Origin: Phycisphaerales bacterium | GTDB lineage: Bacteria > Planctomycetota > Phycisphaerae > Phycisphaerales > UBA5793 | Assembly (NCBI GenBank): GCA_020852515.1 | Contig: JADZAS010000037.1 | Location: 1-64,000 of the forward strand | Direction: 5' to 3' | DNA: 64,000 bases | Shown here: piece by piece, positions 1 to 64,000 of the stretch | Layout: each line of letters starts with the position of its first letter | How positions within the stretch are numbered: the stretch's first letter is position 1 | Position numbers and translations under genes: made by a program | The notes under the pieces: generated by a model | Seen by the model: the letters and a program-made list of their open reading frames with translations, nothing else | Told to the model about the DNA's origin: nothing | The model's database searches: none

Positions 1-94
1 CAGACAGACGAGAAGGCCCGACAACGTTTCCTTGTAGCGTTCCCGGGCTTTGTGTTGGAATGAGATGTTGTTATGGCAGATCGAGTTATGGCGA

Positions 95-222
95 CATCGC
101 GGCGTCTATCGCATGGCCATCTTCGATGATGACGGCGGCTACCATTTGTCGTTGGTGAGGCAAACGGCGGCGGCACTGGCTCTTGGAGCACACGTTTCAG
201 CCGCGCGGCCGGACACGGAAGG
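95..222 (+). pseudogene. RAYT transposase remnant, copy 1
   Basis: This stretch aligns without gaps to 1041-1168 at roughly 88% identity by eye (about 15 mismatches in 126 bp). One frame reads HRGVYRMAIFDDDGGYH, which matches the N-terminal signature of REP-associated tyrosine transposases (NRGxxRxxIFxxxxDY). A second frame downstream reads EHTFQPRGRTRKAA, like the basic RGRPRK tail of the same family. Only the two ends of the gene are present, joined at the same place as in copy 2, and the HUH and catalytic Tyr region is missing. No flanking inverted repeats were found here, so this copy looks truncated on both sides. Confidence 0.6.
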
Positions 223-275
223 CGGCGCGTGCCACGGAGTCTTGTCACCGATTCTAACCACATTTAGGAGCTGCC

Positions 276-842
276 ATGAGTTCATCCATCGGTCCCCGTG
301 CATCCGCGACGTTTGCTCTCGCGGCAATCTACGCCGCGCTCCCAGCGTGCCACACGAGCGAAAGAAGTATCCAGACTGTGGAGCTCGGCGCGCCACTTCA
401 GCTTACCACTCCTGTCAGTGGTGATCCGTGCGAGCTGCACTTGGCAGCGGCTGTGGCCTGCGGCCGCACGATCGCCGTTCGCATAGTGGTTACTCCACAA
501 ACCGAAGAGACGCGAGAAGTTGCGAGAATTCTCCGGCTCGCTCTTTATGCAAATGCCGACGCGGTGATTGCCATGCGCGATGCGATGGGAAACACGGTCC
601 ATTTAACTGCTACTGCTGCACGATCAAGAGCGGATCAGTTGGACGCCGCGGTTCTCGATGAAGTCACTTGGGACGGCACAGCCGGCATTGCATTTCAAGA
701 ACTGCTTGACGTCCAGCCTCCCGAACCAGAAGGACGTTGCGAACTTAGTTGGAGGTGGGAAGCAGAATCAGACTTCGCAAGGCACCGCATTCGCGAGTAT
801 GAATACCTGAGACTGGACGCTCAAAAGAGGATTCGCAACTAG
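276..842 (+). CDS. Hypothetical lipoprotein
   Basis: A 188-residue protein whose first 25 residues form a short signal peptide ending in a lipobox-like LPAC, so it is probably lipid-anchored outside the cytoplasmic membrane. The rest has no transmembrane segment and no family I recognise. It contains scattered cysteines and ends in a charged segment (LRLDAQKRIRN). The ATG at 276 follows AGGAGCTGCC, a good ribosome-binding site. Its base composition is visibly less GC-rich than most of the window, and it lies between two RAYT remnants, which suggests an accessory gene. No function is assigned. Confidence 0.6.
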   Translation: MSSSIGPRASATFALAAIYAALPACHTSERSIQTVELGAPLQLTTPVSGDPCELHLAAAVACGRTIAVRIVVTPQTEETREVARILRLALYANADAVIAMRDAMGNTVHLTATAARSRADQLDAAVLDEVTWDGTAGIAFQELLDVQPPEPEGRCELSWRWEAESDFARHRIREYEYLRLDAQKRIRN

Positions 843-913
843 ATCCTGGCCGATTGCAGACGGAAGTTCGCTCCACACTCAGGACATATACCTGCGGAAC
901 TGCCTCGAGGGCC

Positions 914-942
914 GGGGAAGAAAGCGGGACAGGTACGTTTAT
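914..942 (+). repeat. Left terminal inverted repeat of RAYT-derived element
   Basis: These 29 bases match the reverse complement of 1192-1220 at 26 of 29 positions. The core is CGGGACAGGTACGTTTAT. The pair brackets the second RAYT remnant, as expected for the ends of a small mobile element. Related core sequences occur at 2103-2124 and 46084-46117. Confidence 0.7.
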
Positions 943-989
943 TTTTGCCAGAGCATTGCGCTTTGCGGGCGGCGCGGCTGGAACTTCTC

Positions 990-1182
990 TTGCCTCGCAT
1001 CGCTCGACCGACCCTTGGCGGCTACGTGTACCGCGTGCTCCATCGCGGCGTCGATCGCATGGGCACCTTCGCCGGTGGTGGCGGCTACCATTCGTCGTTG
1101 GTGAGGCGGACGGCGGCGGCGCTGGCTCTTGGAGCACACGTTTCGGCCGCGCGGCCGGCCGCGGAAAGCGGTTACGGCATGA
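990..1182 (+). pseudogene. RAYT transposase remnant, copy 2 (internally deleted)
   Basis: One frame reads LPRIARPTLGGYVYRVLHRG followed by VDRMGTF, which is the N-terminus of a REP-associated tyrosine transposase (IS200/IS605-related Y1 family). After the shared motif GGYHSSLV the similarity moves to a second frame, reading WLLEHTFRPRGRPRK and a stop at 1180-1182, the usual C-terminal tail of the family. The roughly 150 central residues with the HUH and Tyr motifs are absent, so no protein of this kind can be active. Terminal inverted repeats lie at 914-942 and 1192-1220. With copy 1 this makes a small non-autonomous element family. Confidence 0.7.
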
Positions 1183-1191
1183 GCAGACCTG

Positions 1192-1220
1192 ATAAACGTA
1201 ACTGTCCCGTTTTCTTACCC
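1192..1220 (+). repeat. Right terminal inverted repeat of RAYT-derived element
   Basis: Inverted partner of 914-942, with three mismatches in 29 bases and the core ATAAACGTAACTGTCCCG. It begins 9 bases after the stop codon of the transposase tail remnant, so the remnant nearly fills the space between the two ends. Confidence 0.7.
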
Positions 1221-1337
1221 AATTTGAAGTGATCCCCAATCTGAGACATCCCTGCAAACCTTGCGGCATGCGCCCTTGTACCCCGGGATGCCCCTGCTGT
1301 GCCTAAGGATATCGCCTATACGCGATGGGGAGGCGCA

Positions 1338-1988
1338 ATGTTGAAACTGGGCATGGTAGTGTTCTTCAGCATTTTAATTGCTTTGACGTCATTGGTCGCA
1401 AATATCTTCATTTGCTCGCTCCTGCCAATTCATGGACCAGCCGAAATGGACTGGTTTGTAACGGACACCCCAAGGGTGGCTACATGCATCTTGAAGTATT
1501 CCGTCCCCGGTGCGCAAATGGTGTCATTTGCACCAAGCCCCGAACTGGGCCCACTCCTCAAGCCAAGGCCAGCGTCTGAATTTGCCATCTGGACCCGGTC
1601 ACAGGCATCCTGGCTCGCGTATGCAAATGCTGAGCCAATGGCAAGTAATTCATCTCCCTCGCGAGGGATGGTCGCATGCGGCTGGCCGCGTCCGCTTGCA
1701 TGGTGCGAGATCGAGCCCATTTCCGGAGGCTTTCCCCTGCCGAAAGGATGGGGCGCATCAATGGTTCTCGGAACGAGACCCATGCCGCTCCGTCCAGTGT
1801 GGGTAAATGCTTTAGGCTATACACTAGCGATGGCATCAGCGCACATCCTGCTGTTCATAGGTACTCGACTCGTGAGGGGACGATTGCGTCAGGCTCGAGG
1901 ATTGTGTCCATCTTGCGCGTACCGTATCACCGGAGCACAGTCATCTAGATGTCCCGAGTGTGGGGAGAGTATACGACGACGCGATTAG
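1338..1988 (+). CDS. Membrane protein with C-terminal zinc ribbon
   Basis: A 216-residue protein with a hydrophobic N-terminal segment (about residues 3-27, MVVFFSILIALTSLV...), an extracytoplasmic middle and a second membrane segment near residues 155-178. A cytoplasmic tail carries a CPSCAY...CPECG zinc ribbon with two CxxC pairs. This two-CxxC ribbon next to a membrane segment recurs at 9446, 10945 and 46620. The ATG at 1338 is preferred over an in-frame GTG at 1299 because GGGGAGG lies 5-6 bases before it. Base composition is lower in GC than the window average. The function is unknown. Confidence 0.65.
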   Translation: MLKLGMVVFFSILIALTSLVANIFICSLLPIHGPAEMDWFVTDTPRVATCILKYSVPGAQMVSFAPSPELGPLLKPRPASEFAIWTRSQASWLAYANAEPMASNSSPSRGMVACGWPRPLAWCEIEPISGGFPLPKGWGASMVLGTRPMPLRPVWVNALGYTLAMASAHILLFIGTRLVRGRLRQARGLCPSCAYRITGAQSSRCPECGESIRRRD

Positions 1989-2390
1989 CGCATTTCAATT
2001 CCAAGTGTGGCCGGACTCGCGGCGCTTGCTCGGTTGCGCGATTCGGCTCATGGAGACGACCTCGCTCATGGTCGCGCTGGGTGTTTGCGGCCCCCGCTGC
2101 TCGGGGAAGAAACCGGGACAGTTAGGCGCGTGTCGGAGCAGTGGCGTGGCGCTTCGGGTGTGCCGGGCGCTTCTCTCGCCCCTTCGGGGCTTTGATCGTG
2201 TTTTGATGCTTTCCACGGGTTGCGCTTCGGCGCGGCGCGGCGGCGCTTCACGCGTGGCTGCATTCTCTGACCCCGCCGGGGTCGAAGTTCCCGGGAGCAG
2301 CATCGAAGACTCGCTTCACGCCCCGGCTGCTGGCGGTCACGCCTTCATCGGCGCTTTGCGCGTGGCCGATTGGCGCGGTGCGCCTTTTTC
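1989..2390. other. 402-base non-coding stretch
   Basis: I see no convincing gene here. The stretch contains a half-copy of the RAYT-element end (2103-2124), a short UUCG-type hairpin GCCCCTTCGGGGC at 2178-2190 followed by TTT that might terminate transcription, and GC-rich palindromic DNA. Frames that stay open have low-complexity Arg/Gly/Ser composition typical of non-coding high-GC DNA. Confidence 0.5.
2103..2124 (+). repeat. Solo end of the RAYT-derived element
   Basis: GGGGAAGAAACCGGGACAGT plus two bases matches the outer 22 bases of the repeat at 914-942 and 1192-1220 with one or two differences. There is no transposase remnant or partner end nearby, so it is a solo terminal fragment. 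Confidence 0.5.
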
Positions 2391-2735
2391 TCAGTGGGGT
2401 TTCGGCGGGGCTATTTCTACCATGCCGTCGCGGACGCGGCTGGGATACTTGCGCACGCGGAAGGCGTTTGTGTCGGCACACACGCCGTCGGCGAGGCGGA
2501 AGGGCCATTGGTGCAGGGGGCACACGAGGCAGCCGTCTTCGACGTGGCCGCCTGAGAGCGGTCCGCCGGCGTGCGGGCAGGCGTCATCGAAGACTGCGGC
2601 GTCACTCTCGCCGATGCGCACGACGCACAGCGGCCGGTCCGCCGCCTCGATGTAGCGCGCCAGGCCGATGCCGATGCTGTCCAGCCGGCAAAGTGGGATC
2701 CAGTTCTGCCCCGGGCTCGTCGGTGTTTCCGCCAT
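2391..2735 (-). CDS. Rieske [2Fe-2S] ferredoxin-like protein
   Basis: A 114-residue single-domain Rieske protein with the complete cluster-binding pattern: CPH (Cys53, His55) and CPLH (Cys72, His75), separated by a Gly/His-rich loop. It has no signal peptide or membrane anchor, so it is a cytoplasmic electron-transfer protein of the NirD or biphenyl-dioxygenase-ferredoxin type. It lies 35 bases downstream of the aminotransferase gene on the same strand and may work with it. A TAAACT box 8 bases before the ATG suggests it can also be transcribed on its own, perhaps without a leader. The redox partner is unknown. Confidence 0.85.
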   Translation of the reverse strand: MAETPTSPGQNWIPLCRLDSIGIGLARYIEAADRPLCVVRIGESDAAVFDDACPHAGGPLSGGHVEDGCLVCPLHQWPFRLADGVCADTNAFRVRKYPSRVRDGMVEIAPPKPH

Positions 2736-2743
2736 GCACGACA

Positions 2744-2749
2744 AGTTTA
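2744..2749 (-). promoter_or_regulatory. Candidate -10 box for a leaderless transcript (Rieske gene)
   Basis: TAAACT on the minus strand, 8 bases before the ATG at 2735. There is no Shine-Dalgarno between them. Confidence 0.4.
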
Positions 2750-2770
2750 GCGGCATCGCGCGCGATGATG

Positions 2771-3670
2771 TTAGACCACGCGCTCGCCCTGCTGCGCGGT
2801 GAGTTGGCTGAAGAGCGAGCTGAGGCGCTGCGTGATCGGGCCGACCTGGCCGTTGCCGATGATCCGGCCGTCTACGCGCGTCACCGCCGCGAGTTCGCCC
2901 ATCGTGCCGGTGCAGAAGACTTCGTCGGCGCGGTAGAGGTCGGTGAGGGATAGGTCGCACACTTCGCAGGCGATTCCATTGGCGGCGCAGAGTTCGAGGA
3001 CGGCAGCGCGGGTGATGCCCTCGGGGCAATGCAGCGTGTGCGGCGTGCGCACGATGCCCTGATCGACGAGGAACACGTGCGTGGCGTTCGTCTCGGCGAC
3101 GAAGCCGCGCGGGTCAAGCATGAGGGCATCATCCGCCCCGGCCGCGTTGGCCTGGATCTTGGCGAGGATGGACTGGATCAGATTGCAGTGGTGGATCTTC
3201 GGGTCCATCGCATCGGGCGCGAAGCGCCGGATCGACGAGGTGATGAGCGACAGGCCCGTGCGCCCGTAGACCGGCGGTTTGTGCTCGGCGAGGACGATGA
3301 GCGTCGGCCCGGCCTGATTGAGCCGCGGGTCCATGCCGCTGGTGATCTTCACGCCGCGCGTGAGCGTCAGGCGGATGTGCACGCCGTCGGTCATCCCGTT
3401 GGCGGCAAGCGTCTGGCGGATCGCCTCGATGATGTGCTCGTGCGAAGGGATCGACTCGAACGCCAGCGCCAGGGCCGACGAGCGCAGCCGGTCGAGATGC
3501 TCGCGCAGTTTGAAGATGCGCCCGCTGTAGAGGCGCAACCCTTCCCAGACGGCATCGCCGCCCTGCACGGATGAATCAAATGGGCTGACTCCCGGCTCAT
3601 CGCGCGGGATCAACAGCCCGTTGACGTAGTAAACGATGTCGCGATTTTTTTCGTTGAAGGTCTGGAGCAT
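2771..3670 (-). CDS. Class IV (branched-chain-type) aminotransferase
   Basis: A 299-residue PLP enzyme of fold type IV, the family of branched-chain amino acid aminotransferase (IlvE), D-amino acid aminotransferase and aminodeoxychorismate lyase. The N-terminal VYYVNGLLIPRDE and the segment GGDAVWEGLRLYSGRIFKL are typical. The PLP-binding lysine is most likely Lys158 in DPKIHHCN, and the cofactor-loop motif is FVAETNATHVF. Length is normal. Substrate cannot be read from sequence: the family members beside this sulfotransferase are often only called branched-chain-like. It is the middle gene of a minus-strand trio. Confidence 0.85.
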   Translation of the reverse strand: MLQTFNEKNRDIVYYVNGLLIPRDEPGVSPFDSSVQGGDAVWEGLRLYSGRIFKLREHLDRLRSSALALAFESIPSHEHIIEAIRQTLAANGMTDGVHIRLTLTRGVKITSGMDPRLNQAGPTLIVLAEHKPPVYGRTGLSLITSSIRRFAPDAMDPKIHHCNLIQSILAKIQANAAGADDALMLDPRGFVAETNATHVFLVDQGIVRTPHTLHCPEGITRAAVLELCAANGIACEVCDLSLTDLYRADEVFCTGTMGELAAVTRVDGRIIGNGQVGPITQRLSSLFSQLTAQQGERVV

Positions 3671-3683
3671 GGGAGAGTCGAGG

Positions 3684-3807
3684 CACTAGGCACCAGGCAC
3701 TAGGCATTAGGGAAAGGCGTCGAATCCGGACGATCTCGCTTGAACTGAATCATGGTTCCACGGCTGTGCGCTTTTTCCCCTAGTCCCTGGTGCCTGTTGC
3801 CCATGCC
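3684..3807. repeat. Inverted intergenic repeat
   Basis: The arm at 3684-3717 contains tandem variants of CACTAGGCACCAGG, and the arm at 3771-3807 carries the inverse CCCCTAGTCCCTGGTGCCTG. The repeat fills the gap between the sulfotransferase and aminotransferase genes and could form a long hairpin between them. Confidence 0.5.
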
Positions 3808-3811
3808 TCTC

Positions 3812-4615
3812 CTATCGACTCAACGTCAGCCTAAACCCCATCAACCGCTGGTAGATCCCCAGGCACGACTTGTACAGGCCGTGCACGTTGCTGGGCATTG
3901 GCTCAGCCTTTGGCTTGTATGTGCCGAAACGCGTCGAATCTTCCACGGCGGCGTACCAGTGCTTGCCCCACACGCCGTCGGTCGGTCGCGGTCCCTTCTC
4001 CCAGCGGAGCATTTCCTCGCGAAACTCGATGCCCAGCGCCTTGCACAGCAGCCGCAGCATGCCCGGCGGATTCGCCAGCACTTCGCGCGCATCGAGCACG
4101 GGCGGCACGATGCCGGTGCGCCGGCGGACCTCTTCGAAGATCTCCGACTGCTGGGGCAGGCCGGTGTCCGCGAGTGTCGGGTTGGGGATTGCCTTGTGCA
4201 GGGAGATGAGCATGTCGCGCGGATCGCGGATGAGAAAGCAATGCACGACCTGGTCGAACCAGCCGCGACTGATCTCGGGCAGCATGTGGTGAGCCATGTG
4301 TTTCTGGTACCAGATCGCCTTGCCCTCGGGGATCGGGCCGGTGAGATGGTCGATGATCTTCTGCCAGTCGGTCTCGTGTTTCGCGATGACTTCATCAGCC
4401 CCGGGATGTTCGCGGCCGGTCTTCTTGAGGTAGTACGCGTAGAAGGGTTCATCGCTCACAAACGTGTCGGGCCGGCTGCCCCACGAGCGCATCATGGCGG
4501 TGGAAATGTTGCGCGGCCCGGACCACATGGCGATGCGCACGCCGCGCGGCGCCGCCCCCGGCGAGCGCGGCTGCTGCACCTGCCCGGGCGATTCGGACGA
4601 TGATGCATTGGTCAT
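3812..4615 (-). CDS. Sulfotransferase-like P-loop protein
   Basis: A 267-residue protein of the sulfotransferase-like P-loop superfamily. The phosphosulfate-loop equivalent is MWSGPRNISTAMMRSW (near residues 30-45) and the 3-prime-phosphate-binding motif is FLIRDPRDML. The HW...YAAVEDSTRF region near the C-terminus is typical of this subfamily. It probably uses PAPS, but the acceptor is not known. The ATG at 4615 is preceded by GGGAGG. It is the first gene of the minus-strand group sulfotransferase, aminotransferase, Rieske. This is interesting because similar P-loop and class IV aminotransferase domains are, as I recall, fused in plant branched-chain aminotransferase-like proteins. Confidence 0.75.
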   Translation of the reverse strand: MTNASSSESPGQVQQPRSPGAAPRGVRIAMWSGPRNISTAMMRSWGSRPDTFVSDEPFYAYYLKKTGREHPGADEVIAKHETDWQKIIDHLTGPIPEGKAIWYQKHMAHHMLPEISRGWFDQVVHCFLIRDPRDMLISLHKAIPNPTLADTGLPQQSEIFEEVRRRTGIVPPVLDAREVLANPPGMLRLLCKALGIEFREEMLRWEKGPRPTDGVWGKHWYAAVEDSTRFGTYKPKAEPMPSNVHGLYKSCLGIYQRLMGFRLTLSR

Positions 4616-4689
4616 CGACGCCTCCCGCGGCCACTGCCGACCACGGCATGTTAGCTCCGCGGCAGGCCCTGTTTCGACGGAGGCGCCTC

Positions 4690-5139
4690 ATGAAAGCCGT
4701 TCTCTTCGCGCTGCTCACCGGCCTGTGCTGGGGCGTGGGCGAACTGTTCACGAAGATGGTGCTGGGCAGCGGGCGCGTCGGCGCCTTGACGGCGCTGGCC
4801 GTGCGCGCCAGCGTCGCCCTCCCGCTGATTCTCATCGCCGCGGCCATTCCGCTCTACGCGACGCGCACCGAGCCGCGCGACTGGATGCACGCGCCGCCGA
4901 AGGTCATGCTCAGTCTCATCTTCGGCTCGGGCCTGCTCGCGGGCGGCCTGGCGCTGGTGTTTTTCTTCATCGCGCTCAAGGCGGGGCAATTGAGCGTCGT
5001 CAAGCCGATTGCGTTCTGCGTCGCGCCCGCCATCGCCGTGCTGCTGGGCTGGCTGGTGCTCGGCGAGCCGATGACGGCGCGCAAAGGCATCGCCGTGTGC
5101 CTGATTCTCACTGGTGTGGTGTTGCTGACCGGGAAGTAG
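4690..5139 (+). CDS. EamA/DMT-family half-size transporter
   Basis: A 149-residue integral membrane protein with four to five hydrophobic helices and one EamA repeat: a first helix with the WG(V)GE motif, a long Arg/Glu loop (YATRTEPRDWMH) and a last helix ending RKGIAVCLILTGVVLLTGK. Full-length drug/metabolite transporters have two repeats, so this one probably works as a dimer, as small members do. The ATG at 4690 has CGGAGG six bases upstream. The substrate is unknown. It is divergent from the sulfotransferase gene. Confidence 0.8.
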   Translation: MKAVLFALLTGLCWGVGELFTKMVLGSGRVGALTALAVRASVALPLILIAAAIPLYATRTEPRDWMHAPPKVMLSLIFGSGLLAGGLALVFFFIALKAGQLSVVKPIAFCVAPAIAVLLGWLVLGEPMTARKGIAVCLILTGVVLLTGK

Positions 5140-5227
5140 CGGCGCGCTGCACGCGTACCAAAACCATCGGCTCCCGCCGACGGCTATTGCCTGATGCCTC
5201 GATGCCTTGCTGCCCCGACGCATCGGT

Positions 5228-6760
5228 TCACAACATCCGGTCCAGCAGCCGATACTGCACCGCTTCGCTCACGTGAGGCGACTCGATCGTCTCGCTGCCT
5301 TCAAGATCGGCGATCGTCCGCGCCACGCGGCGGACCTTGTCGTATGCTCGCGCGCTCAGGCCCAGTTCACTCACCGCCTGGGCCAGCAGCGTGGCGCTTA
5401 CATCGTCGATGACGGCGTACTTGTCCAGCGCCTTGCCGCTCAGCGCGCTGTTGAGCAGGCCGGCGCCCTGGCGCTTCGCCTGCCGCTGCCGCGCCACGTC
5501 CACCTGCTGGCGCAGCGTCTCGCTCGGCACGCCATCCGGCTTGGCGCGCAGCTTCGCATAGGGCAGCGACGGCACCTCGACGTGGATATCAATGCGATCG
5601 ATCAGCGGCCCGCTCAGGCGCGAGAGGTACCGCTCCATGATGCGCTGGCCTTCGGCGCCCTTGGGCATGTCGCCGCGCGGCGTCGGGTTGAGCGCCGCGA
5701 CCAGCATGAAGTCCGCCGGGAACTGCAGCGTCGAATGGGCTCGCGAAATCGTCACGATGCGATCTTCGAGAGGCTGGCGCAGCGTTTCGAGCACGGTGCG
5801 GCTGAACTCGGGCATCTCATCCAGAAACAGCACGCCGCGATGCGCCAGGCTCACCTCGCCGGGCCGCGGAATCGTGCCGCCGCCGATGATCGCCGGCCCG
5901 CTGGCGGTGTGGTGGGGCGTGCGCACCGGCCGGCGCGTGATGATCCCCTCGCCGCGCGTCACCAGCCCGCAGGCGGAATAAATGCGCGTCACCTCGAGCG
6001 CTTCATCCGGCGAGAGCGGCGGGATGATCCCCGGCAGCGCCTTGGCGAGCATCGTCTTGCCCGTGCCTGCCGGTCCGAGCATGAGCAGGTTGTGCCCGCC
6101 CGCGGCCGCGATGATGACGGCGCGCTTCGCCGCCTCCTGACCCTTGATCTCGGCAAAGTCCACCGACGCCTTGGCGCGGGTGATCATCTCCTGCACGTTC
6201 ACGGGCGGCTCGGGTTCGATCGCCGGGCCCGTGCCGTTGAGCAGCGACACCACCGCCGCCAGCGTCGCCACGCCCAGCACCTGCACGCCCTCGACCGCCG
6301 CCGCCTCGCGCGCATTGGCCTGCGGCACGATCACGCCCTGCAACCCGCGCCGCTTGGCGTGCAGCGCCATGCTGATGGCGCCGTTGATCGGCCGCACGCG
6401 GCCATCGAGCGCCAGTTCGCCCGCGAAGAGATACTGGCGATAGTCGAACGTCAATTCGCGCTGCGGCGGGCGGATCGAGCCGTTGGCCATGAGCACGCCG
6501 ATGGCGATGGGCAGGTCGTAGATCGGCCCTTCCTTGCGCAGATCGGCCGGCGCGAGATTGACGAGCAGGCGCCCATCCGGAAACGCGTAGCCGCCGTTGA
6601 CGATGGCGCTGCGCACGCGCTCGAGCGACTCTTTGACCGCCGCATCGGGCAGGCCGACGACGGTGGTCTTGGGCAGACCGCTCTCGGCGAGGTCCACCTC
6701 GACCTCGCAGGGGTGGTCATCCAGACCGCTGAGCACGAAACTCTGCACGCGAGCCAGCAT
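5228..6760 (-). CDS. comM: YifB/ComM Mg-chelatase-like AAA+ ATPase
   Basis: A 510-residue ComM/YifB protein. The N-terminal domain starts MLARVQSFVLSGLDDHPCEV and contains SGLPKTTVVGLPDAAVKES. The AAA+ domain has a Walker A motif, GPAGTGKTML, and a Walker B, GVLFLDEMPEF. The C-terminal Mg-chelatase subdomain ends DLEGSETIESPHVSEAVQYR. ComM is a hexameric helicase that promotes branch migration during natural transformation and recombination. The ATG at 6760 is preferred to an in-frame TTG at 6769. TAGGAT lies 8 bases before this ATG and can be read either as a weak ribosome-binding site or as a -10 box. Confidence 0.93.
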   Translation of the reverse strand: MLARVQSFVLSGLDDHPCEVEVDLAESGLPKTTVVGLPDAAVKESLERVRSAIVNGGYAFPDGRLLVNLAPADLRKEGPIYDLPIAIGVLMANGSIRPPQRELTFDYRQYLFAGELALDGRVRPINGAISMALHAKRRGLQGVIVPQANAREAAAVEGVQVLGVATLAAVVSLLNGTGPAIEPEPPVNVQEMITRAKASVDFAEIKGQEAAKRAVIIAAAGGHNLLMLGPAGTGKTMLAKALPGIIPPLSPDEALEVTRIYSACGLVTRGEGIITRRPVRTPHHTASGPAIIGGGTIPRPGEVSLAHRGVLFLDEMPEFSRTVLETLRQPLEDRIVTISRAHSTLQFPADFMLVAALNPTPRGDMPKGAEGQRIMERYLSRLSGPLIDRIDIHVEVPSLPYAKLRAKPDGVPSETLRQQVDVARQRQAKRQGAGLLNSALSGKALDKYAVIDDVSATLLAQAVSELGLSARAYDKVRRVARTIADLEGSETIESPHVSEAVQYRLLDRML

Positions 6761-6768
6761 GGCCGGCA

Positions 6769-6774
6769 ATCCTA
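6769..6774 (-). promoter_or_regulatory. Candidate -10 box for comM
   Basis: TAGGAT on the minus strand, 8 bases before the ATG at 6760. The AGGA inside it could instead act as a Shine-Dalgarno, so this is the least certain of the series. Confidence 0.25.
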
Positions 6775-6888
6775 CCGCCGTCGCCCGTGCCTGACGAGAA
6801 CCGAACAGTCATTGGTTTATGGCCCGATGCGCTGTGCGACTTCGGGACGTAACATCGATCGTTGCACCACCACCTTGCGGAGAACGCC

Positions 6889-7383
6889 ATGCACGGCTGG
6901 CATCGACTCACGCTCCCCACGAACGCATGGACGCCCATCGCCCTTCTTCTCGCCCTGCTCGCGCTGCCCGGGTGCTCGACGGACATCACCGTCAATTCGT
7001 CGATTCACCTTTCCGCCGGGTCTACGGCGATGATGCGTTTCCAGCCGATCCCGCCCAGCGGCACCATCGACATGCGCAACGCCGGACCCGATCGAGCCGT
7101 ACTCGAGTTCTACGGTCCCGACCAGGATTCACCCGGCTACGCCTATCGGCTGCTCACCGTGGATCTGCCCGCCGGCGCCTCGCGCCTCGAGTCCGTCGCC
7201 GGCGTGCAGCGCATCGAAGTCTCGATGCGCGGCGATGATGAGACGACGCTCGTCTACTCCATCCGCTCGCGCGAGGGCGTGGGCCTCACCATCAACGCCG
7301 GCCCGGGCGCGGTCATCACCGCGGGCGAGAAGGCAGAGCCGCCGCCCGCCGCCCCCGAGCCGCCCATCGAGCCGGAGCCGTGA
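6889..7383 (+). CDS. Hypothetical lipoprotein
   Basis: A 164-residue protein with a signal sequence (about residues 12-32, IALLLALLALPGC) ending in the lipobox LPGC, so it should be acylated on Cys after cleavage. The mature part looks like a beta-rich single domain, and the last 20 residues are low-complexity Pro/Glu (PPPAAPEPPIEPEP). The ATG at 6889 has GCGGAGA upstream, and the in-frame ATG at 6862 lacks one. I do not recognise the family and no partner gene is obvious. Confidence 0.65.
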   Translation: MHGWHRLTLPTNAWTPIALLLALLALPGCSTDITVNSSIHLSAGSTAMMRFQPIPPSGTIDMRNAGPDRAVLEFYGPDQDSPGYAYRLLTVDLPAGASRLESVAGVQRIEVSMRGDDETTLVYSIRSREGVGLTINAGPGAVITAGEKAEPPPAAPEPPIEPEP

Positions 7384-7512
7384 TGGCGCGCCGTCTTCGC
7401 CATTGAGGCCGAAGGCCTCATCGAGAGTAGCCGGTCGTCCAGGGAGCGCAGCGAGCGCGACGCCCGGAACGCCGGGCAGAGCACAACTCGTTGATGAATC
7501 GAATGTCATTGC

Positions 7513-7545
7513 ACGTGCGTGGATTCCTGCCTGCGCAGGAATGAC
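7513..7545 (+). repeat. Dispersed palindromic repeat, short form
   Basis: Contains ATTCCTGCCTGCGCAGGAAT (7523-7542), an 8-bp-armed hairpin, preceded by GCACGTGCGTGG. The same arrangement occurs at 13826-13903 and 40522-40575. Confidence 0.7.
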
Positions 7546-7576
7546 TGACTCCGGCATGCGCCGTCGGGGCACTATG

Positions 7577-7623
7577 CCGTCATGCCTGCGCAGAGCCCGC
7601 CCCTGCGCAGGCAGGGGCAGGCA
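7577..7623 (-). repeat. Dispersed palindromic repeat, long form
   Basis: These 47 bases are an exact reverse complement of 13835-13881. They contain two nested hairpins, one with CCCCTGC/GCAGGGG arms. It lies 32 bases from another copy in the opposite orientation. Confidence 0.8.
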
Positions 7624-7849
7624 ACCAGTCGGACGTACTTGCGCGCTCGCGACGGGATCCCTGCAAGGCGTCCTCCGCCGAACGCGACGGACGGGCCAGA
7701 AAACGTCGCGAAAATTTGATCCGTTCCCCGATTTCGCCCCCTGTACGGGGGGAAAACATGTTATCATGCCCAGGTCCAGCGCCGCCCCGCGCAGCCGCGG
7801 GCTGCCCGATACGCCAGGATCGGCGGCGCGAGCCAAAGGGAGCCACATC

Positions 7850-9415
7850 ATGACCTCGACCAACCACCGCTTCGCCTCGCAGCGCCTCTTGCTCGTTTGC
7901 ATCACCTCCATCGCAGCGGCGTGTGCAGGGCCCTCTCTCGCGCAGAACGGCCTGCCTTACGTCATCGAAGCCCCGCCCGACACTATCGAATTCGGCAGCG
8001 CCGTCATCAGCGCCGGCGACGCCAACGGCGACGGCTTCGACGACGTGCTCGTCGCCGACCAGAAGTTCGAAGTGCAGGGGCAGCGGCGCGGGCGGTGGAT
8101 CATGTACTCCGGCCGCACCGGCAGCGAACTCTGGCGGGCCATCGGCGCTCAACCGCTCGAAGCCTTCCCGATCTACGTGGCCGGCTCGTTCATCGGCGAT
8201 CTCGACGGCGACCAGTGCGATGACCTCATCCTCGGCCAGCCCGGCGCTGCGGGCGGCCGCGGCCGCGTCGATGTCTACTCCGGCAGGTCCGGCGCGGTGC
8301 TCCGTTCCTACACCGGCGCCTCGCCTGAAGACTTCCTCGGCCGCGATGCTTTCGCCGTCGGCGATGTGAACGGCGACACGACGCCTGACTTCGCCTTCGT
8401 AAGCCGCTTCGACGCGCCCGGCTTCGTCTCCGTGCGCTCCGGCCGCGACGGCGAGGAACTCTTTCAGATCACGCGCGACTGGCCGCGCTGCATACGCCCG
8501 CTTGGCGACATCAATCGCGACGGCCGCGATGACCTCGGCGTGGGCTCGTGGGAACTCACGCGCGATGGCATGGGCATCGGCATCTACTCCGGGCGCGACG
8601 GGCGGCAACTGGCCAACCTCGGCCGGCCCAACTTCCAGGACGGGATGTTCGGCTGGCGCTTCGCCGGCGGCGTCGACCTCACGGGCGATCAGACGCCCGA
8701 CATCATCGCGTCAGGACGCTCGGACGGCGCCAGTTACGCCTACCTCATCGACGGCCGCACGGGCCAGGCCACGCGCCTCTACGAACTCGACAGCGGCGTG
8801 CTCTACGACGAACTCTTCGGCGTCAACGTGCACCTTGCCGACGTCAACGCCGACGGCCGGGTCGAAGCCATCTTCGAAAGTTTCCTCGCCATGTATGTCT
8901 TCGACGGCTCGACGGGTCAGTTGCTGCATTTCTCCCAGCCGCATCTTGACTTCGACAACGCCTGGCAGGGCACCGAGGTTGCCATGGGCGATGTGAACAA
9001 CGACGGCGCGGCAGACTTCATCACCGCCGACCAGGCCCCGCCCGGCCGCGTCATCGCCCGCGCCGGCGCGCCGATTCTCCTGCATCCGTTCCGCGCCAAC
9101 TGGCGCATCAGTCGCGGCGTCGAGGAGTACACGGTCCAGGCATTCACCGGCCAGCCCGGCCGCCGCATCCACTTCCTCGCCTCGCGCGCCGGCACATCGT
9201 GCACCTACGTGCCGCAGCTGCTGACCTGCATCGACCTCACGCGCCCGATCGTCCGTCTTGGCGATGCCGTCACCGGCGCCGACGGCGTCGCGTCGCTGAC
9301 GATCAATCCTTCGCAGGCCGGCCCCGGCCCCGTCTGGCTCCAGGCCCTCGACCGCGCCGACCCGGGCCGCCCCGCGGTGACATCCAATGTGCTGGAACTG
9401 CAGATCTTGGAGTAA
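7850..9415 (+). CDS. Secreted FG-GAP/integrin-type beta-propeller protein
   Basis: A 521-residue exported protein. A signal peptide covers about residues 1-36 (ACAGPSLA|QNG). It is followed by seven calcium-loop FG-GAP repeats: DANGDGFDD, DLDGDQCDD, DVNGDTTPD, DINRDGRDD, DLTGDQTPD, DVNADGRVE and DVNNDGAAD. Such propellers bind calcium and usually mediate cell-surface adhesion or carbohydrate binding. The last 90 residues form a separate beta domain ending LQALDRADPG...TSNVLEL, like the end of the protein at 52280. The ATG at 7850 has AAAGGGAG seven bases upstream. Confidence 0.85.
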   Translation: MTSTNHRFASQRLLLVCITSIAAACAGPSLAQNGLPYVIEAPPDTIEFGSAVISAGDANGDGFDDVLVADQKFEVQGQRRGRWIMYSGRTGSELWRAIGAQPLEAFPIYVAGSFIGDLDGDQCDDLILGQPGAAGGRGRVDVYSGRSGAVLRSYTGASPEDFLGRDAFAVGDVNGDTTPDFAFVSRFDAPGFVSVRSGRDGEELFQITRDWPRCIRPLGDINRDGRDDLGVGSWELTRDGMGIGIYSGRDGRQLANLGRPNFQDGMFGWRFAGGVDLTGDQTPDIIASGRSDGASYAYLIDGRTGQATRLYELDSGVLYDELFGVNVHLADVNADGRVEAIFESFLAMYVFDGSTGQLLHFSQPHLDFDNAWQGTEVAMGDVNNDGAADFITADQAPPGRVIARAGAPILLHPFRANWRISRGVEEYTVQAFTGQPGRRIHFLASRAGTSCTYVPQLLTCIDLTRPIVRLGDAVTGADGVASLTINPSQAGPGPVWLQALDRADPGRPAVTSNVLELQILE

Positions 9416-9432
9416 CCCCACGCGGAATCTGT

Positions 9433-9438
9433 TACACT
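9433..9438 (+). promoter_or_regulatory. Candidate -10 box for a leaderless transcript
   Basis: TACACT lies 7 bases before the ATG at 9446. No Shine-Dalgarno is present in the 20 bases before the start. Confidence 0.45.
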
Positions 9439-9445
9439 CCCACTG

Positions 9446-10948
9446 ATGACGGGCACGCTCGACACGGCGTGGATGATGGTGGGCTGGGGCCTGGGGGCCC
9501 TGGCCGCACTCGCGCTGCTGCTGGCCGTGCTGGCCGACCCGATCCGCCGGCGCTTCCGCAAAGCACGCCGCTGCCCGAAGTGCTGGTACGACCTCTCTCA
9601 CACCCAGGGCCTGACCTGCAGCGAATGCGGTTACACCGCGCGCCGCGAGAAGCAACTCCTCAAGACTCGGCGAAGCCGCGGCTGGATCGTTGCATCACTG
9701 CTGCTGGGCGTCACTTCTGCCGTTTCCTTCCGTGTGCCGGCCGTGCGCGATCGCGGCCTCAAGGCGCTCATGCCCACGACCATTCTTGTGCTCATCGCTC
9801 CGGCGCTCGAGTCGGAGGATGCCTACGCCATCGGACAACAATCCGTGATGTCCTCGGCCTATGGAGGCTTCGGCTTGCCCGTGACCATCGCGCCGCCGCC
9901 CGACAACCTCTCGGCCGAACTGGCGGTGCGCATGGAAGACCGCGAACTCGCCAACTGGCAATGGGATCTGCTGCAGCGCCGCGCGATCCGGGCGTGCGCC
10001 GCTCAGTTCCGGCGATCCTTCGCGCCCGGCGAACCGTGGCGCACCACGCCGGAGCAACTGCTCGCGGCCAGCATCGCCAGGCACTATCCATCCGATCCCG
10101 ACATCCTCAGCGACTCGCTAACGCTCGCCGGCTGCCAGGTCATCACGCGCCCGCGCTGGCCCGCCGGCCAGCCGCTGCTCATCGCCGTCGAGCCTCGCGC
10201 CTGCGCTTCGGCAAGGCCCGTCACTCTCCGACTCTCGCTTCCCGCCGAGTCTGATCGCGTCATCTATGACGCGGTCTGTTCTCCAGCGCTATCCGACACT
10301 TCGCCCAGGCCATTCGAACGCTACTGGACCGACCGTCTCCTGCTCGTCAGCGCCGATCCGCAGCCGGGCCAGAAGTTCACGCTGCGACTCGATGGCGCGC
10401 TGAATCGTGCCGACAAGCCTGCCGGACCGAACGGGCGCGACGCGATCACCTGGAGCTACAACGTCCCGCTGGACACAACCATTGCCGGCGATCTCGATGA
10501 CATTCTCGTACCCGTCGCGAACGAAGCGTTTGTGCACGACTTCAAGAGCATGGTGCGCATCAGCATCATGCGCGATGAACTCTGGCTGCCTCGGCTCTGG
10601 CAGGTACTCGAATCGCTTGATGGCGCCACGTTCGCTGCGACTTTTGAGGTGCTTCATGGCGACCGAGTGATCGCCTCGGCGCAGGCATGGTGGGCTGAGG
10701 GTGAACCGATGCGGCCTCTGCCCTCCAGCGGCACGCTGCGTATCACAATGGTGGACGATGCGGCCATGCCGGCAGAGCGCGAACTGAACATGTTGACGCT
10801 GCGCATCACCTCGAACCCCGCGATGGCGCTTCGCCGCCTCGACGAGAATCGGTACTGGTCAGGCAGTTTCACCGTGCCCGTAACCTGGCACCCTGCGCTC
10901 GAGTTCAACGCACACGAGCGCGATCCCGCCGTGGAGCAGCCGCAATGA
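9446..10948 (+). CDS. Zinc-ribbon membrane protein, tandem paralogue A
   Basis: A 500-residue protein with an N-terminal membrane helix (residues 8-30, MVGWGLGALAALALLLAVLA) and then a cytoplasmic zinc ribbon CPKCWYDLSHTQGLTCSECG. A second helix (about residues 74-92) leads into a large extracytoplasmic domain of about 400 residues with no family I recognise. Its stop overlaps the start of the next gene by 4 bases (ATGA), so the two are translationally coupled. It is about 35-40% similar to that neighbour overall, but the first 70 codons are nearly identical in DNA. Confidence 0.8.
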   Translation: MTGTLDTAWMMVGWGLGALAALALLLAVLADPIRRRFRKARRCPKCWYDLSHTQGLTCSECGYTARREKQLLKTRRSRGWIVASLLLGVTSAVSFRVPAVRDRGLKALMPTTILVLIAPALESEDAYAIGQQSVMSSAYGGFGLPVTIAPPPDNLSAELAVRMEDRELANWQWDLLQRRAIRACAAQFRRSFAPGEPWRTTPEQLLAASIARHYPSDPDILSDSLTLAGCQVITRPRWPAGQPLLIAVEPRACASARPVTLRLSLPAESDRVIYDAVCSPALSDTSPRPFERYWTDRLLLVSADPQPGQKFTLRLDGALNRADKPAGPNGRDAITWSYNVPLDTTIAGDLDDILVPVANEAFVHDFKSMVRISIMRDELWLPRLWQVLESLDGATFAATFEVLHGDRVIASAQAWWAEGEPMRPLPSSGTLRITMVDDAAMPAERELNMLTLRITSNPAMALRRLDENRYWSGSFTVPVTWHPALEFNAHERDPAVEQPQ

Positions 10949-12471
10949 GCATCGAAGAGATGTGGGACATCATCGGCTGGAGCCTGGCGGCACTCACACT
11001 GCTCGCGCTGCTGCTGGCCGTGCTGGCCGACCCGATCCGCCGGCGCTTCCGCAAAGCGCGGCGCTGCCCGAAGTGCTGGTACGACCTCTCCCACACCCCC
11101 GGCCTGACCTGCAGCGAATGCGGCTACACGGCGCGGCGCGAAAAGCAGCTCTTCAGGACCCGCCGCCGCAAACGCTGGATCGTCGCCATGGTGCTGCTCT
11201 GGCTCGGCAGTTACTTCGCCTTCCGCGCACCGGCCATCGCACAGCGCGGCTGGATCGCCGGGATCCCCACCACCGCGCTCGCGCTGCTCTGGACGCAAGA
11301 GCGCATCGACCTCACCCAGACGCGCGAATTCGCAACGTTCGGCGGCGATCAGTTCTACCTGCGCCACCTCGCCGATGCACCGTTCACTGAGGAGATATTC
11401 GCGCGCCTCAGCGACGACGAACTCTCCGATTTCGACTGGCGCGTGCTCATCGAGGTTGCCCTGCGCACGGCCGATCAGCGCGATATCCACACCGACGTCC
11501 TCGGCGTGAGCACGTTGCACAACGCCGTCCTTTCGCACGCGCGCTACCGCGATCACCTCGACGACCCCGCGCTGCTCCGCCGCGCGCTGCTCGCCGGGTC
11601 ATTCCAGGTGTCCACGCGCCGCCACTGGCCTCTCGGCGCGGACATCTACGCCGTCGCGTGGACCGATCTCATGCTGAGCTCAACGGCTGCCGAGGCGACT
11701 ACGGTGTCGGCCGCGCCGCTCACGCCCGGCCTGCTGCCCATCAGCGGCGAACAGATGCGCGAGACGACGCGACAAGTGGACAGAGGATCGCGACTCAAGT
11801 ATTTCCCACGGCGCGTGCTAGGCTGCGTGCCCTGGACCGACCACGCCATCCCCATCGGCAGGCCTGCGCAGCCGACATCTTCGCTTGAGTACACCGTCAG
11901 CGCCCGCCGGCAACTCAATAACATCGAAGAGGCGGATATGGGCGCGGAGTACGTCAGCGCCGAGTTCGTCGCCGAAGTTAGCACTCGCGTCTCCGGCTCA
12001 GTTGCCGACATGATGACGCCGATCATCGTACCGGAATTCGACGCTGCTCTGCGCACGCGCCTGCAGCCGCGCATTCACTACGGCCACATCGAACTGCCGC
12101 TCGGCAGTCTCGAGGATGCCTTTGTGCTGCTCGATGGCGCCACCTTCGCCGCGCACATCGAACTCATCCACCTCGGCCAGGTCATCGCGGCCGGCGACGC
12201 GTGGTGGTGCCTCGAAGATGACCCCAGCGCCAAGCCGCCCGCCAAATCCGTCGCGCCGCGCAGCACCTACGTCGATCTTCAGCCCCTCATTCCGCGCATC
12301 ATCAACCCCGCCGAGCGCGGCTACACGCTACGCCTCACCGCCAGCCCCGCCGTCGCCCTGCGCCGCTTCGAATCGAACCGCTACTGGTCCGGCCAGGTGG
12401 AATGGACCGTCCAGCCGCAAGGCGAACTCACGAACGAACCGCCGCAGCATGAGGCCGTCGGTCTGCCATAA
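10945..12471 (+). CDS. Zinc-ribbon membrane protein, tandem paralogue B
   Basis: A 508-residue paralogue of the preceding gene with the same order: membrane helix (about residues 9-27), zinc ribbon CPKCWYDLSHTPGLTCSECG, a second helix near residues 78-95, and a long extracytoplasmic part. Both proteins share the motif LDGATFAA followed by a conserved C-terminal block ending ALRRxxxNRYWSG (here VALRRFESNRYWSGQVEW). They may act together at the membrane, for example as a heteromer. No catalytic motif is visible. The gene starts within the last 4 bases of the previous one. Confidence 0.8.
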   Translation: MSIEEMWDIIGWSLAALTLLALLLAVLADPIRRRFRKARRCPKCWYDLSHTPGLTCSECGYTARREKQLFRTRRRKRWIVAMVLLWLGSYFAFRAPAIAQRGWIAGIPTTALALLWTQERIDLTQTREFATFGGDQFYLRHLADAPFTEEIFARLSDDELSDFDWRVLIEVALRTADQRDIHTDVLGVSTLHNAVLSHARYRDHLDDPALLRRALLAGSFQVSTRRHWPLGADIYAVAWTDLMLSSTAAEATTVSAAPLTPGLLPISGEQMRETTRQVDRGSRLKYFPRRVLGCVPWTDHAIPIGRPAQPTSSLEYTVSARRQLNNIEEADMGAEYVSAEFVAEVSTRVSGSVADMMTPIIVPEFDAALRTRLQPRIHYGHIELPLGSLEDAFVLLDGATFAAHIELIHLGQVIAAGDAWWCLEDDPSAKPPAKSVAPRSTYVDLQPLIPRIINPAERGYTLRLTASPAVALRRFESNRYWSGQVEWTVQPQGELTNEPPQHEAVGLP

Positions 12472-12491
12472 CGGCCGCGGTTTGGAAATGC

Positions 12492-12601
12492 AGATTTACC
12501 GCAGAGACCGCTGAGCACCCTGAGGGGTTCAGGCAAATGCTTCTATCCCAACTCAAATGGTCTCATCTCCGCGCTCTCAGCGCTCTCCGCGGTTAGAAAA
12601 T
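12492..12601. repeat. Dispersed intergenic repeat with inverted arms
   Basis: The left arm, TTTACCGCAGAGACCGCTGA (12493-12516 region), is the imperfect inverse of the right arm, CTCAGCGCTCTCCGCGGTTA (12576-12595). A related copy lies at 30795-30871. It sits between convergent genes and could act as a hairpin terminator. Confidence 0.6.
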
Positions 12602-12616
12602 CTTCCCATCACCCCA

Positions 12617-13147
12617 TCACCTCTTCCTCTCCCACACCAGATGCGACAGCTCCGGCACGATCAGATTCTTCATCGCCGTCTCGATCGCGTTCACCGAGCC
12701 CGGCATCGCAAAGACAAACGTGTCACCCTCGCCATCGCGCATCACCAGCCCCGCGATCGCTCTGCTGAGCATCGCCGCCGCCCCGACTTCGTTGTAACTC
12801 AACATGCGAAACAATTCGCCGAACCCGTCGAGCCGGTGCGTCAGCCGCGCTGCCACGATGTCGATCGTCGAATCGCGCTTGGCGATCCCCGTCCCGCCAG
12901 TTGTCAGAATGACCTGCACGCGCGCTTCGGCGATCCAGCGGTCCAGCCGCGCTGCAATCTCGCCCGGCTCATCGCGGCAGATCGCGCGATCCACCACCAC
13001 CTGCCCCGCCGCCGTCAGCAGCTCGGCAATCAGCGGCCCGCCCCGGTCCGTCTCCGCCGTGCGCGTGTCCGAGACCGTCAGCACCGCGCACGCAACCGCC
13101 TGCTCTCCCGCCGCTTCCCGATGTTCACTCGTTGATTGTGATGGCAT
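12617..13147 (-). CDS. moaB: Molybdenum cofactor biosynthesis protein MoaB/MogA
   Basis: A 176-residue MoaB/MogA-type protein, which adenylates molybdopterin before molybdate insertion. The MPT-binding motifs are present: LTTGGTG (82-87), SYNEVG (117-122) and MPGS (148-151). No other moa genes are near. The ATG at 13147 has no ribosome-binding site, but TATGAT lies 5 bases upstream, which fits a leaderless message. The N-terminal 15 residues are extra and poorly conserved. Confidence 0.9.
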   Translation of the reverse strand: MPSQSTSEHREAAGEQAVACAVLTVSDTRTAETDRGGPLIAELLTAAGQVVVDRAICRDEPGEIAARLDRWIAEARVQVILTTGGTGIAKRDSTIDIVAARLTHRLDGFGELFRMLSYNEVGAAAMLSRAIAGLVMRDGEGDTFVFAMPGSVNAIETAMKNLIVPELSHLVWERKR

Positions 13148-13152
13148 CGCCC

Positions 13153-13158
13153 ATCATA
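13153..13158 (-). promoter_or_regulatory. Candidate -10 box for a leaderless transcript (moaB)
   Basis: TATGAT on the minus strand, 5 bases before the ATG at 13147. Confidence 0.45.
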
Positions 13159-13372
13159 GGAGCGTGCCCGAACGCCATGGCGCGCTGCGCATTCGTCGCC
13201 CGCATCACCTCGAACCAGCCGCCGCAAGAGCGCGACACCGACCGCGCACGGATAGCAGCAGATCGCGCCGACGCCGGCCCTTTTTCCCACGCCATCCCCG
13301 CCGCTCAGGCAAACGCTCAGGCGTGCCGCAACGCGCGGCGTATACAGTCGAAAGCACCCCAAGGAGAAAGCC

Positions 13373-13729
13373 ATGTCACACACGATGCCCTCTCAAGATA
13401 TGCTCTCTTGCATGCGCGATTGCGTCGAGTGCGCCAGCATCTGCGCGCAGTGCCTGCATCATTGCCTGCACATGGGCGGCGAACACGCCGCGCCCGACCA
13501 TCAGGGCCTGATGCGCGACTGCGAAGAGATCTGCGGCGTCGCGGCCTCATTCATGTCGCGCTCATCGCATCAGATCGCCGACCTCTGCCGCGTCTGCGCC
13601 GCCGTGTGCACCGAATGCGGCGACAGTTGCGATCGACTCGCCAACGGCGATGCGCTCATGAAACAGTGCGCCCAGACCTGCCGCAGGTGCGCCCAGTCCT
13701 GCGAGCAGATGTCCACCGCCAACGTGTGA
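13373..13729 (+). CDS. Cys-rich four-helix-bundle copper-binding protein (DUF326/Csp-like)
   Basis: A 118-residue protein with 17 cysteines in repeated CxxC and CxxxC patterns on amphipathic helices (CMRDCVECASICAQC, CRVCAAVCTECGDSC, CAQTCRRCAQSC) plus His pairs (CLHHCLH). This is the pattern of DUF326 and of Csp copper-storage proteins, where Cys lining a four-helix bundle binds many Cu(I) ions. There is no signal peptide, so it is Csp3-like and cytosolic. The ATG has AAGGAGAAAGCC upstream. No copper exporter or regulator gene is nearby, so the role as a copper store is inferred from the family. Confidence 0.85.
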   Translation: MSHTMPSQDMLSCMRDCVECASICAQCLHHCLHMGGEHAAPDHQGLMRDCEEICGVAASFMSRSSHQIADLCRVCAAVCTECGDSCDRLANGDALMKQCAQTCRRCAQSCEQMSTANV

Positions 13730-13825
13730 ACGGCCCGCCGCCCCACGAGGGCGCAGGTCAAGACGAGCCGCGCCTGTGCGAAGCATCCTGAGTCAATCGA
13801 AGGGTGAGGAAGCTGCCGTTTGCAC

Positions 13826-13903
13826 GCTCGTGGATGCCTGCCCCTGCCTGCGCAGGGGCGGGCTCTGCGCAGGCATGACGGTGCTGGCGCACCTTTGGGC
13901 CAC
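13826..13903 (+). repeat. Dispersed palindromic repeat, full copy
   Basis: Begins GCACGCTCGTGGATGCCTGC and ends GACGGTGCTGGCGCACCT plus flank. Positions 13835-13881 are identical to the inverse of 7577-7623. Compared with the copy at 40522-40575 it carries about 25 extra bases between the hairpin arms, which contain a second nested hairpin (13841-13858). Confidence 0.75.
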
Positions 13904-14063
13904 TAAGGAAGCGGTGCTCGCCGAACACCAGCCTTCGGCACCCCAATCGCGCGGACGATGCACAAAGAGCGCAGGTCACGTGCAACCTTACGCGTCGCCG
14001 GCGCATCACCCCGGCGCTTCGCCGCCCTGAGCGCGGCTCCGCGAGTCGAACGGGCCACCCCAC

Positions 14064-14069
14064 TACCAT
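14064..14069 (+). promoter_or_regulatory. Candidate -10 box for a leaderless transcript (acpS)
   Basis: TACCAT lies 5 bases before the GTG at 14075. There is no ribosome-binding site. Confidence 0.35.
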
Positions 14070-14074
14070 CCCCC

Positions 14075-14464
14075 GTGGCCATCATCTCTCACGGCATCGA
14101 CCTCATCGAGATCGCGCGTCTCGGCCGCATGCTCGACGACCACGCCGAGCGCTTCCTCGAGCGCTGCTTCACCCCGCGCGAGGTGCAGTACGCCGCCGCC
14201 GCGCCGCGCAAGCGCCTCGAGCGACTCGCCGGCCGCTTCGCCGCCAAGGAGGCGATCCTCAAAGCGCTCGGCACCGGCTGGCGCGACGGCATCGCCTGGA
14301 CCGACATGGAAATCCTCCCCGACCCCCTCGGCCGGCCCGTGCTCACCCTCACCGGCAAGGCCGCCGATCTTGCCGCCCGCGCCGGCATCACCGCCTGGAC
14401 CATCAGCATCAGCCACACCGACACCCACGCCATCGCCAGCGCCATCGCGCTCGCCAGCGCCTGA
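14075..14464 (+). CDS. acpS: Holo-[acyl-carrier-protein] synthase
   Basis: A 129-residue AcpS, which transfers 4-phosphopantetheine from CoA to the serine of apo-ACP for fatty acid synthesis. The Mg-binding aspartate is in GIDLIEI (Asp9) and the conserved glutamate is in RFAAKEAILKALGTG (Glu59). The end, WTISISHTDTHAIASAIA, is typical. The start is taken as the GTG at 14075, giving the normal family length. The longer frame would add 39 residues without any similarity. Confidence 0.92.
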   Translation: MAIISHGIDLIEIARLGRMLDDHAERFLERCFTPREVQYAAAAPRKRLERLAGRFAAKEAILKALGTGWRDGIAWTDMEILPDPLGRPVLTLTGKAADLAARAGITAWTISISHTDTHAIASAIALASA

Positions 14465-14535
14465 GCCGCAAGCGGCGATCTCCGCGCAGCACTGAGCATC
14501 CGGTTTGCCGACGTGCCGCAGGGCCCGCGGCGCGG

Positions 14536-15360
14536 TCACTTCTTGAGGAACATCCAGGTGTGGGTCTGAAGGTAGCCGACGGGGACGGGGTCTTCGGTGA
14601 CGACGACCTTGACGTTGCCGTTGGTGGCGCGGAGCGAGACGGGGTTGACGCCGTCGCCGAGCGTGGCGATGTATTGCGACGGGCCGCGCTGCTCGATGTT
14701 GGCCATGCCCTTGTAGCCGCGAAAATCGGCCCGGCCGTTCACGGCTTCGACGTCGTACACGCCGTGTGAATCTTCCTTGATGCGGTACTCGATGCTCCCG
14801 TTGACGGCGTTGATGTCCACGGGCTGCACGACGGGCTTTTCAGTGCGCACGATGACGTCGCCGTTGTCGGCCACGACAGTGACGGCGCCGCGCACGTTGA
14901 CCAGATCGACGTTGCCGTCGGTCGTGTGGATGCGCACGCCATCGACGCGCGGCACGTTGATGAGCAGCCCGACCCACTGGTCGTACTCGTATGCGAAGCG
15001 CGTCGAGGTGGTCACGCGGAGCACGCTGTGGCCGGCATCGTCCTGCTCGATCTCGGCGGTGACGTCGATGAGATCGAGCGTCTGGTTGTCGCCGTAGGGG
15101 TAGACGACGTTGCCGCGCTCATCGCGAATGTCGTTGAAGGCGCGGAGTTTGCAGCGGACGACGACATTGGGAATGTCGGGATCGGCGATCACGGTGACCG
15201 GTCCACGGAACGATTCGACATCCACGGCGATGGCGTCACCCTGCAGCGGACCTTTGTCGAAGACGAGCCAGCGCTTGGCCCGGCTGCCGCACCCGCCAAG
15301 CAGGAGCAGAGCCAGGGCGAGGGCGACGGGCAGAGCGAGGTTGAGAGTCGATCGGCGCAT
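14536..15360 (-). CDS. DUF4097-like putative adhesin lipoprotein
   Basis: A 274-residue lipoprotein. The signal peptide (residues 1-26) ends LLLGGC, a lipobox. The mature protein has repeated short beta-strand turns with a regular spacing (VTVVADNGDVIVRTEKP, DINAVNGSIEYRIKED, EAVNGRADFRGYKG, RATNGNVKVVVTED), the NGxxxx pattern of the DUF4097/DUF4098 right-handed beta-helix. These are surface-exposed, putatively adhesive proteins. The ATG at 15360 has AAGGAA upstream and removes 35 non-conserved residues from the longer frame. It is divergent from the esterase gene. Confidence 0.75.
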   Translation of the reverse strand: MRRSTLNLALPVALALALLLLGGCGSRAKRWLVFDKGPLQGDAIAVDVESFRGPVTVIADPDIPNVVVRCKLRAFNDIRDERGNVVYPYGDNQTLDLIDVTAEIEQDDAGHSVLRVTTSTRFAYEYDQWVGLLINVPRVDGVRIHTTDGNVDLVNVRGAVTVVADNGDVIVRTEKPVVQPVDINAVNGSIEYRIKEDSHGVYDVEAVNGRADFRGYKGMANIEQRGPSQYIATLGDGVNPVSLRATNGNVKVVVTEDPVPVGYLQTHTWMFLKK

Positions 15361-15450
15361 CTGGTTCCTTATCGTCGCATCGCCGGGGCGGGATTCAACC
15401 TTTGCCGGCGGCGAGGAATGGTAGTGCGGCGTAGCCTCGCCCGGCGACGC

Positions 15451-15456
15451 TAAACT
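15451..15456 (+). promoter_or_regulatory. Candidate -10 box for a leaderless transcript (esterase)
   Basis: TAAACT lies 7 bases before the ATG at 15464. A weak AAGG sits between them. Confidence 0.4.
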
Positions 15457-15463
15457 CAAGGTC

Positions 15464-17017
15464 ATGATTCACTCACTGGTGCAAGCGGCAAGACCAAGCA
15501 TTCCCGCCGGATTCATCCTCGCTGCGGCGCTGCTCGCCTCGGGCGCGGCCCGGGGTGATGAAGTCACCGTCACGTTTGATGCGGGGCTCCGCGCTGAGCC
15601 GGCGACGGGCCGGCTCATCCTCCTGATGGCCGAATCGCGCAGCGGGCTCGATCCGCTCGACGCGCCATTCTGGAATGACCCTCAGCCGATCTGCTCGATC
15701 GCGGTGACTGATGTCAAGCCCGGCGAGGCGATGCGCATCGGCGATGTGGAGGCGAGCTTTCCGGGGCCGATGTCGTCGCTCGACGGCGCGTATCGGGTCC
15801 GGGCCGTGCTCGACGTTGATCGCACCACCGGCGGGTTCAGCAACTGCGCGGCGAACCTCGTCAGTGAACCCGTCGAGGTCACCTGGCGCTCCGGCGCGGA
15901 TGATCGCATCGAGATCGCGCTGAGCGGGCACATCGACGTGCCGCACATGCCCGACACGGACCAGGTGAAGGAAGTGGCGGTGCGCAGCGAGCGGCTCAGC
16001 ACTTTCTTCGGCCGCGAGGTCATGCTCCGCGCCGGCGTCGTGCTGCCGAGCGATTATGACGAGCATCCGCAGCGGCAGTATGCGGCGATCTACCACGCGC
16101 CCGGCTTCGGCGGGCGGCACTTTGACGCGTGGCAGCGCGCCGGCAGTCGCGGCGGTCTGGGCGACCAGGTCATCAACATCTACCTCGACCCCGACGGGCC
16201 CAACAGCCACCACCTCTTCGTCAACTCAGCCAACAACGGGCCGGTGGGCGATGCGCTCGTGCACGAACTCATCCCGGAACTCGAAAAGCGGTTCCGGCTC
16301 GTGGCCCGTCCCGAAGCGCGACTGCTCACCGGCCACAGCAGCGGCGGATTCACCAGCGTGTGGCTGCAGGTGAACTACCCGGAGACCTTCGGCGGGTGCT
16401 GGGCCACCGGGCCCGACCCCGTGGACTTTCGCGCGTTTCAGCTCGTGGACATCTACGAGGATGAGAACGCGTACGTTGATGCAGCCGGCAATGACCGGCC
16501 GTCGGTCATCATGGGCGGGCGCACGGTGTGCACCATCCGCCAGGAGAACGGCATGGAGTACGCGCTCGACCCGACGGGCGGCGCGGGCCAGCAGTGGTCG
16601 TCGTGGATGGCGTGTTTTTCGAAGAGGGGTGACAACGGACAGCCGGTGTCGATCTGGGATCTGAAGACGGGCAAAATCGATCCCGCGCTGCGCGAATACT
16701 GGCAGCAATACGACGTGCGGCGGATCCTGGAAGCACGCTGGAACGACATCGGACCGCTCATGTGTCAGCGGCTGCGCATCATCTGCGGCGAGCAGGACAA
16801 CTTCAGCCTCAACGAGGCGGTGACGCTGCTGCGCGATTCGCTCGAGCAACTGCCCGGCTGGCAGAGCCAGTGGGACACGCCCGAGCAGCGGGCCAGCCAC
16901 GGTTACATCACGCTGGTCCCCGGCGGGACGCACATGAACCTGATGGTGTACGGCGTGCCGCGCCGCATCGCCGAGGAAATGGAAATCCACCTGCGCCGGA
17001 GCGGGTTGATCGAGTGA
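15464..17017 (+). CDS. Secreted putative esterase (alpha/beta hydrolase, esterase D type)
   Basis: A 517-residue exported hydrolase with a signal peptide of about 31 residues (LLASGAARG|DE). An N-terminal beta-sandwich-like region of about 130 residues precedes a PF00756-type esterase domain (from about residue 185) containing LLTGHSSGG, with the nucleophile Ser292 in GxSxG. The His of the triad is probably in GTHMNLM near residue 488. This family includes feruloyl and acetylxylan esterases and mycolyltransferases. The substrate is unknown, but export and the carbohydrate-active family suggest polysaccharide deacylation. Confidence 0.75.
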   Translation: MIHSLVQAARPSIPAGFILAAALLASGAARGDEVTVTFDAGLRAEPATGRLILLMAESRSGLDPLDAPFWNDPQPICSIAVTDVKPGEAMRIGDVEASFPGPMSSLDGAYRVRAVLDVDRTTGGFSNCAANLVSEPVEVTWRSGADDRIEIALSGHIDVPHMPDTDQVKEVAVRSERLSTFFGREVMLRAGVVLPSDYDEHPQRQYAAIYHAPGFGGRHFDAWQRAGSRGGLGDQVINIYLDPDGPNSHHLFVNSANNGPVGDALVHELIPELEKRFRLVARPEARLLTGHSSGGFTSVWLQVNYPETFGGCWATGPDPVDFRAFQLVDIYEDENAYVDAAGNDRPSVIMGGRTVCTIRQENGMEYALDPTGGAGQQWSSWMACFSKRGDNGQPVSIWDLKTGKIDPALREYWQQYDVRRILEARWNDIGPLMCQRLRIICGEQDNFSLNEAVTLLRDSLEQLPGWQSQWDTPEQRASHGYITLVPGGTHMNLMVYGVPRRIAEEMEIHLRRSGLIE

Positions 17018-17038
17018 CCGTCGCCGCAGCCGCGCCGC

Positions 17039-17044
17039 TATCAT
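17039..17044 (+). promoter_or_regulatory. Candidate -10 box for a leaderless transcript (folP)
   Basis: TATCAT lies 8 bases before the ATG at 17053. No Shine-Dalgarno is visible. Confidence 0.45.
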
Positions 17045-17052
17045 CGCGCGGG

Positions 17053-17919
17053 ATGACGCACATCTGGCAACTCGCGCACGGCCGGTCTCTGGCGCTCGAC
17101 CGCTATCGGCTGATGGCGATCGTGAACGCCACACCCGATTCGTTTTCGGATGGCGGCCGCTTTGCCGATGCATCGGCGGCGATCGAGCATGCGCAGCGCT
17201 GCATCGATGACGGCGCGACGATCATCGACATCGGCGGCGAGAGCACGCGGCCGGGCGCGCAGCGCATCGATGCCGCCGAGCAGTTGCGCCGCGTGCTGCC
17301 GATTGTTGAAGGTGTGGCCGCGCTGCCCGGTGAGGCGCTCATCAGCATTGACACGACGCGGTCGCAGGTCGCGCGAGCGGCCATTGAAGCGGGCGCCCAC
17401 ATCATCAATGACGTCTCGGCCGGGACGGAAGACCCGGAGGTATTCGACCTTGCGGCCAAATCGGGTGCGGGCCTGATTCTCATGCACCGGCTGCGTCCGC
17501 CAGATGCCGATTCGTACAGCGATCAATACGCCAGTCCGCCGCGCTATGGCGACGTGCTGGGCGAGGTGAAGGCGTGGCTGCGTGAGCGGGTGGACGCCGC
17601 GCTGGCGGCGGGGGTGCAGCGCGGGCAGATCGCGCTCGACCCTGGTCTGGGCTTCGGCAAGACCGTCGAGCAGAACTTCGAACTGCTGGCGCGCGTATCT
17701 GAATGGGCCGACACGGACCTGCCGATTCTCTGCGGCGCCAGTCGCAAGAGTTTCATCGGCCGGGCGACGGGTGTTGAGGATCCGGCCCGGCGGGTGATGG
17801 GCTCCGTCGCTGTCGCGGTGCAGCAGTATCTGCACGGCGTGCGGCTGTTTCGCGTGCACGACGTGTCGGCCCATCGCGAGGCGCTGGACGCGGCGGCGCG
17901 GCTCGGTGGAAGGGCGTAG
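17053..17919 (+). CDS. folP: Dihydropteroate synthase
   Basis: A 288-residue FolP, which condenses p-aminobenzoate with dihydropterin pyrophosphate in folate synthesis. The family signatures are clear: NATPDSFSDGG (25-35), DIGGESTRPGA (59-69), INDVSAG, DPGLGFGKT and GASRKSFIG. Length is normal. The ATG at 17053 is chosen because similarity starts just after it, and the open frame upstream overlaps the esterase. Folate use fits with thyX further right, which needs methylene-tetrahydrofolate. Confidence 0.95.
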   Translation: MTHIWQLAHGRSLALDRYRLMAIVNATPDSFSDGGRFADASAAIEHAQRCIDDGATIIDIGGESTRPGAQRIDAAEQLRRVLPIVEGVAALPGEALISIDTTRSQVARAAIEAGAHIINDVSAGTEDPEVFDLAAKSGAGLILMHRLRPPDADSYSDQYASPPRYGDVLGEVKAWLRERVDAALAAGVQRGQIALDPGLGFGKTVEQNFELLARVSEWADTDLPILCGASRKSFIGRATGVEDPARRVMGSVAVAVQQYLHGVRLFRVHDVSAHREALDAAARLGGRA

Positions 17920-17993
17920 GCCCGGGGTTACAATCGGACTCGGGCGACCGCGTCGCTCCAATTCGCCCCTTTGCAACAGGAAAGAGATCAGTC

Positions 17994-18329
17994 ATGGCAG
18001 GCGCAGACACACTTGAATTCACCGATGGCAACTTCGAAAACGACGTGCTCAAGAGCAACGTGCCGGTCCTCGTCGATTTCTGGGCCGAGTGGTGCCAGCC
18101 CTGCCGCATGCTCGCGCCGACGATCGAGAAGCTCGCGACCGAATTCAAGGGCCGCGTCAAGGTCGGCAAACTCGACACCGACTCGAACCGCCAGGTCGCG
18201 GTGAAGTACGGCATCACCGCTATCCCGACGGTCATCCTCTTCAAGGGCGGCTCAGTCCATTCCAAGGTCGTCGGCCTCAAGAGCGAAGCGGACTTCAAGA
18301 CGATGCTCGAAGGCGCGATCGCGGGTTGA
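17994..18329 (+). CDS. trxA: Thioredoxin
   Basis: A 111-residue thioredoxin with the fold in normal order and the active site WCQPC (Cys34 and Cys37). Most bacterial thioredoxins have WCGPC. Gln in the second position is uncommon and may shift redox potential or partner choice. The cis-proline motif is AIPTVILF. The ATG has AGGAAAGAG upstream. It ends only 10 bases from the convergent coiled-coil gene, which leaves no room for a conventional terminator. Confidence 0.93.
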   Translation: MAGADTLEFTDGNFENDVLKSNVPVLVDFWAEWCQPCRMLAPTIEKLATEFKGRVKVGKLDTDSNRQVAVKYGITAIPTVILFKGGSVHSKVVGLKSEADFKTMLEGAIAG

Positions 18330-18339
18330 GGGCGGCGTC

Positions 18340-20688
18340 TCAGGAAATCACGTGCTCGGTGGACTGCGCGCCTTTGCTGATCTGGTCCCAGCGCGTCTGG
18401 TCCATCATGGGGCCGTCGAGGTCATTATCCTCGAAGACTGACGCCGAGCGGCGCAACTTCAGGTACATGGGCAGGCCGAGCAGCAGCAGCGTGCCGACCG
18501 ATGAGCCGAACGCGATGCCCGCGATCTGCACCCGGTTGTCCTTCGCCGGCAGGGCATCGACGGTGGCGGGTACGGCGAGGTTGGTCGTCGCGCCGTCAGT
18601 CCGGCGGCCGCGCTCGGCGTTGGAAGCGCTCACGAGTCCGATGGAATACGTTTCGAGCAGGCGCTGGACTTCGTCGCGGCCGGTCGTGGTGAGTTCGAGA
18701 TTGATCGTGCCCGGCTCAGGCGAACCGATGACGAGGTTGGCCTCGAGGAAGGTGCGGAGATTGACCGGCTCGGCGAGGTCGGTGTAGCCGCGCTGGCGCA
18801 GGCGTTCGGCGATGCCATTGACGACTGTATCGCTCATGAGCATCTGCTCGTGCACGGTCTGCCAGAGGTTGATCTGGTTGGCGGTGAGCGGGAAGCCGGG
18901 CTTGCCCTTGGCTTCGATGGTGGCGTGGGCGGTGTAGGCGGTGGGCCAGAAGGTCATCACGCCGAAGTAACTGGCAGCGCCGAGAATCGAGATCGTGAGC
19001 ACCATGAGAAAGAGGTTGGTGACGGCGCTGGAGCGGGCCCAGCGGCGGATCATGCGCTGCTCGGCGAGTTCGAGGTTGCGGCGGACATCCTGCAGCGTGC
19101 GGCGCTCATCGTCGAAGCCGCGCGCCTGGTGGGCTTGCTGCTTGACCACGTCCCGGGCCTTGTTGAGCCGCTGCGAGCGGTCGCGAATGGCTGTGCGCAT
19201 GCGCTGCAGGCGCTGGCGGCGGAGCGCGGTGAAGGCGTCGCCGCCCGAGGCCGGCTGCTTCCCGGCCTGGTTGTGCTTGATCGTCTCTTTGAGTTGAGCG
19301 ATCTCGGCCTCGCGCTGGGCCGTCTCGGCGGTTGCGGCTTTGAGCGACTGCTGCATCGAGCGGATGTGGTTGCTCAGGTCTTCGATGGCCTGGTCGCGGC
19401 GGGCGAGTTCCTCGCTGCCGGCTTCGGATGAACTCGATGCGCTCCGGGCGGCCTGTAGTTGAGTTTCGAGCGACTTGGTTTCCTCTTCGAGTGCGGCGAT
19501 GCGCCGGTCGCGCTGCGCGAGTTCTTCGCTGCTGGCCGAATCAGTCTGGTTTGAGGCGGCGTCGGCGGCGGCCTGCACCTGGGCCTTGAGCGATTCGATC
19601 TCCTGCTCGAGCGCGGCGATGCGCTCATCGCGCGCGGCGAGTTCGGCGGGATCGGCGCCGGCGGACGGTCCTGCGGCGGGCGCGGCGGCGAGTTGGGATT
19701 CGAGTTCGGCGATGCGGCGGTCGCGGTCTTCGAGGGCCGACAACGCGGCGGCGCCGGCCTGGAGTTGCTCGGACTGGGCGTCGAGCGCTTTGCCCAGTTC
19801 CATGAGTTTGCGCTTGGCGGCGTCGAGTTGCTCACAGCGAGCCTTGAGTTCGGCGCTGGTCTTGCGCTGGGCGGCTTCGAGTTCGCTCACCTTCGCCTGG
19901 GCGGCGTCGAGTTCGGCCTGGAGCGAGTCGGCGCGCAGCGCGGCCTGCTCGAGTTGGGCCGCGTGGGTCTGCTCAGTCCTGCTCGACTCGGCCCGCGCGG
20001 TTTCGAGGTGTTCCTTGAGCGCGGTGATCTGCTTGCGGGCTTCGTCGAGTTGCGACTGCAACTGCTCGCCGCGCTCATCGCGGGATTTCGTGATCTCCTC
20101 GAGGCGCTGGTCCACGGCCTGCATCGCAGCGCGATGCTCCTGCTCGCAGCGGTCGCGCTGTTCCTGCAGGCTCGCGAGCTGCTGCTTGAGCTGCTCGCGG
20201 CTGGCGTCGAGGGACTCAGCGTTGGCCCGGTGCTCAGCCTGCGCGGCGGCGAGCTGCGAGCGCTCCGCATCCAGGGCGGATTTGGCCTTGCCGACCGCCT
20301 CGCGCTCCTGTGCCAGCGCGGTGCGGTCGGTTTCGATGCTCTGCTTGACCTGATCGAGTTCGCGGCGTTCGGTGTCGGCGAGTTCGCACAGCGATTCGAC
20401 GTGCTTCTCGCGCTCGTCGAGTTCTGCGGTGCGCTGCTGGAGGGCCGCGACGGCCTGCTGCAGTTCGTTGCCGCGCTGGTCGAGTTCGGTCTGGCGCTTG
20501 TCGAGGGCCGCCTGCTTCTGGTGGATCGAGTCCACGACGGCGCCACTCTCCTTGGAGACCTTGCGCAGCCGCTCGAGTCGTCCCTCGACGTCGGCGATGA
20601 TGTCGAGCACATCGTCGGTGGACGAATCGGCGCTTGCGGCGGAATGGGTCTGGGAAGCGGCGTTCTCCACGTCGTGCGAATCGGTCAT
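18340..20688 (-). CDS. Long coiled-coil membrane protein with Wzz-like domain
   Basis: A 782-residue protein. Residues about 30-500 are a near-continuous Gln/Glu/Ala/Lys-rich coiled coil, expected to be cytoplasmic. Around residues 562-585 a membrane helix (TNLFLMVLTISILGAASYFG) follows. Then comes a periplasmic domain of about 120 residues (TAYTAHATIEAKGKPG...) resembling the Wzz/GumC chain-length-regulator type, a second helix (IAGIAFGSSVGTLLLLGLPMYL) and a short cytoplasmic tail. Wzz-family proteins control polysaccharide chain length, but they normally have a short cytoplasmic part, so this one may act as an envelope-linked scaffold. The ATG at 20688 has GAGG at suitable spacing. Confidence 0.7.
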   Translation of the reverse strand: MTDSHDVENAASQTHSAASADSSTDDVLDIIADVEGRLERLRKVSKESGAVVDSIHQKQAALDKRQTELDQRGNELQQAVAALQQRTAELDEREKHVESLCELADTERRELDQVKQSIETDRTALAQEREAVGKAKSALDAERSQLAAAQAEHRANAESLDASREQLKQQLASLQEQRDRCEQEHRAAMQAVDQRLEEITKSRDERGEQLQSQLDEARKQITALKEHLETARAESSRTEQTHAAQLEQAALRADSLQAELDAAQAKVSELEAAQRKTSAELKARCEQLDAAKRKLMELGKALDAQSEQLQAGAAALSALEDRDRRIAELESQLAAAPAAGPSAGADPAELAARDERIAALEQEIESLKAQVQAAADAASNQTDSASSEELAQRDRRIAALEEETKSLETQLQAARSASSSSEAGSEELARRDQAIEDLSNHIRSMQQSLKAATAETAQREAEIAQLKETIKHNQAGKQPASGGDAFTALRRQRLQRMRTAIRDRSQRLNKARDVVKQQAHQARGFDDERRTLQDVRRNLELAEQRMIRRWARSSAVTNLFLMVLTISILGAASYFGVMTFWPTAYTAHATIEAKGKPGFPLTANQINLWQTVHEQMLMSDTVVNGIAERLRQRGYTDLAEPVNLRTFLEANLVIGSPEPGTINLELTTTGRDEVQRLLETYSIGLVSASNAERGRRTDGATTNLAVPATVDALPAKDNRVQIAGIAFGSSVGTLLLLGLPMYLKLRRSASVFEDNDLDGPMMDQTRWDQISKGAQSTEHVIS

Positions 20689-20871
20689 GATCATCACCTC
20701 GAGGCTGCGGCGGGTGGTTCGAGCGCTCGGGGTCGTTATCGGCGTGAAGCGGGGCAGACTGAACCGCCCGCGGCCGGAAGGCAGGCGAGATTACGGCCTT
20801 TCCCGAAACGCCCGATGATTCGGCCTCTGCTAGGATTTCATGGCCGATCCTGGCCATTTCGCTGTTGAGGG

Positions 20872-22026
20872 ATGTTGCGGAAAATGACGCCCACGCTCAG
20901 GGACATCGCAGCCAAAGTGGACGGCGGAGAGCGCCTCAGCCTCGAAGAAGGCATGGCGCTCTTTCGCACGAGCGATCTGTGGGGACTGTGCCGCGTGGCG
21001 AACCGGGTCCGCGAGCGGTTACACGGCCGGCGGGCATACTACAACGTCAATCGCCACGTGAACTACACGAACATCTGCGCGCTGTCGTGCAAGTTCTGCT
21101 CGTTCTACCGCAAGAAGGACGATGACGGTGCGTACGAGTACGACGTGCAGGCGATCGCCGACGAAGCGGCGGCGGCCGAGGCGGCGGGCGCGACGGAGAT
21201 CCACATCGTCGGCGGCCTGCATCCGTGGCAGCCGTTTTCGTATTACACCGACATGCTGGGCGCCATCCGGGAGCGGGCGCCGAAACTGCACATCAAGGCG
21301 TTCACGGCCGTGGAGATCGTGCACCTGGCGCGCATCGCCAAGCGGCCCAATGACATTGCGGGCGTGCTGCGCGACCTCAAGGAAGCGGGGCTGGGCTCGC
21401 TGCCGGGCGGCGGGGCGGAAGTGTTCGACGATCGCGTGCACGACGAGGCGTTCAAGGGCAAGATCCGCAGCGACAAGTGGCTGCAGGTGCATCGCGAAGC
21501 ACACAAACTCGGCATGAACACCAACGCGACGATCCTCTACGGCCACATCGAATCGCTCGAAGACCGCCTGCATCACATGGACTTGCTGCGCACAGCGCAG
21601 GATGAGGCGATCGCAGCCGGGCCGGGTTCGGGACGGTTTCAGACGATCATTCCGCTGCCGTTTATTCCTGATGACAGCGAACTCGAGCATCTGCCCGGGC
21701 CAAGCGGCGTGGAGAACCTGCGCATGCTCGCGGTGTGCCGGCTCATGCTCGACAATTTCGCGCACGTCAAGACGTTCTGGATCATGCAGACGCTGGAGAT
21801 GGCGGAACTCATGCTGCAGGCCGGGGCGGATGACATCGACGGCACGGTGGTGTGGTACGACATCACCAAGGTCGGCGGCAGCGACACGCACCAGGAGACG
21901 GATGTGAAGCGCCTTCGCCGGGCCATCCGCGATGCGGGTTACGAACCCGTGGAGCGCGACACGCTCTATCGGCCCGTGGTGCGCGAAGGCGCGCAGTGGC
22001 GCGTGGCGGAGGCGGTCGCGGTCTGA
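20872..22026 (+). CDS. mqnE: Aminofutalosine synthase MqnE (radical SAM)
   Basis: A 384-residue radical SAM enzyme that joins SAM to the chorismate-derived enolpyruvyl benzoate to make aminofutalosine, the second step of the futalosine menaquinone pathway. The cluster motif is CALSCKFC (CxxxCxxC) and HIVGGLHPWQPFSYY is typical. The end, TKVGGSDTHQETDVKRLRRAI, also fits MqnE rather than MqnC. An alternative ATG at 20884 is possible, and neither start has an ideal ribosome-binding site. No other mqn genes are in the window. Confidence 0.92.
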   Translation: MLRKMTPTLRDIAAKVDGGERLSLEEGMALFRTSDLWGLCRVANRVRERLHGRRAYYNVNRHVNYTNICALSCKFCSFYRKKDDDGAYEYDVQAIADEAAAAEAAGATEIHIVGGLHPWQPFSYYTDMLGAIRERAPKLHIKAFTAVEIVHLARIAKRPNDIAGVLRDLKEAGLGSLPGGGAEVFDDRVHDEAFKGKIRSDKWLQVHREAHKLGMNTNATILYGHIESLEDRLHHMDLLRTAQDEAIAAGPGSGRFQTIIPLPFIPDDSELEHLPGPSGVENLRMLAVCRLMLDNFAHVKTFWIMQTLEMAELMLQAGADDIDGTVVWYDITKVGGSDTHQETDVKRLRRAIRDAGYEPVERDTLYRPVVREGAQWRVAEAVAV

Positions 22027-22055
22027 CGCGGCGTTAAGACGCAGGCGTGTTCGCG

Positions 22056-22862
22056 TTACTTTCGCGCCAGATGCCAGAGGATGATCCCGGCGGCGACGGC
22101 CACGTTGAGCGAATCGGTGCCCAGGTGCATCGGGATCGTCAGCCGCCGGTTACAGACGTCGAGCCAGTAGCGATCGAGGCCCTGCGATTCGCTGCCAAAG
22201 AGGATGGCGGTGCGCTCGGCGCGCGTCGTGGCGGCGCTGAGGGTCTCAGCGCTCGCGTCATTGGCCACCGTGGCGATCAGTTCGACGTTCCAGCGCTGGC
22301 GCAGCACACTCAAATCGGCGCGGAGGTCGGTCGAGCACACGATCGGCAGGGTAAAGACCGCGCCCATGGAGACGCGCACCACGCGGCGGAAGAACGGATC
22401 GCAGCAGCGCTGGCCGAGGAGCATGCCATCGGCACCCAGCCCGGCCGCGATGCGGATGATCGAGCCGAGGTTCTCGGAGTTGTGTGTCTCGGGGCAGACG
22501 ACCAGCGTCGTGCGGCCGGCAGCGTTGATGAGCGAGTCGAGCGGCGGATTGACGGGCCGGCGGCCGCAGCCGATCACGCCCGAGTGGAACTTGAAGCCGA
22601 GGATGGCGTCGATGATCGAATCGGGCGCGACGTAGACGGGGCAGCGGCCGGCGGCCAGCGGCGCGATCTCATCCACTTTTCGCGACGTCACGAGTACGGA
22701 GTGCGCCCGGAGGCGGCTGGCAAGCAGGCGGCGCACGAGGTGCTCTCCCTCGGCGATGAAGAGCGACTCGTCGATCGCGGCCAGTTCGCGGTCGCGCGTG
22801 TTCATGTAGGGCCAGAGGCGCGGATCATCGGGCGAATTGACCGCGATGCAGTCATCGGACAT
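22056..22862 (-). CDS. SpoU/TrmH-family RNA 2-prime-O-methyltransferase
   Basis: A 268-residue SPOUT methyltransferase that uses SAM to methylate a ribose 2-prime-OH in tRNA or rRNA. The N-terminal substrate-binding domain includes LFIAEGEHLVRRLL. The three SpoU motifs are present: ETHNSENLGSIIRIA, AILFGSESQGL and IPMHLGTDSLNVAVAAGIIL, which form the trefoil knot. The target RNA is not predictable. TACGAT lies 6 bases before the ATG and there is no ribosome-binding site, consistent with a leaderless message. Confidence 0.9.
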   Translation of the reverse strand: MSDDCIAVNSPDDPRLWPYMNTRDRELAAIDESLFIAEGEHLVRRLLASRLRAHSVLVTSRKVDEIAPLAAGRCPVYVAPDSIIDAILGFKFHSGVIGCGRRPVNPPLDSLINAAGRTTLVVCPETHNSENLGSIIRIAAGLGADGMLLGQRCCDPFFRRVVRVSMGAVFTLPIVCSTDLRADLSVLRQRWNVELIATVANDASAETLSAATTRAERTAILFGSESQGLDRYWLDVCNRRLTIPMHLGTDSLNVAVAAGIILWHLARK

Positions 22863-22868
22863 GGCGAG

Positions 22869-22874
22869 ATCGTA
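22869..22874 (-). promoter_or_regulatory. Candidate -10 box for a leaderless transcript (SpoU gene)
   Basis: TACGAT on the minus strand, 6 bases before the ATG at 22862. Confidence 0.45.
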
Positions 22875-22953
22875 TCGCGTCGCAGGGCCGTCCAGAGCTT
22901 CGGTTCGGCGTGGCGTGCCTATGCTCTCTCTTTGGAAAGTTCGGGAGATGGAC

Positions 22954-23865
22954 ATGCCCCTGGTGGTGACCGGTTCGATCGGGATTGACACGATTCACAC
23001 GCCCAGCAGCAGCGCGGCGGAGGTGCTCGGCGGGTCGTGCACCTACTTCGCCGCGGCGGCAAGTTTTTTTCATCCTGTGCGCGTCGTGGCGGCGGTGGGG
23101 GAGGATTTTGACCCGCGATTCCTCGAGACGATCCGCACGTTTCCCGGCGTGGACCTCGAAGGACTCGAAACGCGGCGCGGTTCGGAGACATTCCGCTGGA
23201 CCGGCCGGTACCACGACAACATGAACGACCGCGACACGCTGGAGGTGGACCTGGGCGTGCTGGGTGAGGCGCCGCCGCCCGTGCCCGAGTCGTTCCGCGA
23301 TTCGCAGTTCATCTTCCTGGCCAACGCGTTTCCAAAGAACCAGATGCAGTTCCTCGAGTCGTTTCCCAAGCGCCGCCTGGCCGTGGCCGACACGATGGAT
23401 CTCTGGATCAGCACCGAGCGCGATGCGCTCAACGAACTTCTCGATCGCATCGACGGGCTGGTGCTCAATGACAGCGAGGCGGAAATGCTCACGGAGATGA
23501 GCAACCCCGTCAAGGCGGCGCTGACGATCCGCGAGCGCTACAACCTCAAGTTCGTCGTGCTCAAGAAGGGCGAGCACGGCTGCCTGCTGGCGCACGAAGA
23601 GGGCATGGCGGTGCTGCCGGCGTACCCGGTCGAGTCGGTCGTCGATCCGACCGGCGCGGGCGACTGCTTCGCCGGCGGGATGATGGGCTATCTCGCGTCG
23701 ATCAACCGCACCGACTTTTCGTCGATCCAGCACGCGCTGACGCACGGCACGGTCATTTCGAGTTTCACCGTCGAGGCGTTCAGCCTCGAGCGGCTGCGGC
23801 AGATCGGCATTGGCGACATTCACCGGCGGATGATCCAGTTTGCGCGTGCAGTGCGCGTGGTGTGA
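22954..23865 (+). CDS. PfkB-family sugar/nucleoside kinase
   Basis: A 303-residue ribokinase-superfamily kinase. The first half has GSIGIDTIHTP and a GGSCTYFA motif. The catalytic region VDPTGAGDCFAGGMMGYL contains the anion hole and the general-base Asp. Related PfkB proteins of this length phosphorylate ribose, adenosine or other sugars, and the substrate is not evident. The ATG at 22954 is chosen over several upstream in-frame ATGs because GGGAG lies six bases before it. It is followed after 3 bases by the Nfu-N gene, so the two form an operon. Confidence 0.85.
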   Translation: MPLVVTGSIGIDTIHTPSSSAAEVLGGSCTYFAAAASFFHPVRVVAAVGEDFDPRFLETIRTFPGVDLEGLETRRGSETFRWTGRYHDNMNDRDTLEVDLGVLGEAPPPVPESFRDSQFIFLANAFPKNQMQFLESFPKRRLAVADTMDLWISTERDALNELLDRIDGLVLNDSEAEMLTEMSNPVKAALTIRERYNLKFVVLKKGEHGCLLAHEEGMAVLPAYPVESVVDPTGAGDCFAGGMMGYLASINRTDFSSIQHALTHGTVISSFTVEAFSLERLRQIGIGDIHRRMIQFARAVRVV

Positions 23866-23868
23866 GCG

Positions 23869-24156
23869 ATGGGCTTTAAAGTTGTTGACATCGAGACCAC
23901 GCCGAACCCCAACGCGCTGAAGTTCAACCTCGACCAGCAGATCAGCACGGGGACGCTGAGCTTTCTGAGCGCGGCCAGCACGGCGGAGCATCCGCTCGCG
24001 GCGACGCTGATGCGCATCGACGGAGTGGTGACGCTCATGTTCCGCGGCGACTTTGTGACGGTCAACAAGCGGGCCGACGCCGACTGGGGACCGATCAAGG
24101 CGAAGGTGCGCAAGGCGCTGGCGGAGGCGGAGGCGCTGCCGGACGCGGGGTTTTGA
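23869..24156 (+). CDS. Nfu N-terminal-domain (scaffold-like) protein
   Basis: A 95-residue protein made only of the Nfu_N domain (ETTPNPNALKFNL...GVVTLMFRGDFVTVNK). In full-length Nfu proteins this domain precedes a CxxC iron-sulfur scaffold domain, which is missing here, as is any cysteine. It therefore cannot hold a cluster itself. It starts 3 bases after the PfkB stop. Stand-alone Nfu_N proteins exist in bacteria, but their role is poorly defined. Confidence 0.82.
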   Translation: MGFKVVDIETTPNPNALKFNLDQQISTGTLSFLSAASTAEHPLAATLMRIDGVVTLMFRGDFVTVNKRADADWGPIKAKVRKALAEAEALPDAGF

Positions 24157-24239
24157 CGCGTCGCCGAGTCGGGCTCCGCTTCGCCGAACCTTCGGGTCGC
24201 GGCTACACGGGCGCCGCATCGCGGCTCATCCGTGCGATC

Positions 24240-24245
24240 TACAAT
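24240..24245 (+). promoter_or_regulatory. Candidate -10 box for a leaderless transcript (thyX)
   Basis: TACAAT, close to the sigma-70 consensus, lies 8 bases before the ATG at 24254 with no ribosome-binding site between. Confidence 0.5.
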
Positions 24246-24253
24246 GCGGCCGC

Positions 24254-25126
24254 ATGAGTGAAATCAAACGCATCGAGTCTGAAACGCCGCTGGTCGATCT
24301 GATGCACGGCAGCGCGCGGTGGGAGATCCCCGTTCACGATCACGGCTTTGTCGCGCTGTGCGATGTCATGCCGCGCCTCGTGCCCGAGGGCCACACGGCG
24401 GACTTTGCAATCGTGCAGGCGGCGCGGGTGTCGTACGGCCAGGGGACGAAGAAGGTGCAGGAGGATCGCGGGCTGGTGCGCTACCTGCTGCGTCATCGGC
24501 ACACGACGCCTTTCGAGATGGTCGAGTTCAAGTTCCACATCGCCATGCCGATCTTCGTCGCGCGGCAGTGGATCAGGCATCGCACCGCCAACGTGAACGA
24601 GTACTCCGCGCGCTATTCCGTCATGCCCGACCGCTTCTACCGGCCGACGATCGAGAACGTGCGCCAGCAGTCCACCGTGAATCGCCAGGGCGGCGACGAG
24701 CCGATCGACGTGGGCACGGCGCAGGAGTTTCTCGACTACCTCACAAGAGCCGAGAGCCTCTACGGCGAGTATGAGAAGCTGATTGAGAAAGGCGTGTCGC
24801 GCGAACTGGCGCGGTGCGGCCTTCCCGTGAGCGTGTACACCGAGTGGTACTGGAAGTGCGATCTGCACAACATCATGCACTTCCTCTCGCTGCGCATGGA
24901 TCCGCATGCGCAGCAGGAGATCCGTGATTTCGCCAACGCCATGTACGCGCTTATCGAACCCATCTGCCCGGTGGCGATGGAGGCGTTCCGCGACTACCGG
25001 CTCAATGGCGTGTTCCTCACCGGCCTCGAACTCGAAGCGCTGCGCACGGGCGAAGCGCTGCGCACGGAGAACAAGCGCGAGTCCGCGGAGTGGGAAGCGA
25101 AGAAGAAGCGCCTCGGGCTGGGGTAG
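24254..25126 (+). CDS. thyX: Flavin-dependent thymidylate synthase
   Basis: A 290-residue ThyX, which makes dTMP from dUMP with methylene-tetrahydrofolate, FAD and NADPH. The ThyX signature is RHRTANVNEYSARYS (residues 108-122), with Ala in place of the first conserved Ser of RHRxxSxNExSxR. The substrate-binding serine in EYSAR is kept. The C-terminal half contains LxxCGLPVSVYTEWYWKCDLHNIMHFL. It is a little longer than many ThyX proteins (220-260). No thyA is seen in the window. Confidence 0.95.
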   Translation: MSEIKRIESETPLVDLMHGSARWEIPVHDHGFVALCDVMPRLVPEGHTADFAIVQAARVSYGQGTKKVQEDRGLVRYLLRHRHTTPFEMVEFKFHIAMPIFVARQWIRHRTANVNEYSARYSVMPDRFYRPTIENVRQQSTVNRQGGDEPIDVGTAQEFLDYLTRAESLYGEYEKLIEKGVSRELARCGLPVSVYTEWYWKCDLHNIMHFLSLRMDPHAQQEIRDFANAMYALIEPICPVAMEAFRDYRLNGVFLTGLELEALRTGEALRTENKRESAEWEAKKKRLGLG

Positions 25127-25197
25127 GGGTGGCGCATCGTCATTCGCTCGAAGGCGCTCGAATGTCTACTGAAACGAACAGCGGCTTTGACTGCGGC

Positions 25198-25935
25198 TCA
25201 CGTCAGCGAGCGGCCGCCGTCGAGGCGGATGATTTCGCCGGTGATGTAGGTGCTGCGCTGGGCGAGGTACACGATCAGTTCGGCGACGTCTTCGGGTGTG
25301 CCCGATCTCTCGAGCGGGATGCGGGCTTCATAGGATTCGATCTCTTCCGGTGAGGCATCTGGCGGCCAGGCGACGACGCCGGGCGCGATGCCAACGACGC
25401 GCACCTTCGGCGCCATTTCGCGCGCCAGCGTGCCGACCATCTCGGCGATCGCGGCCTTGCTCATCGAATACGCGGCGTAGCGCTTGCGGGCCCGGCCGAG
25501 CGTCTGGGCATCGCACATGGCCACGACCAGCCCGCCGGCCCGCTGCAGCGGCGCTTCAAGCCCCTGTGTGAGCAGCAGCGGCGCCAGGGCGTTGATGCGC
25601 AAGTGCGCTTCGGCATGCTGCGCGTCGATTTCACCCCAGATCGTGCGCTCGTAGAGCGAGGCGTTGTGCACGAGCACATCGAGCCGCTCGTGCGACTGCG
25701 CGAAGCGCGCGGCAAACGCTTCGACGCCGGGCAGGTCGTTGAGATCGAGTGATTCGACGCTCGCAGAGACGCCCAGCGCGCGACAGTCGCCTGCGGTCTG
25801 CTCGGCTTCGTCGCGGCTCGTGAGGCGGGTGAGGATGACGTCATATCCCGCCCGCGCCAGGGCGAGGCACACGGCCCGCCCGACGCGCTGCGCGCCGCCG
25901 GTGATGAGCGCCAGCCTGCGGGGAGCGCCGCTCAT
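25198..25935 (-). CDS. Short-chain dehydrogenase/reductase (pteridine-reductase-like)
   Basis: A 245-residue classical SDR with the NAD(P)-binding motif TGGAQRVGRA (near residues 12-21), an HNAS motif and the catalytic YSMSK (YxxxK). The TGGAxRxG start and the ASLYE segment after HN resemble pteridine reductases and FolM dihydromonapterin reductase, so a role in reduced-pterin supply is possible next to thyX. Substrate is not proven. The C-terminus, STYITGEIIRLDGGRSLT, is typical. Its ATG overlaps the stop of the upstream membrane-protein gene by 4 bases. Confidence 0.82.
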   Translation of the reverse strand: MSGAPRRLALITGGAQRVGRAVCLALARAGYDVILTRLTSRDEAEQTAGDCRALGVSASVESLDLNDLPGVEAFAARFAQSHERLDVLVHNASLYERTIWGEIDAQHAEAHLRINALAPLLLTQGLEAPLQRAGGLVVAMCDAQTLGRARKRYAAYSMSKAAIAEMVGTLAREMAPKVRVVGIAPGVVAWPPDASPEEIESYEARIPLERSGTPEDVAELIVYLAQRSTYITGEIIRLDGGRSLT

Positions 25936-26240
25936 GCGGCCGGCCCGCCGCTTTCGCCGCCGGCGCCTGGTTGGCCGGGCGGTTTGCCGGGCGCTGATGG
26001 GCCGCGCGGCCCGGCGATGCGCTTGCCGGCTTCGGTCCACGGATCGGCGAATTCCACGTGCTTGCGCGACGTCGGCTCATCGACGAGGCGCCGACGGGCA
26101 AATCGCGTGAGCAGCGCCACGCACACGGCCAGTACGATCAGCACGATCACCAGCAGCATGAGCATCGGCCCGGCCATGGTGAATGCGTGGTCGGTCGGCG
26201 GGCTGGAGCCGGAGGCGAGAGAAAGGAACCTTGGGGCCAT
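25932..26240 (-). CDS. Small single-pass membrane protein
   Basis: A 102-residue protein with one strong transmembrane helix (residues 22-46, AGPMLMLLVIVLIVLAVCVALL), a basic post-membrane segment (RFARRR) and a Pro/Gly-rich C-terminal tail. No known family. Its stop overlaps the start of the SDR gene (ATGA), so the two are translationally coupled and transcribed from here. TATACT lies 6 bases before the ATG. Confidence 0.7.
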   Translation of the reverse strand: MAPRFLSLASGSSPPTDHAFTMAGPMLMLLVIVLIVLAVCVALLTRFARRRLVDEPTSRKHVEFADPWTEAGKRIAGPRGPSAPGKPPGQPGAGGESGGPAA

Positions 26241-26246
26241 TGCAGC

Positions 26247-26252
26247 AGTATA
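26247..26252 (-). promoter_or_regulatory. Candidate -10 box for a leaderless transcript
   Basis: TATACT on the minus strand, 6 bases before the ATG at 26240. This is one of the best consensus matches of the series. Confidence 0.5.
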
Positions 26253-26508
26253 ACCTCTTGAGAAAGACAGGAGGGCGGCCGTTTTCGGTCCCGAGCATGG
26301 GGGCCAGCCGACGTGGGTGGTCCGCGAACCTCCCGGTGTCCCGCAGAATCGTTCCAGAAGGGCGGAATGTGGCCCTGACGGCGCCGGTGCAGGGAATCGG
26401 CGGCAAGATCGCCGGTCCTGCCAACCGATGACACACCACGACCGCGCGGCTCCGTCCGCCGGTATCATCCCCACGACCCGTTCGATAACAACTCACGATG
26501 AGGCACGC

Positions 26509-28794
26509 ATGACGCAGATACAAGCCGCGGCAACGACCCACACACGATTCTTCCGCCCCGGCCACCTGGCTGCGGTTGCCGCCGCTGCGGCGCTCGCTCT
26601 TGCCTCGGCGATGCCGGCGCGCGCGATGCAGGACACCGAAGTGCAGCCTGTGAGCGTCGCGGGCGGCGTCGATCTGGCCGCGCGGATGTGGGACGACTCG
26701 CTGCAGAGAGATCGCGAAGGCGTGTACACGATCCTGCGGTCCATCAGCGCCAGCGGCAACGCCGCCGAGAAGGCCTCGAATCTGACGGCGACGGTCGAGA
26801 CCTATCTCGACTTCCTCCGCGCGCAGGGGGCGGAGCGGCTCAAGACCTTCAACGAGAGCATGGAGAAGCTCGACGGGCACCTCAAGGATGGCAATCTGCG
26901 CGAAGGCCTCGGCGATGCGCTGGCGGCGCATGAAGCGAGTCTCGAACCCGATGAACTGCTCGCGCTGCAGCCCGAGACGGGCCTGCCGTTCAAGGACGCG
27001 GTGCTCGCCGACCCGCGCGTGATCGAGCTGGTCACGCGCGCCACCAAAGCGGCGCGTGACGCCGAGAGCGCCGGCGAGTGGATCGTCGCGCAGGACCTCT
27101 TTTACCGCCTGAACACGCTCGTCGACCACCGCTACCAGAAAGACCTCGACCGCGTGTCGTATCGCCTGGGCCTGCTGCGGCTGTACGCGCCGGCGCGCCT
27201 CGATGAACTGATGAACGCGCAACTCGTGGCGATCGGCGAGAAGCCCCGGCCGCGCTGGGAGCACCAGGAACTCGACACGTGGGATGTCCATCTCGCAGGC
27301 GTTGATCGGGCGATGGTCAACGACGTGCTGTACATTTCCGCGACCAAGCACCTGTCGCAGACGGGCTACCCGGCGCTGCTGGTCGGCGGGCTGGGCGCGC
27401 TCGAAACGCTCGTGACCACGACCGATCTCAAAGAGACGTTCCCCGGCCTGAGCGACGCCAGGGCCGTGCAGAAGTTCACGGCATTCCTGCGCGAGGAGAG
27501 CGACTACTGGCAGCGCCAGGCCGCGGCGGACCGCTCGCGGGCGTCGCGCGTGATTGAGCGGATCGAAGAGAAGAATGCCGAGACGGTGAAACTGCCCCCC
27601 GAGGTGCTCTACCACGAATTCGGCGACGGGTGCATTTCGGTGCTCGACCCCTTCACCGACATCGTCTGGCCCGACGAACTGCAGGTCTTCCGGCGTCAAC
27701 TGGAGGGTTCGTTCAGCGGCGTGGGGATCCAGATCATCATCGACGAGAACAACCAGTTGACGATCGTTACGCCGCTCAAGGATTCGCCGGCGCACCGCGC
27801 GGGCATCCAGGCGGGCGATGACATCGTGGCGGTGGACGGCCGCTCGACGGTCGGCATCACGACCTCGCAGGCGATCGACCAGATCACCGGGCCCAAGGGC
27901 ACGCCGGTGACGCTGACGGTCCGCCGCGAGGGCGAGCCTGAGCCGATCGACTATCGCCTCGTGCGCGCCGACATCCCGATCGAAACCGTCAAGGGCTGGA
28001 AACTTCAGGACGGGAACGAATGGGATTACTTCATGAACCGCGAGCAGGGCGTCGGCTACATCCGCCTGACCGGCTTCATGCAGCAGACGGTGGACGACTT
28101 CGACATGGCCATTGCCGAGATGGGAGAAGATCTCCAGGGGCTGGTCATCGACCTGCGCTACAACCCGGGCGGGCAACTGCAGGCGGTGATCGACCTGTGC
28201 AACCGCTTCGTGTCGCGCGGCGTGATCGTCTCGACCGAGGGTCCCGGCAAGAAGGTTAATCGCGTGCACCGGGCCATGGCGCACCGCACCGCCGAGCGGC
28301 TCGCCGACATTCCCGTGGTCGTCCTCATCAACGAAGGCTCCGCCTCGGCCAGCGAAATCATGGCCGGATGTCTGCGCGACCACCAGCGCGCCGTCGTCGT
28401 CGGCACGCGCTCATACGGGAAGGGCAGCGTGCAGCAGATTTCCAACCGGGTGGACGGCGGCAACGCGCTGCTTCGCATCACTCTCGAGCATTACCTGCTG
28501 CCCAACGGCGACGAGATTCACCGCGAGCCTGAATCGACGCAGTGGGGCGTGGAGCCGCACATCACCGTGCGCATGACGCCCAAGCAGATCGGCGACTCGC
28601 TGACGATCCTGCGCGATGTGGATGTGCTGCCCGACGCCGAAGCCCAGCTGACGCCCGAGCAGGCCGCCCAGCGCGACCCCAACCGCCTGCTCACCGAAGA
28701 TCTCGATCTTCAACTCCAGACGGCCGTGGTGCTGATCCAGTCGCGCCTTGAAAACGGCACCCACCTCGTCAACAAGGTGGGGAACCAGCAATAG
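26509..28794 (+). CDS. S41-family (Ctp/tail-specific) peptidase
   Basis: A 761-residue exported protease. A signal peptide (about residues 1-39, ending MPARA) is followed by a helical N-terminal region of about 350 residues with no match I can name. A PDZ domain lies at about 400-485 (GVGIQIIIDENNQL...AGIQAGDDIVAVDG). The C-terminal catalytic core carries Ser613 in NEGSASASEIMAG and Lys638 in SYGKGSVQ, the Ser/Lys dyad with the family's usual 25-residue spacing. Such proteases cut C-terminal tails of envelope proteins. TATCAT at 26463-26468 may be its promoter -10. Confidence 0.9.
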   Translation: MTQIQAAATTHTRFFRPGHLAAVAAAAALALASAMPARAMQDTEVQPVSVAGGVDLAARMWDDSLQRDREGVYTILRSISASGNAAEKASNLTATVETYLDFLRAQGAERLKTFNESMEKLDGHLKDGNLREGLGDALAAHEASLEPDELLALQPETGLPFKDAVLADPRVIELVTRATKAARDAESAGEWIVAQDLFYRLNTLVDHRYQKDLDRVSYRLGLLRLYAPARLDELMNAQLVAIGEKPRPRWEHQELDTWDVHLAGVDRAMVNDVLYISATKHLSQTGYPALLVGGLGALETLVTTTDLKETFPGLSDARAVQKFTAFLREESDYWQRQAAADRSRASRVIERIEEKNAETVKLPPEVLYHEFGDGCISVLDPFTDIVWPDELQVFRRQLEGSFSGVGIQIIIDENNQLTIVTPLKDSPAHRAGIQAGDDIVAVDGRSTVGITTSQAIDQITGPKGTPVTLTVRREGEPEPIDYRLVRADIPIETVKGWKLQDGNEWDYFMNREQGVGYIRLTGFMQQTVDDFDMAIAEMGEDLQGLVIDLRYNPGGQLQAVIDLCNRFVSRGVIVSTEGPGKKVNRVHRAMAHRTAERLADIPVVVLINEGSASASEIMAGCLRDHQRAVVVGTRSYGKGSVQQISNRVDGGNALLRITLEHYLLPNGDEIHREPESTQWGVEPHITVRMTPKQIGDSLTILRDVDVLPDAEAQLTPEQAAQRDPNRLLTEDLDLQLQTAVVLIQSRLENGTHLVNKVGNQQ

Positions 28795-28823
28795 GGGCCT
28801 CGGTGCAGACCAAAAGGTCGGAT

Positions 28824-28878
28824 GAGCGATAGAAAAGGGGGTCTATCGCTCAAGATTCGGTGGGTTCTTGAGCGATAG
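28824..28878. terminator. Triple-arm alternating hairpin between convergent genes
   Basis: Arm A GAGCGATAG (28824-28832), arm B CTATCGCTCAAG (28843-28854) and arm C CTTGAGCGATAG (28867-28878). B can pair with A (9 bp) or with C (12 bp, perfect), so two mutually exclusive hairpins are possible. It sits between the convergent S41 protease and trpC genes and is most simply a bidirectional terminator, although the layout also resembles an attenuator. Confidence 0.5.
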
Positions 28879-28901
28879 CGGCCAGCTGCCGGGCGCGCGA
28901 A

Positions 28902-29020
28902 GCAGGTCGGGACCGCCGCTCTGGGCGCGGCCCGGCGGTCTTGCGTGTGGTGTGAATTGAACGCGTCCGAGCGTTTCACGTCGAACTGCCGGGCCGGCGC
29001 CGAGCCTTGTCCCGACCTGC
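28902..29020. other. Candidate structured RNA or large inverted-repeat element
   Basis: A perfect 12-bp outer stem, GCAGGTCGGGAC (28902-28913) with GTCCCGACCTGC (29009-29020), encloses 95 bases. Inside are GACCGCCG (28911-28918) with CGGCGGTC (28933-28940), which competes slightly with the outer stem, and further GC-rich pairing. It lies in the convergent gap upstream of the trpC stop. It has no open frame. Confidence 0.35.
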
Positions 29021-29026
29021 GCGGAC

Positions 29027-29857
29027 TCACTGCCCGAGGAGTTCCTCGAGCGCGGCGCCGGGGTCTTCCTGTTTCATCAACTGCTCGCCGACGAGCACGA
29101 TGCCCACGCCGGCTTTGCGCAGGCGCTCGACGTCGTCGTGGGTGCGGATGCCCGACTCGCTGATGAGGATGCGCTTGTCTTCGACCATGTCGAGCAGGCG
29201 CAGCGTGTGACCGAGGTCGGTGGTCATGGTGCGCAGGTCGCGGTTGTTGATGCCCAGCAGCGTGTAGCCGGGATGCGGAAAGCCGATGTGGTGCCGCACG
29301 CGCAGCAGGCTCTCGACGTCGTGCACCTCGACGATCGAAGTCATCTTGAGTTCAGTGGCGAGAATGAGCAGGTCGACAAACTGGCCCTCGGTGAGGATGT
29401 CGGCGATGAGCAGCACGGCGTCGGCGGAAGCGGCGCGGCTCTCGTAGATCTGCCAGGCGTCGATGATGAAATCTTTGCGGAGCACGGGAAGGGGCACGCG
29501 GTTGCGGATGCGGCGGATGTAGTCGAGATCGCCGCCGAAGCCCTCGGCGTCGGTGAGGCAGGAAATCGCCGCCGCCCCGGCGCGGTGGTAGGCTTTGGCA
29601 ATGGGCGCCGGGTCGAAATCATCGCTGCGATACTCCTCGCGGAGCCACCCGGCCGAAGGACTCTTTCGCTTGATCTCGGCGATGACCGATACCGTGCGCG
29701 GCGGCCGGTCGGCGGTGACGGCCTGGAAGAAGTTGCGCGGCGGCTCGGCCTCGGTCGCTCTGGCCCGAATCGATTCGAGCGAGACGGCGGCGCGGCCGCG
29801 CTCGACTTCGAGGCGTTTGCGTTCGACGATCTGGCTGAGCGCGTTGGGGATGGTCAT
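29027..29857 (-). CDS. trpC: Indole-3-glycerol-phosphate synthase
   Basis: A 276-residue TrpC, which closes the indole ring in tryptophan synthesis (CdRP to indole-3-glycerol phosphate plus CO2). Beta/alpha-barrel motifs are clear: AEIKRKSPSAGWLR with the catalytic lysine, ISCLTDAEGFGGDLDYI, LRKDFIIDAWQI, GINNRDLRTM and ISESGIRTHDD. Length is normal. It stands alone here, not in a trp operon, although trpS lies 4 kb away. A TATAAC box is 13 bases before the ATG. Confidence 0.95.
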   Translation of the reverse strand: MTIPNALSQIVERKRLEVERGRAAVSLESIRARATEAEPPRNFFQAVTADRPPRTVSVIAEIKRKSPSAGWLREEYRSDDFDPAPIAKAYHRAGAAAISCLTDAEGFGGDLDYIRRIRNRVPLPVLRKDFIIDAWQIYESRAASADAVLLIADILTEGQFVDLLILATELKMTSIVEVHDVESLLRVRHHIGFPHPGYTLLGINNRDLRTMTTDLGHTLRLLDMVEDKRILISESGIRTHDDVERLRKAGVGIVLVGEQLMKQEDPGAALEELLGQ

Positions 29858-29924
29858 GGCGGCGCCGGCTGTTATAGCGTCGCCGCCTCCGGGCGACCAC
29901 GCCGCCCCAGCCGAGTCGAGCGGC

Positions 29925-30782
29925 ATGAGTTGGATAGTACTGACCATCGGCCTGCTCGCACTCGGAGGATTCGCCGCATTTCTGATCGGCCGGCCCGGCT
30001 GGCTGCAGCGAACCGCCTGCCCGCGACCGGTTTCGCCGCCGCGTCTGGTCATCATCCTCACCTGGCAACTGCTCATCGCGCCCGTGCTCATGGCGGTCCT
30101 CGGCCCGCTGGTGCTCTCCACGGTCGCCGCCGAGCAGGCGACGATGCGCGACCTGGCGCAGCAGACGCTTGTCGCACAGGCGATCACGCTGCCGCTGGTG
30201 GCGCTGTTCTTCTGGATGGGTCGGCTGGACGCCGAGCGCGCGTGGGTGCGGCAGGCGCTGGCGGGGCTGGACCGCGCCGGCCGGCGCGCGGGCCCGGGCA
30301 AGGCCGTCGGCATGGGCATTCTCGGGCTGGTCGTCGGCTGGCCGATCGTGCTGCTCACGAGTGAAGCGGCGGGCTTCATCCGCGAGATCATTACCGGGCA
30401 ACGCTCGCCGCTGATCGCGCACAAGACGCTCGAGCAGATCGGAGCCGCGAGCCCGGGCGATCCATGGCTCATCGCGATGGCGCTGGCGGTGGTGGTGATG
30501 GCGCCGGTGATCGAGGAAGTGATCTACCGCGGTGCGTTGCTCGGCTGTCTGCGCGGGTTCTCGCGCTCGCCGTGGACGGCCATCGTGCTCTCGGCGGCGC
30601 TGTTTGCGGCGATGCACATCGGCACCGCCGCCGACGTGGCGATTCCCGGCCTGTTCGTCTTCGGCGTCGGCCTGGGGATCGTGTACGAGCGATCGGGCAC
30701 GCTGCTGGCGCCGATGGTGATGCACGGCCTGTTCAATCTCGGCAACATCGTGCTGCTGCTGGCGCTGTCGCCGGGCGCGTAG
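29925..30782 (+). CDS. CPBP-family intramembrane metalloprotease
   Basis: A 285-residue integral membrane protein with about eight helices. The CPBP (CAAX protease/bacteriocin-processing, Abi) motifs are EEVIYRG (EExxxR), FAAMH and HGLFN, which provide the metal-binding residues of an intramembrane protease. Family members process prenylated or secreted peptides and sometimes give self-immunity, and the substrate here is unknown. The ATG at 29925 gives a first helix at once (MSWIVLTIGLLALGGFAAFLI). It is divergent from trpC, 68 bases away. Confidence 0.85.
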   Translation: MSWIVLTIGLLALGGFAAFLIGRPGWLQRTACPRPVSPPRLVIILTWQLLIAPVLMAVLGPLVLSTVAAEQATMRDLAQQTLVAQAITLPLVALFFWMGRLDAERAWVRQALAGLDRAGRRAGPGKAVGMGILGLVVGWPIVLLTSEAAGFIREIITGQRSPLIAHKTLEQIGAASPGDPWLIAMALAVVVMAPVIEEVIYRGALLGCLRGFSRSPWTAIVLSAALFAAMHIGTAADVAIPGLFVFGVGLGIVYERSGTLLAPMVMHGLFNLGNIVLLLALSPGA

Positions 30783-30794
30783 CGCAGAGACTCG

Positions 30795-30871
30795 CTTTCC
30801 AGATGCAGATTCACTGGCCCGGAACAGGCTCTGCCTGTCTCCGCGCTCTCGGCGATCTCCGCGGTGAAAAT
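30795..30871. repeat. Dispersed intergenic repeat, second copy
   Basis: CAGATGCAGATTCACTGGCC and TCCGCGCTCTCGGCGATCTC with GCGGTGAAAAT match the outer parts of the repeat at 12492-12601, but most of the left inverted arm is replaced. It lies just after the CPBP gene. Confidence 0.5.
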
Positions 30872-31034
30872 GCTCCTCGAACGACCTGCGGCGGCGCATC
30901 GTGCCGGGAATTTGCATCAGAATCGTGTAAATCGGGCGCAGGATTGCGCGGTTTTCGGGCATAATGATGGCGGCCCGCCGCGCGGCGGGCGAACCTGTGG
31001 CCCGGTGCGGGATCTGACCCAAGGAGAGTGGCGC

Positions 31035-31889
31035 ATGAGAGGCTGTGCGAATCGGTGGGCAAGGGCGATCGGGACTTTCGCAGTGGTCGGTGCGGCCGCC
31101 GGCGCGGCGGCGGTGGCGGCGGACACCATCACCTTTGAAGAACTCGGCCCGCAGCCGTGCAACTTCGTCGATACCCAGGCGCTGAGCGACGAGTACGCCG
31201 CGGTGGGCGTGCTCTTCGCGGGCCCGCAGCCGGGCCAGGGCGGTGCGATTCTCGATCAGTGCAGCAACTTCGGCATCAACGCCCGCAGCGGCGTGCACTT
31301 TCTCGCCTTCAACACGTCGGTCGGCTACCCCCGCTGGCCCGAGACGATCACCTTCACCGAAGGCGCCGGCCGCGTCGAACTCTTCGCCTCAGCCGGCATC
31401 CAGAGCGGCGTGCTCACGGTCGAGGCGTTCGACGCGGCCAACAACCTCGTCGACACACAGTCGGTCAGCATGTCCACGGGGCTGTACTCGATGGTCGAGG
31501 TGCTCGGCGACATCGATCACATTGTGATTTCGGCGAGCACGACCTTTCTCGTCATCGACGACCTGTCGTGGGATGTCAGCGGGCGCTACAACCTCAACGT
31601 GAGCGGGCAGTGCCCGGGAACGGTAACGGTGCGCTGGAGCGGCGCGACGCCGTCCCAACAGCAGGGTCTCGTCTTCGGCGCCGACCAGGGATCGACCATC
31701 ATTCCCACCGGTCCTTGCCAGGGCACCATGCTCGGCGTGCAGGGCCAGGTGCGGCTGGTCAACACATTTGGCACCGGCAATGGCGCCGGCACGATCAGTG
31801 GCCTGGCCGGAACCAGCGCCTGCGGGCACTTCCTGCAACTGGTCGAATCAGGATCGTGCAACACAAGCAACGTGAGGCAGATACCATGA
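31035..31889 (+). CDS. Secreted protein with shared C-terminal domain (member 1)
   Basis: A 284-residue exported protein. A signal peptide (about residues 1-27, ending AAVAA) is followed by an N-terminal beta domain, DTITFEELGPQPCNF...GVLFAG...IDDLSWD, of the kind seen in anchored surface proteins. From about residue 185 comes the shared C-terminal domain (SGQCPGTVTVRWSGATP... to CNTSNVRQIP) with four conserved cysteines. It closely resembles the gene at 33069 along its whole length. The ATG has AAGGAGAGTGGC upstream. The function is unknown, but a surface or matrix role is likely. Confidence 0.75.
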   Translation: MRGCANRWARAIGTFAVVGAAAGAAAVAADTITFEELGPQPCNFVDTQALSDEYAAVGVLFAGPQPGQGGAILDQCSNFGINARSGVHFLAFNTSVGYPRWPETITFTEGAGRVELFASAGIQSGVLTVEAFDAANNLVDTQSVSMSTGLYSMVEVLGDIDHIVISASTTFLVIDDLSWDVSGRYNLNVSGQCPGTVTVRWSGATPSQQQGLVFGADQGSTIIPTGPCQGTMLGVQGQVRLVNTFGTGNGAGTISGLAGTSACGHFLQLVESGSCNTSNVRQIP

Positions 31890-31965
31890 GGATCGCGGAG
31901 GATGCCGACGAAGGTCGCCGGCACCTCTGAGCATCCGTGGATTTGAGCTAATGAAGGAGAAAGAG

Positions 31966-32910
31966 ATGAAAAGTCGGATTTGTGCGGCGGCCGGACTCGC
32001 AATCGCGCTGAGCGGTGCGGCGGTCCTGGGCCAGGACTACGTCTACATCCCCAACGACAACGAGAATTCGCCGGGCCCGTCGAACAACGCGTTCCCGTTC
32101 AACGGCGGCTCGCCCATGCGCGTTCAACAGGTCTTTGCGGCAAGTCAGTTCGGCGGGCAGGGAGGCGCCATCACGGAAATAGCCTTTCGCGTGGATGAGA
32201 GTTCGGGCGGCCCGTTCAGCTCGGGCAACATCGACACCGAAGTTCGGCTGTGCCACACCTCGGTGAATCCGACCGCGATGAGCACCACATTCGCCGACAA
32301 CTACGGCGGCGACGTGACGGTGGTATACGACGGATTCCTCAGCCTCTCGAGCAGCGGCAGCGGCTTTGACATCGTGATCGATATCGATGACTCCTTCATC
32401 TACGACGGCGTGAGCAACCTCCTCGTCGAGTACAAAGTCTTCAATGGCGCGGGCACCACGCAATTCGACGCCGCTGGCACCGGACTGGGCAACGGCGGCC
32501 TGTCCACGATCGATCGCCTCTGGGCCTTCGGGGCTGAGGCCACGACGGGTTCTTCCAATGGCGACGATGGCTACGTTACGCGGTTGACGATCGAGGCCGC
32601 CGGCGGATACGTCCTGACGGTGCGCGGCACATGCCCCGGCACACTCACCATCGAGTGGCGGGGCGCCACGCCCAGTCAGCAGCAGGGTCTCGTCTTCGGC
32701 GCCGATCAGGGATCGACCATCATTCCCACCGGTCCTTGCCAGGGCACCATGCTCGGCGTGCAGGGCCAGGTGCGGTTGGTCAACACGTTCGGCACCGGAA
32801 ACGGCAGCGGGTCGGTCAACGGTCCGGCGGGCACCGCTGCTTGCGGTCACTATCTGCAATTGGTCGAAGCGGGTTCGTGCAACACGAGCAATGTGCGGCA
32901 GATTCCGTAA
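31966..32910 (+). CDS. Secreted protein with shared C-terminal domain (member 2)
   Basis: A 314-residue exported protein. A signal peptide (about residues 1-22, ending AVLGQ) is followed by an N-terminal domain of about 190 residues unlike that of members 1 and 3 (IPNDNENSPGPSNNAFPFNG...). It ends with the same C-terminal domain, ATPSQQQGLVFGADQGSTII to CNTSNVRQIP. About 120 bases of this domain are nearly identical in DNA to member 1, although the flanking codons differ. The start at 31966 has AAGGAG six bases upstream. A perfect palindromic terminator follows at 32938. Confidence 0.75.
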   Translation: MKSRICAAAGLAIALSGAAVLGQDYVYIPNDNENSPGPSNNAFPFNGGSPMRVQQVFAASQFGGQGGAITEIAFRVDESSGGPFSSGNIDTEVRLCHTSVNPTAMSTTFADNYGGDVTVVYDGFLSLSSSGSGFDIVIDIDDSFIYDGVSNLLVEYKVFNGAGTTQFDAAGTGLGNGGLSTIDRLWAFGAEATTGSSNGDDGYVTRLTIEAAGGYVLTVRGTCPGTLTIEWRGATPSQQQGLVFGADQGSTIIPTGPCQGTMLGVQGQVRLVNTFGTGNGSGSVNGPAGTAACGHYLQLVEAGSCNTSNVRQIP

Positions 32911-32937
32911 CGACTGCTCGACATCGCGATCATCAAC

Positions 32938-32972
32938 AAAGCCCAGGCAAGGCCTTGCCTGGGCTTTTGTCT
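32938..32972 (+). terminator. Rho-independent terminator
   Basis: AAAGCCCAGGCAAGG (32938-32952) is followed directly by its exact complement, CCTTGCCTGGGCTTT (32953-32967), and then TTGTC. It lies 28 bases after the stop of the gene ending at 32910. Confidence 0.9.
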
Positions 32973-33000
32973 GTTTTTTCGGCGCCTGAACACAGCGCCC

Positions 33001-33029
33001 TTGCATTTCGCGGCGAAACGTGTCACAAT
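33001..33029 (+). promoter_or_regulatory. Candidate sigma-70-like promoter
   Basis: TTGCAT at 33001-33006 and CACAAT at 33024-33029 are separated by 17 bases. This lies 40 bases before the ATG at 33069, directly after the terminator of the preceding gene, so the gene appears separately transcribed. Confidence 0.4.
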
Positions 33030-33068
33030 GGCGCCGAACCAAGGGTCTGAACACGAAGGGGAACCGAG

Positions 33069-33905
33069 ATGAACTTTTCGAATCGTCTGCTGCCCATCGC
33101 GGCGGGTGGCGCGTGGCTTGCGGCGGTGGCCGCCGTTGCCGCCGACACCATCACGTTCGACGAGCTGGGCCCGCAGCCGTGCGACTTTGCCCAGACGATG
33201 CCGCTGACGGATGAGTATGCCGCGCGAGGCGTGACGTTCGAGGGTCGCCAGCCGGGCGAAGGGGGGGCGATACTCGATGGCTGCAGCGGCTTTGGCGCAC
33301 AGCCGCGCAGCGGCGACAACTTTCTCGCGTTTGACATCTTCAGCAGTTACGCGACGCTGCCCGAGTTCGTGTACTTCGCCGGAGGGGCGACCCGCGTCGA
33401 GTGCTATGCGACCTCGCCGATGAACGGCGCGTTTATCCTCACGGCCTACGACGGCGCGAACAACGTTGTGGACATGGCCGATGTCACGCTGGTGGCGGGA
33501 ACGTGGTCGCGCATTGAAGTGAGCGGCGCGATCGATCACGTCCGCATGTCGTCGATCTCGTTTCTGGTGGCGGTGGATGATCTGTCGTGGGAAGCGCCGG
33601 GCGGATATCGCCTCGAAGTGACGGGCCAGTGTCCCGGCGCCGTGACGGTGTCATGGAGCGGCGCCACGCCGGGTCGTCGGCAGGGGCTGGTGTATGGCGA
33701 CCTGCCCGGCAGCACGACGATCCCCGGCGGGCCCTGCCGCGGAACCGTTCTGGGCATTCAGGGGCGCGTCCAGCTCGTGAGGGTGTTCGGGACGGGCGAT
33801 GGCGCGGGGTCGGTCCTGGGCATCATCAGCGCGGGCTGCGGCGGCCAACTGCAACTCGTCGAAACAAGTTCCTGCGACACGAGCAACGTGGCGGCGATTC
33901 CGTAG
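33069..33905 (+). CDS. Secreted protein with shared C-terminal domain (member 3)
   Basis: A 278-residue exported protein with a signal peptide (about residues 1-25, ending AAVAA). Its N-terminal domain is the same as member 1 (DTITFDELGPQPCDF...GVTFEG...VDDLSWE). The C-terminal domain, CPGAVTVSWSGATPGRRQGL to CDTSNVAAIP, keeps the four cysteines but has diverged from members 1 and 2. Members 1 and 3 are therefore full paralogues around an unrelated N-terminus in member 2. The ATG has GGGGAACCGAG upstream. A terminator follows. Confidence 0.75.
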   Translation: MNFSNRLLPIAAGGAWLAAVAAVAADTITFDELGPQPCDFAQTMPLTDEYAARGVTFEGRQPGEGGAILDGCSGFGAQPRSGDNFLAFDIFSSYATLPEFVYFAGGATRVECYATSPMNGAFILTAYDGANNVVDMADVTLVAGTWSRIEVSGAIDHVRMSSISFLVAVDDLSWEAPGGYRLEVTGQCPGAVTVSWSGATPGRRQGLVYGDLPGSTTIPGGPCRGTVLGIQGRVQLVRVFGTGDGAGSVLGIISAGCGGQLQLVETSSCDTSNVAAIP

Positions 33906-33932
33906 CGCTTCGTGGCAATCTGATTGGCAGTC

Positions 33933-33965
33933 AAAGCCCAGGCCACGCCTTGCCTGGGCTTTTCA
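33933..33965 (+). terminator. Rho-independent terminator
   Basis: Stem AAAGCCCAGGC (33933-33943) and GCCTGGGCTTT (33952-33962), 11 bp with an 8-base loop, followed by a short T-rich stretch. It closely resembles the terminator at 32938, so the two downstream regions are also paralogous. Confidence 0.85.
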
Positions 33966-33995
33966 TTGCGTTCAGAAACCGCACCACGCGGCCCA

Positions 33996-34001
33996 TACAC
34001 T
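33996..34001 (+). promoter_or_regulatory. Candidate -10 box for a leaderless or short-leader transcript (trpS)
   Basis: TACACT lies 10 bases before the ATG at 34012, and no Shine-Dalgarno is present. Confidence 0.35.
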
Positions 34002-34011
34002 TGCCGCGATT

Positions 34012-35082
34012 ATGACCAGCGACAGCTCATCCCGGCCGCGCATTCTCACCGGCGACACGCCGACCGGCCGCCTGCACCTTGGGCACTACGTCGGCAGCCT
34101 CGAGCGGCGCCTGGCCATGCAGGAGACGCACGACTGCTACTTCCTCGTCGCCAACGTGCACGCCATGACCACGCGCAGCGACAAGCCCGACGAGATCCGG
34201 GCCGACACGCTCGAAGTCCTGCGCGACTGGCTGGCGGTGGGCATGGACCCGGAGCGCAGCACGATGTTCGTGCAGAGCGAAGTGCCGGCGATCGCCGAAC
34301 TGACGTTCTTCTTCTCGATGCTGCTGGGCTTCGGGCGGGTGATGCGCAACCCGACGATCAAGGATGAGATCATCGTCAAGAACCTCGGCGACACCTATTC
34401 GTTCGGCTTCCTGCTCTACGCCGTGGGGCAGACGGCCGACATCCTCGCGTTCCGGCCCGAAGCGGTGCCGGTGGGCGAAGACCAGGTGGCGCACATCGAG
34501 ATGACGCGCGAGGTCGCGCGGCGGTTCAACCAGGTGTACTGCGGCGTTTCGGACCAGGTCGCCGACGAGGAGCACCTTGCAGCCGGTGGGCTGTTCCCGA
34601 TTCCGCGAGCCGACGTCGGCCGCGTCGGCCGGCTCGTGGGCACCGACGGTGTGAACAAGATGAGCAAGTCGCTGGGCAACGCGATCTACCTCTCGGACAC
34701 GGCCAAGGAAGTGCAGAAGAAGGTCAACAAGATATTCACCGGCCGGCAGAGCGCGACCGACCCGGGCGATCCGAACAACGTGCTCTTCCAGTATTTCGAC
34801 GCTTTTCACGGCGACAAGAGCCGCGTGGCGGAGCTGCGCGAGCAGTATGCCGCGGGCAAGGTCGGCGACGGCGACGTGAAACGGGAACTGGGCGAGACGA
34901 TCAACGCGCTGCTCGAACCCATCCGCCAGCGCCGGGCCCAGTATGAGGGGCAGGATCAGAAGATCCTCGAGATCATCCGCGCCGGCTGCGCCAAGGCCAA
35001 TAACACGGCCGAGCAGACGCTCGCGGCCGCCAAGAAGGCGATGCGGATGCACTTCGGCGAGCGGTCGTTCTCTTATCGGTAA
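34012..35082 (+). CDS. trpS: Tryptophan--tRNA ligase
   Basis: A 356-residue class I aminoacyl-tRNA synthetase. The HIGH-type motif is PTGRLHLGHYVG (residues 17-28 region) and the KMSKS loop is GVNKMSKSLGN. The segment MLLGFGRVMRNPTIKDEI and the GQTADIL block are typical of TrpRS and bind tryptophan. Length is normal (330-350). It charges tRNA-Trp. The start gives an eight-residue Ser-rich extension before the conserved RILTGDTPTG. Confidence 0.95.
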   Translation: MTSDSSSRPRILTGDTPTGRLHLGHYVGSLERRLAMQETHDCYFLVANVHAMTTRSDKPDEIRADTLEVLRDWLAVGMDPERSTMFVQSEVPAIAELTFFFSMLLGFGRVMRNPTIKDEIIVKNLGDTYSFGFLLYAVGQTADILAFRPEAVPVGEDQVAHIEMTREVARRFNQVYCGVSDQVADEEHLAAGGLFPIPRADVGRVGRLVGTDGVNKMSKSLGNAIYLSDTAKEVQKKVNKIFTGRQSATDPGDPNNVLFQYFDAFHGDKSRVAELREQYAAGKVGDGDVKRELGETINALLEPIRQRRAQYEGQDQKILEIIRAGCAKANNTAEQTLAAAKKAMRMHFGERSFSYR

Positions 35083-35186
35083 GGCCCGCACAGACGGGAC
35101 CAGTTGCCCGGACTCCCGCGCCTGGCGGTTGATGCCCGGGCGGCGTTGCGCCGATGAAACCAACGGTTATCCGTTACTGCGCCGCC

Positions 35187-36230
35187 ATGAACCGCTGCAC
35201 CACCTACGCGCGCTTTTCCGCTTGGCGCCTGCTCGCAGGCGGCGCTGTCATTGCTCTTACGGCCGGGGCGGCGCTGGCTCAGAACGGCCTGCCCGTCTTC
35301 GAGACGCGCTATGCGTTGAGCTACGAGTTCCCGCCTGAGAGCATTGAGGTTCTGCCCGGCGCGTTTCGCACGTCGATCACCGGTTCGGAGAAAATCCAGC
35401 GTGACGAGCGCGAGACGACGATGCGCTACGACGGCTCGCTGGGCTTCACGCTGGCGGCGCGGCCGCTGACATCCAGCGACAACCTGCCGCAAGGCGCGGT
35501 CGATCTGTACGTGCGGCTCACCGACGTTGAAATGCGCTGCCGCGCCGGCCGGGGCTCGTATTCGATCATCGTCAATGGCGAAGGCCTGCGCGAGGTGCGG
35601 CCGATGTCGGGCGAGACGCGCTTCGGGCCGCACGATCAGTACGTCGGTTCGCACACGGTTTCGAGCCTGCTGGCCAAGCCGAGCACGCTGCGGTTCTCGA
35701 ATGGCGCGCTGCTGGCCGCCCCGGCCGAATCGCCGATGCTCTCGACGCTCGAGTGCTCGTGGATGTACACCGGCATCACCTCGATCCTGCCGCCGCTGCC
35801 CTCGAAGGGCATCGTGCCGGGGCAGACCTGGACAGCCGGCATGCCCGTGCGCCTTTCGGTGTTCGGCCAGCCCCAGATCATCCGCTTCGATCTCAAGTTC
35901 GAGGAATACAACGAGAGTACGCACGTCGCTCGGGTGTCGTGGAAGGCGAACCTCGTCAACACGTCCGTCATGCCCGCGGCGGGAATCCACCACGTCGGTC
36001 AGGACGCCGTGGCCAGCGGGCTGATCTCCGGCGAGGTGCGCTTGCACGTGGACAGCGGCACCGTGCTGGGCAGCACCATGAGCGTGGACCTGGACATCAG
36101 GCACATCAAGTCATCCAAGACGACGGTTCACTGCGACCTGAAGTACGTCCTGGAGAATCTCGATCTGGCCCAGGCCGGGCAGCCATCGCTTTCGACCGCC
36201 GGGCCGGAGGAGATGGGCGGACAGCCCTGA
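35187..36230 (+). CDS. Secreted protein of unknown function
   Basis: A 347-residue exported protein. The signal peptide from the ATG at 35187 is about 31 residues and ends GAALA|QNG. The longer ATG at 35154 adds 11 residues, and neither start has a clear ribosome-binding site. The mature part is beta-rich with alternating hydrophobic residues, contains three or four Cys, and has no motif I recognise. Repeated phrases such as FEEYNESTHVARVSWKANL suggest a beta-barrel or two-domain beta-sandwich. No partner is evident. Confidence 0.65.
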   Translation: MNRCTTYARFSAWRLLAGGAVIALTAGAALAQNGLPVFETRYALSYEFPPESIEVLPGAFRTSITGSEKIQRDERETTMRYDGSLGFTLAARPLTSSDNLPQGAVDLYVRLTDVEMRCRAGRGSYSIIVNGEGLREVRPMSGETRFGPHDQYVGSHTVSSLLAKPSTLRFSNGALLAAPAESPMLSTLECSWMYTGITSILPPLPSKGIVPGQTWTAGMPVRLSVFGQPQIIRFDLKFEEYNESTHVARVSWKANLVNTSVMPAAGIHHVGQDAVASGLISGEVRLHVDSGTVLGSTMSVDLDIRHIKSSKTTVHCDLKYVLENLDLAQAGQPSLSTAGPEEMGGQP

Positions 36231-36397
36231 GCCGGGGGGCGGGCCCGGTGCGGCCGATCGGCCGGCGGGGCCTCGCGTACCATTTGGCGTCGGGCGGGAG
36301 TGGCTCGGACGAGGGCCGGGCTCGACGGGGGAGCGCCAAGCGCTGCCGCCTGCGTGTCTGAGGGGCTTTGCAGGGCTCCGGAAAGGGACGGCCTGAC

Positions 36398-38248
36398 GTG
36401 TGTGGAATCGTCGCCTACATCGGCTCCAAGCCGGCGCTGCCCATCCTGATGGAGGGGCTCAAGCGTCTCGAATACCGCGGCTATGACTCGGCCGGGCTGG
36501 CCCTGATCAATGGCGGCCTGCGGGTGGTCCGCTCGGTGGGTCGCGTGAGCGTGCTCGAAGAGAAGGTCCGCAAGGAAAAGGGCCTGGATGGCACGCTGGG
36601 TATCGCCCACACCCGCTGGGCCACGCACGGCGTCCCCTCCGACTCCAACGCCCACCCGCACCGCGACGACCCCAAGCCGCGCGGCCACGGCATCGCCATC
36701 ATCCACAACGGCATCATCGAGAACTACGCAAGCCTGCGCACCTGGCTCGAAGAGAAGGGGCACACCTTCACCTCCGACACCGACACCGAAGTCCTGTGCA
36801 TGCTCATCTCTGAATTGTACGACAAGGACAGCGGCATGACGCTGGAGCGCGCCGTGCAGGCGGCGCTGCGCGAGGTGACGGGCGCCTACGCCATCGCCGT
36901 CATCTGCGAGGAGGAGCCTGATGTGCTCGTCTGCGCGCGAAAGGGTTCGCCGCTGATGATCGGCGTGGGGCAGGGTGAGTACATCGTGGCCTCAGACGGC
37001 AACGCGATCGTGGCGCACACGACGCAGGCGTTCGCGCTCGAAGATTACCAGGTGGCCCGGCTGTCGCGCGACGGTTTCCGCACGACCACGCTGGATGACG
37101 TGCACGTCACGCCGCGCATCCAGGATCTGGAGATCGAGCTGCAGGAGATCGAACTCGGCGACCACGAACACTTCATGCTCAAGGAGATCTTCGAGCAGCC
37201 CAACGCGCTGCGCAACACGCTGCGCGGGCGCACCGATTCGCGCGAGGGGCGCGTCGTGCTCGGCGGGATCGCTGAATATGCGCGCGAGCTCGTCAAGGCG
37301 CGGCGGTTCATCCTGCTGGGCCAGGGAACGGCGCTGCACGCGGCGATGATCGGCGATTACCTGCTCGAAGACCTCGCCAAGATTCCGGCCGAAGTCGAAT
37401 ACTCCAGCGAGTTCCGCTATCGCAATCCCATCATCGAAGATGGTTCGGTGGTCATCGCCGTCAGCCAGTCGGGTGAGACGGCCGACACGCTGGCGGCGCT
37501 GAGCGAAGCGCGTGACCGCGGCGCGCTGACGCTGGGCATCGTCAACGTGGTGGGTTCGTCGATCGCGCGCGGCACGGACGCGGGGGTGTACTTGCGCGTG
37601 GGGCCGGAGATTGGCGTGGCGTCCACCAAGGCGTTCCTGGGGCAGGTGATGGCGCTGACGCTGCTGGCGCTGTTCATCGGGCGGCGGCGGTTCCTTTCGG
37701 CCGACCAGGTGAGCCAGTACCTGGCCGAACTCGAAGCGACGCCGGACCGGATTGAGAAGATTCTCGGCCAGTCGGAGGCGATCCGGGACGTGACGGCCAA
37801 GTACATCGACCGCGAGAACTGGCTGTTCCTGGGCCGGGGGCACAATTACCCTGTAGCGCTCGAAGGCGCGCTGAAACTGAAGGAGATCAGTTACATCCAC
37901 GCCGAGGGCATGCCGGCGGCGGAGATGAAGCACGGCCCGATCGCGCTGATCAACGACGGCATGCCGTGCGTCTTCGTCGCCACGCGCAACAGCCAGTACG
38001 ACAAGATCGTGACGAACATCCAGCAGGTGCGCAGCCGCGGCGGCCGGGTGATCGCCGTGGCCACGGAAGGGGACAAGGCGATCCGCCAGCACGCCGACGA
38101 GGTGTTCTACGTGCCCGACATGCCCGAGCCGATGCAGCCGCTGGTGACCGCGGTTCCGCTGCAACTGCTGGCGTACCACGCGGCGGTGCTGCGCGGCCAC
38201 GATGTGGACAAGCCGCGGAACCTGGCCAAGAGCGTGACCGTCGAATAA
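36398..38248 (+). CDS. glmS: Glutamine--fructose-6-phosphate aminotransferase
   Basis: A 616-residue GlmS, which makes glucosamine-6-phosphate from fructose-6-phosphate and glutamine for cell-wall sugars. The GTG start at 36398 is certain because the next codon is the catalytic Cys (VCGIVAYIG), which must be N-terminal after Met removal. The N-terminal glutaminase domain has HTRWATHGVPSDSNAHPH. Two SIS domains follow (ALHAAMIGDYLLEDLAKIPA and VSQSGETADTLAAL) and the end is LAKSVTVE, as usual. No glmS ribozyme was recognised in the 167 bases upstream. Confidence 0.96.
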   Translation: MCGIVAYIGSKPALPILMEGLKRLEYRGYDSAGLALINGGLRVVRSVGRVSVLEEKVRKEKGLDGTLGIAHTRWATHGVPSDSNAHPHRDDPKPRGHGIAIIHNGIIENYASLRTWLEEKGHTFTSDTDTEVLCMLISELYDKDSGMTLERAVQAALREVTGAYAIAVICEEEPDVLVCARKGSPLMIGVGQGEYIVASDGNAIVAHTTQAFALEDYQVARLSRDGFRTTTLDDVHVTPRIQDLEIELQEIELGDHEHFMLKEIFEQPNALRNTLRGRTDSREGRVVLGGIAEYARELVKARRFILLGQGTALHAAMIGDYLLEDLAKIPAEVEYSSEFRYRNPIIEDGSVVIAVSQSGETADTLAALSEARDRGALTLGIVNVVGSSIARGTDAGVYLRVGPEIGVASTKAFLGQVMALTLLALFIGRRRFLSADQVSQYLAELEATPDRIEKILGQSEAIRDVTAKYIDRENWLFLGRGHNYPVALEGALKLKEISYIHAEGMPAAEMKHGPIALINDGMPCVFVATRNSQYDKIVTNIQQVRSRGGRVIAVATEGDKAIRQHADEVFYVPDMPEPMQPLVTAVPLQLLAYHAAVLRGHDVDKPRNLAKSVTVE

Positions 38249-38359
38249 GCCTGCAAGTCAGCGAAATCCCCGTATCCCGGAGCCGGCGGCGGCGCTACAA
38301 CCGCCCGCGTCGGCCTACGCTATTGGCGTTTTCCACGACGCACGGGGAGCAGCAGTCCG

Positions 38360-39409
38360 TTGTACAGCCGGCTGATCCGAAACTGGGAGGTGCGCCTCGC
38401 GCACCGTTATGGCCGCGACCACGTGCCGCTGCCATTTCGCGTGGGTGCGGACTGGTGGAGCGATGAGTTTCCATCCATCGCCGACGAAGACGATCTCGAT
38501 GGCCTCATGGCGGTCGCGGATGAGTGGACCATTGACCCGGAGCGGTTCCTTCCCCGTTTCGAGGGCGATGTTCCCTTCACGGTAAAGGAAGGGCTGATTG
38601 AGTACCCGAGCCGGGGCGTGACCAGCGAGGTTCGCAACCGCACCGGCTACATCGCCTACCGGCCGCTGCGCAAGGGCTGCCCCATGGTGCTGGCCGTGCC
38701 GGCGTGGAACACCGAGCGATGGAAACTCAAGACGCTGCTGCCCAGCGTGCGGCAGTGCGGCTTTGGCGGGGCGTCGCTGAGCCTGCCCTACCAGGACGAG
38801 CGCCAGCCCGAGAACTGGAAATACGCCCAGGCGCTCATTTGCTCGGACCTCGGCCGAACCATGCGCTCGATGCAGCAGAGCGTGCTCGACACGATGGATG
38901 CGGTGAGCATTCTGCGCCAACTCGGGCACGAGCGAATCGTGCTGGTGGGCTTCAGCGTGGGCTCGGCGGTGGTGAACATGCTCGACGCATTTGATCCCCG
39001 GCCGACGGGCGTCATCTGCGTGCTGTGCGGCGACAACTTTGCCCAGTGCGTGATGCAGGGCATCTCGACGCGCCACGTGCGCAAGGCGGTCGAGCCCCAC
39101 ATCGACATGGAGCGCCTGCACCGGGTCTGGCGGCCGCTCTCGGCGTCTACGTACGTGCACCGGCTGCGCGACATGTCGCGCCCGCAGCGCATCATGCTCA
39201 CCTCGCGCTATGACTTCACGTTTCCGGTCGAGACGGGCCGGCGGCTGCGGTCGCAGTTCGAGGAGCACGAGGTGCCGCACGAGTGGCGGGAGATGGGCTG
39301 CGGGCATTACACGCTCTCGTGCGCCCCGTTTTCGCTGCGGTTCCTGATATGGCTCAAGACGAAATTGCGGCAGGCGGCGGCATTACCGGACGCGCCCGCG
39401 AGGGTCTGA
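38360..39409 (+). CDS. Alpha/beta-hydrolase-fold protein
   Basis: A 349-residue protein starting at TTG 38360, with GGGGAG upstream. The hydrolase fold is shown by the nucleophile elbow VLVGFSVGSAV (GxSxG), an Asp-containing segment after strand 7 (TSRYDFTFPVE) and a late His (MGCGHYTLS), so the catalytic triad is complete. The N-terminal 100 residues (DWWSDEFPSIADEDD...) are specific to this subfamily. It resembles the ABHD18-type group, but that is a weak guess. It has no signal peptide. Esterase or lipase activity is inferred. Confidence 0.7.
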   Translation: MYSRLIRNWEVRLAHRYGRDHVPLPFRVGADWWSDEFPSIADEDDLDGLMAVADEWTIDPERFLPRFEGDVPFTVKEGLIEYPSRGVTSEVRNRTGYIAYRPLRKGCPMVLAVPAWNTERWKLKTLLPSVRQCGFGGASLSLPYQDERQPENWKYAQALICSDLGRTMRSMQQSVLDTMDAVSILRQLGHERIVLVGFSVGSAVVNMLDAFDPRPTGVICVLCGDNFAQCVMQGISTRHVRKAVEPHIDMERLHRVWRPLSASTYVHRLRDMSRPQRIMLTSRYDFTFPVETGRRLRSQFEEHEVPHEWREMGCGHYTLSCAPFSLRFLIWLKTKLRQAAALPDAPARV

Positions 39410-39554
39410 CGGCGGCGCGGCCTGGCGCGGGCGGGGGCGACCGCACGCTCCAACTGGCGCTCAAGTGCGTGCCCCGAACGCCGATACTTCGAGAGAGGCC
39501 CGCGCGCTCGGCCGCGCGGGCTGCGGCGGTCCAGCACGCCAAAGGGGATGCTCC

Positions 39555-40445
39555 TTGCCGGCCAACCGACTTCGCAACGAACAGTGGCGACGCAGCCTCG
39601 AACAGATCTTCGAGCGCGGCGGCGGCCTCGAAATCTCCTTCCCGCGCGCGACAGGCGACGACGCCGGCGCGGAAGATGGCGCCACGTCCAATCTCATCTG
39701 GCGCGTGCGCATCCTCAGCCTGTGCGATGACGAGATCGTGCTCGAACAGCCCATGGCGCTGGGCGAGATGATGAATCTCGAAACAGGCGTCGAACTCGTC
39801 GTCGTCATGGCGGTCGGACAGAACCGCTGGATGTTCACGACGCGCGTGCTCGGTTCGGCGGAGTTCTCGCCCGTGCCGGGGCGGTCAGGCGGCGCGTTCC
39901 GCGTGGCCGTGCCCGAGAGCGTCGAGCGCTGCCGGCGGCGGAGCTTCTATCGCGTATCGACGACGCAACTCGTGCTGCCCAAAGTGACCTGCTGGCCACT
40001 GCTCAATCCGGATTCGGTCGTGCTCGCCGAGAAGACCAACGAGATGCGCGTGCTCGCATCGCAGAATCCCGCTGAGGATGAGACGTACGAGAACGTGGAT
40101 GAACATCTGACGATGCCCGAGGTGGGGCCGCCGTTCACGGCCACGCTGGCGAATATCGGCGGCGGGGGCATCGGCCTCGTCGTCGAGGCCGGCGATGCGC
40201 AGGCGCTGACGCGGCATCGCGTGTTCTGGCTGAGCATCGCGCTGCCGCCCGAGATCGCCGTGCCCCTGGCGGTGACGGCCAAACTGGTGCACACGCACAT
40301 CGACTCGAGCCAGAAGACGTACTGCGGTCTCGCGTTTGAGTTCGGCCACAATCGCAGCCACCAGAAGTTCATCGTGGACCAGATCCGCCGCTGCGTGACG
40401 ATCCAGCAGGAAGCCCAGTTGCGGCAACTGCGCAAGAGCGCCTAG
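39555..40445 (+). CDS. PilZ/YcgR-like putative c-di-GMP receptor
   Basis: A 296-residue cytoplasmic protein starting at TTG 39555 (AAAGGGGA six bases upstream). The N-terminal half (about residues 1-130) is a beta-domain of the YcgR/PilZN type. The second half contains the c-di-GMP-binding RxxxR motif (CRRRSFYRVS) and the paired loop TLANIGGGGIGL, where a Gly replaces the serine of the standard (D/N)xSxxG motif. An unusual 35-residue acidic insertion lies between them (EDETYENVDEH). It may sense c-di-GMP and control motility or adhesion, but binding is uncertain because of the changed loop. Confidence 0.65.
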   Translation: MPANRLRNEQWRRSLEQIFERGGGLEISFPRATGDDAGAEDGATSNLIWRVRILSLCDDEIVLEQPMALGEMMNLETGVELVVVMAVGQNRWMFTTRVLGSAEFSPVPGRSGGAFRVAVPESVERCRRRSFYRVSTTQLVLPKVTCWPLLNPDSVVLAEKTNEMRVLASQNPAEDETYENVDEHLTMPEVGPPFTATLANIGGGGIGLVVEAGDAQALTRHRVFWLSIALPPEIAVPLAVTAKLVHTHIDSSQKTYCGLAFEFGHNRSHQKFIVDQIRRCVTIQQEAQLRQLRKSA

Positions 40446-40509
40446 GGCGCGCACCGTCGTTCCCGCGCGCGGGTGTGCACGCTGTATCAGTTGCATTCAA
40501 ACACATAAT

Positions 40510-40580
40510 ACGGCCGGCTGCACGTTCGTGGATGCCTGCCTGCGCAGGCATGACGGTGCGGGCGCACCTGTAGGCAGCGG
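40510..40580 (+). repeat. Dispersed palindromic repeat, third copy
   Basis: GCACGTTCGTGG precedes the hairpin ATGCCTGC (40532-40539) and GCAGGCAT (40544-40551), followed by GACGGTGCGGGCGCACCTGT. The flanks match 13826-13903, but the nested inner hairpin of that copy is absent. Confidence 0.75.
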
Positions 40581-40685
40581 GCCCTCACCGGCGCGGGCTC
40601 GTCTTTGCCTCCGGGCTCGCCCGGGAATGACGCCACGCGCGGCTGGCCGCTATCATCCCCGCCTGCCAGCGGAGGATTTCGCATC

Positions 40686-42083
40686 ATGGATCGGACGCTC
40701 ATTGCCGACGCGTTTCAGAGCGGCCAGGTCGGCTCAAAAGTACGCATCAAGGGCTGGGTGCGCACGCGCCGCGACAGCAAGGCCGGGCTGAGCTTCGTGC
40801 ACGTGAGCGACGGCACGTGCTTTGACCCGATCCAGGTCGTGGCGCCCAGCAGTCTGTCCAACTACGACTCGGTCGTGCTCAAACTCACGACCGGCTGCAG
40901 CGTGGATTGCACGGGCACGCTCGCCGCGAGCCAGGGCAAGGGGCAGCGATTCGAGATCCAGGCCGAGTCGATCGAACTCCTCGGCGACGTGGAAGATCCG
41001 GACACCTATCCCATCAGCCCCAAGCAGCATTCGTTCGAGTACCTGCGCACCGTTGCGCACCTGCGGACGCGCACGAACACCTTTGGCGCCGTCGCGCGCG
41101 TGCGGCACCGCCTGGCGCAGGCGATTCACCAGTTCTTCGACGCGCGGCGGTTTCTCTGGGTGCACACGCCGATCATCACGGCTTCGGATGCCGAAGGGGC
41201 CGGCGAGATGTTCCGCGTGAGCACGCTCGATCTGCTCAACCTGCCGCGCCGGCCTGACGGGCACGTGGATTTCGAGCAGGACTTCTTCGGCCGCGAGTCG
41301 TTTCTCACCGTTTCGGGGCAATTGAACGTCGAGACCTACTGCTGCGCGCTGAGCAACGTCTATACCTTCGGCCCGACGTTCCGCGCCGAGAACAGCAACA
41401 CGGCCCGTCACCTGGCCGAGTTCTGGATGATTGAGCCGGAGATCGCCTTTGCCGATCTGCGCTATGACCGGCTGCTGGCGATCGATCTCATCAAGCACCT
41501 GCTGCGTACCGTGCTGGCGGACTGCGCCGATGACATGAAGTTCTTCGACGATCGCATCGAGAAGGGCATCATCGACGCGCTGCAGCACGTCATCGACTCG
41601 GAGTTCGTGCACCTCACCTACACCGACGCGGTGAAGGAACTGCAGGCCAGCGGCAAGAAGTTCGAGTACCCGGTCAACTGGGGCGACAACCTGCAGTCCG
41701 AGCACGAGCGCTACCTGTGCGAGCAGGTGCACAAGAAGCCGGTCGTGGTGACGGACTATCCCAAGGACATCAAGGCGTTTTACATGCGCCTCAACGACGA
41801 TGAGAAGACGGTGGCGGCGATGGATGTCCTCGTGCCGCGCATCGGCGAACTCGTCGGCGGCTCGCAGCGCGAAGAGCGGCTGGCGGTGCTCGACCGGCGG
41901 CTCGACGAGATGAAACTGCCCAAGGCGGGCTACTGGTGGTACCGCGACCTGCGCCGCTACGGCACCGTACCCCACGCGGGCTTCGGCCTGGGCTTCGAGC
42001 GCCTGCTCATGTACGTCACCGGCATGGCAAACATGCGCGATGTGATCCCGTTCCCGCGCGCGCCGCGGTTGGCGGAGTTCTAG
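40686..42083 (+). CDS. asnS: Asparagine--tRNA ligase
   Basis: A 465-residue class IIb aminoacyl-tRNA synthetase. The N-terminal OB-fold binds the anticodon ([20 protein letters not shown]). Class II motif 2 is [22 protein letters not shown], with the Asn/Ser/Asn pattern that marks AsnRS over AspRS. Motif 3 is [16 protein letters not shown]. The C-terminus ends [11 protein letters not shown], as usual. The ATG has GGAGGATTTCGC upstream. A TATCAT box 35 bases before the start may be its promoter. Confidence 0.96.
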
Positions 42084-42109
42084 ACCGAGTCAAAATCAGG
42101 GAGACGCGG

Positions 42110-42304
42110 GTGAAACGGCGGGATCTAGAACAGCATCTCCGGGATCATGACTGCGAGCGCGTCCGCCACGGTCGCCGGCACGACGTTTGGCACAACCCGA
42201 TGAATGATCGCGAATCGACCGTGCCTCGTCATCGGGAAATTGCGAATCCAACGGCGCGCGCGATCTGCCGGCAATTGGATATTCCTGTGCCCCGCGGTAT
42301 CTGA
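42110..42304 (+). CDS. hicA: HicA-family toxin
   Basis: A 64-residue protein from GTG 42110 with AGGGAG seven bases upstream. The sequence KRRDLEQHLRDHDCERVRHG through STVPRHREIANPTARAICRQ is a clear match to the double-stranded-RNA-binding-fold mRNA interferase HicA, which cleaves mRNA. The catalytic histidine is kept (GRRHDVW). Its partner hicB lies just downstream but on the opposite strand, so the two stop codons abut, which is unusual because hicAB is normally one operon. Confidence 0.82.
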   Translation: MKRRDLEQHLRDHDCERVRHGRRHDVWHNPMNDRESTVPRHREIANPTARAICRQLDIPVPRGI

Positions 42305-42532
42305 TCAGGCACTCGCGCGTCGACTGCGAGACTTCTCGACTTTCGACTGCCGATATTTCCGTAACTCTGCCATGGCGTCTCGTGCCCGCTCGAAGGCTTC
42401 GGGAATACTCTTCGCCTGCGTCTGGACCGCTGGATCCATCGGAGAGGTCACGGCGTACCAGCCCCGTCCAGCATCCTCAAGCGTCAGGACGAGCTTTCCG
42501 TCGGTCACGTTGTAGCGTTTCGCTTTCGGCAT
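42305..42532 (-). CDS. hicB: HicB-like antitoxin
   Basis: A 75-residue protein starting at ATG 42532. KLVLTLEDAGRGWYAVTSPM followed by TQAKSIPEAFERARDAMAEL is the partial RNase-H-fold core of HicB antitoxins, which bind and neutralise HicA. The longer frame adds 31 residues with no similarity. It lacks the C-terminal helix-turn-helix seen in many HicB proteins, so it should neutralise the toxin but may not repress transcription. Convergent with hicA. The last 15 residues are strongly basic (KVEKSRSRRASA). Confidence 0.72.
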   Translation of the reverse strand: MPKAKRYNVTDGKLVLTLEDAGRGWYAVTSPMDPAVQTQAKSIPEAFERARDAMAELRKYRQSKVEKSRSRRASA

Positions 42533-42621
42533 CTCGTGATCTCGGGAGATGGTATGCGATTGGCCGACTCGACTTCCAGCGCGTGACGCCGATCCATGTA
42601 CGACGCGCTCACACAAAGCCA

Positions 42622-43002
42622 TCACCGGTACTCCACCAGTTCCACCTCGATGCCATCGGGGTCGTAGAAGTACGCGCGGCGGCCGGGCTCATAAGAGTCT
42701 TCGATCTCCGTCTCGATGCCGCGCTGGGTGAGCCAGGCGACTTTGGCGTCGAGGTCATCGACGACGAAGCCGACGTGATTGAAGCCGACGCGGCCGTACT
42801 CGGGTTCGTCTAGCCGACCGGCCTCGGCAGGGTCGGCCTGGAAGAGCGCGAGATACGAACGGTCGTCGCCGATGTGGATGGCCGGCGTCTCGGGCGAGCC
42901 GGGCTCACGTCGCCAGCGGATCTTCAGGCCGAGCAGTTCGCCATAGAACTTCGCGGCTGCATCGAGGTCGGAGACGGTGAGGTTGACGTGTTCGAGCCAC
43001 AT
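42622..43002 (-). CDS. VOC-family (glyoxalase/dioxygenase fold) protein
   Basis: A 126-residue vicinal-oxygen-chelate protein with two beta-alpha-beta-beta-beta modules. MWLEHVNLTVSDLDAAAKFY and GFNHVGFVVDDLD carry the metal-ligand histidines, and AYFYDPDGIEVELVEY carries the conserved Glu. Such proteins are glyoxalase I, extradiol dioxygenases or fosfomycin-type resistance enzymes, and this one cannot be assigned further. The ATG has GGAGG upstream. Confidence 0.85.
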   Translation of the reverse strand: MWLEHVNLTVSDLDAAAKFYGELLGLKIRWRREPGSPETPAIHIGDDRSYLALFQADPAEAGRLDEPEYGRVGFNHVGFVVDDLDAKVAWLTQRGIETEIEDSYEPGRRAYFYDPDGIEVELVEYR

Positions 43003-43176
43003 GAGAGCCTCCGGAATAGCGGGTGAACGGCTTGGTTATGGAGCCTACGCGAGCAGATCGGGCGCCGCGACTAAAGGCCCGTCGGACCGGTCGAGGGAAA
43101 GCCCGAGTCGATTCAGCGGCGCTCGTTCCTACGATCCTCGCCCTGATTGGCCGGAATGAGCGGGAGAAGAAATGTC

Positions 43177-44184
43177 ATGAGCCACACCGTGTGTCTGCTG
43201 CCCGGCGACGGGATCGGCCCGGAAGTCACCGGCGCTGCGCGGCGGGTGATTGACGCGGCCGGCGCCGACCTCCAGTGGATCGAACTCGACGCCGGGGCCG
43301 GCGCGCTCGAGCGCACCGGGCACCTGCTGCCCCCGGCTACGCTCGAAGCGATCGCGCGGCACTGCGTGGCGCTCAAAGGGCCGCTGACCACGCCCATCGG
43401 CACCGGCTTTGCCAGCGTCAACGTCCAACTCCGCAAGACCTTCGACCTCTACGCCGCGGTGCGGCCGGTGCGATCGATGCCGGGCATCCGGACCCGCTTT
43501 GAAAACGTCGAGATCGTCGTCATCCGCGAAAACACCGAGGGCCTGTATTCGGGCATCGAGCACGAGATCGTGCCCGGCGTGGTCGAGAGCCTCAAGATCG
43601 CCACGCGCAAGGGCTGCGAGCGCATCGCCCGCTTCGCGTTCAACTACGCCAGAGAGCGCGGCAGGAGCAAGGTGACGGTCTTCCACAAGGCCAACATCAT
43701 GAAGATGTCCGACGGCCTGTTTATCGAGTGCGCCCGCCGCGTGCACGAGGAGATCGGTGCGGGCGTCGAATACCAGGAACTCATCATCGACAACGGCTGC
43801 ATGCAACTCGTGCAGAACCCCGGGCAGTTCGACGTGCTGCTGCTTGAGAACCTCTACGGCGACGTGATCAGCGACCTGTGCGCGGGGCTGGTGGGGGGCC
43901 TGGGCGTCGTGCCGGGCGCGAACTTCGGCGATGCGTGCGCCATCTTCGAGGCGGTGCACGGCAGCGCGCCGACCATCGCCGGGCAGAACATCGCCAACCC
44001 GCTAGCGGTAATCATGAGCGGCGTGATGATGCTGCGGCACCTGGGCCTGCGCGAGCCGGCCCGGCGCATCAAGGACGCCTATAACGCGGTCTTGACGGAC
44101 GGGAGAGCCGAAGAACTCACGCGCGACATCGGCGGCAGCGCGGGCACCACGGATTTCGCCGAGGCGATCATTCGGCGGTTGTGA
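43177..44184 (+). CDS. NAD-dependent isocitrate dehydrogenase-type beta-decarboxylating dehydrogenase
   Basis: A 335-residue member of the isocitrate/isopropylmalate dehydrogenase family. The N-terminus LLPGDGIGPEV is followed by VVIRENTEGLYSGIEH, the pattern of NAD-dependent isocitrate dehydrogenase and homoisocitrate dehydrogenase, not of isopropylmalate dehydrogenase (RELTGGIYFG). The metal/substrate block EYQELIIDNGCMQL and the NAD-binding EAVHGSAPTIAGQNIANP are complete. The ATG at 43177 has GGGAGAAG upstream. The natural substrate (isocitrate or homoisocitrate) is not settled by sequence. Confidence 0.88.
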   Translation: MSHTVCLLPGDGIGPEVTGAARRVIDAAGADLQWIELDAGAGALERTGHLLPPATLEAIARHCVALKGPLTTPIGTGFASVNVQLRKTFDLYAAVRPVRSMPGIRTRFENVEIVVIRENTEGLYSGIEHEIVPGVVESLKIATRKGCERIARFAFNYARERGRSKVTVFHKANIMKMSDGLFIECARRVHEEIGAGVEYQELIIDNGCMQLVQNPGQFDVLLLENLYGDVISDLCAGLVGGLGVVPGANFGDACAIFEAVHGSAPTIAGQNIANPLAVIMSGVMMLRHLGLREPARRIKDAYNAVLTDGRAEELTRDIGGSAGTTDFAEAIIRRL

Positions 44185-44236
44185 GCCCGTGACCGCCTCT
44201 TCCGGGGCAATTCGGGCCGCCGGCGGCGGTTTTCGC

Positions 44237-44264
44237 TTGAGTCGGGCGGTTTTTCGTGTATCTT
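44237..44264 (+). promoter_or_regulatory. Candidate promoter for the cysteine dioxygenase gene
   Basis: TTGAGT (44237-44242) and TATCTT (44259-44264) are 16 bases apart, placing transcription start about 35 bases before the ATG at 44306. A good ribosome-binding site (AAGGAG) follows. Confidence 0.35.
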
Positions 44265-44305
44265 CTATCAGTAACCGCGTTCGCAACCGGCCCAAGGAGC
44301 CCCAC

Positions 44306-44890
44306 ATGGCGATGAAGATGGCGAATGAGATCGAGGCCTTGGCGCCGCTGTTTGAACACCTCGACGCCCTGACCGGCCGGGCCGACATCGCCGAACTCGA
44401 ACGCGCCATGCGGGCCGTGCACGTCACGCCCGATGACGTGGCCGAGCACCTGCGCTACTGCGATGAGCACTACAAGCGCAACCTCATCCGCGAGGGCAAG
44501 TGGTACCAGGTGTTCGCGCTGTGCTGGAAGAGCGGGCAGCGCAGCCCGATACACGATCACACGAACACGACCTGCGGCGTGCGCGTGCTGCTGGGTCGCG
44601 GCGTCGAGACGGTTTACGAGCCGTCGCCGTGCGGCATGATGATGGCGACACGCTCGCACGAACTCAACGTCGGCGACATCTGCGCCAGCCAGGACAGCGA
44701 CACGCACCAGATTTCGAATCTCCAGCCGGCGGGCCAGAACCTCGTCACCCTGCACATCTACTCGCCGCCGCTGCGCGAGTTCCATACCTACAGCGCGACC
44801 GACGGCACGGTGAACCGCGTGCGCGACGTGGGCAACGGCTGCTGCGAGGTGGTGGAGACGATGGACATCGCAGAGTTCATGAGCCGCTAG
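44306..44890 (+). CDS. Cysteine dioxygenase
   Basis: A 194-residue cupin-fold thiol dioxygenase that oxidises cysteine to cysteine sulfinate with non-heme iron. The iron ligands are His83, His85 and His134 (SPIHDHTNTTC and DTHQISN). Cys90 stands at the position that forms the Cys-Tyr crosslink in mammalian enzymes, and Tyr152 (HIYSPPL) is the partner. Most bacterial CDOs have Gly there, so this one is of the crosslink type. The ATG has AAGGAG upstream. The ending TMDIAEFMSR recurs as a remnant at 46137-46169. Confidence 0.88.
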   Translation: MAMKMANEIEALAPLFEHLDALTGRADIAELERAMRAVHVTPDDVAEHLRYCDEHYKRNLIREGKWYQVFALCWKSGQRSPIHDHTNTTCGVRVLLGRGVETVYEPSPCGMMMATRSHELNVGDICASQDSDTHQISNLQPAGQNLVTLHIYSPPLREFHTYSATDGTVNRVRDVGNGCCEVVETMDIAEFMSR

Positions 44891-44909
44891 CCGGCGTCGA
44901 TCCCGCCCC

Positions 44910-44965
44910 CGCCTTCGCTCGGGTCAGGCTCTGCGCCGGAATGACGGGTTTGAGCAACAGATCCT
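44910..44965 (+). repeat. Diverged relative of the dispersed palindromic repeat
   Basis: GGCTCTGCGCCGGAATGACGG resembles part of the repeat at 13861-13881 (GGCTCTGCGCAGGCATGACGG) with four differences. The upstream hairpin arms are lost. Confidence 0.35.
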
Positions 44966-45156
44966 CAGAGGCGCGGCTCGTCTCGGCCTGCGGACCAGTC
45001 AATCCCGGAACTGCGGATTGCAGCATTTCCATTGACCGCATCGTCGTCCCGTTACGAGTTCTTCCTTGTAAGCAGGCGATGGTCGCCTGCATCTGAAGCC
45101 GACCTGGTGCGAGCCGGTGCGCCGGGTTCTGGGCAGTCATCGCAAGGAGAACCGTC

Positions 45157-46056
45157 ATGCATTTCACAAATCGAAACGCCGGCTGCATCCTCATCGTGGC
45201 GAGCGCGCTCGCCCTGGTCGGCGCCGCGGCCAGCTCTTCTCTGGCGCAGAACCTTTTTACGAACGGGGACTTCGCCTCGGGCTTTACCGGCTGGACGCAG
45301 CGGAACACCGCCAACGGCTTGGGCTCGCCTGGCTCGATCGTCAACTTTCAGACCAACCAGGGCCAGCCGGCGTCGCCCGCGGCGCGCTACGTCGTGGGCC
45401 AGCGTGTGTACTACATCGGCCAGGCCGAGGGCGTCGAACTCGTGCAGCAACCCAGCCTTGTGAGCGGCGGCACGTATGAGATCACCTGCGACTGGGCGGC
45501 GGTCTCGCACCCGCAGTACATCAACGGCGAAGGCGGCATCTTCGAGATCCTCGTGGACGGCCAATCGATCGCGTACGACCGCGTGGGCATCATCCCCAGC
45601 AACACGACGGTGCGCGGCACACTCACGGTGCAGTTCACCGCACAGCGCAACGGCGCGCACGAGATCGGCGCGCGCATCAGCCGCCCGCACACGATCGATC
45701 CGTATTCTCCGACGCAGTACGTGGACCATTTCAGCCTGACATCCATCGGCCGTCGGGCGCTCACGCTGACGCGGACGGGCTCGTGCCCGGGCACGATCAA
45801 CTTCACCGTGAACGGCGCTACGCCCTTCGGCTACGTCGGCGTGGTCACGGCGCCGAGCGTGGGCGTGTTCATCATTCCCGGCCACATGACCTGCGCCGGC
45901 ACACAGTTGAACCTGTCGCCCAGTGGAATCCGCCTGCTCTTCACGGCGCCGGCGGATGGCAGCGGCGTCATGTCGCGCAACGGGTACATCGGCAGCGGCG
46001 CGTGCGGCTGGGTGTACCAGGCCATCGATGCGACGACCTGCCGCGTGAGCCAGTAA
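45157..46056 (+). CDS. Secreted protein with shared C-terminal domain (member 4)
   Basis: A 299-residue exported protein. A signal peptide (about residues 1-30, ending SSSLA|QN) is followed by a jelly-roll-like domain that begins NLFTNGDFASGFTGWTQ, the usual start of carbohydrate-binding or DUF642-type modules. The last 100 residues are a distant version of the C-terminal domain of the proteins at 31035, 31966 and 33069 (TGSCPGTINFTVNGATPFGY ... GACGWVYQAIDATTCRVSQ), with the four cysteines in register. The ATG has AAGGAGAACCGTC upstream. A palindromic element follows after the stop. Confidence 0.7.
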   Translation: MHFTNRNAGCILIVASALALVGAAASSSLAQNLFTNGDFASGFTGWTQRNTANGLGSPGSIVNFQTNQGQPASPAARYVVGQRVYYIGQAEGVELVQQPSLVSGGTYEITCDWAAVSHPQYINGEGGIFEILVDGQSIAYDRVGIIPSNTTVRGTLTVQFTAQRNGAHEIGARISRPHTIDPYSPTQYVDHFSLTSIGRRALTLTRTGSCPGTINFTVNGATPFGYVGVVTAPSVGVFIIPGHMTCAGTQLNLSPSGIRLLFTAPADGSGVMSRNGYIGSGACGWVYQAIDATTCRVSQ

Positions 46057-46083
46057 GCGCCAGCAGCACGCGCGAACGTATTG

Positions 46084-46121
46084 CGGGACAGGTGCGGAAA
46101 CAAACGCACCTGTCCCGTTTT
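46084..46121. terminator. Palindromic element, likely terminator and RAYT-end relative
   Basis: CGGGACAGGTGCG (46084-46096) and CGCACCTGTCCCG (46105-46117) form a perfect 13-bp stem around an 8-base loop, followed by TTTT. It can terminate the gene ending at 46056. The CGGGACAGGTGCGTTTGT core resembles the RAYT-element ends at 914-942 and 1192-1220, so it may derive from two head-to-head ends. Confidence 0.6.
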
Positions 46122-46136
46122 GCCTTTCCCGTCGCG

Positions 46137-46169
46137 ACGATGGACATTGCGGAGTTTAAGAAGAAGTAG
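46137..46169 (+). pseudogene. Remnant of a cysteine dioxygenase C-terminus
   Basis: Reads TMDIAEFKKK and stop, matching the end of the intact cysteine dioxygenase at 44858-44890 (TMDIAEFMSR and stop). Across the shared seven codons only three bases differ, all in third positions and all synonymous. The remnant overlaps the 3-prime end of the opposite-strand gene at 46156. It sits just behind the RAYT-like palindrome, so a paralogue may have been cut by an insertion. Confidence 0.4.
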
Positions 46170-46620
46170 GACGTCGCTTCAGCCAGTCCGCTGCGCAGGA
46201 GCCAAGCAGGGCGGCTGCGAGCATCACGATTCCGTACGCAAGCCAATAAACCGTATCGATGACGGTGAGTACACCGAGCGTGCACGTCGGCCATGCGAAT
46301 ACAGTGGCAAGCAGCCGAGGCTCGCTGGCTGTCAGCAGCAGTCGCCCGATGAGACCCGCGCCAAAGGAACTCAGAAGTCCACCGAAACCGATCGCTATCA
46401 CGGTGCCAGGAGCGGATGCGAGTTCGAGGTTGACAAGAAGGAACAGACCGGGAACGCAGCCGGCGATCAATGCCAGAACATAGTACTGTACGTGGGTGCG
46501 CACCCTTTGCTTGCGCTCAAGCACAATCGCCCTGGTAGTCCACACGGGTAACCCGCACTCTGGGCAGCACTGATCCTCGGTGTGGGCTCGCAGGTCGTAC
46601 TGGCAGCGGGCACAGAGCAT
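46156..46620 (-). CDS. Zinc-ribbon membrane protein
   Basis: A 154-residue protein with an N-terminal zinc ribbon (CARCQYDLRAHTEDQCCPECG) followed by about four transmembrane helices (from residue 46 on). The ribbon belongs to the same type as those at 1338, 9446 and 10945, but here it is at the very N-terminus. TAGCAT lies 6 bases before the ATG and no ribosome-binding site is seen. Function unknown. Confidence 0.7.
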   Translation of the reverse strand: MLCARCQYDLRAHTEDQCCPECGLPVWTTRAIVLERKQRVRTHVQYYVLALIAGCVPGLFLLVNLELASAPGTVIAIGFGGLLSSFGAGLIGRLLLTASEPRLLATVFAWPTCTLGVLTVIDTVYWLAYGIVMLAAALLGSCAADWLKRRPTSS

Positions 46621-46626
46621 CGACAG

Positions 46627-46632
46627 ATGCTA
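46627..46632 (-). promoter_or_regulatory. Candidate -10 box for a leaderless transcript
   Basis: TAGCAT on the minus strand, 6 bases before the ATG at 46620. Confidence 0.4.
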
Positions 46633-46716
46633 TCACGCCGGGCGGCGCTGAAGACGATTAGGCTGAGCGGTCACCCGTCGGCTTCCGCCGGCGGCTATTC
46701 ACCTTTTGAAGTGTGT

Positions 46717-48402
46717 TCAGTCTCGATGCGAGCTCGATGCATAGCGGCGGTCGAGTTTCTGCGCGCTGCGAACAAGGCTCATGAATTCAGCGCGGTAGCC
46801 GGCTTCGTCGAGGCCGCGCGCTTCGCCTGCCAGTTCGAGTGCGAGGTCGAAGTCGGCGTCGCCCCGGCCGATGGAATCGCGCAAGGTCATGCCAAACGCC
46901 GCCACGGCCGCCGCCCAGCGGAAGTCGGCCGAAGCCTGCCGCCAGTCGAGTTCGCCGTCGCGCACGGGGACCTCGAGGTAGCGGCTCGTCACGCCGTCGG
47001 GCTGCTTGTAGCGGAGTTTGACGGTGCACAGCTCGCCGGATTCGAGGCCCTGCTCGGAAGTCACGAACTCCGGCTCGCCCGCCGGCCGCTGGTAGCGCAG
47101 CGGGTCCACCCCCCACGGCACAGGCCGGCCCGCCGGAACGATCTCGTAAAGGGCGGTTACACTGTGTCCGGCGCCGATGTCGCCCGCGTCTTTGCGGTCG
47201 TCGTTGAAATCGCGATCGGCCAGCGCGCGATTCTCGTAGCCGATGAGGCGATAGCCCGCGACGGCGGCCGGATTGAATTCGACCTGGATCTTTACGTCTT
47301 TGGCGATGGTTTCGAGCGTGCTGGCTGCCTGCTCGCAGAGCACGCGGCGGGCCTCGTGGAAGGAGTCGAGGTACGCGTAGACGCCGTTGCCGCGATCGGC
47401 GATGCTCTCCATCATCGATTCGTTGAGGTTGCCGCGCCCCACGCCGAGTACGGTGAGGTAGACCTTGCTCTGCGCCTTGCAGGCGATGAGATCGAGCAGG
47501 GCGTGGTCGCTGGTCATGCCGACGTTGAAGTCGCCGTCGGTGGCGAGCAGCACGCGGTTGATGCCGCCGGGTATGAAGTTGTGCTCGGCAACCTCGTAGG
47601 CGAGTTGAATGCCCGAAGCGCCGTTCGTGCTGCCGCGAGCGCAGAGGTCGTCGATGGTGTGGAGTATCGAGCCGCGATGCGCCACGGCGGTCGAGGGCAG
47701 TGCGACACCGCTGTGTCCGGCATAGGTGACGATGGCCACGCGATCGTCATCGCGCAGTTCATCGACGAGCAGGCGCATGCCCTTCTTGATGAGCGGCAGG
47801 CGGTCTTCAGGCTCCATCGAGCCCGACACGTCGAGGAGGAACACGAGATTGGCGGGCGGCCGCTGGGCCGCATCTGCCTCGCGGCCGACCAGGTGCACGC
47901 GCATGAGGCGATGCTCGGGCGTCCACGGGCAGGAGGCAACTTCGGTATGCACGGCAAACGGCTCGCCGCCGCTGGGCGGCGCATCGGAATAGGAGAAGTA
48001 GTTGATCATCTCTTCGACGCGCACGGCGCTGTGGGGCGGCAATTCGCCGTCAGTGATGAAGCGGCGGATGTTCGAGTAGGATCCCGTGTCCACATCCACG
48101 GCGAAGGTGGACAGCGGCTGCTGGGTCACCCGGGCGAACGGCTGCTCTGCGACCCGCTCGTAGCGATCGCGGCTGGGCGGCAGCTGGCGGTAGCGGTAGT
48201 CGTGATGCGTCGATGTCGGGCTCCAGCGGGTGGAGGGGCTGTGGAGATCGGAGGACGCATAGGACAGGCCGGGCGCGGGCCGGGTGGACTCGTAACTGGC
48301 CACCGAGTATGAGTTTGTGCATCCCGGCAGCAGAGAAGCCGCCGCCAGGCCTGCCCCCATCACTGCCGCCAACGCCAGCCGTCGGTTTAAAGACCTGCTC
48401 AC
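46717..48402 (-). CDS. VWA-domain lipoprotein (YfbK/DUF3520 type)
   Basis: A 561-residue lipoprotein. The signal peptide ends SLLPGC (lipobox). After a 60-residue Tyr/Ser-rich linker comes a conserved block, TFAVDVDTGSYSNIRRFI. A von Willebrand factor A domain follows, starting LVFLLDVSGSM with a complete MIDAS (DxSxS), and the C-terminal DUF3520-type domain covers the last 200 residues. Family members are periplasmic or surface proteins of unknown partner. The GTG at 48402 is chosen because AAGGAG lies six bases before it. The in-frame ATG 33 bases upstream has none. Confidence 0.85.
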   Translation of the reverse strand: MSRSLNRRLALAAVMGAGLAAASLLPGCTNSYSVASYESTRPAPGLSYASSDLHSPSTRWSPTSTHHDYRYRQLPPSRDRYERVAEQPFARVTQQPLSTFAVDVDTGSYSNIRRFITDGELPPHSAVRVEEMINYFSYSDAPPSGGEPFAVHTEVASCPWTPEHRLMRVHLVGREADAAQRPPANLVFLLDVSGSMEPEDRLPLIKKGMRLLVDELRDDDRVAIVTYAGHSGVALPSTAVAHRGSILHTIDDLCARGSTNGASGIQLAYEVAEHNFIPGGINRVLLATDGDFNVGMTSDHALLDLIACKAQSKVYLTVLGVGRGNLNESMMESIADRGNGVYAYLDSFHEARRVLCEQAASTLETIAKDVKIQVEFNPAAVAGYRLIGYENRALADRDFNDDRKDAGDIGAGHSVTALYEIVPAGRPVPWGVDPLRYQRPAGEPEFVTSEQGLESGELCTVKLRYKQPDGVTSRYLEVPVRDGELDWRQASADFRWAAAVAAFGMTLRDSIGRGDADFDLALELAGEARGLDEAGYRAEFMSLVRSAQKLDRRYASSSHRD

Positions 48403-48641
48403 GATCTGCTCCTTCCAGCGCGGACAATGGCACAAGCGCCCGCCCCACGGGCGGTCTCAGCCATGAAGACGCGGGTCGCGGCGGGATATTCCCCGCAAGC
48501 GGTGGATCGCAAACGCGTTGGCCGAGGTCGAGCAGGAGGCCGAACCCGGGGCTCGCCACCCTGATTCCCCCGCGCGGGGTAGAACGGCGCCCGTTCATGG
48601 GCGAGAATAGACGATCGTGCATACTTGGGGCGCAAGGGCGG

Positions 48642-50852
48642 ATGGCGACACATCTTCGAGGCTCTCGGGTGCTGGTGCCGGCCACGGTGTTTCTGGTTGT
48701 GGGCGGTTTGTTTGCTGCGCTGTGGCGCGTCGTCGGCGAGCAGGATGCGCGAGACATCCGCCTGCGGAGCCAACTGTCCTCCGAACAGGTGGCGGTGCGG
48801 ATCAAAGAAAAAGTCGAGGTCTGCTTCAACGTGCTCCGGCAGTTCCGCGAGGACTGGGACCGGGGGCAGGTGGAGTCGCGCGAGCAGTTCGAGCAGCGAT
48901 CCGAGTCAATCGTGATTTTCTTTCCCGGGATTGTCGCGCTCGACCTGGTCGATGATTCGGGCGGCGTGATCTGGGCGGTTCCGCTCGCCGACGAGGGCGG
49001 GCAGCGCGTGGGCCGCAACGTGGCATCCAACCCGACGGCGCGCGAAGCGTTTCGCCAGGCGGCCTCGAGCGACTCGATGTGCGTGACGCCCCTGCTTGAT
49101 CTGAGGGATCGCATGCAGGGCGTTGTCGCCTACCTGCCGCTGCGCAGCCAGCCCGACCGTCTCATCGGCGCGTCAGTTCTGGCGCCGGCGCTGATCGAGA
49201 GTTCACTCTCCGTGGCGCTCAAGGACGCGTTCCGCTGGGTCGTGTACGACGGGGAAGAAGTCATCTACGACTCGATGCGGGACGAGAACAGCGGTGTGGG
49301 AGCAATGTTCGCGTTCTCGCCGCCCTTCAAAGTTGCCGACCGGCAGTGGACGGTGGCGCTGACGCCGCTGGAGGGCGCGTCGGGCGGCGTGCAGCAGATG
49401 GGCACGCACCTGATCCTCGTGCTCGGCCTGCTGGCGGCGGCGGGTGTGACTTTTGTTTCTTCGCGTCTCATGTCGAGCCAAGAGCGGCTTCGCGACAACG
49501 AAGAGCGGCTGCGCGCCGTGGCCGAACACATCCCGGGTGTCGTCTACTCGTACGAGTCGTCGCCGGGCCGGCCGCGTTCGCTCATCTACCTCGGGCCGGG
49601 GCTGGATGTGATCCTCGGGCCGAAAACAGCCGCGCGCGTGGAGCAACGATTTGACGCCTTGTTCGAGCTGCTGCATCCGGACGATCGGCCGCGCATTGCC
49701 GAGGCCGCCACGCGAGGCGCCGCCCGGGGTGAAACGGTGGATTGCGAGGCGCGGCTGTTGACAGACGACGGCAGCTACCGCTGGATCCGCACCCTCAGCC
49801 GCCCGCTCATCGTTGATCGGGATCGGACGCGATGGCACATCGTGCTCATCGACATTTCCGAGCATCGCCGCGCGCTCGATGCGCTGCGCGAGAGCGAAGA
49901 GCGCTACCGGCTGCTGGTCGAGTCGAGCCCGGTGGGCGTGATGATTCACCGCGGCATGAAGTTCGAGTTTGTGAATCCGGCGGCGGCGCGGCTGCTGGGC
50001 TACGACCGCGCCGAAGATCTCATCGGCCAGCACGTAAACGTGACCGTCCCCGCCGACTCCCGTGAGACGGTCCGCGAGCGGATTCGTCAACTGGACGCCG
50101 ACTACACCCCGCATCGCTACGGCGACGAGCGCCTCCTGCGGCGCGACGGCACGGAGATCGACGTTGAAGTCATTGCCAGCACGATCATCTTCGGCGGTGA
50201 GCCGGCGAGGCAGGTGCTCATCCTCGACACCTCCGAGCAGCGCCAGATCGAGCAGCGCCAGCGCCTGCTCATGCAGGAACTCGATCACCGCGTGAAGAAC
50301 AACCTCGCGTCGGTGCTGGCCCTGCTCGATCAGACCGCCGCGAGCACCAGCGACATCGAGGAGTTCCGCGCCCGGTTCGCCAATCGCATCAAGGCGATGG
50401 CGCGAACGCACGAGATGCTCGCGCGGGCCAAGTGGAGCGGCGTGCGAATGATCGACACGATCCAGCTGTGCCTGGCGCCGCTCATCGTGGAGGGTTCGGA
50501 CCGCATTCGCGTCAGCGGCCCGTCGCTGCTCGTGCGGCCTCGCTCGGCGGTGCCGCTCGGGCTGGCGCTGCACGAGCTGGCGACGAACGCGCTCAAGTAC
50601 GGCTCGCTCTCGACCCCGGGCGGGCGCATCGACATCTCCTGGACGCGCGAAAATGGCGCCGTCTCCATCTGCTGGTCCGAGAGCGGCGGGCCGCCGGCGC
50701 AGTGCCCGGCCGAACTCGGCGTGGGGCTGCGCCTGGTGCGGGGACTGGTCGAATTCGAACTCGGCGGCAGCGCCGCTTTCGACTTCACCTCCGCCGGACT
50801 CGCGTGCACGCTGCGCATCGACGCGGCGGCCTTAACGCAGGAGCCCGCCTGA
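48642..50852 (+). CDS. Membrane sensor histidine kinase (HWE/HisKA_2 type)
   Basis: A 736-residue sensor kinase. A membrane helix at about 10-30 precedes an extracytoplasmic sensor domain of about 210 residues, and a second helix at about 257-275. Two PAS domains (about 290-415 and 425-545) follow. The HisKA_2-type dimerisation helix contains LDHRVKNN with the phosphorylated His549, and an HATPase domain (LALHELATNALKYGSLS, N-box) ends the protein. Such kinases often lack a partner regulator next door, as here. Divergent from the VWA gene. A terminator-like hairpin overlaps its stop. Confidence 0.88.
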   Translation: MATHLRGSRVLVPATVFLVVGGLFAALWRVVGEQDARDIRLRSQLSSEQVAVRIKEKVEVCFNVLRQFREDWDRGQVESREQFEQRSESIVIFFPGIVALDLVDDSGGVIWAVPLADEGGQRVGRNVASNPTAREAFRQAASSDSMCVTPLLDLRDRMQGVVAYLPLRSQPDRLIGASVLAPALIESSLSVALKDAFRWVVYDGEEVIYDSMRDENSGVGAMFAFSPPFKVADRQWTVALTPLEGASGGVQQMGTHLILVLGLLAAAGVTFVSSRLMSSQERLRDNEERLRAVAEHIPGVVYSYESSPGRPRSLIYLGPGLDVILGPKTAARVEQRFDALFELLHPDDRPRIAEAATRGAARGETVDCEARLLTDDGSYRWIRTLSRPLIVDRDRTRWHIVLIDISEHRRALDALRESEERYRLLVESSPVGVMIHRGMKFEFVNPAAARLLGYDRAEDLIGQHVNVTVPADSRETVRERIRQLDADYTPHRYGDERLLRRDGTEIDVEVIASTIIFGGEPARQVLILDTSEQRQIEQRQRLLMQELDHRVKNNLASVLALLDQTAASTSDIEEFRARFANRIKAMARTHEMLARAKWSGVRMIDTIQLCLAPLIVEGSDRIRVSGPSLLVRPRSAVPLGLALHELATNALKYGSLSTPGGRIDISWTRENGAVSICWSESGGPPAQCPAELGVGLRLVRGLVEFELGGSAAFDFTSAGLACTLRIDAAALTQEPA

Positions 50853-50867
50853 AGACCAGGCGGGCTC
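50841..50867. terminator. Terminator hairpin between convergent genes
   Basis: GAGCCCGCCT (50841-50850) and AGGCGGGCTC (50858-50867) form a perfect 10-bp stem with a 7-base loop. It overlaps the stop codon of the kinase and lies 40 bases from the convergent gene ending at 50907. It has no U-run. Confidence 0.5.
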
Positions 50868-50906
50868 GCCGTGCGGATGAGAAGTGCAAGACTGGTGCAG
50901 CGAAGA

Positions 50907-52280
50907 TCAGCGGAACGTGTAACGCAGCACGTTGCTCACCTCGCACCGCGCCGGATCGATCGCCTGAAGATACACGGTCCGCCCGCGGGCGGCAGCGGGT
51001 ACGTTGACTCGCAGCGTGGCCTGCTGATTGGCGTCGGCGACGGCGCTGCCGGTGAGGCGCGGCTCCGCGATGCCGAGATTCACTCCGGGGCAGCCGGGCA
51101 CGCCGCTCGAGCCCATCGCAAAGCCGACGATGAAGTAGATGCGGCTGCCGGGCGCGGCGCTCACGGCAATGAGTTCGTTGCTGGCGCCGGCGCCCTGGCC
51201 GCGCGGCCCGAGAATCGTCAACTCTTCGGGAATGAGCAGCACCGGCTGTGAACCGTACCCATTCGGGTCGTCGGTTGCGTCGGCGAGGATCACGCCCGTC
51301 TCGTTGATGCCCTTGGCGCGGAGCACGTGCCACTGCGCGTGGGCCGGCGCGAGCAGATCGGTCAGCCAGGTGACCTGTCCGCTTTCATAGATCCACCCCT
51401 GCTTGGGCTCCTGGAATGACTCGTAGTTGCCGACGACCTGACCGCGGTCATTGACGTCGTTGGAAATCGCGCTGGAGACGGATGGATCCCAATTGCCAAT
51501 GTCGGTGCGCACCCACTGGCCGTTTTCCTTTGTCCAGAGGACGGCGGAGTCGAAGTAGGACACGAGCGGCCCGGCGCCGACGAACATGGTGCCCGAGTCG
51601 TTGATGGCCGTGGCGAGCAGGCCGTCGAGGTACGTCGGCGTCCAGCCCGATTGGCCCGGCTCCCACACGGTCGTGGCGCCGAAGTAGCGGTTGCTCTGCC
51701 CGACGATGATGCCGTTCTCACTGATGTCGGTCGCCTGGCCGGCGCCGAGATTGATGTACTGGCCGCCGCTGACGACGAATGCATCGCCATTGGGGTGCCC
51801 GCCGGGCGGATAGTAGAAGCCGACCACCTGGTCGCGCTCGTTGAGTCCCTGCGCGTAGGTGTAACTGTGGTGTGGATCGATGAGCCAGTGGTTGGTCTGC
51901 CCGTCCCAGAGGAACGCCTGCGGCCAGATCACGCCCCACTCGTACATCCAGCCGGTGATGTGGGCTTTGTCGTTGATGGCATAGCCCGAGGTGTAGATGC
52001 CTTCGATTTCGGTAAGGATGGTGACCTCGCCGTCGGCGTAGTGGAACGGGCGAACCTGCTGGTTCATGAGCACGCCGCCGGTGACTTCGTTCGAGTTGTT
52101 CAGGCCCAGGCCGTCCGCGCTGGTGGCGCCGTTGGGCAGCGGCAGGGGAACGACGCGATAGCGGCGGTCGCCCGCGGAGGCCTCGGCGGCGAGGGCGGCG
52201 CTGAGGGCGAGCGCGGCGGCGAGCAGGAGGCGCTGGGGTCGCGCGGCAGGGGTGCGGTGCTTGACGGTCGTGGCGTTCAT
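50907..52280 (-). CDS. Secreted HAF-repeat-like beta protein
   Basis: A 457-residue exported protein with a signal peptide (about residues 1-36, ending AEASAG). The body has repeated motifs in which a strand is followed by INDxxxxxG or LNERDQVVGF, as in HAF-repeat extracellular proteins (AINDKAHITGWMYEWG, GLNERDQVVGFYY, ISENGIIVGQS, DVNDRGQVVGNY). The last 85 residues form a separate domain ending VYLQAIDPARCEVSNVLRYT, very similar to the end of the FG-GAP protein at 7850. The ATG has GGAGGAATCC upstream. Function unknown, surface-located. Confidence 0.75.
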   Translation of the reverse strand: MNATTVKHRTPAARPQRLLLAAALALSAALAAEASAGDRRYRVVPLPLPNGATSADGLGLNNSNEVTGGVLMNQQVRPFHYADGEVTILTEIEGIYTSGYAINDKAHITGWMYEWGVIWPQAFLWDGQTNHWLIDPHHSYTYAQGLNERDQVVGFYYPPGGHPNGDAFVVSGGQYINLGAGQATDISENGIIVGQSNRYFGATTVWEPGQSGWTPTYLDGLLATAINDSGTMFVGAGPLVSYFDSAVLWTKENGQWVRTDIGNWDPSVSSAISNDVNDRGQVVGNYESFQEPKQGWIYESGQVTWLTDLLAPAHAQWHVLRAKGINETGVILADATDDPNGYGSQPVLLIPEELTILGPRGQGAGASNELIAVSAAPGSRIYFIVGFAMGSSGVPGCPGVNLGIAEPRLTGSAVADANQQATLRVNVPAAARGRTVYLQAIDPARCEVSNVLRYTFR

Positions 52281-52448
52281 GGTGGATTCCTCCCGGCGCC
52301 GCCGATGGCGGGCCTGTTTCACTCGGGAATGGCGGGTTCGATCCGCTTTTTGCGCGCGGCCGACCCGGCACTGCATCGGATATGTCCCGGCGTGTGGGCG
52401 GTCTTGCAGACGGGACGATTGTTTTTGGCCGAATCGGCTGTCGCGTGC

Positions 52449-52841
52449 TTACACTCGGCGCACAAACCGTTCGAGCAGCCGGATGAGCAGGCTGAGCATT
52501 ACGGCCATGACGGCGGCGGGTACGGCCCCGAGCAGGGTCAGACGCGAGTCGTTGCGGGCCAGTCCGCGGGCGATGAAGTCGCCAAGTCCGCCCGCGCCGA
52601 TGTAGGTCGAGAGCGTGGCGATGCCGACGGTGAGTACCGTCCGGGCGCGGATACCCGCGATGATCACCGGCGCCGCCAGCGGCACCTCGCGCAGGGAGGT
52701 GTTGAGGACGATCGGCAGCAGGGCGTAGAGCACGAGCGCCGTCACGGCCGGGGCTCTTCCGAGCAAGCCATACAGCGCAAAGAGAAAAGCGAGCATCGCC
52801 AGGCTCGGGATGGTCTTGGTGAGATGTTCAATGAGAATCAC
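52449..52841 (-). pseudogene. Degraded ABC permease (OpuB/ProW type)
   Basis: A 130-residue frame resembling the C-terminal half of glycine-betaine/carnitine-type ABC permeases: KTIPSLAMLAFLFALYGLLG, ALVLYALLPIVLNT, then PLAAPVIIAGIRARTVLTVG and ATLSTYIGAGGLGDFIARGL. Compared with the family it lacks the N-terminal membrane helices and, internally, about 30 residues between LPIVLNT and PLAAPV. That is where the cytoplasmic EAA loop that docks the ATPase should be. A protein with these losses could not couple to an ATPase. No ABC ATPase or substrate-binding gene is nearby. Confidence 0.65.
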
Positions 52842-53041
52842 TCGCGCAAGCCTCCGGGCGCGGTGGAGAAATAATGCAGTACTCTGGTTCAGGGAGTTTT
52901 AGGCGGCCACTCCGCGTTCGGAGGGAAGAAATGGCAAACAGGTGGTCCGCCCTGACGGCATGATCCGATCAGCCGTGCTACAGATCATGCAGATAATCGC
53001 CGGTCGTTCCGAGGCCGCGTCGTGAAGAAAGAGAGAGAACC

Positions 53042-53698
53042 ATGAATTACTCGCGCGTTTCCTGTTACGCAGCTCTGCTGGCCGCGCTGATGCTCACCGG
53101 GTGCCAGAAGGCCTACTACGGCACGATGGAGGCTTTTGGTGTGCACAAGCGCGAGATCCTCGTCGATCGAGTCGAGGAGGCTCGCGATGACCAGGAGGAG
53201 GCAAAGGAGGAGTTCCAGACGGCGCTGGATAAGTTCACTTCCGTCGTGACCGTGCCTTCGAGCGAACTCCGGGCCAAATACGATGAACTCAACGCGCAAC
53301 TCAAACGCTGCGACGGCAAGGCCGAGGATGTGCGCGATCGGATCGCCGCGATCGAGAGCGTCGCCGAGGCGCTCTTCAGCGAGTGGGAAGCGGAACTCGA
53401 ACAGTATTCGAGCGCCGATCTGCGGCGGCGCAGCGAGGCGACGCTTGAGCAGACGCGCGATCGCTACGACGAACTCATGCGCGCGATGAAGCGTGCCGAG
53501 TCGAAGATGGAGCCGGTGCTCGTCGCGTTTAACGACCAGGTGCTCTTTCTCAAGCACAACCTCAATGCGCAGGCGATCGCGTCGCTGCAGGGCGAGGTGG
53601 CCGGAATCGAAAATGATGTCGCCGCCCTGATCGCCGAGATGACGGCGGCGATCGCCGAGGCCAACGAGTTCATCAGCCAGATGAACGACGAGAGTTAG
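53042..53698 (+). CDS. DUF2959-like coiled-coil lipoprotein
   Basis: A 218-residue lipoprotein with signal peptide and lipobox (LMLTGC, residues 16-21). The mature protein starts QKAYYGTMEAFGVHKREILVDRV, then becomes a long heptad-rich coiled coil (about residues 40-210). This layout matches the DUF2959 family. The ATG at 53042 has AGAGAGAACC upstream. Function unknown. Likely periplasmic and anchored. Confidence 0.8.
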   Translation: MNYSRVSCYAALLAALMLTGCQKAYYGTMEAFGVHKREILVDRVEEARDDQEEAKEEFQTALDKFTSVVTVPSSELRAKYDELNAQLKRCDGKAEDVRDRIAAIESVAEALFSEWEAELEQYSSADLRRRSEATLEQTRDRYDELMRAMKRAESKMEPVLVAFNDQVLFLKHNLNAQAIASLQGEVAGIENDVAALIAEMTAAIAEANEFISQMNDES

Positions 53699-53714
53699 CT
53701 CCTGCGCAAGAGAA

Positions 53715-53740
53715 CGCGGCTCCGGGATTCCGGAGCCGCG
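53715..53740. terminator. Bidirectional terminator hairpin
   Basis: CGCGGCTCCGG (53715-53725) and CCGGAGCCGCG (53730-53740) form a perfect 11-bp stem with a 4-base loop between convergent genes ending at 53698 and 53776. Confidence 0.65.
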
Positions 53741-53775
53741 CTGGACATGATGGTGCCGAATTGGGAGATGCGACC

Positions 53776-54585
53776 TCAGCCGCCGCCGTTGCCGCCTCCG
53801 TTGCCATTTCCACCGCCACCGCCGGGACCGCGGCCGCCGCCGCGCCCACCGGGTGCGGGCGCCGGGCGCTCGTTGGCTTCTTCCTCTTCATTCTGGAACT
53901 GGTCGTGGCCTTCCTTCTGGACGGCAAGGAGCTTTTCGAGCGCCGCCTTCGAACCGGCCGAGTCGCCGGCGATGATGGCCTCTTCCAGGACGATCGCGGC
54001 CTTGATGGCCTTGATGATGGCCAGCCGCACGTCGCGCGTGTAGGTGGCGGTGTCGCTGCCGTATTTCTCTTTGGCCTGCGGGGCCATGTGCTCGGGGTCG
54101 ATGAGCTGCTTGGCGCCGATGAGCGACGCCTCGATGACGCCGATGCGCGTGAGATCATCCGCCTGCGTCTCGGCGGTGAATGAGGTGCGGCGCAGTGCTC
54201 GAAGCGCCTGGCCGGCCTGGCGCATGTGGCTCTCGAACGTGGCGGGCGGCCCACCTTCGCCGCCGCGGGGCTGGCCGACGCCGGCGCCGCCGCGCGGCCG
54301 GCTTTCGAAATAGGTCTTGAGTTCTTCGCGCGTCAGGAAGCCATCCTGGTCGGCGTCGGCGACCGGGAACATCTGCTCGACGAAGCGGCCGGGCATTTCA
54401 TCCTTTGCGAGTTTGCCGTCGCTGTTGGCGTCGTTCTCCATCATGCGCTCGACGACGGCGTCCACGTCGAACGGTCGCTCGCCCGGCGGCGGGCCGCCTT
54501 CGCCCCCGCCCTGGGCCAGAGTGGAAGTCGTCAGGAACGCGCCGGCGATGACCGCCGCGAGTGTGGCTGCTTTGAATGTCCGCAT
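53776..54585 (-). CDS. EF-hand calcium-binding secreted protein
   Basis: A 269-residue exported protein with a signal peptide (about residues 1-24, ending TSTLAQ). Two EF-hand loops lie close together, DANSDGKLAKDE (about residues 52-63) and DADQDGFLTREE (about 76-87). A helical region of about 110 residues follows, and a very Gly/Pro/Asn-rich C-terminal tail completes the protein. It should bind calcium outside the cytoplasm. The ATG has GAGGAGAAATC upstream. Similar EF-hand proteins with low-complexity tails are common in planctomycetes. Role unknown. Confidence 0.8.
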   Translation of the reverse strand: MRTFKAATLAAVIAGAFLTTSTLAQGGGEGGPPPGERPFDVDAVVERMMENDANSDGKLAKDEMPGRFVEQMFPVADADQDGFLTREELKTYFESRPRGGAGVGQPRGGEGGPPATFESHMRQAGQALRALRRTSFTAETQADDLTRIGVIEASLIGAKQLIDPEHMAPQAKEKYGSDTATYTRDVRLAIIKAIKAAIVLEEAIIAGDSAGSKAALEKLLAVQKEGHDQFQNEEEEANERPAPAPGGRGGGRGPGGGGGNGNGGGNGGG

Positions 54586-54727
54586 TTGATTTCTCCTCGT
54601 GAATGCAAGGTGTAGTTGACAGATGGATGCTCTGTCCGCACAACGGCGGATCAGCAAGGCTATTGCTCCTGTTCGCGCCGGTGAACTGCTCATCTACCGC
54701 ACCGGACCATCGCCGGTTGCGGGCTGG

Positions 54728-56431
54728 TCACTCGGGCTGGCGATTGGGGTCCGTGTATTGCGGGTACCACATCGCGTTTTCCACGGTCTCTTCGATCGAT
54801 TCATCCCGCAGCAGCCGGCCGAGATCGAGTCGCTTGGCCTCGCGCACCACCGCAATCGCGATGCGTTTCGAGACGTGGCGCAGGTCCCCCTGGTCGGGGT
54901 AAAGTGCGCCTGCCGCCAAGCGCTCGGCGGAGATGCAGTCAGCCAGCGCGCGGGCGGCGACGAGGAACATCGAGTCAGTAACCTGCCGCGCTTCGGCGAT
55001 GATGCAGCCCAGGCCGAGACCCGGGAAGACGAAGACGTTGTTGCCCTGGCCGATCACGTGCCGCCTGCCGTTGTACTCGACCGGATTGAATGGGCTGCCC
55101 GTAGCGATGAGGGCCCGCCCGTCGGTCCAGCGGATTGCTTCTTCAGGCGTGCACTCGGCTTTGGACGTGGGGTTCGAGAAGGGCATGATGATGGGCCGCT
55201 GCACGTGTTTCGCCATTTCGCGGATGACGTCTTCGGTGAACACGCCGGGTTCGGCAGTGGTGCCGATGAGAATGGTCGGTTTGACGCGCGCGACGACTTC
55301 GAGCAGCTCAAATGGACCATTGCCGCGCAGGTCGCATGCGTCGAGGTCCTGTCGATCCCACGCGAAGGCGCGCTTGTGCGCATCGCGGATCATGCGCTCG
55401 CTGAAGATCAGCCCGCGACTGTCGAGGAAGGCCTGGGCGCGTCGGATGGTGGTTTCGGTCGCGCCTTCCTCGCGCATCGCGTCGCGCACGAGCCGACCGA
55501 TGCCCACGCCCGCGGCGCCGGCGCCGAGATAGACGATGCGCTGGTCGCACAAACGCTCGCCGGTCTGGCGCAGCGCGGCGAGGATGCCGCCGGTCGCCAC
55601 CGCCGCCGTACCCTGAATGTCATCATTGAAACTCGTGATGCGCAGGTGATATCGATCGAGCACCTGGAACGCCGTGTTCTTGTGGAAATCCTCCCATTGC
55701 AGCAGCGCGCGCGGGAAGACTCCGGCGACGGCTTCGACGAACGCCTCGATGAATTCTTCGTACGGCTGGCCGCGCAGCCGGCGGTGCCTCCAGCCGCGGT
55801 AGAACGGGTCGTTGAGCAGTTCGGCGTTGTCCGTGCCGACGTCGAGGCTGATGGGCAGGCACTGCGACGGGTGGATCCCGGCCGCGGCGGTGTAGAGCGA
55901 GAGTTTGCCCACGGGAATGCCCATGCCGCCCGCGCCCTGGTCGCCCAGGCCGAGGATGCGTTCGTTGTCCGTCGCGACGATGAGCCGGATGTTGCTGTCG
56001 GGCGAATTGCGCAGCACTTCGGCGATGCGGTCAATCTGGTCCGGGGTGATCCACAGGCCGCGCGGCTGGCGCATGATGTGGCTGTAGCGCTGGCAGGCCA
56101 AGCCGACGACAGGCGTGTAGACGATGGGCATGAGTTCCGGCAGGTTTTCGATGAGCAGCCGGTAGAAGAGCGTTTCGTTGCGCTCGCGAAGCGCATCGAG
56201 GCCGATGAACTTCTCGAGGTCATCGCGCTTGGCGCGGAGGTGTTCGAGTTCGAGCGTGACCTGCTCCTCGATGGTCTGCACCGCGGGCGGCAGCAGGCCT
56301 TCGAGGTGAAACTCGCGCCGCTCGTCCACGGTGAAGGCGCAGTCCTTGTTGGTGCGGGGGTTGCGGAGCAGCGCCTGCCCGGTGGCGACGGCGGGCGTAG
56401 CGTGACGACGCGGCATCTGAACGACTGACAT
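54728..56431 (-). CDS. NAD-dependent malic enzyme
   Basis: A 567-residue malic enzyme of the large (SfcA/MaeA) type, which oxidatively decarboxylates malate to pyruvate. The N-terminal domain contains [20 protein letters not shown], including the catalytic Tyr, and [19 protein letters not shown] contains the catalytic Lys. The metal-binding segment is [13 protein letters not shown]...[11 protein letters not shown]. The Rossmann fold has [15 protein letters not shown]. The C-terminal half includes [15 protein letters not shown]. The ATG at 56431 has AAAGGAACC upstream. NAD specificity is inferred from size and motifs. Complete. Confidence 0.93.
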
Positions 56432-56705
56432 GGGTGGTTCCTTTCCGGCGACCGGACGATTCGCTCCGGCGGCGGCCAGAGGAACGTCGGGCGTTACGAA
56501 GGAACGATCGCCGCGCAGCGTCGCGGGACCAGAGAGAATCGGACCCCGATTCTTGCCGAGCCCGCGGCCCCACCTGGTGCGTGAAATCGGCCAGCGGGTC
56601 CGGAAAGTGGGTAGGCAAGAGCAGCATCTCGGCATCCCGAATGCAACAACGTGAGCATTCCCGCCGCCTCCGCTCTCCGCGCGGAGGCGGCTGTCTGCGC
56701 CGTTT

Positions 56706-57581
56706 TCAGGAGCCAGCGAGGCGAGAGAGGGCGCCAACCAGGCGATTCAGCGCCTCGGCGCCATGGTGAAAGTGCAGTGAAGGCTCGATGAGTTCGAGTT
56801 CGGAGAGCAGAATCACGCCATCGGTACGCTCCACCACGTCGATGCGCGCGAACAGCACATCTTGTTTCGCGGCGTCAAGCGTGGCCCTGGCAAAGGCGAC
56901 ATGCCGCGGATCGAGCCTGGAACATGGTTCGACCCGTTCAACGCCGCCATCGAAGCGAGGGGTCTTGCGAATGGCGTGAGTTACCTTCCCGTCGATCCAG
57001 ACAATGGAAACCTCACCACCCGCGTTGACTTCTTCAATGAACGGCTGAACGAGCATATCGCGACATGCGACCTCTTCGCGCAAGAACGACTCCGCGGCGT
57101 CGGTCTCACCCGTGCCAAAGCGGCGCGTCTTCCACGATGCGGCCGAAACAGCAGGCTTAATGACGATTTGCGTCGAGTCGAGGACGCTGATGGACTCCGT
57201 GACGGTCTGTGGCGATCCGCGCCGGATCAGCGCTGTGGGAATGATCGGCACGCCCGCCTCGGCCAGTTGAAACAGGTAGCGCTTGTGCATGTTCCACAGG
57301 ACCGTGGAGAGTGGGTTACAGAGCACGGACTCTGACGCCGCGCGCCGCAGCCAGGCCGCGAATTGGTCGGGCCGTTTGTGGTAGTCCCACGTGGCGCGCA
57401 GCACACAGACGTCGAAGTTCGCGGGATCGTGCGCCGGGTCATCGCTGTCCCAGTGAAGCACCTGCGCCTCGAACCCCGCATCGCGCAGCGCGGCGAGCAG
57501 CGGCGCTTCGTCGAAGTCCGGCTCGGGCAACTCCTGCATGCCGACAAGCGCCATGCGCCGAGGTGAGCGGTTTCGGGGCAT
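56706..57581 (-). CDS. ATP-grasp domain protein (DcsG/RimK-like)
   Basis: A 291-residue ATP-grasp ligase. Features are an N-terminal Rossmann-like domain ([20 protein letters not shown]), the ATP-binding glycine-rich region [20 protein letters not shown], and the acidic metal ligands in [16 protein letters not shown]. This sequence family includes DcsG, which ligates two amino-acid-like groups in D-cycloserine synthesis, and glutathione-synthetase-like enzymes. The substrate is unknown. It is 16 bases downstream-side of the GH172 gene's stop, in the opposite reading order, so they are likely separate units on the same strand. Confidence 0.75.
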
Positions 57582-57596
57582 CGTGAACAGCGCAGG

Positions 57597-59648
57597 TTAC
57601 TTCGCCGCTTCGAGCACGACGCAGTCAAGCCCGAAGTAGGCATTCTGGTCAACTCGCTTTGGATTGCCTCCGACCACTTCGGCTCGCAGAAGCAGTTTGC
57701 CGCCGACAGGCCCGTGCACACCGAGGTCGATCGGGCCGCTGGCCTTGCACACGCCCTGCGCGCCGCTGAAGAAGTCAACCGGCTCGCCGGCCTTCTCCCC
57801 GTCGATCGAGAACTGCACGATGCCGTAGTCCCAGCTCCTGGTCGCGTGCAGCATCACCTTGACCGGAGCGTTCGATTCACTGGGCACTTCGATCTCGATG
57901 AAATCGCCGACGTTGGTCGCGCGCACCCACAGGTGGGCGTCGTTGCTCCACGTTTCGCGGCCGAAGCCCTGCATCGCCTGCGGGCCATAGGCGAGTTCGT
58001 CCGAGTGGCCCGCCACGTTCATGCCTTCGCATTCAATAGCGCCGGCGATGGTAAACGGCGGGGGCAGCGGTGGCGGGTCGAGCGCGCCGCGTGACGCTTC
58101 GCCCGGCTGCGGCGACCGGTTGTGCGAGACACCCGGCCGGGCGTAGAAGAAGGTCGTGGCGGCGTAGCCCACGTTGCAGTCTTTCCAGTGCCACACTTCC
58201 ATGTCGAACTTCAGCGATTTGCGGAACGGAATGGCGTCGAGCAGGCGCACGCGCGATACGGCGGTGTGGCCGTAGTTGCCCGGCCCATCGCAGCGCGGCT
58301 GGGCGTGGAAGGGCCCGGCGAATGGATCGGGGCAGCACCAGGCATAGCCGTAATAGTCTTCCGTGCCGGTTCCAAAGTGAGAGGGGAACGATTCGCCGTC
58401 CACGTAGATCTTCTCATCGCCCTCGCCCCACCACTCGATGACGGGGTTAGTCACGGCGAGCGAGTCGCCGACGTACACGCCCTTGCCGCTCAGTTCGATG
58501 TAGTTCCAGTCCTGCATCGGGCGCGTCGGGATCGGATCCTGCTGGCGCCAGGCGGCGTGGAAGTGCATCGAGCGGTTGTCCCAGATCCACCACGTGGTCG
58601 AGACGGTCAGCTCGGCTTCGATCTCCGCGTCTCCGAGGTATTCGAGGCTGATGGCGCCCTTCTTCTGATAGGGCATGATCCATCGCGAGGTCAGCACCGC
58701 CGCGCCATCGGATTCGACGGTGCGATACCAGTCGTGGAAGGTGTTCACGCCGATGCCCGAGCCGAAGAAATCGCCCGCGGGCGCCCAGACCGTCGGCGCA
58801 TCGTCGAAGTTGGCTTTGATGACCAGTTGCCGCAGCGCATCGTCGTAATCATCGGCCTTGATGCGGCAGGTGATCGTCTCAACCGCGGCTGGTCCGGGCG
58901 CGAGCGTCACTTCGAGCCCCGCAGTAGCCTGCAGCATGCCCTGTGCGCGCAGGGTTGGTCCACCCGACCTTGTCGCCGCCGCCGCGAGGGCGCGCTGCAC
59001 GGCGTCGACGCGCCCCGCCGCCTCAGCCAGTTGCGCGGTGGTGAACGACTCGACTTCGGTCCCCGGCTCATAGGTGCGGTAGTTCACCTGGTAATAGAAG
59101 CCGCTGCTGTCGCTGGTGATCTTGCAGTGCTTCGCGTAAGGAACCGGGAGATAGAGGTTCCATCCTCGGCTGCGCGTGGCAGAGAGCGGCTCGCCGATGG
59201 TGACGCCGTCGACCGACCACGTGCCGCCGAGCAACTGGTCCATCGGCGCTTCGAGTGCCGGCGTCTCGCTGCCATCGAGGTAGATGCGCAGTGTGCCCTT
59301 GGGATTGGCCGACCAGATGCGCACGACCGCGCCGGGTCCGTCGGCGTCCATCATGACCCACTCGGTGCGCCCGCCGTTGACTTCCTCGCGGATGTACTGG
59401 CTCGCATCGCCGTTGGCGAACCAGGTCTCAGCGTCACTCGCGCCGGTGGACTTGCGGTCATAGCTGCTCGCCTGGCTGCACGTGAACCACGGTTCGGGCA
59501 GCTGCGCGATGGCCTTGCGGTCAGTCATCTCGCGCAGCAGCGATTCCAGCGAGATCGCGTCAGCGGCCCGCGCCGCCGGGGCCAAAGCGGCGGCGCAGCA
59601 GACGATCAGAAGGAACGAGCATGCGGCGAAGGTGCGGCGGTGGAACAT
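57597..59648 (-). CDS. GH172-type (DUF2961) glycoside hydrolase, secreted
   Basis: A 683-residue exported protein with a signal peptide of about 29 residues (ALAPAARA|AD). The DUF2961/GH172 core contains EWWGEGDEKIYVDGESFPSH, the hallmark GTGTEDYYGYAW, and CDGPGNYGHTAVSRVRLLDAIPF. GH172 members act on difructose anhydride or D-arabinofuranosides as trimers. A C-terminal beta-sandwich of about 160 residues (HLWVRATNVGDFIEIEVPSE...) looks like a carbohydrate-binding module. The ATG at 59648 has GGGAGG six bases upstream. It stands alone without a transporter or regulator. Confidence 0.85.
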   Translation of the reverse strand: MFHRRTFAACSFLLIVCCAAALAPAARAADAISLESLLREMTDRKAIAQLPEPWFTCSQASSYDRKSTGASDAETWFANGDASQYIREEVNGGRTEWVMMDADGPGAVVRIWSANPKGTLRIYLDGSETPALEAPMDQLLGGTWSVDGVTIGEPLSATRSRGWNLYLPVPYAKHCKITSDSSGFYYQVNYRTYEPGTEVESFTTAQLAEAAGRVDAVQRALAAAATRSGGPTLRAQGMLQATAGLEVTLAPGPAAVETITCRIKADDYDDALRQLVIKANFDDAPTVWAPAGDFFGSGIGVNTFHDWYRTVESDGAAVLTSRWIMPYQKKGAISLEYLGDAEIEAELTVSTTWWIWDNRSMHFHAAWRQQDPIPTRPMQDWNYIELSGKGVYVGDSLAVTNPVIEWWGEGDEKIYVDGESFPSHFGTGTEDYYGYAWCCPDPFAGPFHAQPRCDGPGNYGHTAVSRVRLLDAIPFRKSLKFDMEVWHWKDCNVGYAATTFFYARPGVSHNRSPQPGEASRGALDPPPLPPPFTIAGAIECEGMNVAGHSDELAYGPQAMQGFGRETWSNDAHLWVRATNVGDFIEIEVPSESNAPVKVMLHATRSWDYGIVQFSIDGEKAGEPVDFFSGAQGVCKASGPIDLGVHGPVGGKLLLRAEVVGGNPKRVDQNAYFGLDCVVLEAAK

Positions 59649-59720
59649 CACAAACCTCCCGGAGAAACGGTCGATCCGACTGCGAAACGGTATCGCACCC
59701 GACCCGCCGGGTCGTGCCGC

Positions 59721-61394
59721 TCAGGCAGATGCCGCGAGCACTTCATGGAGCAGAATCGTCGTGATGATGCGGTCGAGGTCCTCCCGCTGCTCGATATGGT
59801 GTACGTGGATGCCCTGCGCAGCGAGCCGGCGATAGAAGACCTGGTGACGGGCCGCGTGATGCAGACGATAGAGGTTGCGAAGCGCCTCGAGCGGCGTCGA
59901 GAAGTTCCCCAGCGACTCGGGCAGGATGTAGCGCGAGCCGCGCATCGTCACGGGCTGCGGGCACGCCACATGCACGCTGCGATGGCCCGCCGCGGCCAGC
60001 GCAAGATGCGACGCCACTTCTTCGCATGGTTCGCCGCCGGCGAACGCGGAGATGAACACGAGCATCTCGCGACCCTTTGACTGGCGCAAGCCCATTGCGA
60101 GCGCTTCCACCGCCCGCGCTGCACGTGGCGGGAGCGAACCATCGCAGCTTCGGCGCTGGCAGCGCCGGCAGGCGCACTCATCGGGCTGCACGATCGCGCC
60201 GCACTGCGGGCACCGCTGCGGCATGTTGGCCACGAGGTCCGGCGCGAACTCGCTGAGGAACTGATCCATGCGACCGCGGGGCGTGGCGTGATCGGGGAAT
60301 TCATCCGCGAGCACGTCGTCCAGGCGTCTGCCGGGCCAGAGGTGTCGCGATCGCTTCCACGCCCGCCGGACGGTTGCCTCTACAGGCTGCTGCGCCTGGT
60401 GGTGCAGCGAGGTCAGCAGCGCCTGGCGCGGCATTTCGACCAGGCGCCTGATGAATCGGTGCATGCCGATGCCGCCGCGGCCCATCGTCTGCCGATGCAC
60501 GCCCCATTCGTCATAGAGCGACAAGTGCAGAGAGATGTTCTCGTCTCGCGCGAGGGACGCAAGCCGAGCGACCAGGCTGGCGGCGTTTGCAAAGCCGCCG
60601 CTCTCCCGGGCGCCGAAGCACATGTCGATCGACGCATCGAAGATGATCCGGATCGTGAACTCGCGCGGCTCCTCGTACTCGCGCACCATCAGCCGGCCGC
60701 GCCTGGCCGTGGCTTTCCAGTCTACGCGGCGCACGCTGTCTGCGGGCTGGTGTTCGCGCAGTTCGCGGAAGTCCGAGCCGGCGCCTCGCGTCACGTGCCG
60801 GCGGGCCGTGTCGCTCGTGAGCGAACGGCGCTGGAGGAGTGCCGAACTGAGCTGCGAGCCCGAGAGATAGTCGGGCGCCACCACGAATCCCTGGCGATCG
60901 CCGAGCAGTTGCGATTTCGAGAACAGCCCCAGCAGACTCCGCGTGCTGACGATGACGCCGGGAATGACATACGACCCGGCGTGATCCAGCGAGAATTCGA
61001 AGTCGAGGTGGAGGCTTGAATTCGAGCGGAGTGATCCGCAGTACCCACCGGGCTGCAGCATGCTCACTCCCGCGGGCACGACCGGCACGATGAGGCAATC
61101 GAACACGGATCGCAGAGGATGCAGATCAACGCCAAGGTGAAATCGTCCGCCGATGATTGCGGCGTTCTGCTGGGCGAGAGACGTGATGGTCAGTCTCGCT
61201 GAGCCGATGCTTGCCTGCCGCCACCGCACGAGTTCCAGCACAAGGAAATCGACGAGCATGTAGAGGACAGCAAACACCCCGCCGAGCAGGGGCGAGCGCA
61301 ACAGGACCGCGGTCAGCACGGATCCGGCGACCAGCACGGCCATTGCCAGCGCGAGGCGATGGTCAGACCAGGATCGTGGATTGGATGGCTTCAT
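59721..61394 (-). CDS. DUF58 membrane protein with embedded zinc ribbon
   Basis: A 557-residue protein. Two transmembrane helices at about residues 14-55 are followed by a beta-rich region and the DUF58 signature GSDFRELREHQPADSVRRVDWKA. A VWA-like domain without a full MIDAS follows (IIFDASIDMCFGARESG). An unusual four-cysteine insertion (RCPQCGAIVQPDECACRRCQ) sits at about residues 400-425. DUF58 proteins pair with MoxR ATPases in envelope assembly or stress pathways. It overlaps the MoxR gene by 32 bases. Its function is inferred from that partnership. Confidence 0.85.
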   Translation of the reverse strand: MKPSNPRSWSDHRLALAMAVLVAGSVLTAVLLRSPLLGGVFAVLYMLVDFLVLELVRWRQASIGSARLTITSLAQQNAAIIGGRFHLGVDLHPLRSVFDCLIVPVVPAGVSMLQPGGYCGSLRSNSSLHLDFEFSLDHAGSYVIPGVIVSTRSLLGLFSKSQLLGDRQGFVVAPDYLSGSQLSSALLQRRSLTSDTARRHVTRGAGSDFRELREHQPADSVRRVDWKATARRGRLMVREYEEPREFTIRIIFDASIDMCFGARESGGFANAASLVARLASLARDENISLHLSLYDEWGVHRQTMGRGGIGMHRFIRRLVEMPRQALLTSLHHQAQQPVEATVRRAWKRSRHLWPGRRLDDVLADEFPDHATPRGRMDQFLSEFAPDLVANMPQRCPQCGAIVQPDECACRRCQRRSCDGSLPPRAARAVEALAMGLRQSKGREMLVFISAFAGGEPCEEVASHLALAAAGHRSVHVACPQPVTMRGSRYILPESLGNFSTPLEALRNLYRLHHAARHQVFYRRLAAQGIHVHHIEQREDLDRIITTILLHEVLAASA

Positions 61395-62322
61395 CGATCA
61401 CCTGCCGGGCGGTTATGCCCGAAACTTCGGCCTGCGGCGTGAGCATGATGCGGTGGTTCGCTACGTGCACCGCCAGCGCCTTGACGTCATCGGGCAGCAC
61501 GTGATCGCGGCCGCCAAGCAGCGCCCTCGCGCGACTGAGGTGGAGCAGGTCGAGCCCGAGCCGAGGGCTGGCGCCGAGCACGACGTGCCGATGCTCTCGC
61601 GTCGCGGCGCACAGTCGTACGATCAAGGACAGGATCTCGTCAGAGATCGTCACATGCGAGGCAATCTGCTGCGCGAGGCGAATCTCGTCGGGCCGGCTCG
61701 CAGGTTCAATCGCAGGCAGGGTGCGCCGATGCGCCGCCAGCAGCTGCTTCTCCTCGTCCGCGGCCGGATAGCCCGGCAGCAGGCGCATGGCGAAACGGTC
61801 GAGTTGCGCCTGGGGCAGCGGATAGGTCCCTTCGTGCTCCACCGGATTCTGCGTCGCAAACACGAAGAACGGCGGATCGAGCGCGATCGTGTCTCCCTCG
61901 ATGGTGACCTGCCGCTCCTGCATCACTTCGAGCAACGCTGACTGCGACTTCGCGGGCGCTCGATTGATCTCATCGGCGAGGATGACGTGCGCGAAGATGG
62001 GACCGCGATGCAGACGGAAAGTCGCTTCGCGCGGGTCGAAAACGTTGCCGCCGAGAATGTCGGTGGGAAGCAGGTCGGGCGTGAACTGGATGCGCCGGAA
62101 CGTGCAGCCCATCGCGCCGGCCAGCGTCGAGACCAGCAGCGTCTTGCCCACCCCGGGCACGCCCTCGACGAGGACGTGCCGGTCGGCGAGGATGGCGCAC
62201 ATGAGCAGGTCGATCTCCGCCTTCATGCCCACAACGCGCTGGGCGATCCGTCCGGCAATGCGCTGCGCGATCTCGGCGGCAAGTGCGAACTGATCAGGAG
62301 TCGCTGCAAGTCGGTCGTTCAA
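61363..62322 (-). CDS. MoxR-family AAA+ ATPase
   Basis: A 319-residue MoxR-type ATPase, probably a chaperone or metal-insertase for the neighbouring DUF58 protein. Walker A is GVPGVGKT (about residues 54-61), Walker B is VILADEINRAPAKSQ, and the sensor region is FFVFATQNPVEHEGTYPLP. The start is taken as TTG 62322, which overlaps the transglutaminase gene by 29 bases. A longer in-frame ATG at 62406 would give 28 residues of non-family sequence. The stop overlaps the DUF58 start. Operon order: transglutaminase, moxR, DUF58. Confidence 0.88.
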   Translation of the reverse strand: MNDRLAATPDQFALAAEIAQRIAGRIAQRVVGMKAEIDLLMCAILADRHVLVEGVPGVGKTLLVSTLAGAMGCTFRRIQFTPDLLPTDILGGNVFDPREATFRLHRGPIFAHVILADEINRAPAKSQSALLEVMQERQVTIEGDTIALDPPFFVFATQNPVEHEGTYPLPQAQLDRFAMRLLPGYPAADEEKQLLAAHRRTLPAIEPASRPDEIRLAQQIASHVTISDEILSLIVRLCAATREHRHVVLGASPRLGLDLLHLSRARALLGGRDHVLPDDVKALAVHVANHRIMLTPQAEVSGITARQVIDEAIQSTILV

Positions 62323-64000
62323 TGTCGCCCATCCTCTCGAGATGATGCATGATGCGAAGGCTGTCCCAGTAGCAGTCGTCGAGCACGGCCGGGTCGGTGC
62401 GCGCATGGAGCGATCGGAGATCGAGTTCCATGACGTGAATCATGCGCTCCTGTACGCCCTGCGGGATGCGCCGCCGCTTGCACGCCGCGCGCAGGCCGTG
62501 TGGCGGCTGCGGCCGAAGATCGAGCCGGTCGATGAGCGTGATGCGCACGAGGCGAACGAGATCGGCCGTCACTTCCCACGAAACGCCGCTCCTGCGATCG
62601 CGCCAGGCACGATCGAGCGACCGATCCAGCGGGACGGAAGCGTGCACGAAGTGCGCCGCCACGTCCGCGCGGCGCCGCGAGCCGATGAGCGCGAGCAGGA
62701 GCACCGCGACGATCGACAGACCGATGATCGGCACGAGTGATGAGAGCGGGAAGTAGCGAGGGACATAGCCGGCGCCGCCGCCAATGCCTGGGGCGCCCTC
62801 GGCTCCCTCGAGGCGGAACTCGATGCGCCGCCAGCTGCCGTCGGGCAGGCGCACCTCACAGAACGAGTGCCGCTGGTTCTCCACGAGTCGGGTTTCGACG
62901 CCCACCGCGTTGGCGACGACGAAAAAAGCGCGCGAACGATGTCGGCACACGCCGCGGCGCTGCAGCGCGACCGTAAGGAATTCGTTGCGCTGCATGCGCG
63001 TCCGATCGATCGGCCCGACGGTGAAGCCGGCGAAATACGACTGCAGGCGGCGCACGGTTCCGGCGTAGGTCGGCGCCGGCAGGTCGCCGATCGCGGCCAC
63101 CACCTGCTGCGCATCGGCGGCGACGTTGGGCGGCAGCGGCGCTGCGGAAGGCTCGAACGGAACCTCCGGCAGCGCCGCGAAGGCGTAATCCGGCGGCGCG
63201 ATGATCGTGTAGCGCAGCCGCACCTTTCCGCGGTAGTTGCTCGACACATAGAGGCCGTCGCCGTCGTCCTGCGCGAACGTAATGTCCACGTCAGGCGATG
63301 TGCGGCACTCGACAATGATGCTGCCCGGCGCGGGCGCGGGGAGGGGCACGGGCTGGGTTGAACGGAAGACGACCTGGACGTCGGCGCGATACGCCTTGCC
63401 CCGTTGCGGCGCCGGGCCCAGCGGGCCACCCTCGACCATCGGCGCAGGATGAAACTGATACGCGGAGTCGACCGTCGAGAACACATGCAGCCGATGCGTC
63501 CAGTAGAGCGGCGGGTCGAACGCCTCATCCCGCCGCGCATACACGCCGTCAATCGAGGTCTCGAGATCCATGTCCGGCGATCGGCCGAAGTCGAGCGTGG
63601 CCGGATCGAGCGTGGGATCAGGATCGAATTCGCGGTAGACCGGCTGGCTGGGCATCGAAGACCAGCCGCCTGCAGCAGCCTTGGCGGCTCTGGCTTCGGT
63701 TGCGTATGCGGCCGACCACTTGGCGCCGGTCGATGCGCGAATGGAATCGAAGGAAAATGAAAGTCCGCCAACGCGGCTGAGCGCATAGACGCCGCACGCG
63801 ATCGCGGCGACGACGAGCAGCGGCGCCAGAAGCGCGCGGTATCGAGATAACCATGCGCCGATGCGGCCGAATCGATGTGCGACGGGTTCCGGCTCGACTG
63901 CGTCGGGGAGCACGGCCGCAAGCCGCTCGGCGAGAGTGGCGCCGTCCCGGCACTCGGCGCTGCTGCCGCCCTGGCCGTACACGCAGCGCTCGAGCAGTGC
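62294..64000 (-). CDS. Transglutaminase-like membrane protein (partial at window edge)
   Basis: At least 568 residues. The open frame continues in phase to base 64000, so the true start is probably outside the window. A transmembrane helix near the N-terminal side (LLAPLLVVAAIACGVYAL) precedes a large extracytoplasmic part with a transglutaminase-type core: GVCRHRSRAFFVVANAVGVE with the catalytic Cys, and RHSFCEVRLPDGSWRRIE with the His. A second helix (LVPIIGLSIVAVLLLALIGS) and a cytoplasmic helical tail follow. Such proteins sit with MoxR and DUF58 in many genomes, as here. The substrate is unknown. Confidence 0.8.
   Translation of the reverse strand, partial: ALLERCVYGQGGSSAECRDGATLAERLAAVLPDAVEPEPVAHRFGRIGAWLSRYRALLAPLLVVAAIACGVYALSRVGGLSFSFDSIRASTGAKWSAAYATEARAAKAAAGGWSSMPSQPVYREFDPDPTLDPATLDFGRSPDMDLETSIDGVYARRDEAFDPPLYWTHRLHVFSTVDSAYQFHPAPMVEGGPLGPAPQRGKAYRADVQVVFRSTQPVPLPAPAPGSIIVECRTSPDVDITFAQDDGDGLYVSSNYRGKVRLRYTIIAPPDYAFAALPEVPFEPSAAPLPPNVAADAQQVVAAIGDLPAPTYAGTVRRLQSYFAGFTVGPIDRTRMQRNEFLTVALQRRGVCRHRSRAFFVVANAVGVETRLVENQRHSFCEVRLPDGSWRRIEFRLEGAEGAPGIGGGAGYVPRYFPLSSLVPIIGLSIVAVLLLALIGSRRRADVAAHFVHASVPLDRSLDRAWRDRRSGVSWEVTADLVRLVRITLIDRLDLRPQPPHGLRAACKRRRIPQGVQERMIHVMELDLRSLHARTDPAVLDDCYWDSLRIMHHLERMGDIERPTCSDS

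Follow-up and report, generated by a model that had tools for sequence, protein, structure and literature searches.

A conserved convergent gene arrangement of the HicAB toxin–antitoxin family in an order of Planctomycetota

The hicAB locus and its neighbours

The analysed window, a stretch of 64,000 nucleotides from a contig of a Phycisphaerales bacterium, carries a hicA gene and a small hicB-like gene (product P0001) that run towards each other on opposite strands, as listed in Table 1; the coordinates of both agree with those of the earlier sequence-only reading. The asnS gene ends 26 nt before the start of hicA, and 89 nt separate the glyoxalase-family gene from hicB. Rfam returned no RNA family in positions 41000–44000. 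The window HicA is the sole one above the Pfam cut-off in the whole genome (G000), and up to 14 HicA matches were recorded in other planctomycete genomes.

Table 1. Features of the hicAB locus in the window and the basis of each assignment
Feature	Position	Strand	Basis
asnS, asparagine--tRNA ligase	40605..42083	+	NCBIfam TIGR00457 and NF003037 above cut-off
AGGGAG, Shine-Dalgarno-like, 6 nt ahead of the hicA GTG	42098..42103	+	read from the sequence
hicA, putative toxin gene, 64 aa; start GTG at 42110, stop TGA at 42302-42304	42110..42304	+	Pfam HicA_toxin, structural model, apparent purifying selection
Junction TGA/TCA, stop codons abutting	42302..42307		sequence; no terminator-like site there
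hicB (P0001), putative small antitoxin gene, 75 aa; start ATG at 42532, stop at 42305-42307	42305..42532	-	profile, fold, same-strand relatives
Glyoxalase-family gene, upstream of hicB on the same strand	42622..43002	-	Pfam PF00903

Identity of HicA and HicB

The assignment of HicA with its catalytic histidine kept, first made from the sequence alone, was borne out, as the protein scores 36.8 bits against Pfam HicA_toxin (PF07927; cut-off 27) and the catalytic residue, H24, is invariant in 29 aligned HicA sequences. The AlphaFold2 model (pLDDT 95) comprises a helix (residues 3–12), three strands (16–20, 24–29 and 34–39) and a second helix (46–55), with HicA of E. coli and B. pseudomallei as its best PDB matches; for models as short as these two (64 and 75 residues), the Foldseek probabilities are high and the E-values reach only 0.03–0.3.

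As a single sequence, P0001 has no HicB match in Pfam or NCBIfam, which would suit the view that the minus-strand frame is no HicB and that hicA stands alone. Against that view, E. coli HicB is matched in the PDB at 2.8e-6 by a profile built from 10 members of the subfamily, and 18 of 48 relatives hit PF15919 with E-values of 0.1 or lower, the best being 1.3e-6. The AlphaFold2 model (pLDDT 86), with strands at residues 6–10, 15–22, 25–29 and 37–40 followed by one long helix (43–74), has HicB antitoxins as its best PDB matches (probability 0.96–1.00, E 0.1–0.3), and close relatives of P0001 sit in ordinary same-strand pairs with hicB ahead of hicA, so that a frame unrelated to HicB appears very improbable. 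The model lacks the strand with which the HicB fold, a partial RNase H core of the form beta-beta-beta-alpha-beta, usually ends.

No helix-turn-helix (HTH) or ribbon-helix-helix (RHH) domain was matched in P0001, and a protein of 75 residues without a DNA-binding domain fits, in size and type, the Class 2 HicBs of Gerdes (63–103 codons). The sequence-only reading had noted the missing DNA-binding tail; the absence is real, and it is not linked to the convergent layout, nor does it by itself account for it, because same-strand relatives lack the tail too and the lack is a published trait of the class.

Recurrence of the convergent layout

Searches with P0001 covered 392 genomes of the phylum and 400 of the order, together with one scan of 84,980 species genomes, and recovered 17 distinct convergent pairs, nearly all planctomycete, and 24 same-strand pairs or fragments of the same subfamily. 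The convergent orientation with adjoining stops is thereby confirmed both for the window, where 0 nt lie between the two stop codons, and as a recurrent layout, and the proposed search for further convergent hicAB in planctomycetes proved positive. In the window's order, the genes are convergent in all 14 genomes in which both were found, and these belong to four families, namely f1 (G000, G372 and G393); f3 (G077); f4 (G478, G502 and G448); and f5 (G750, G625, G635, G637, G647, G653 and G755). An orientation unique to a decayed locus, which the earlier reading had allowed for, is excluded by this recurrence. Same-subfamily relatives elsewhere are tandem, and since the tandem loci L064, L067 and L074 come from bins labelled Phycisphaerales, Phycisphaerae or Phycisphaera, convergence may not be the only layout in that class.

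Sixteen of the 17 convergent pairs overlap or lie within 6 nt of each other (-10 to +6 nt), the gap being 0 nt in the window genus and L060; -4 nt in a large marine group, L057 and L091; -10 nt in L056; +2 nt in L061; +6 nt in L065; and +36 nt in L088. Among background convergent gene pairs, a gap of at most 6 nt was observed in 1 of 28, versus the 16 of 17 hicAB pairs, where some of the 28 background pairs span hicAB itself, which adds long gaps, and where the hicAB pairs are mutually related, so that the counts are not independent trials. A control set of 70 loci with an ordinary Pfam HicA was obtained from a search of 246 Planctomycetota genomes and consists of the best-scoring matches rather than a random draw; here hicB was on the same strand for 72 of 72 ordinary planctomycete hicA genes, with none convergent, in the order hicB>hicA in 54 and hicA>hicB in 18. 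Loci from the window's own order (G185, G198 and G220) are included in this control.

Most of the convergent loci derive from metagenome-assembled genomes, from which an assembly or binning artefact might be suspected; the same layout is present in many separately named genome projects from at least four families and with differing flanks, and the chance of such an artefact is regarded as negligible. One contig in a record titled Gammaproteobacteria bacterium (L073) is probably a binning error, because it is about 91% identical to the marine planctomycete contigs L075 and L079 over hicAB and the flanks. Other observations from these searches include L016, a single open frame with HicB joined to the last approximately 25 HicA residues, probably a deletion fusion; and L087, a Myxococcales bin with two near-identical tandem hicB>hicA copies about 4.5 kb apart. 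A phage origin was unsupported, viral contigs yielding only one distant relative (37% identity).

Selection, decay and origin

Purifying selection appears to act on both genes, with dN between the window and L055 of 0.135 for hicA and 0.19 for hicB at a saturated dS of 2.5–3.9. Pairwise distances of HicA and HicB are correlated (r 0.72, 29 pairs; r 0.58 and Mantel p 0.0005 among 10 convergent lineages), for which common descent alone accounts in part. Decay was also observed: six loci (L065, L075, L045, L091, L054 and L063) have a broken or lost hicA, with hicB mostly open; in L045 hicA carries a premature stop and the remnant still ends in the same 4-nt overlap, and in L063, which has lost hicA, hicB points towards asnS across 35 nt. 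Some of the frameshifts may stem from errors in draft assemblies. Loss of the toxin with survival of the antitoxin is ordinary for such modules. In L054 (G396, of the window genus), another open frame replaces hicA and reads into the last hicA codons, with hicB intact.

The flanks of the pair differ among lineages: the window genus has asnS, the marine group fructose-bisphosphatase, L060 and L088 hisF, L061 pyrF, and L056 a glycosyltransferase. The asnS neighbour is nevertheless common to three families, being found in the window genus (f1), L065 (G750, f5) and L063 (G511, f4), which argues for old inheritance. A tree of concatenated HicB and HicA, in which 20 of the 24 same-strand pairs or fragments were used, requires four layout changes for the convergent pairs (bootstrap range 3–5), and the AU test does not reject a single convergent clade (p 0.113); the tree thus neither demonstrates nor rejects a single origin of the layout. 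The simplest route would be for one gene of a hicB>hicA pair to have inverted in place.

Such an inversion could be old and without regulatory meaning, leaving two independently transcribed genes in a decaying module, retained solely because the antitoxin is indispensable for as long as the toxin remains. The six losses or breakages of hicA beside mostly open hicB frames, and a gap length that varies from -10 to +36 nt, speak for a neutral rearrangement of this kind, and the purifying selection apparent on both genes, the order-wide persistence of the layout and the tightness of 16 of 17 junctions speak against it, so that this account stands at about an even chance.

Transcription and regulation

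A shared transcript of hicA and hicB, and with it operon co-regulation, cannot operate, since the genes are convergent; this point of the sequence-only reading stands, and for this family regulation as a textbook toxin–antitoxin operon is impossible. None of 18 loci has an intrinsic terminator at the junction, so the mRNAs of the two genes likely overlap at their 3' ends. Convergent genes with no terminator between them are arranged as in an excludon.

The best -10-like score upstream of hicB averages 4.2, against 2.7 in shuffles, and that upstream of hicA is 2.8, not above the 3.2 of its shuffles; no full sigma-70-like promoter was found in the window stretch, including near hicB. A same-strand gene precedes hicA in 14 of 17 loci, and in the window the short distance from the end of asnS, with AGGGAG ahead of the GTG, indicates that hicA may be read through. 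A position of hicA always at the tail of a housekeeping operon was rejected as a rule in view of the exceptions L060 and L088, and the nearest same-strand gene called upstream of hicA in L057 lies 928 nt off. In the marine group, a conserved palindrome, GCTATGATATAGC, was observed about 30–45 nt upstream of the hicB start and about 270 nt from the junction (L043, L045, L070, L073, L075 and L081), and it could be a promoter or operator.

The layout might itself have been selected for an excludon-like dual control, in which hicB transcription acts in cis against hicA through RNA polymerase collision and RNase III cutting of the duplex, an RNA layer added to protein neutralisation in place of autoregulation. 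Consistent with such control are the junctions of -10 to +6 nt in 16 of 17 pairs, the absence of a terminator at every junction, a HicB without a DNA-binding domain, and the description of convergent genes without a terminator as an excludon type (PMC7154746). The tight spacing may, however, be mere inheritance from overlapping hicB>hicA genes, and the tandem relatives, also without a DNA-binding domain, manage without the layout, so that we consider this control rather unlikely. A tail-to-tail type II family operating as an excludon, with the antitoxin mRNA as a cis antisense brake on the toxin mRNA that would replace the missing autoregulation through DNA binding, is likewise considered rather unlikely.

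The reading preferred here, and held to be probable, is that of a genuine HicAB module without a DNA-binding domain, composed of separately transcribed tail-to-tail genes, derived by inversion and inherited in the order. By family and fold, HicA would be an mRNA-cleaving toxin and HicB would mask its active site by direct binding, a neutralisation proposed because HicB masks the HicA histidine in solved complexes of the family (PMC11594946). Transcription of hicA would probably come from asnS read-through or a weak promoter of its own, and that of hicB from its own promoter, the HicB having no domain for the usual autoregulation; as no intrinsic terminator separates the genes, the 3' ends of the two mRNAs would overlap, and hicB transcription may, speculatively, also damp hicA in cis. 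At least one inversion of a single gene within a hicB>hicA pair would have produced the layout, and its observed conservation suggests inheritance in this planctomycete order. In favour of the preferred reading stand the Pfam match of HicA and its invariant H24, the profile and fold matches of HicB, the 17 convergent pairs set beside the same-strand control genes, the apparent purifying selection, the correlated distances, the asnS neighbour common to three families and the terminator-free junctions. Counted against it are the lack of a HicB-model match for P0001 as a single sequence, the missing last strand, the six broken or lost hicA genes and the lack of a full sigma-70-like promoter near hicB in the window. 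At this locus a known toxin–antitoxin family has a new gene arrangement, which is conserved and is decaying in several lineages.

Comparison with known systems

Small HicBs without a DNA-binding domain make up Classes 1 and 2 of Gerdes (2024), whose two-gene classes are operons, none of them described as convergent; the regulation of Classes 1 and 2 was named there as an open question, no such module having been tested experimentally (PMC10865869). The words 'convergent', 'orientation' and 'opposite' do not appear in the text of a 2024 review of HicAB, and no report of convergent hicAB was found in the open-licence literature, which is no proof of absence. The window pair shares with Class 2 hicBA a small HicB (63–103 codons) without a recognisable DNA-binding domain, a small HicA and tight packing of the genes; it differs in that Class 2 has hicB upstream of hicA in one operon on a single strand (PMC10865869), whereas in the window and 16 further pairs the genes lie stop to stop. 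With the classical hicAB operons of Classes 3 and 4 (E. coli, Y. pestis and B. pseudomallei), the HicA fold, the catalytic histidine and, probably, the neutralising core of HicB are held in common, but the HicB of those operons has an HTH or RHH domain and acts as an autorepressor, and here there is neither domain nor operon.

In this branch, the conserved convergence of the genes excludes co-transcription as an operon; it also provides a natural comparison, between near relatives whose largely similar proteins are encoded in tandem in some and convergently in others. Should the 3' overlap have a regulatory effect, the locus would unite RNA control of a type I-like sort with protein control of type II. 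An excludon-type toxin–antitoxin pair of this kind was not found described in the open-licence literature. Excludons with 3'-overlapping convergent mRNAs (PMC7154746, Figure 3b) are alike in having no terminator between the convergent genes and differ in that the transcript overlap here is a predicted one. Reversals of gene order in hipBA likewise changed the order of toxin and antitoxin genes several times in evolution, but the reversed pairs are still described as operons (PMC8262856); at the present locus the proteins are of known kind and the gene arrangement is new.
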